Shown one piece after another: positions 1 to 12,249 of a stretch of DNA of 12,249 nt; positions within the stretch are counted from its first letter, which is position 1, and the number at the start of each line of letters is the position of its first letter. The notes under the pieces were generated by a model, which did no database searches, was not told the origin of the DNA, and saw only the letters and a program-made list of their open reading frames with translations. This DNA is from Alphaproteobacteria bacterium. GTDB taxonomy: Bacteria; Pseudomonadota; Alphaproteobacteria; Sphingomonadales; Sphingomonadaceae. Where the stretch lies: contig JAQGLH010000313.1 of NCBI GenBank assembly GCA_028293005.1, positions 1 to 12,249 on the forward strand, written 5' to 3'. The position numbers and the translations under genes were made by a program.

Positions 1-1
1 C

Positions 2-1930
2 GCCGACGGCACGCAGATCGTCGCGCTCGGGCCGAGCTTCGGGCAATGGCTGCATTACGAAGAGATACCGCCGATCATGCGCGACGCGATGGTCTCGGTC
101 GAGGACCGGCGCTTCCGCCTGCATCCTGGAGTCGACGCGCTCGGCATCGGCCGCGCGCTGATGGTCCGGGTCCAGCGCGGACGATGGGTGCAGGGCGGAT
201 CGACGATCACCCAGCAGCTCGCGCGCAACATCTTCCTGACCAACTCGCGCACCTTTGGCCGCAAGATCCGCGAAGGCATATTGGCCCTCGCGCTCGAGCG
301 CCGCTTCACCAAGAACCAGATCCTCGAGCTCTATCTCAACCGCGTCTATTTCGGCGGCGGCGCCTACGGCATCGATGCCGCCTCGAACCGCTTTTTCGGC
401 CACAGCGCCAAGACGCTCAGCCTTTCCGAGGCGGCGATCATCGCCGGGCTGGTTAAGGCACCGTCCAATTATTCCCCGACCGCCGACGCCCAGGCCGCCA
501 AGGCACGCGCGCGAGTGGTGATCCAGCTGATGCGCCGCAGCGGCAGCATCACCGCGGCGCAGGCGGCGGCGGCGGAGCCGGCGGCGGTCAAATTGGTGCC
601 CTCGCCCAAATACAACAGCGTTCGCTACTTCACCGATTGGGTGCTGCCGCAGCTCGACACATTGATCGACGAGACTGCAGCGCCGATCGAAGTATGGACC
701 ACGCTCGACCTGCGCACGCAGCGGCTCGGCGATGCGGCGATCAACGCCAACACACCACGGGGTGCGCAGGGGGCCCTGGTGGCGCTCGATCGCGACGGCG
801 CGATTCGCGCAATGGTCGGCGGCCGCGACTATGTCGCCTCGCTCTACAACCGCGCCACGCAGGCGACGCGCCAGCCGGGCTCCGCGTTCAAATTGTTCGT
901 CTATCTCGCCGCGCTCGAAGCCGGGCACAAGCCCGACGAGACGATCGTCGACGAGCCGGTGACGATCGACGGCTGGAGCCCGCGCAACAGCAACCGGACC
1001 TTCTCCGGGCCGGTGACGCTGCGCGAGGCGTTCGCGCGCTCGATCAATACCATCTCGGCAAAGCTGGGCCACGAAGTCGGCTTCCGCACCGTCGCCGACA
1101 TGGCTCAGCGCTTCGGGATCACGACCAAGGTCAACACCCAGCCCTCAATGGTGCTGGGCACCTCCGACGTCCGCCTGCTCGACATGACCCGCGCGTTCGC
1201 GGCCGTTGCGCGCAAAGGCGTCGCGGTCATCCCCTATGGCATCACCAAGGTCACCACCTCGAATGGCACCGTCCTTTACCAACATGAGGACGACGAATCG
1301 CGCGTGCTGGTCGCACCGTGGGTGGCCGCACAGATGACCGACCTGCTGCAGACGGCGGTCCTCACCGGCACCGGTCGTGCGGCGCATATCGGCCGGCCGG
1401 TCGCCGGCAAGACCGGGACCACCAGCTCGAACCGCGATGGCTGGTTCATCGGCTTTTCGAGCGGTCTCACCACCGGCGTCTGGATGGGGCGCGACAATGC
1501 CACGCCGATCCCGGGCCTCCAAGGCGGCCGCGCCCCCGCTTTGGCATTCCACGACTTCATGGCGCAGGCGGTGGCAAATCGGCCGGTGGAAAATTTCGAT
1601 ATCCAGGTGACTCTGCCCGACTGGCAGACCGAGCCCGATGCCGAGGCCTGGTACGGATCGCCGGACGGCATGATGGTCGATCCGGACGGAAATCCGATCC
1701 CGTCACGCACTCCCAACGCCCCGCCGTTCGAGGATCCGGTCGCGTCGGCTCCGGCCCGCGACGGCGCGGCGCATGACGGCGCCGGCCGTGACGGGGCTGG
1801 GCCCAGTGCGGGCGATGATGAGCAGCGGCTCGACGAGGAATGGCTCGACCGCGCGATCAACCGCAACCGGTCGCGCGAGCCGGCTCCCGAACGGCGGCCG
1901 CGGCCGCCTGCCGATCGAACCGCGATCTAA
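2..1930 (+). CDS. Class A (PBP1A-family) penicillin-binding protein, 5' end outside window
   Basis: Bifunctional peptidoglycan synthase, acting in the periplasm from a membrane anchor: a GT51 glycosyltransferase polymerises lipid II and a transpeptidase cross-links the strands. The reading frame is open from base 2, so the N-terminal tail, transmembrane helix and start lie upstream; 642 residues are visible. GT51 motifs: SVEDRRF with catalytic Glu at 101-103, then QGGSTITQQLARN and a RKIREG...LYLNRVYFGGGAYG block. Transpeptidase motifs: SAFK (881-892, nucleophile Ser at 881), SIN (1040-1048) and KTGT (from 1409). The spacing leaves little room for the large OB-like insert of enterobacterial PBP1a, so this is a compact member. 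The C-terminal tail (from about 1720) is low-complexity, rich in Pro, Arg, Asp and Ala, and contains an (R/H)DGA-type repeat. It converges on the YgjP-like gene 38 bp away. Family is certain; the paralogue is not. Confidence 0.95.
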   Translation, partial: ADGTQIVALGPSFGQWLHYEEIPPIMRDAMVSVEDRRFRLHPGVDALGIGRALMVRVQRGRWVQGGSTITQQLARNIFLTNSRTFGRKIREGILALALERRFTKNQILELYLNRVYFGGGAYGIDAASNRFFGHSAKTLSLSEAAIIAGLVKAPSNYSPTADAQAAKARARVVIQLMRRSGSITAAQAAAAEPAAVKLVPSPKYNSVRYFTDWVLPQLDTLIDETAAPIEVWTTLDLRTQRLGDAAINANTPRGAQGALVALDRDGAIRAMVGGRDYVASLYNRATQATRQPGSAFKLFVYLAALEAGHKPDETIVDEPVTIDGWSPRNSNRTFSGPVTLREAFARSINTISAKLGHEVGFRTVADMAQRFGITTKVNTQPSMVLGTSDVRLLDMTRAFAAVARKGVAVIPYGITKVTTSNGTVLYQHEDDESRVLVAPWVAAQMTDLLQTAVLTGTGRAAHIGRPVAGKTGTTSSNRDGWFIGFSSGLTTGVWMGRDNATPIPGLQGGRAPALAFHDFMAQAVANRPVENFDIQVTLPDWQTEPDAEAWYGSPDGMMVDPDGNPIPSRTPNAPPFEDPVASAPARDGAAHDGAGRDGAGPSAGDDEQRLDEEWLDRAINRNRSREPAPERRPRPPADRTAI

Positions 1931-1942
1931 CTCAGATCCGAA

Positions 1943-1960
1943 AGGCCGCCGCGGCGGCCT
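1943..1960. terminator. Perfect 18-bp palindrome between convergent genes, likely terminator
   Basis: AGGCCGCCGCGGCGGCCT is fully self-complementary and sits in the 38-bp gap between the penicillin-binding protein stop and the YgjP-like stop. As RNA it gives a 7-bp GC stem with a CGCG loop. On the minus strand it is followed by TTTC, a short U tract, so it fits best as the terminator of the SCO-YcgN-YgjP transcript. On the plus strand no U tract follows. Confidence 0.6.
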
Positions 1961-1968
1961 GCACGGCG

Positions 1969-2673
1969 TCAGCCGCGACCGAACCGGTGCAGCGCGGCGC
2001 CGTGGCGCCGCAGCCAAAGCCGCGCGGGGCTGGGATCGCTTTCGAGCAATTGCTCGACCAAATCATGAAAATCGCGGCCATGGTTCAGGTGGACGCGGTG
2101 CGCCACCTCGTGCGCGACGGTGGCGCGGCGCACCCAATCGGGCGCGAGGATGAGGCGCCAACTATAGCGGATCGAGCCGCGCGACGAGCAGCTTCCCCAG
2201 CGCGACAGCGGATCGCCGACGCCGACACGGGTCACGGTGACACCGGCCCTGGCGGCGAAATGATGCGTCTCCTGCTCGAGCAGAAGCCGGGCCTGCTCGC
2301 GCAGCCACCGTGTGATCCGCGCCGGCAGCGTGTCGAGCGGTCCCCCCGCCCGGATCCGGCCGGGCTCGAGGCTCACCGTACGCGGCCGGCCGGGTTCCCA
2401 GTCGATCAGATGCGGCGTGCCGTAGAGCGGCACGCTCGCCCCGGGCTGCAACGGCGCGGGCGGCGGAATCTCGGCGAGCGCCTTCTCGACCCAGGCCCGG
2501 TGACCGGCCGCCCAGGCCAGGGCGCTGCGGTGCGACACGCGGCGCGGCACGGTCAGGCTTACCTCGCCGGTCCGCGGATCGACACGCAGCCGCATCACCT
2601 TCGCCCGCGGCGACTGGCTGATCGTCAGGATCGCCGTGGTGCTGCCGCCGCTGAAAGCGAGCTCAGAGCTCAT
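1969..2673 (-). CDS. YgjP-like (DUF45/M48-type) zinc metallopeptidase
   Basis: Predicted cytoplasmic zinc-dependent peptidase of the YgjP/SprT-like group; the substrate is unknown. The 234-residue protein has the family core RWGSCSSRG (about residues 158-166), the zinc motif HEVAH (188-192) and a downstream NHGRDFH in which H198 is the expected third zinc ligand. There is no signal peptide or membrane segment. The ATG at 2673 overlaps the end of the YcgN gene by 11 bp, which suggests translational coupling and a shared transcript with YcgN and SCO. The stop lies 8 bp beyond a palindrome that probably terminates the operon. The family call is firm from the motifs; the biological role is not established. 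Confidence 0.9.
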   Translation of the reverse strand: MSSELAFSGGSTTAILTISQSPRAKVMRLRVDPRTGEVSLTVPRRVSHRSALAWAAGHRAWVEKALAEIPPPAPLQPGASVPLYGTPHLIDWEPGRPRTVSLEPGRIRAGGPLDTLPARITRWLREQARLLLEQETHHFAARAGVTVTRVGVGDPLSRWGSCSSRGSIRYSWRLILAPDWVRRATVAHEVAHRVHLNHGRDFHDLVEQLLESDPSPARLWLRRHGAALHRFGRG

Positions 2674-3094
2674 GATCGATCAGATGGTGCTCCAGGTCGC
2701 CCGCCTCGTCCTCGGAGACCGTCCACCCGCGCACCGACATGCCGGCGCGATGCACCGTTTCGCGGTCGCCGCTGACGAGATAATGCCAGTCGGGCAGCGG
2801 CTCGCCGGCGGCGCGAAGCCGGTAGGCGCAGGTCGACGGCAACCACGCGAGCTTGGTCAAATTGGCAAGGCTGAGGCGGATGCAGTCGGGGACGAAGGCA
2901 TGCCGTCCCTTGTAGTTCGAGCAGCGCGCCTGATGGGTATCGAGGAGGCGGCAGGCGACGTTGGTCGCGTGGACCTCGCCGCTGGAATCATCCTCCAATT
3001 TATGGAGGCAGCACTTGCCGCAGCCGTCGCACAGCGCCTCCCATTGCGCGCGGTCGAGCTGCTCGAGCGGCCGCTCCCAGAAGCGCTGTTTCAT
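2663..3094 (-). CDS. YcgN family cysteine-cluster protein (UPF0260)
   Basis: A 143-residue cytoplasmic protein of the UPF0260/YcgN family, thought to bind metal through a conserved cysteine cluster; its function is unknown. Visible cysteines are at 22, 25, 28 and 29 (CDGCGKCC), then 48, 58, 71 and 89, followed by the family's C-terminal WHYLVSGD...HRAGMSVRG stretch. I chose the ATG at 3094 because it forms an ATGA overlap with the SCO stop and begins MKQRFWERPL, the usual family N-terminus. An ATG three codons earlier (3103) is also possible. The gene is the middle member of a three-gene unit, overlapping both neighbours. Co-location with a copper-handling SCO protein is suggestive but does not prove a metal-related link. 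Confidence 0.92.
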   Translation of the reverse strand: MKQRFWERPLEQLDRAQWEALCDGCGKCCLHKLEDDSSGEVHATNVACRLLDTHQARCSNYKGRHAFVPDCIRLSLANLTKLAWLPSTCAYRLRAAGEPLPDWHYLVSGDRETVHRAGMSVRGWTVSEDEAGDLEHHLIDHEL

Positions 3095-3693
3095 TTCACC
3101 CATTTGTCGAGTGCCTCTGTCACTGCCTTTGCGCCTTCATCCGCCGCGACCAGCGCGATCGGCTCGCCCTTGGGCCCGAACAGCATCGTCTGGCGCGAAT
3201 GATCCATAAGATAGGAACTCGCGCCCTCGCTGTCCTGCTTTGCGTAATAAATGCCATATTCCTTGGCGACGTTGCGAATTTGCTCGGGCGTTCCGGTGAG
3301 GCCGATCAGGCGCGGATGGAAGGCGCTGACATAGTCCTTGAGAATCGCGGGGGTGTCGCGCTCCGGATCGACGCTGATGAAGATCGGCTGGACCTTGGCC
3401 GCGCGCTGCGGCGCCGCTTTCTCATATTGCGCCAGCCCCTGGCCGATGACCGCGAGGTCCGTCGGGCAAACGTCCGGGCACGAGCTGTAGCCGAAATAGA
3501 TCAACCGATAGCGTCCGGCGAGATCGCTGTCCCGGAACGTGCGCCCATTCTGGTCGGTGAGCGTGAAAGCACCGCCAAGCGCCGCGCCTTGCAACGGCGG
3601 CTCCTCGCTCGACGAGGGCGAGCAGCCCGCCGGCGCCAGTGCCGCAACCGCCAGCAAGATCAGACACAGTCGATGCTTCATCTTTTCGTTCAT
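3091..3693 (-). CDS. SCO1/SenC family copper-binding protein, probably membrane-tethered
   Basis: Thioredoxin-fold protein of the SCO1/SenC/PrrC family, which delivers copper to the CuA centre of cytochrome c oxidase or acts as a thiol reductase in the periplasm. The 200-residue product has an N-terminal hydrophobic stretch ending in PAGC (C24), a lipobox-like site although the -3 residue is Pro. The copper ligands are visible: CPDVC (C72 and C76) and H165 in DHSRQT. The SVDPERDTP segment (about 108-116) is also typical. The start is taken as the ATG at 3693; an ATG at 3681 (MKHRLC...) would give a shorter and equally good signal region. It heads the unit with YcgN and the YgjP-like protease and is divergent from the ankyrin gene. 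No oxidase genes are in the window. Confidence 0.94.
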   Translation of the reverse strand: MNEKMKHRLCLILLAVAALAPAGCSPSSSEEPPLQGAALGGAFTLTDQNGRTFRDSDLAGRYRLIYFGYSSCPDVCPTDLAVIGQGLAQYEKAAPQRAAKVQPIFISVDPERDTPAILKDYVSAFHPRLIGLTGTPEQIRNVAKEYGIYYAKQDSEGASSYLMDHSRQTMLFGPKGEPIALVAADEGAKAVTEALDKWVK

Positions 3694-3767
3694 AGCGCGG
3701 CCAGCCTTGCTTTGCTAAATGGCTGGAATCAAGTCGGCAGTGGCTGGCAAGTCGCCGATGGGCAGGC

Positions 3768-4400
3768 ATGTCGGCAGTGGCAAAGGTGAAGAGCGTGGCC
3801 AACAGGATCGTGTGCAGTCTCAGCGCGGCAATCGCTTTGTCGTTGGCGACCACGTCGGCGACGCAGGCGCAGATGTTTTCGGACGGCTTCAGCTTCCTCA
3901 AGGCGGTCAAGGAACGCGACGGTGAAAAGGCGACCAGCCTGGTCTCGACGCCCGGCTCGGTCGTGATCAACACCAAGGACCGAAGCACCGGCAACGGGGC
4001 GCTTCATATGCTGGCGCGCGAGCGTGACCTCACCTGGCTGAGTTTCCTGCTGGGCAAGGGCGCCAAGCCCGACCTCCAGAACAACCAGGGAGATACGCCG
4101 CTCGCGGTGGCGACGCAGGTCGGCTGGGTCGACGGCGCCGAGCAGCTGATCAGGATGGGCGCTTCGGTCGATCTTCCCAACGGCCGCGGCGAGACGCCGC
4201 TGATCCTCGCGGTCCACAATCGAGACGTGCCAATGGTGCGCCTCCTGCTCAACAGCGGCGCGAACCCGACGCGCTCGGACAGCGTCGCCGGCTATTCGGC
4301 GCTCGATTATGCCCGCCAAGACGGGCGCTCTTCGGCCGTTCTCAAGCTGATCGAAGCCAAGCAAGCGGCAAAGGCGACGATTGCGGGGCCGAAGCTTTAA
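3768..4400 (+). CDS. Exported ankyrin-repeat protein
   Basis: A 210-residue protein with a signal peptide (hydrophobic run about residues 14-30, cleavage expected after ATQA near 34) and about four ankyrin repeats over residues 74-196, with units such as GALHMLARERDLTWLSFLL, GDTPLAVATQVGWVDGAEQL and GETPLILAVHNRDVPMVRLL. Ankyrin repeats are protein-binding scaffolds; the partner is not evident and there is no catalytic domain. Start choice is uncertain: the ATG at 3768 has little Shine-Dalgarno sequence, whereas a GTG at 3795 is preceded by AGGTGA at 5 bp and would give a more typical signal peptide. It is divergent from the SCO gene across 74 bp, so the two may share regulation and a periplasmic setting. 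It converges on mmcB. Confidence 0.88.
   Translation: MSAVAKVKSVANRIVCSLSAAIALSLATTSATQAQMFSDGFSFLKAVKERDGEKATSLVSTPGSVVINTKDRSTGNGALHMLARERDLTWLSFLLGKGAKPDLQNNQGDTPLAVATQVGWVDGAEQLIRMGASVDLPNGRGETPLILAVHNRDVPMVRLLLNSGANPTRSDSVAGYSALDYARQDGRSSAVLKLIEAKQAAKATIAGPKL
3784..3789 (+). promoter_or_regulatory. Candidate ribosome binding site for the alternative GTG start at 3795
   Basis: AGGTGA followed by a 5-bp spacer and GTG at 3795. It lies inside the first codons of the ankyrin-protein frame and is a better ribosome-binding context than that of the ATG at 3768, so it may mark the true start. Confidence 0.4.
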
Positions 4401-4406
4401 TCCTCC

Positions 4407-4426
4407 AGCTCCTCCCGGGAGGAGCT
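4407..4426. terminator. Perfect 20-bp palindrome between ankyrin gene and mmcB, likely bidirectional terminator
   Basis: AGCTCCTCCCGGGAGGAGCT is fully self-complementary. It fills most of the 25-bp gap between the stop of the ankyrin gene and the stop of mmcB and touches the first base of the mmcB stop codon. The position between convergent genes fits a shared terminator. Neither side has a clear U tract, so the stem may act as a 3'-end barrier or processing site rather than a classical intrinsic terminator. Confidence 0.5.
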
Positions 4427-4923
4427 CAATCCCGCCCGGCCAAACCCGGGTCCAGATCCCCCGCCAGCCTGCGGGCGGCGCGGCGGGCGAAGCGCAATGT
4501 CTCCGCCTTGCGCCGCGCTGGCGCCAGCTTGCGCATCGCCGCTTCGCGCACCACCGCGGCATCGTAGCGATCGGCGACGATCAACCCGCAGCAATCGGGC
4601 TGCAGCAGCTCGCCGTCGAACAGGTCGAGCGCGAAGCCGGCCGGCACCGCCCAGAAGAAGCGGTCGCAATAGTCGAGGTAGTCGCGCCATTTCTGATCGC
4701 CGAGCAGGTCGGCGCGCGACACCTTGATCTCGACGATCGTCAGCAGTCCGCCCGAATCGAGCGCCACCATGTCGGCGCGTCGGCCGTTGGGCAGCGGCAC
4801 CTCGCACAGTGCGAACAAGTCCTGCCGGAAGAACAGCCGCGTGACGCCGCGCGCGACATCCTGCGCAGCCAGCGGTGCGTCGTCGAAACAATGATCGGCT
4901 GCCGGGGCGGGAATCGTGGCCAC
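4426..4923 (-). CDS. mmcB: MmcB family DNA repair protein (PD-(D/E)XK-like)
   Basis: Homologue of Caulobacter MmcB, a small nuclease-like protein of the SOS response needed for resistance to mitomycin C. From the GTG at 4923 the product is 165 residues, close to the family size. Its core reads EVPLPNGRRADMVALD...LTIVEIKVSRADLLGDQKW, with E41, D51 and the E65-I-K67 pair matching a PD-(D/E)XK active-site pattern. The frame stays open to a GTG at 5019, but that extension is unlike the family and would swallow the SOS-box-like site at 4949-4963, so I prefer 4923. No good Shine-Dalgarno is properly spaced, and the start remains the weak point. Upstream is sleB (116-bp gap); downstream the gene meets the ankyrin gene tail to tail. 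Confidence 0.88.
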   Translation of the reverse strand: MATIPAPAADHCFDDAPLAAQDVARGVTRLFFRQDLFALCEVPLPNGRRADMVALDSGGLLTIVEIKVSRADLLGDQKWRDYLDYCDRFFWAVPAGFALDLFDGELLQPDCCGLIVADRYDAAVVREAAMRKLAPARRKAETLRFARRAARRLAGDLDPGLAGRD

Positions 4924-4948
4924 GCCCCTGCCTAGATCGAAATGCTGG

Positions 4949-4963
4949 GAATGAAAAGGGAAC
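4949..4963 (-). promoter_or_regulatory. Candidate LexA (SOS) box upstream of mmcB
   Basis: On the minus strand the site reads GTTC-N7-ATTC, one base off the alphaproteobacterial LexA consensus GTTC-N7-GTTC. It ends 25 bp before the chosen GTG start of mmcB, a position where LexA could block transcription. mmcB is SOS-induced in Caulobacter, so the placement makes sense. The match was found by eye. Confidence 0.55.
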
Positions 4964-5039
4964 AAAGCAAAGCCGACACGGGCCCGGGCGTGGCGGCGCG
5001 CGACCACCTTTCGCTGCACACCCGCGTCAGGTCAGACGC

Positions 5040-5750
5040 CTAGCGGTAGAAAACGTGGTTGCCGACCGCAGCCACGCGGGTCAGCTTCCAGCCCGGCGAG
5101 ACGCGGCGGGCGTGGAAGAACAGCGCGCGCGGCGCGCTCCCATCGGCGAGATCCTGGCGGGCGATCGTTGCGATCGCGACGGCGCGGCGCCACTGCGGCG
5201 ACGCGCGCGAGATCACCGGCAGCTGGCCGCCGTGCACGAACGAGAATTGGCCGCGCTGCTTGACCACGCCGCACAGCGAGCTCGGGAAACGGCCGGACTG
5301 GGTACGATTGATCAGCACTTCGGCGACCGTCAGCTGGCCGGCGAGCGGCTCGCTCTTCGCCTCGAAATAGACGGCGGTGGCGAGGCATTCGAGCTCAGCG
5401 TCGGGAACTTCCGAGCTGGCATAGTCGTTTACTAATTCACTCAACGACTTAGCGGATGCCGTCTGACCGGTGTCCTCGAGCTCCGAGACCACTTGCTCGA
5501 CCGACGCGAGCGCATGCTCGGCGATCGGAGAAGCGACCGATGCGTCCTCGTCCGAAAGAACGGGGGATGCGGTGAGACTGTTGACGGCGAGCACGGTGGC
5601 GACCGGAGCCGCTGCCGCATGGCCGCTGTAATGCGCCGTATCTGCGGGCGCATCGCTCTCCCCTGCTTGGGAGGGACCGGCGAAGGCTAACCCTGCGGCG
5701 GCCGAAAGTGCAGCCACGGCGAAACCCGTGGCCCGTCCAAGACGGATCAT
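5040..5750 (-). CDS. Secreted cell wall hydrolase, SleB/CwlJ family
   Basis: A 236-residue exported protein. The signal peptide covers residues 1 to about 29 (Arg-containing start, Ala/Leu-rich core, PSQA before the cut). A low-complexity linker rich in Ala, Ser and Val runs to about 115, followed by a C-terminal SleB/CwlJ hydrolase domain (118-236). Domain features include AVYFEAKSE with the likely catalytic E130, VINR near 147-149, QFSFVHGG near 168-175, FFHA (H213) and NHVFYR at the end. In spore formers this family cleaves cortex peptidoglycan; in Gram-negatives it is a peptidoglycan amidase or glycosylase-like enzyme of unclear specificity. The ATG at 5750 is preceded by AGTCAGG and fits the signal peptide. 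A 158-bp gap separates it from the DUF1491 gene upstream, so it may have its own promoter. Confidence 0.92.
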   Translation of the reverse strand: MIRLGRATGFAVAALSAAAGLAFAGPSQAGESDAPADTAHYSGHAAAAPVATVLAVNSLTASPVLSDEDASVASPIAEHALASVEQVVSELEDTGQTASAKSLSELVNDYASSEVPDAELECLATAVYFEAKSEPLAGQLTVAEVLINRTQSGRFPSSLCGVVKQRGQFSFVHGGQLPVISRASPQWRRAVAIATIARQDLADGSAPRALFFHARRVSPGWKLTRVAAVGNHVFYR

Positions 5751-5908
5751 CCTGACTCTTGTCTATGCGGTCGACTGATCAACGCTGGATGCCTTGTGCA
5801 TCCCTGATTGTCTCCCGGCTCGCGCGGTCGCTTGCCCCTCGGCGTACTGGCGACCCCCCGCTTCGTCGAAATCTGATGGGCCGAGCTAGGTTGTGCGGCG
5901 CAACACGG

Positions 5909-6244
5909 TCAAGTCACGGCGTTCATTTCAGCGGCGAACCGTTCCGCGATCGGGATATCCAGTTCCAGCACCCACAAATCCGGATCATATTTGCGCCGGC
6001 GTTCGATCAATGCGTTCAATTGCGGCTCGTCGGTCGCCGATTGGCCGATGTCCTGCCACAGATAGCCCCCGTCGGGTTGCAGAAGCCGTTCGAGGACTGC
6101 CGATTTCCGACCGCGTTCGGCGAGGATCACGAGCATAGCGCCAGCGGTCGGATCCCCTTTCGCAAGCACCGCAGCGAAACCGCCCGCCGCTTGCGCCAGC
6201 CGGGTGAGCGCCGCGACCAGCATCGACGTGGTGAGCCGCGCCAT
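5909..6244 (-). CDS. DUF1491 family protein
   Basis: A 111-residue cytoplasmic protein matching DUF1491, a family of unknown function found mostly in alphaproteobacteria. Recognisable parts are the start ARLTTSMLVAALTRLAQAAGGFAAVLAKGDPTAGAMLV and the C-terminal YDPDLWVLELDI. It has no signal peptide or membrane helix. I chose the ATG at 6244; a TTG two codons upstream adds nothing. The start lies 13 bp after the thioesterase stop, so it is probably cotranscribed with ptsN and the thioesterase. A weak hairpin (5890-5904) follows the stop. No function can be inferred from sequence alone. Confidence 0.88.
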   Translation of the reverse strand: MARLTTSMLVAALTRLAQAAGGFAAVLAKGDPTAGAMLVILAERGRKSAVLERLLQPDGGYLWQDIGQSATDEPQLNALIERRRKYDPDLWVLELDIPIAERFAAEMNAVT

Positions 6245-6257
6245 GATCAAGCCGCCG

Positions 6258-6752
6258 TCACACGGGCGCGCGGTAGCCGGGAAGGCTGCTCAGCGGGATG
6301 TGCGAACGCATGAAGGTGCCGGTGCCGCGCGCCGCCTCGTCGCCCGTTTCGTCGACCAACCGCGCGTCGCCGACGTAGAGCCGCTTGCGTCCGCTCACCC
6401 AATGGCCTTCGGCGACCAAAGTCCCCGCCCGGATCGGCTTGGTGAAGTGAAGGCTGAACGCCGTGGTACGCCGGAAGCGATCGGTGACGAGGCTGTTGCA
6501 CGCGTAAAAAGCGGCGTCGTCGAGCATCTTGAAATAGAGAGGACCGAGTGCGGCGCCGGCGGCGTGATAGACGCTTTCCTCGACGGAGAACCGGATCCGC
6601 GCGAAGCCTTGCTCGACGATCTCGAGTTCGGACGCGAACAGCCGGTTGACCGGTGCCTCGCGATACAGCGCTTCGAGCGCGCGGAAGTGCGCGGCCGCAC
6701 CCGTGCGGGGCGCGGCCGGCATTTGGGTCGGGGCCGGACGGTCAGGCCGCAT
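6258..6752 (-). CDS. PaaI-like hotdog-fold thioesterase
   Basis: Predicted acyl-CoA thioesterase (PaaI/4HBT-type hotdog fold) of 164 residues; the natural acyl substrate is unknown. The hotdog core runs from about residue 38 to 148, with YHAAGAALGPLYFKMLDDAAF (H63, D78 and D79 in the usual helix region) and the strand segments TAFSLHFTKPIRAGTLVAEGHWV and GRKRLYVGDARLVDETGD. The start is taken as the ATG at 6752, which overlaps the ptsN stop by 11 bp; an ATG at 6722 would avoid the overlap. The frame also stays open to 6791, deeper inside ptsN, which is less likely. The overlap and spacing point to an operon with ptsN upstream and the DUF1491 gene downstream. Confidence 0.88.
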   Translation of the reverse strand: MRPDRPAPTQMPAAPRTGAAAHFRALEALYREAPVNRLFASELEIVEQGFARIRFSVEESVYHAAGAALGPLYFKMLDDAAFYACNSLVTDRFRRTTAFSLHFTKPIRAGTLVAEGHWVSGRKRLYVGDARLVDETGDEAARGTGTFMRSHIPLSSLPGYRAPV

Positions 6753-7209
6753 TGATCGTTTCGGTCCCCACCAGGAGCGCGAAAATGGCATCCTTCGAGC
6801 GCGCGCCCCTCAGCTTGGCGATGGCGGCCCGGTCACGCAACGAACGGCTGACGCGGGCGAGCGCCTTGAGATGGTCGGCACCGGCGTCCGGCGGCGAAAG
6901 CAGGAGGAAGATCAGATCGACCGGCAAATTGTCGATTGCGTGAAAATCGATCGGTGCGTTCAGCCGCGCGAAGAAGCCGAACACGCCGGGCAATCCGTCG
7001 ATCTTGCCGTGCGGGATCGCGATTCCTCCGCCAAAGCCGGTCGAGCCGAGCCGCTCGCGCTCGTTGAGGCAGGCCAGGATCTTCTTGGCCGGCAAACCGG
7101 TGAGACGCGCCGCAGCTGACGCCAGCTGCTGGAAAAGCGCCTTTTTGTTCATCGTACTGAGGTTGGCATCGATGGCATCGACGCTGATCAGATCGGACAA
7201 ATTATTCAT
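6742..7209 (-). CDS. ptsN: PtsN, nitrogen-related PTS enzyme IIA (EIIA-Ntr)
   Basis: Regulatory phosphocarrier of the nitrogen phosphotransferase system (PtsP-NPr-PtsN). It takes a phosphate on a histidine and signals nitrogen and potassium status by protein contacts rather than sugar transport. The 155-residue length is normal. The phosphorylation site is H67 in GGGIAIPHGKID, preceded by NERERLGSTGFG; DHLKALARVSR near 112-122 is the second conserved block. It follows hpf, the usual neighbour of ptsN in proteobacteria, but with a 121-bp gap that could hold its own promoter; I found no convincing -35/-10 pair there. No other Ntr-PTS genes or rpoN are in the window. Confidence 0.95.
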   Translation of the reverse strand: MNNLSDLISVDAIDANLSTMNKKALFQQLASAAARLTGLPAKKILACLNERERLGSTGFGGGIAIPHGKIDGLPGVFGFFARLNAPIDFHAIDNLPVDLIFLLLSPPDAGADHLKALARVSRSLRDRAAIAKLRGARSKDAIFALLVGTETINAA

Positions 7210-7330
7210 AGCTGCACCGATGGGCTCGCGAATTCCCGGCCTCCAGACGCCAGCCTATAGACCAGGGAGAAGGCGCGTGCACGCCCATGATAAGGCCCGG
7301 CACGCTCTGGACCGGCAGGGCCCCTGGCGA

Positions 7331-7912
7331 TCAGGCCCGGTCGCGTTGCGGCTCAACCCAGCCGATGGTTCCGTCGTCACGGCGGTAGACCATGTTGAAC
7401 GTGCCGGTGCCACTGTTGCGGAACAGCAAGGCGTTGGTGTTGCGCAGATCGAGCTGCATCACTGCGTCGGACACGCTCACTTCGGGAATGTCGACTCGCG
7501 TTTCGGCAATGATCGGCGGATTGTCGGCGGGTTCTTCCTCCTGATCGGCTGCAAACACCGTGTAGCCGGCACCTCCGTCCAAATCTGCAGCCACCTCGTC
7601 GCCGCTAGGGCCATGATGTTCCTTCAGGCGGCGCATGTAGCGGCGCAGCTGCTTTTCAATCTTGTCCGACGCCTGATCGAATGCGGGGTGGGCGTCCGCG
7701 CCCTGGCTGCTCGCCTTGAGCACGACGCCGTTGCGCACGTAGATGATGATATCGCAGGTGAAATTATGATCGTGGGGTCCCTTGCCGAACGTGGTCTGTG
7801 CGGACACCGGCCGCGCGAAATATTTGTCGGTCATGCCGACCAGACGCCCCTCGACGTGTTGGCGCAGGGCATCGCCGGTATCGACCTGATGACCAGAGAC
7901 TCGGATATCCAT
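7331..7912 (-). CDS. hpf: Ribosome hibernation promoting factor, long form
   Basis: Ribosome-binding stress protein that inactivates ribosomes in stationary phase. The 193-residue product has two parts: an N-terminal RaiA/YfiA domain (about 1-100: DIRVSGHQVDTGDALRQHVEGRL ... KIEKQLRRYMRRLKEHH), an acidic linker (about 105-140), and a C-terminal dimerisation domain (about 144-190: SVSDAVMQLDLRNTNALLFRNSGTGTFNMVYRRDDGTIGWVEP). The C-terminal domain marks it as the long form, which in other bacteria makes 100S ribosome dimers without RMF. The start at 7912 is set by GGAG six bases upstream; a TTG at 7924 is less likely. It lies 30 bp after dnaQ and precedes ptsN. Confidence 0.95.
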   Translation of the reverse strand: MDIRVSGHQVDTGDALRQHVEGRLVGMTDKYFARPVSAQTTFGKGPHDHNFTCDIIIYVRNGVVLKASSQGADAHPAFDQASDKIEKQLRRYMRRLKEHHGPSGDEVAADLDGGAGYTVFAADQEEEPADNPPIIAETRVDIPEVSVSDAVMQLDLRNTNALLFRNSGTGTFNMVYRRDDGTIGWVEPQRDRA

Positions 7913-7918
7913 CTTCTT

Positions 7919-7922
7919 CTCC
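7919..7922 (-). promoter_or_regulatory. Shine-Dalgarno of hpf
   Basis: On the minus strand GGAG followed by AAGAAG and then ATG at 7912. This is the clearest ribosome binding site in the window, and it selects 7912 over the upstream in-frame TTG, which directly abuts GGAG and has no such site of its own. Confidence 0.8.
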
Positions 7923-7942
7923 AACTAAACTCGGCGGCTGGA

Positions 7943-8668
7943 TCAGGCGCCGCCCGGACTCACCAACCGGGCGGCATCCAGCCGGTTCCATATGGGGTCC
8001 TTGATCCCGCCGAGAAAGGCCGCATGCCGCTCGAGCTCGGCGAGCGATGCGTGATGTGGACGCGGCGGCCGGACCGCGATCCGGCGCGGGAGGACCGCGA
8101 CCGCCATCGCTTCGCCCAGCGCGCCGCCGGATTGGGCGGCGAGCGAAAAGCCGATCTGCCGGCCGCCGGTGAGCTCGATATAGACTTGCGCGAGAAGCTG
8201 CGCATCGATCAGTGCGCCGTGCTTGATGCGCAGGCTGCGGTCGACCCCGTAGCGGGTGCACAAGGCATCGAGGCTGTGCTTGGCGCCGGGATGGCGCTGC
8301 CGCGCGAGCGTGAGCGTGTCGATCATGCGGGTGAGGCAGACCAACGGCCGGCCGCACAAGCTCAGCTCGTGATTGATGAAGCCGAAATCGAAGCTGGCGT
8401 TGTGCGCGACGAGCGGGCTCTCGCCCAGGAACTCGAGCAATTCCTCGCAGCGGTCGTCGAACCACGGCTTGTCGGAAAGGAAGGCGTCGCTGAGGCCGTG
8501 CACCGCCTCCGCGCCGCTCGGCATGCTTCGGCCGGGATTGAAATAAGCGTGGAAGGTGCGGCCGGTCTCGACGCGGTTGACGAGCTCGACGCAGCCGATC
8601 TCGACCAGACGGTCACCGGTGAGCGGGCTGAGGCCAGTGGTCTCGGTATCGAATATGATTTCTCGCAC
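7943..8668 (-). CDS. dnaQ: DNA polymerase III epsilon subunit (3'-5' proofreading exonuclease)
   Basis: Proofreading subunit of the replicative polymerase, bound to the alpha subunit. All DEDDh residues are visible: D7 and E9 in FDTETTG, D94 in HNASFDFGFINHEL, and H150 and D155 in KHGALIDAQLL. The C-terminal segment (about 175-241) would carry the alpha-binding part. From the GTG at 8668 the protein is 241 residues, close to the 243 of E. coli, and begins MREIIFDTETTG, a normal alphaproteobacterial N-terminus. A GTG one codon earlier (8671) or a TTG at 8704 overlapping coaE are alternatives; there is no in-frame ATG. It follows coaE by 28 bp and precedes hpf by 30 bp, so probably one transcript. 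Confidence 0.94.
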   Translation of the reverse strand: MREIIFDTETTGLSPLTGDRLVEIGCVELVNRVETGRTFHAYFNPGRSMPSGAEAVHGLSDAFLSDKPWFDDRCEELLEFLGESPLVAHNASFDFGFINHELSLCGRPLVCLTRMIDTLTLARQRHPGAKHSLDALCTRYGVDRSLRIKHGALIDAQLLAQVYIELTGGRQIGFSLAAQSGGALGEAMAVAVLPRRIAVRPPRPHHASLAELERHAAFLGGIKDPIWNRLDAARLVSPGGA

Positions 8669-8696
8669 CACGAAGCTTATGAATCGCCGCAGCTGA

Positions 8697-9284
8697 TCAG
8701 ACAAGCCCGATCAGACAGGTAATGATCGAACGAACTGCCGCATTCGTCTCGTCGAGCGAGCCGCCGGTCGGGATCACGAAGTCGGCGCGCGAGCGTTTCT
8801 CGGCATCGGGCATCTGCAGCGCGAGGATCCTCGCGAACCTTTCCTCGCTCATTTGCGGCCGCGCCAGCACGCGCTTGCGCTGGATCGCTTCGGGCGCGGA
8901 CACGACGGCGATCTTGTCGATCCGGCCGCCCCCGCCCTTCTCGAGCAGCAACGGGATGTCGAGCACGACGAGAGGCGAATCGCGATGCTGGTCGAGGAAC
9001 GCCTCGCGCGCGGCGGCGACGGCGGGGTGGACGAGCGCTTCGAGCCGCCGCAGCGCCTGCGCGTCGCCGAGCACCGCTTCGGCGAGCGCAGTGCGATTCA
9101 CCCCCGCATCGCCGGTGCTCCCCGGGAATTGCGCCTCGATCGCCTCGACCAGGGCCCCCCCCGGGCCCTGCAGGGCATGAACCGCAGCATCGGCATCGAA
9201 CACCGGCACGCCGGCATCGGCAAACATCCGCGCGACGGTCGATTTGCCCATGCCGATCGACCCGGTGAGGCCCAGAACGATCAT
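8697..9284 (-). CDS. coaE: Dephospho-CoA kinase
   Basis: Last enzyme of coenzyme A synthesis: phosphorylates the 3'-OH of the ribose of dephospho-CoA with ATP, in the cytosol. The 195-residue protein starts MIVLGLTGSIGMGKST, giving the P-loop at residues 8-16, followed by FDAD at 29-32, and contains the typical VLDIPLLLEKGG segment. The start ATG at 9284 lies 10 bp after the aroE stop and leaves the P-loop at its usual distance. It belongs to the ppsR-maf-aroE-coaE-dnaQ run. An oddity is a G8 tract (minus strand, 9155-9162) within a perfect 8-bp inverted repeat early in the gene, encoding QGPGGAL; any slippage there would truncate the protein. Confidence 0.96.
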   Translation of the reverse strand: MIVLGLTGSIGMGKSTVARMFADAGVPVFDADAAVHALQGPGGALVEAIEAQFPGSTGDAGVNRTALAEAVLGDAQALRRLEALVHPAVAAAREAFLDQHRDSPLVVLDIPLLLEKGGGGRIDKIAVVSAPEAIQRKRVLARPQMSEERFARILALQMPDAEKRSRADFVIPTGGSLDETNAAVRSIITCLIGLV

Positions 9285-9294
9285 TTCGGCACGA

Positions 9295-10140
9295 TCATGA
9301 CGTCAACAACGCGCGCAGCTCGGCGTCGTACGCGCGCGGCGGGGCGCAGCCGAACAACAAGGCGAAGGCGAGTGCCGCCTGGCCGACCAGCATCTCGAGC
9401 CCGTCGATGGCGCGCAGCCCCCGCTTTCGCGCCGCGACAAGCAAAGCGGTCTCGAGCGGCGCATAGACCATGTCGAACACCGCAACCCCGGGATCGGCGA
9501 TCGCAGCGACGTGCCTGAGCACAGCCTCGGGCATTGCCGCCTGGCCGGACATGCCGAGCGTGGTCGCGTTGACGATCAGCTCGGCGCCGAGCAATCCGTC
9601 GCGATCGTCGACCGCGCCCACCCTTCCATCGAGTCCGCTTTCTGCCAGCAGCCGTTCGCCCTTCGCCTGGTCGCGCACATTGAGCGCGACATGCGACACC
9701 GCGAGCAGTCGGAACGCCGCCAGCGCCGCCAGCGCCGCGCCGCCCGATCCGATCAGGCAGACTCGCGTCGCCCGCGCCGGGAGGATCGACAGCGCATCGA
9801 TGATTCCGCCGACATCGCTGTTGTCGCCGGCCAGCGCGCCCTGGACGGCGACGATGGTGTTGACCGCGCCCACCGCCTGCGCGCCCTCGCTCAGCCGGTC
9901 GAGCGAGGCCATCACCGTCTGCTTGTGCGGGACGGTGACGTTGCACCCGCGCCAGGCGGGATCGGCACGACGCTCCGCGAAAAAAGCCTCAAGCCCGTCC
10001 GGCGGGACTCGCGTCGCGCGATAGTCGCCTTCGAGCCCGAGGCGGGACAGCCAGAATTTGTGGATCAGCGGCGATTTCGAATGGCTGATCGGATCGCCGA
10101 TCACCTCCGCGTAAGAGGGTGCGGTGCGAGAAGCAGCCAT
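9295..10140 (-). CDS. aroE: Shikimate dehydrogenase (NADP+)
   Basis: Reduces 3-dehydroshikimate to shikimate in aromatic amino acid synthesis, in the cytosol. The 281-residue length is standard. Substrate-site residues: SHSKSPLIH (19-27), catalytic K73 in VTVPHK, N94 in GAVNTI and D109 in GDNSDVGG. The NADP-binding glycine loop is IGSGGAA (130-136) and the C-terminal end carries DGLEMLVGQAALAF. The sequence NSDVGG differs from the more common NTDG at the catalytic Asp, although the Asp itself is kept. The start ATG shares one base with the maf stop (TGATG), showing translational coupling; coaE follows after 10 bp. Confidence 0.96.
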   Translation of the reverse strand: MAASRTAPSYAEVIGDPISHSKSPLIHKFWLSRLGLEGDYRATRVPPDGLEAFFAERRADPAWRGCNVTVPHKQTVMASLDRLSEGAQAVGAVNTIVAVQGALAGDNSDVGGIIDALSILPARATRVCLIGSGGAALAALAAFRLLAVSHVALNVRDQAKGERLLAESGLDGRVGAVDDRDGLLGAELIVNATTLGMSGQAAMPEAVLRHVAAIADPGVAVFDMVYAPLETALLVAARKRGLRAIDGLEMLVGQAALAFALLFGCAPPRAYDAELRALLTS

Positions 10141-10733
10141 CAGCGCGGCACCACGCCGCGCTCGCGCAGATACTCGAGCAAAGGCAGCAACGGCAGGCCG
10201 AGGATGGCGAAATGGCTTCCTTCGATGCGATCGAACAATTGCACCCCGAGCCCTTCGATCCGGTAGCCGCCGACATTGTGGCGGATCGCATCATATTCCC
10301 GGTCGAGGTAAGAAGAGAGGAAATCGTCGCTGAACCGCCGGACTCCGAGCTCGACGCTCTCGACTGCGCGCCACGCGACCGCGCCGCGCTCGACGATCAC
10401 CGCGGCCGCATGCAATCGATGACGGTGCCCGGAAAGTCCGCGCAGCTGCGCCGCCGCTTCATCGATCGAGCGGGGCTTGTCGATCATGCTGCCGTCGTGG
10501 CGCTCGAGCGTCTGATCGCAGCCGAGCACGAGCTCGTCGGCCGCGGCGGTTGCTTGCGCGGCCTTCAGCTCGGCGAGCGCGAGCGCAAGCGCGGCGGCAT
10601 CGAGCCCTTCCTCGCGTAGCCGCGCCTTGGCCTTGTCCTCGTCGACCGTTGCCGGACGGACCTCGAACGGCACCCCCGCCGCCTCGAGCATCCGGCGCCG
10701 CGTCCCGCTCGCGGAGGCAAGCGTCAGCCTCAT
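10140..10733 (-). CDS. Maf family nucleotide pyrophosphatase
   Basis: Nucleoside triphosphate pyrophosphatase of the Maf family, thought to hydrolyse non-canonical or modified NTPs and linked to septum formation. The 197-residue protein has the N-terminal phosphate-binding motif LASASGTRRRML (5-16), the VDEDKAK segment (30-36), GCDQTL with D73 and IDKPRS (84-89), and GGYRIEGLG near 155-163. The DQ after LGC resembles the YceF (m7GTP) branch more than the YhdE (dTTP/UTP) branch, but this is weak evidence. The ATG at 10733 forms an ATGA overlap with the ppsR stop; the frame continues upstream through ppsR but without meaning. The stop overlaps the aroE start. Confidence 0.93.
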   Translation of the reverse strand: MRLTLASASGTRRRMLEAAGVPFEVRPATVDEDKAKARLREEGLDAAALALALAELKAAQATAAADELVLGCDQTLERHDGSMIDKPRSIDEAAAQLRGLSGHRHRLHAAAVIVERGAVAWRAVESVELGVRRFSDDFLSSYLDREYDAIRHNVGGYRIEGLGVQLFDRIEGSHFAILGLPLLPLLEYLRERGVVPR

Positions 10734-11554
10734 CCGCCGCTCGCCGAGTCCATCCGCTCGTTGCACAATTTGACGATCGCGAACGCCGTTTCCTCGATCG
10801 ATCGGCGCGTGACGTCGATCACAGGCCACCCATTGTCGGCGAACATCCGGCGCGCGAAGGCAAGCTCCGCCTTGACCGCCTCCGCGTCGACATAATCGGT
10901 CTCGGGCGCCTGATTGAGCGACAGCAAGCGGTTCCGGCGAACCTGGATCAGCCGATCGGGGCCGGTGGTCAGCCCGACGACGAGCGGATGCCTGAGCGAA
11001 TAGAGCGTCTTGGGCGGCGGCGATTCCGGGACAAGCGGAATGTTGGCGACCTTGTAGCCGCGGTTCGCAAGATAGATCGAGGTCGGCGTCTTCGAGGTGC
11101 GCGAGACCCCCGCAAGCACGATGTCGGCTTCTTCCCAATGGTCCGAGCCGATGCCGTCGTCATGCGCGATCGTATATTGGATCGCATCGACTCTCGCGAA
11201 ATAAGCGGCGTCGAGCGCATGCTGGCGTCCCGGCCTGGCTTTGGCTTCCTGGCCGAGCACTGCCGACAAGGCATCGACGACCGGGTCGAGCGCCGAGACG
11301 GCGTGGATCCCGCGCCGCCGGCATTTGCGCTCGAGATCACGGCGGATATTGCTGTTCACCAACGTGTAGAGGACGAGCCCGGGGCGCCGCTCGATATCGT
11401 CGAGGACGCGGTCGAGATGGCCTTCCGAGCGAACCATCGGCCAGAAGTGGCGCAGCACGTCGACCTCGTCGAACTGGGCAAGACAGGCAGTCGCGACCAC
11501 CTCGAGCGTCTCACCGGTTGAGTCGGACAGGAGGTGGAGATGGAGCCGGCTCAT
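10730..11554 (-). CDS. ppsR: Pyruvate, water dikinase regulatory protein (PPSR/DUF299)
   Basis: Bifunctional serine/threonine kinase and phosphorylase of the DUF299 family. It inactivates PEP synthase, or pyruvate phosphate dikinase, by ADP-dependent phosphorylation and reactivates it by phosphorolysis. The 274-residue length is typical. Visible are the start HLLSDSTGET (7-16) and the P-loop-like nucleotide site GVSRTSKTPTSIYLA (149-163), followed by the NIPLVPE segment. Which dikinase it controls cannot be told, as neither gene is in the window. It is the first gene of the minus-strand cluster and starts beside the putative origin, so its promoter must lie within that region. No Shine-Dalgarno is visible before the ATG at 11554. 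In alphaproteobacteria this family (RP001 in Rickettsia) characteristically borders oriC. Confidence 0.95.
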   Translation of the reverse strand: MSRLHLHLLSDSTGETLEVVATACLAQFDEVDVLRHFWPMVRSEGHLDRVLDDIERRPGLVLYTLVNSNIRRDLERKCRRRGIHAVSALDPVVDALSAVLGQEAKARPGRQHALDAAYFARVDAIQYTIAHDDGIGSDHWEEADIVLAGVSRTSKTPTSIYLANRGYKVANIPLVPESPPPKTLYSLRHPLVVGLTTGPDRLIQVRRNRLLSLNQAPETDYVDAEAVKAELAFARRMFADNGWPVIDVTRRSIEETAFAIVKLCNERMDSASGG

Positions 11555-11567
11555 CGCGCGGACGGGC

Positions 11568-11576
11568 TGTGGAAAA
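11568..11576 (-). promoter_or_regulatory. DnaA-box-like site 1
   Basis: Minus strand TTTTCCACA, 8 of 9 matches to TTATCCACA. It lies 14 bp from the ppsR start codon, so DnaA bound here could also affect ppsR expression. Confidence 0.5.
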
Positions 11577-11646
11577 CCATGTTGAAAGCGCTAGCGGAAG
11601 TCTCGGGATGCTTTCAAGAAAAGGATTCCTCCCCGCTGTTCGGATT

Positions 11647-11655
11647 CAATCCACA
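11647..11655 (+). promoter_or_regulatory. DnaA-box-like site 2
   Basis: Plus strand CAATCCACA, 7 of 9 matches to TTATCCACA with the conserved TCCACA core. It overlaps the last base of a GATTC methylation site (11643-11647). Confidence 0.45.
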
Positions 11656-11689
11656 GATCGACAAAGTCTGAAAAGTTCCATCCCCAGGC

Positions 11690-11698
11690 TGTGGATTG
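11690..11698 (-). promoter_or_regulatory. DnaA-box-like site 3
   Basis: Minus strand CAATCCACA, identical to site 2 and inverted to it with 34 bp between. The identity extends to the 10-mer CAATCCACAG. It lies between TCCCC (11681-11685) and GGGGA (11700-11704), a short flanking inverted repeat. Confidence 0.45.
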
Positions 11699-11814
11699 CG
11701 GGGAAAAAATGCGCGAATCCGCGGCTGCCCGTGGGCCCCTGGGAGTCAAGCTGTTTGCAAAATTCGGTGAAGCCAATAAACCCCGGCTTCCGTCGCCCAA
11801 CAACCTTCATCAGA

Positions 11815-11848
11815 CTCTCTTATATAAGACTCTTATAGTTTAAGAGAG
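11815..11848. repeat. AT-rich nested inverted repeats upstream of hemE
   Basis: CTCTCTTA (11815-11822) pairs with TAAGAGAG (11841-11848). Inside are a perfect 12-bp palindrome TCTTATATAAGA (11818-11829) and a second stem CTCTTA/TAAGAG (11830-11835 with 11841-11846, loop TAGTT). The block is far richer in A and T than its surroundings and ends 18 bp before the hemE start. It could be a DNA unwinding element, part of the hemE promoter (TATAGT at 11834-11839 resembles a -10), or both. Confidence 0.55.
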
Positions 11849-11866
11849 CGGAGCCCCAGGCTTTCC

Positions 11867-12249
11867 ATGCCCAATTCGAACAAGCTCCTGCTCACCGTAT
11901 TAAGAGGCGGGAAAGTCGAGAGAAAACCTGTTTGGCTGATGCGCCAAGCCGGACGATATCTTCCCGAATACCGCGCGTTGAGAGAAGCCAAGGGCGGCTT
12001 CCTGGACCTCGTCTACGATCCCGATGCAGCCGCTGAAATCACGCTCCAGCCGATCCGGCGGTTCGGCTTCGACGGCGCTATCCTGTTCTCCGATATCCTG
12101 ATCGTGCCGCATGCAATGGGTCAGGATCTGCGTTTCGAGGCCGGCGAAGGACCGCGTCTGTCCCCGCGTCTCGTCGATGCGCGCCTCGACGCGTTGAGCT
12201 CGGTGCCGAGCCGACTCGATCCGATTTTCGAGACTGTGGAGAAGGTCAA
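11867..12249 (+). CDS. hemE: Uroporphyrinogen decarboxylase, 3' end outside window
   Basis: Converts uroporphyrinogen III to coproporphyrinogen III in haem synthesis, in the cytosol. The frame runs from the ATG at 11867 to the window end without a stop, giving 127 complete codons of a protein normally about 340-350 residues long. The family signature is clear: PVWLMRQAGRYLPEYR at residues 21-36, with substrate-binding arginines R26 and R30, and FSDILIVPHAMG with the catalytic D76. An AGG nine bases before the ATG is a weak ribosome binding site. It is the only gene on its side of the candidate origin and is transcribed away from it, as hemE is in Caulobacter. Confidence 0.95.
   Translation, partial: MPNSNKLLLTVLRGGKVERKPVWLMRQAGRYLPEYRALREAKGGFLDLVYDPDAAAEITLQPIRRFGFDGAILFSDILIVPHAMGQDLRFEAGEGPRLSPRLVDARLDALSSVPSRLDPIFETVEKV

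Follow-up and report, generated by a model that had tools for sequence, protein, structure and literature searches.

The intergenic gap between ppsR and hemE in the analysed stretch of DNA (12,249 nt, here termed the window) is very probably a chromosomal origin of replication (oriC) of the hemE-type of Alphaproteobacteria. This assignment rests on the gene context, the positions of DnaA boxes in 81 gaps, the nearness of parS and a position opposite to the terminus, and the same lines of evidence support an earlier sequence-only reading of this DNA, in which a likely chromosomal oriC next to hemE was proposed. The hemE-type origin is already known in the class and predicted for Sphingomonadaceae. 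It was experimentally established in Caulobacter and predicted in Rickettsia, and both origins lie, as the earlier reading had stated, in the same gene context of hemE and COG1806, which equals ppsR (PMC1914354). For Sphingopyxis granuli, and in DoriC for most Sphingomonadaceae, oriC was predicted beside hemE (PMC4741004), and the same placement was predicted for Novosphingobium PP1Y (PMC4059872). The least ordinary detail of the gap is a cluster of GANTC sites, i.e., of unusually dense likely methylation sites. Judged by its sequence, the host of the window is sphingomonad-like and Sphingosinicella-like; the nearest PpsR proteins, among the matches listed, show 87-89% identity and are encoded in genomes of Sphingosinicella and Sphingomonas and in a MAG assigned to Proteobacteria.

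Gene context of the gap

The non-coding gap between ppsR (DUF299) and hemE was confirmed, and both flanking genes were assigned to families (Table 1). The run of minus-strand genes leftward from 11554 was also found, although it comprises eleven consecutive genes and not twelve as had been counted: ppsR, maf, aroE, coaE, dnaQ and an S30AE gene, followed by PTS EIIA, 4HBT, DUF1491, cell-wall hydrolase and mmcB-like genes. Left of the mmcB-like gene, a plus-strand ankyrin-repeat gene (3768-4400) breaks the run; beyond it lie three genes on the minus strand and, at 2-1930, one for a PBP on the plus strand. An Rfam search of the window returned no match.

Table 1. Features of the putative origin and its flanks in the window
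Feature	Position	Strand	Remarks
ppsR (kinase/pyrophosphorylase, PF03618)	10730..11554	minus	left flank of the gap
Putative oriC, ppsR/hemE divergent intergenic gap	11555..11866	none	312 bp
DnaA box P1, TTTTCCACA	11568..11576	minus	8/9
GANTC (GATTC)	11624..11628	none	kept in 22/81 gaps
GANTC (GATTC)	11643..11647	none	one base common with P2; kept in 43/81 gaps
DnaA box P2, CAATCCACA	11647..11655	plus	7/9
Degenerate DnaA box P3, CCATCCCCA	11678..11686	plus	6/9; facing P4
DnaA box P4, CAATCCACA	11690..11698	minus	7/9
Near-invariant GANTC (GAATC), likely CcrM methylation site	11715..11719	none	kept within 2 bases in 78/81 gaps
GANTC (GAGTC)	11743..11747	none	left edge of conserved 16-mer; kept in 45/81 gaps
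Conserved block GTCAAGCTGTTTGCAA	11745..11760	plus	possible IHF-like bend site or part of a hemE promoter
Conserved block AATAAACCCCG	11775..11785	plus	mostly constant distance from 11745-11760 block
Trinucleotide-like stretch CAACAACCTTCATCAG	11798..11813	plus	weak in window
GANTC (GACTC)	11813..11817	none	edge of AT-rich block; kept in 16/81 gaps
AT-rich block, likely unwinding element	11814..11847	none	lowest-GC 30-mers of window
GANTC (GACTC)	11828..11832	none	inside AT-rich block; kept in 14/81 gaps
hemE (URO-D, PF01208)	11867..12247	plus	right flank; incomplete, continues past window end

Of 499 loci whose PpsR is a close relative, the best 80 were compared, and in every one of them hemE lies divergently across the gap from ppsR, with gap lengths of 271-507 bp. 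In a class-wide sample, ppsR was found in 68 of 115 genomes and the upstream stretches of 40 of these were fetched (PpsR 47-58% identical), while 28 were left out by choice (two belong to close relatives, some lie at the end of a contig, and the rest were dropped for no particular reason). Within these 40 stretches, hemE is divergent at a distance of up to 1.1 kb in 38 and at 1.6 kb in one, and none was found within 2 kb in the remaining one. On the hemE side of one of the closest loci (L002), hemE is accompanied by UPF0093, rho, terC, dienelactone hydrolase, mnmE, mnmG and gidB genes, and much of this gene set is familiar from alphaproteobacterial origins.

A ppsR match was absent in 15 of 298 genomes from the family of one relative (G005), 13 of these 15 having sizes of 1.9-2.8 Mb, which may reflect incomplete assembly or a real loss at the origin. 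Two genomes (G293 and G202) carry two ppsR matches each; the pair in G293 is equally good, located on different contigs and might stem from assembly duplicates.

DnaA boxes in the window and in related gaps

The sequence-only reading had described one 8/9 match to the DnaA box and an inverted pair of identical 7/9 matches, and all three were recovered (starting at 11568, 11647 and 11690). P2 and P4 are each contained in one arm of a perfect inverted repeat of 10 nt (11647-11656 and 11689-11698), and the motif GCGGGGA follows the facing pair P3/P4. The gap alone contains three matches with at most two mismatches in 312 bp compared to 0.22 expected (Poisson P 0.0016), and the whole window shows no excess with 12 such matches compared to 8.8 expected. 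Judged without the relatives, the boxes of the window are thus only modestly unexpected, and it is the relatives that provide the strong evidence.

For this comparison the window and the best 80 of the 499 loci were combined to 81 gaps with 26,413 bp in total; all counts over these gaps derive from related species and do not represent 81 independent events. The perfect box TTATCCACA occurs 58 times in the 26,413 bp of the gaps versus six times in 1,533,801 bp of their flanks, i.e., it is about 560-fold denser, and it is present in 37 of the 81 gaps. At a background of 0.5%, a match of at least 7/9 was found at the P1 position in 68 gaps (9/9 in 23), at the P2 position in 53, at the P3 position in 43 (9/9 in 13; the copy of the window is below this threshold) and at the P4 position in 71 (9/9 in 11). 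The three boxes of the window fall on three of these recurring positions. A lack of conservation of the 9-mers in close relatives had been named beforehand as an observation that would speak against an origin; over the 81 gaps, the positions are kept. A single gap (L060) contains no box with one mismatch or less.

Among the closest loci, L001-L003 carry TTTTCCACA at the first box position, as does the window, while L004, L005, L006 and L010 carry the perfect TTATCCACA there, L004 also at the fourth position; neither the window nor L001-L003 has a perfect box in the gap. As close loci possess the perfect box at the same position, the weak boxes of the window seem to be a lineage-specific variant of a common architecture, and the dependence on other initiators that had been considered earlier is not needed. 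The Caulobacter origin was shown to function with weak DnaA boxes (PMC4468827).

Two further 8/9 DnaA-like sequences on the minus strand of the window, TGATCCACA inside aroE (10059-10067) and TTCTCCACA inside hemE (12235-12243), are probably due to chance. In the relatives, close pairs of perfect boxes were also detected outside the gap, with spacings of 18 bp (G002:C61), 23 bp (G007:C5) and 441 bp (G006:C2). All three were considered as rival origins; the pairs in G002:C61 and G007:C5 show no origin-type neighbourhood, judged by reading the ORFs around them. Between P1 and P2 lies a palindromic GCTAGC (11590-11595), which is found in 36 of the 81 gaps and is 24-fold enriched over the flanks.

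Position on the chromosome

The parS sequence is the ParB site and is normally located near origins. A search for exact TGTTNCACGTGNAACA in nine whole genomes of relatives yielded two to three sites per genome in eight of them, 17 in total. Each of the 17 lies on the hemE side, at 5.6-9.6 kb when measured from where the gap borders ppsR; the two exact sites of G225 are 7.6-9.6 kb away. An exact parS is absent from the ninth genome, which is a MAG.

GC skew does not decide on the position of the origin. Three relatives were sampled in 76 stretches of 20 kb, and the skew, both raw and third-codon-position corrected, is weak, close to zero and inconsistent, being mildly in favour of the gap as origin in G003, uninformative in G008 and against it in G005, and no switch of GC skew was seen in the 400 kb around the gap of G225.

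The strand-polar octamer of the GGGNAGGG type, which we take to be KOPS, was mapped in the genomes of five relatives and is sparse near the origin. Using rounded genome lengths and contigs that are not known to be complete chromosomes, with the second contig of G225 appended in an assumed order and orientation, and leaving aside a single hit that fell on the second G145 contig, the best switch of octamer polarity was placed at a distance from the gap of 89 kb in G225, 104 kb in G145, 214 kb in G182, 404 kb in G258 and 586 kb in G057, the log-likelihood dropping by 5.4 in G258 and by 3.7 in G057. In G225 the gap is inside the support interval of the switch, and the local octamer minimum in the 400-kb view is 142 kb away. 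The distances of the gap from the antipode of the octamer-defined terminus are 60 kb (G225), 15 kb (G145), 95 kb (G182), 36 kb (G258) and 192 kb (G057), resulting in a combined P of 3e-4 if the five genomes were independent, which is optimistic as they are related. For G008 and G213, among the matches listed, the polarity was judged by eye only. Octamer polarity is mixed among these genomes and supports the position of the gap without pinpointing it. The dnaA gene is away from the gap, by 0.95 Mb in G225 and 0.31 Mb in G145, and it was likewise reported that dnaA of Sphingomonadales is not beside the origin (PMC8116508).

AT-rich block and conserved elements

The AT-rich block that had been noted in the gap holds the lowest-GC 30-mers of the whole window, of which eight begin at 11812-11819 (23-27% GC). 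The lowest-GC 312-bp stretch begins at 11572, and the gap region is the most AT-rich one within the 12,249-nt window. From left to right, P1, P2, P3/P4, the GANTC at 11715, the conserved elements at 11743-11760 and 11775-11785, the trinucleotides, the AT-rich block and hemE follow each other.

The extended conserved element GAGTCAAGCTGTTTGCAA spans 11743-11760, and the sequence GTCAAGCTGTTNGCAA is found exactly in 29 of the 81 gaps and not once in 1.53 Mb of flanks. The block at 11745-11760 may be an IHF-like bend site or part of the hemE promoter: by eye, the 16-mer resembles an IHF site with one to two mismatches, and the full IHF consensus is present in none of the 81 gaps.

The stretch at 11798-11813 represents possible deviant DnaA-trios, weak in the window, which scores two of six. 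Summed over the 81 gaps, the trio score is 214 compared to a mean of 164.4 and a maximum of 181 in 300 shuffles; as the rule behind the score, which counts C[AT][AC] over six triplets, was picked after viewing the alignment, i.e., post hoc, this excess is only suggestive. Inspected by eye, many relatives have a degenerate box that a GC-rich spacer separates from trinucleotides, and the AT-rich block comes next. This box, P5, reaches at least 7/9 in only 13 of the 81 gaps and scores 3/9 in the window.

GANTC sites and methylation

The gap of the window contains six GANTC sites, a number that was reached by 12 of 5000 shuffles; the sites at 11813 and 11828 are both part of a 15-bp repeat. Over the window and the best 80 of the 499 loci, 430 GANTC were counted in the 81 gaps versus 119.4 in shuffles, with at least two in every gap. 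Per 300 bp, the gaps contain 4.92 sites on average versus 0.89 in 752 GC-matched flank windows. Compared with 238 other intergenic stretches of 200-600 bp, the density is about five-fold higher (16.3/kb versus 3.58/kb), and five or more sites occur in 44 of the 81 gaps versus five of the 238 control stretches; a weakness of this control is that it rests on a crude, purpose-made gene finder. In the 38 gaps of the class-wide sample the density is 5.9/kb versus 16.3/kb in the sphingomonad-type gaps. The near-invariant site at 11715 reads GAATC in 49 and GACTC in 29 of the 81 gaps, so that the middle base varies and the methylation pattern is constant, which is what conservation of the methylase site as such should produce.

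All nine genomes of relatives contain a match to GcrA and a RAMA-domain protein. Two of these RAMA-domain proteins were checked and gave near-full-length matches to CcrM, which stayed under a cut-off tuned to Caulobacter. In one locus (L223 in G182), the ccrM-like gene adjoins a dihydropteroate synthase gene. In Sphingomonas sp. AAP5, GANTC was reported to outnumber the other methylated motifs by a wide margin (PMC8067484). In a literature search of open papers, none of the titles and passages listed dealt with GANTC in chromosomal origins of Sphingomonadales.

Alternative explanations

If the gap were only the divergent promoter region of ppsR and hemE, with conserved blocks that are regulatory and an origin elsewhere, the blocks GTTNGCAA and ATAANCCC, which keep a mostly constant distance, could be the hemE promoter, and it would fit that GC skew does not indicate the gap. 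We regard this as extremely improbable in view of the roughly 560-fold density of perfect DnaA boxes in the gaps over the flanks, of parS, every exact copy of which lies beside the gap in eight of nine genomes, and of the hemE-ppsR pairing, which holds for 38 of the 40 class-wide loci; a scan of 11300-12000 for sigma-70 promoters and terminators found none. The weak boxes might also mark an ancestral origin that decayed in the lineage of the window while initiation relocated, and the window and L001-L003 are indeed without a perfect box in the gap, unlike L004-L006. This is very unlikely, given that in G225, which gave the top PpsR match (88%) among the genomes drawn from the G005 family, parS is found 7.6-9.6 kb and the octamer switch 89 kb away from the gap, and that the working origin of Caulobacter has weak boxes as well (PMC4468827).

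With the gap read as oriC, the role of the GANTC cluster is a separate matter. There is about an even chance that the cluster serves only GcrA/CcrM control of ppsR, of hemE or of an origin-borne transcript and not initiation. GcrA works at promoters bearing methylated GANTC (PMC8116508) and is matched in all nine genomes, Caulobacter without ccrM shows a normal, wild-type-like DNA-content profile (PMC3973325), and a transcript starts within the Caulobacter origin Cori, in which a promoter was called essential for replication (PMC4287350). However, ordinary promoter use fails to explain the GANTC density, as other intergenic stretches (200-600 bp), delimited by the crude gene finder, reach 3.6/kb versus 16.3/kb in the gaps. 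It was also considered that initiation in Sphingomonadales is gated by CcrM methylation of the GANTC cluster, with unwinding on deviant trios that lack the central adenine. We judge this combination to be unlikely, the estimate having been lowered because CcrM was concluded to be dispensable for control of initiation in Caulobacter; over-expression of CcrM was reported to result in extra chromosomes (PMC3973325).

Proposed course of initiation

In the course of events that we infer, which includes all protein steps, the bend site, the reading of the trios and the effect of methylation, DnaA-ATP would bind to the left-hand boxes P1 and P2 and to the facing pair P3/P4, each being weaker than the consensus. 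The element at 11745-11760, perhaps by an IHF-type bend, would move the DnaA complex toward the hemE side, where a DnaA filament could engage the trinucleotide stretch at 11798-11813. Thereby, the AT-rich block at 11814-11847 would be opened, helicases would be loaded and two forks would depart. Passage of the forks would leave the GANTC sites hemimethylated, which could mark an origin that has fired.

The origin of an environmental sphingomonad lineage would be placed from sequence alone, and an origin can be found by box positions, parS nearness and the GANTC cluster in cases where GC skew is of no help. If GANTC acts on initiation, this would show how the timing of an alphaproteobacterial origin can work without CtrA; the dense GANTC cluster, in which one near-invariant site separates the boxes from the region of unwinding, would sense the passage of the fork, provided that the gating is true.

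Comparison with known origins

Cori of Caulobacter crescentus is similar to the gap in its location between hemE and the COG1806/DUF299 gene (CC0001 origin) and in its AT-rich part (PMC1914354), in its few and weak DnaA boxes (PMC4468827) and in the several GANTC sites that this origin and those of closely related species were reported to contain (PMC3973325). It differs in its length of 404 bp versus 312 bp in the window and in its five CtrA sites (TTAAN7TTAA), of which the window has none and which are found in three of the 81 gaps. The gap of the window does not conform to the CtrA-controlled Cori type. In Sphingomonas melonis, the loss of ctrA left growth and viability unaffected (PMC8116508), and the rarity of CtrA sites in the gaps is in line with a dispensable ctrA in this species. 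The Rickettsia origin has the same hemE/COG1806 flanks but differs by an AT content of about 82% and by two or more CtrA sites in the species named (PMC1914354). The origin of the sphingomonad Sphingopyxis granuli TFA is likewise adjacent to hemE, with conserved DnaA boxes and a putative unwinding element; this oriC is a prediction, and GANTC and trinucleotide motifs go unmentioned in the passages that describe it (PMC4741004).

The BUS unwinding module of the Bacillus subtilis type consists of a DnaA box, a spacer of up to 16 bp and at least three NAN trios, and deviant DnaA-trios were suspected in the same study (PMC8287927). The order of degenerate box, GC-rich spacer and trinucleotides that was seen by eye in many relatives is BUS-like. 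Unlike in BUS, the triplet of the relatives often reads CAA instead of CTA on the top strand, so that such triplets lack the central adenine that the published trio has, and in the window the trinucleotides are poor and the well-matched boxes are about 100 bp off.

The origins of the repABC replicons of Alphaproteobacteria are also rich in GANTC (PMC6090056), but these depend on the plasmid-type initiator RepC, in contrast to the DnaA-box origin of chromosomal type that the gap of the window would represent. Dense palindromic sites for adenine methylation are also a feature of oriC from E. coli with its Dam/SeqA system. There GATC is used, whereas the sphingomonad gaps contain GANTC, and GATC is found in the gaps at 3.9/kb versus 11.2/kb in the flanks.
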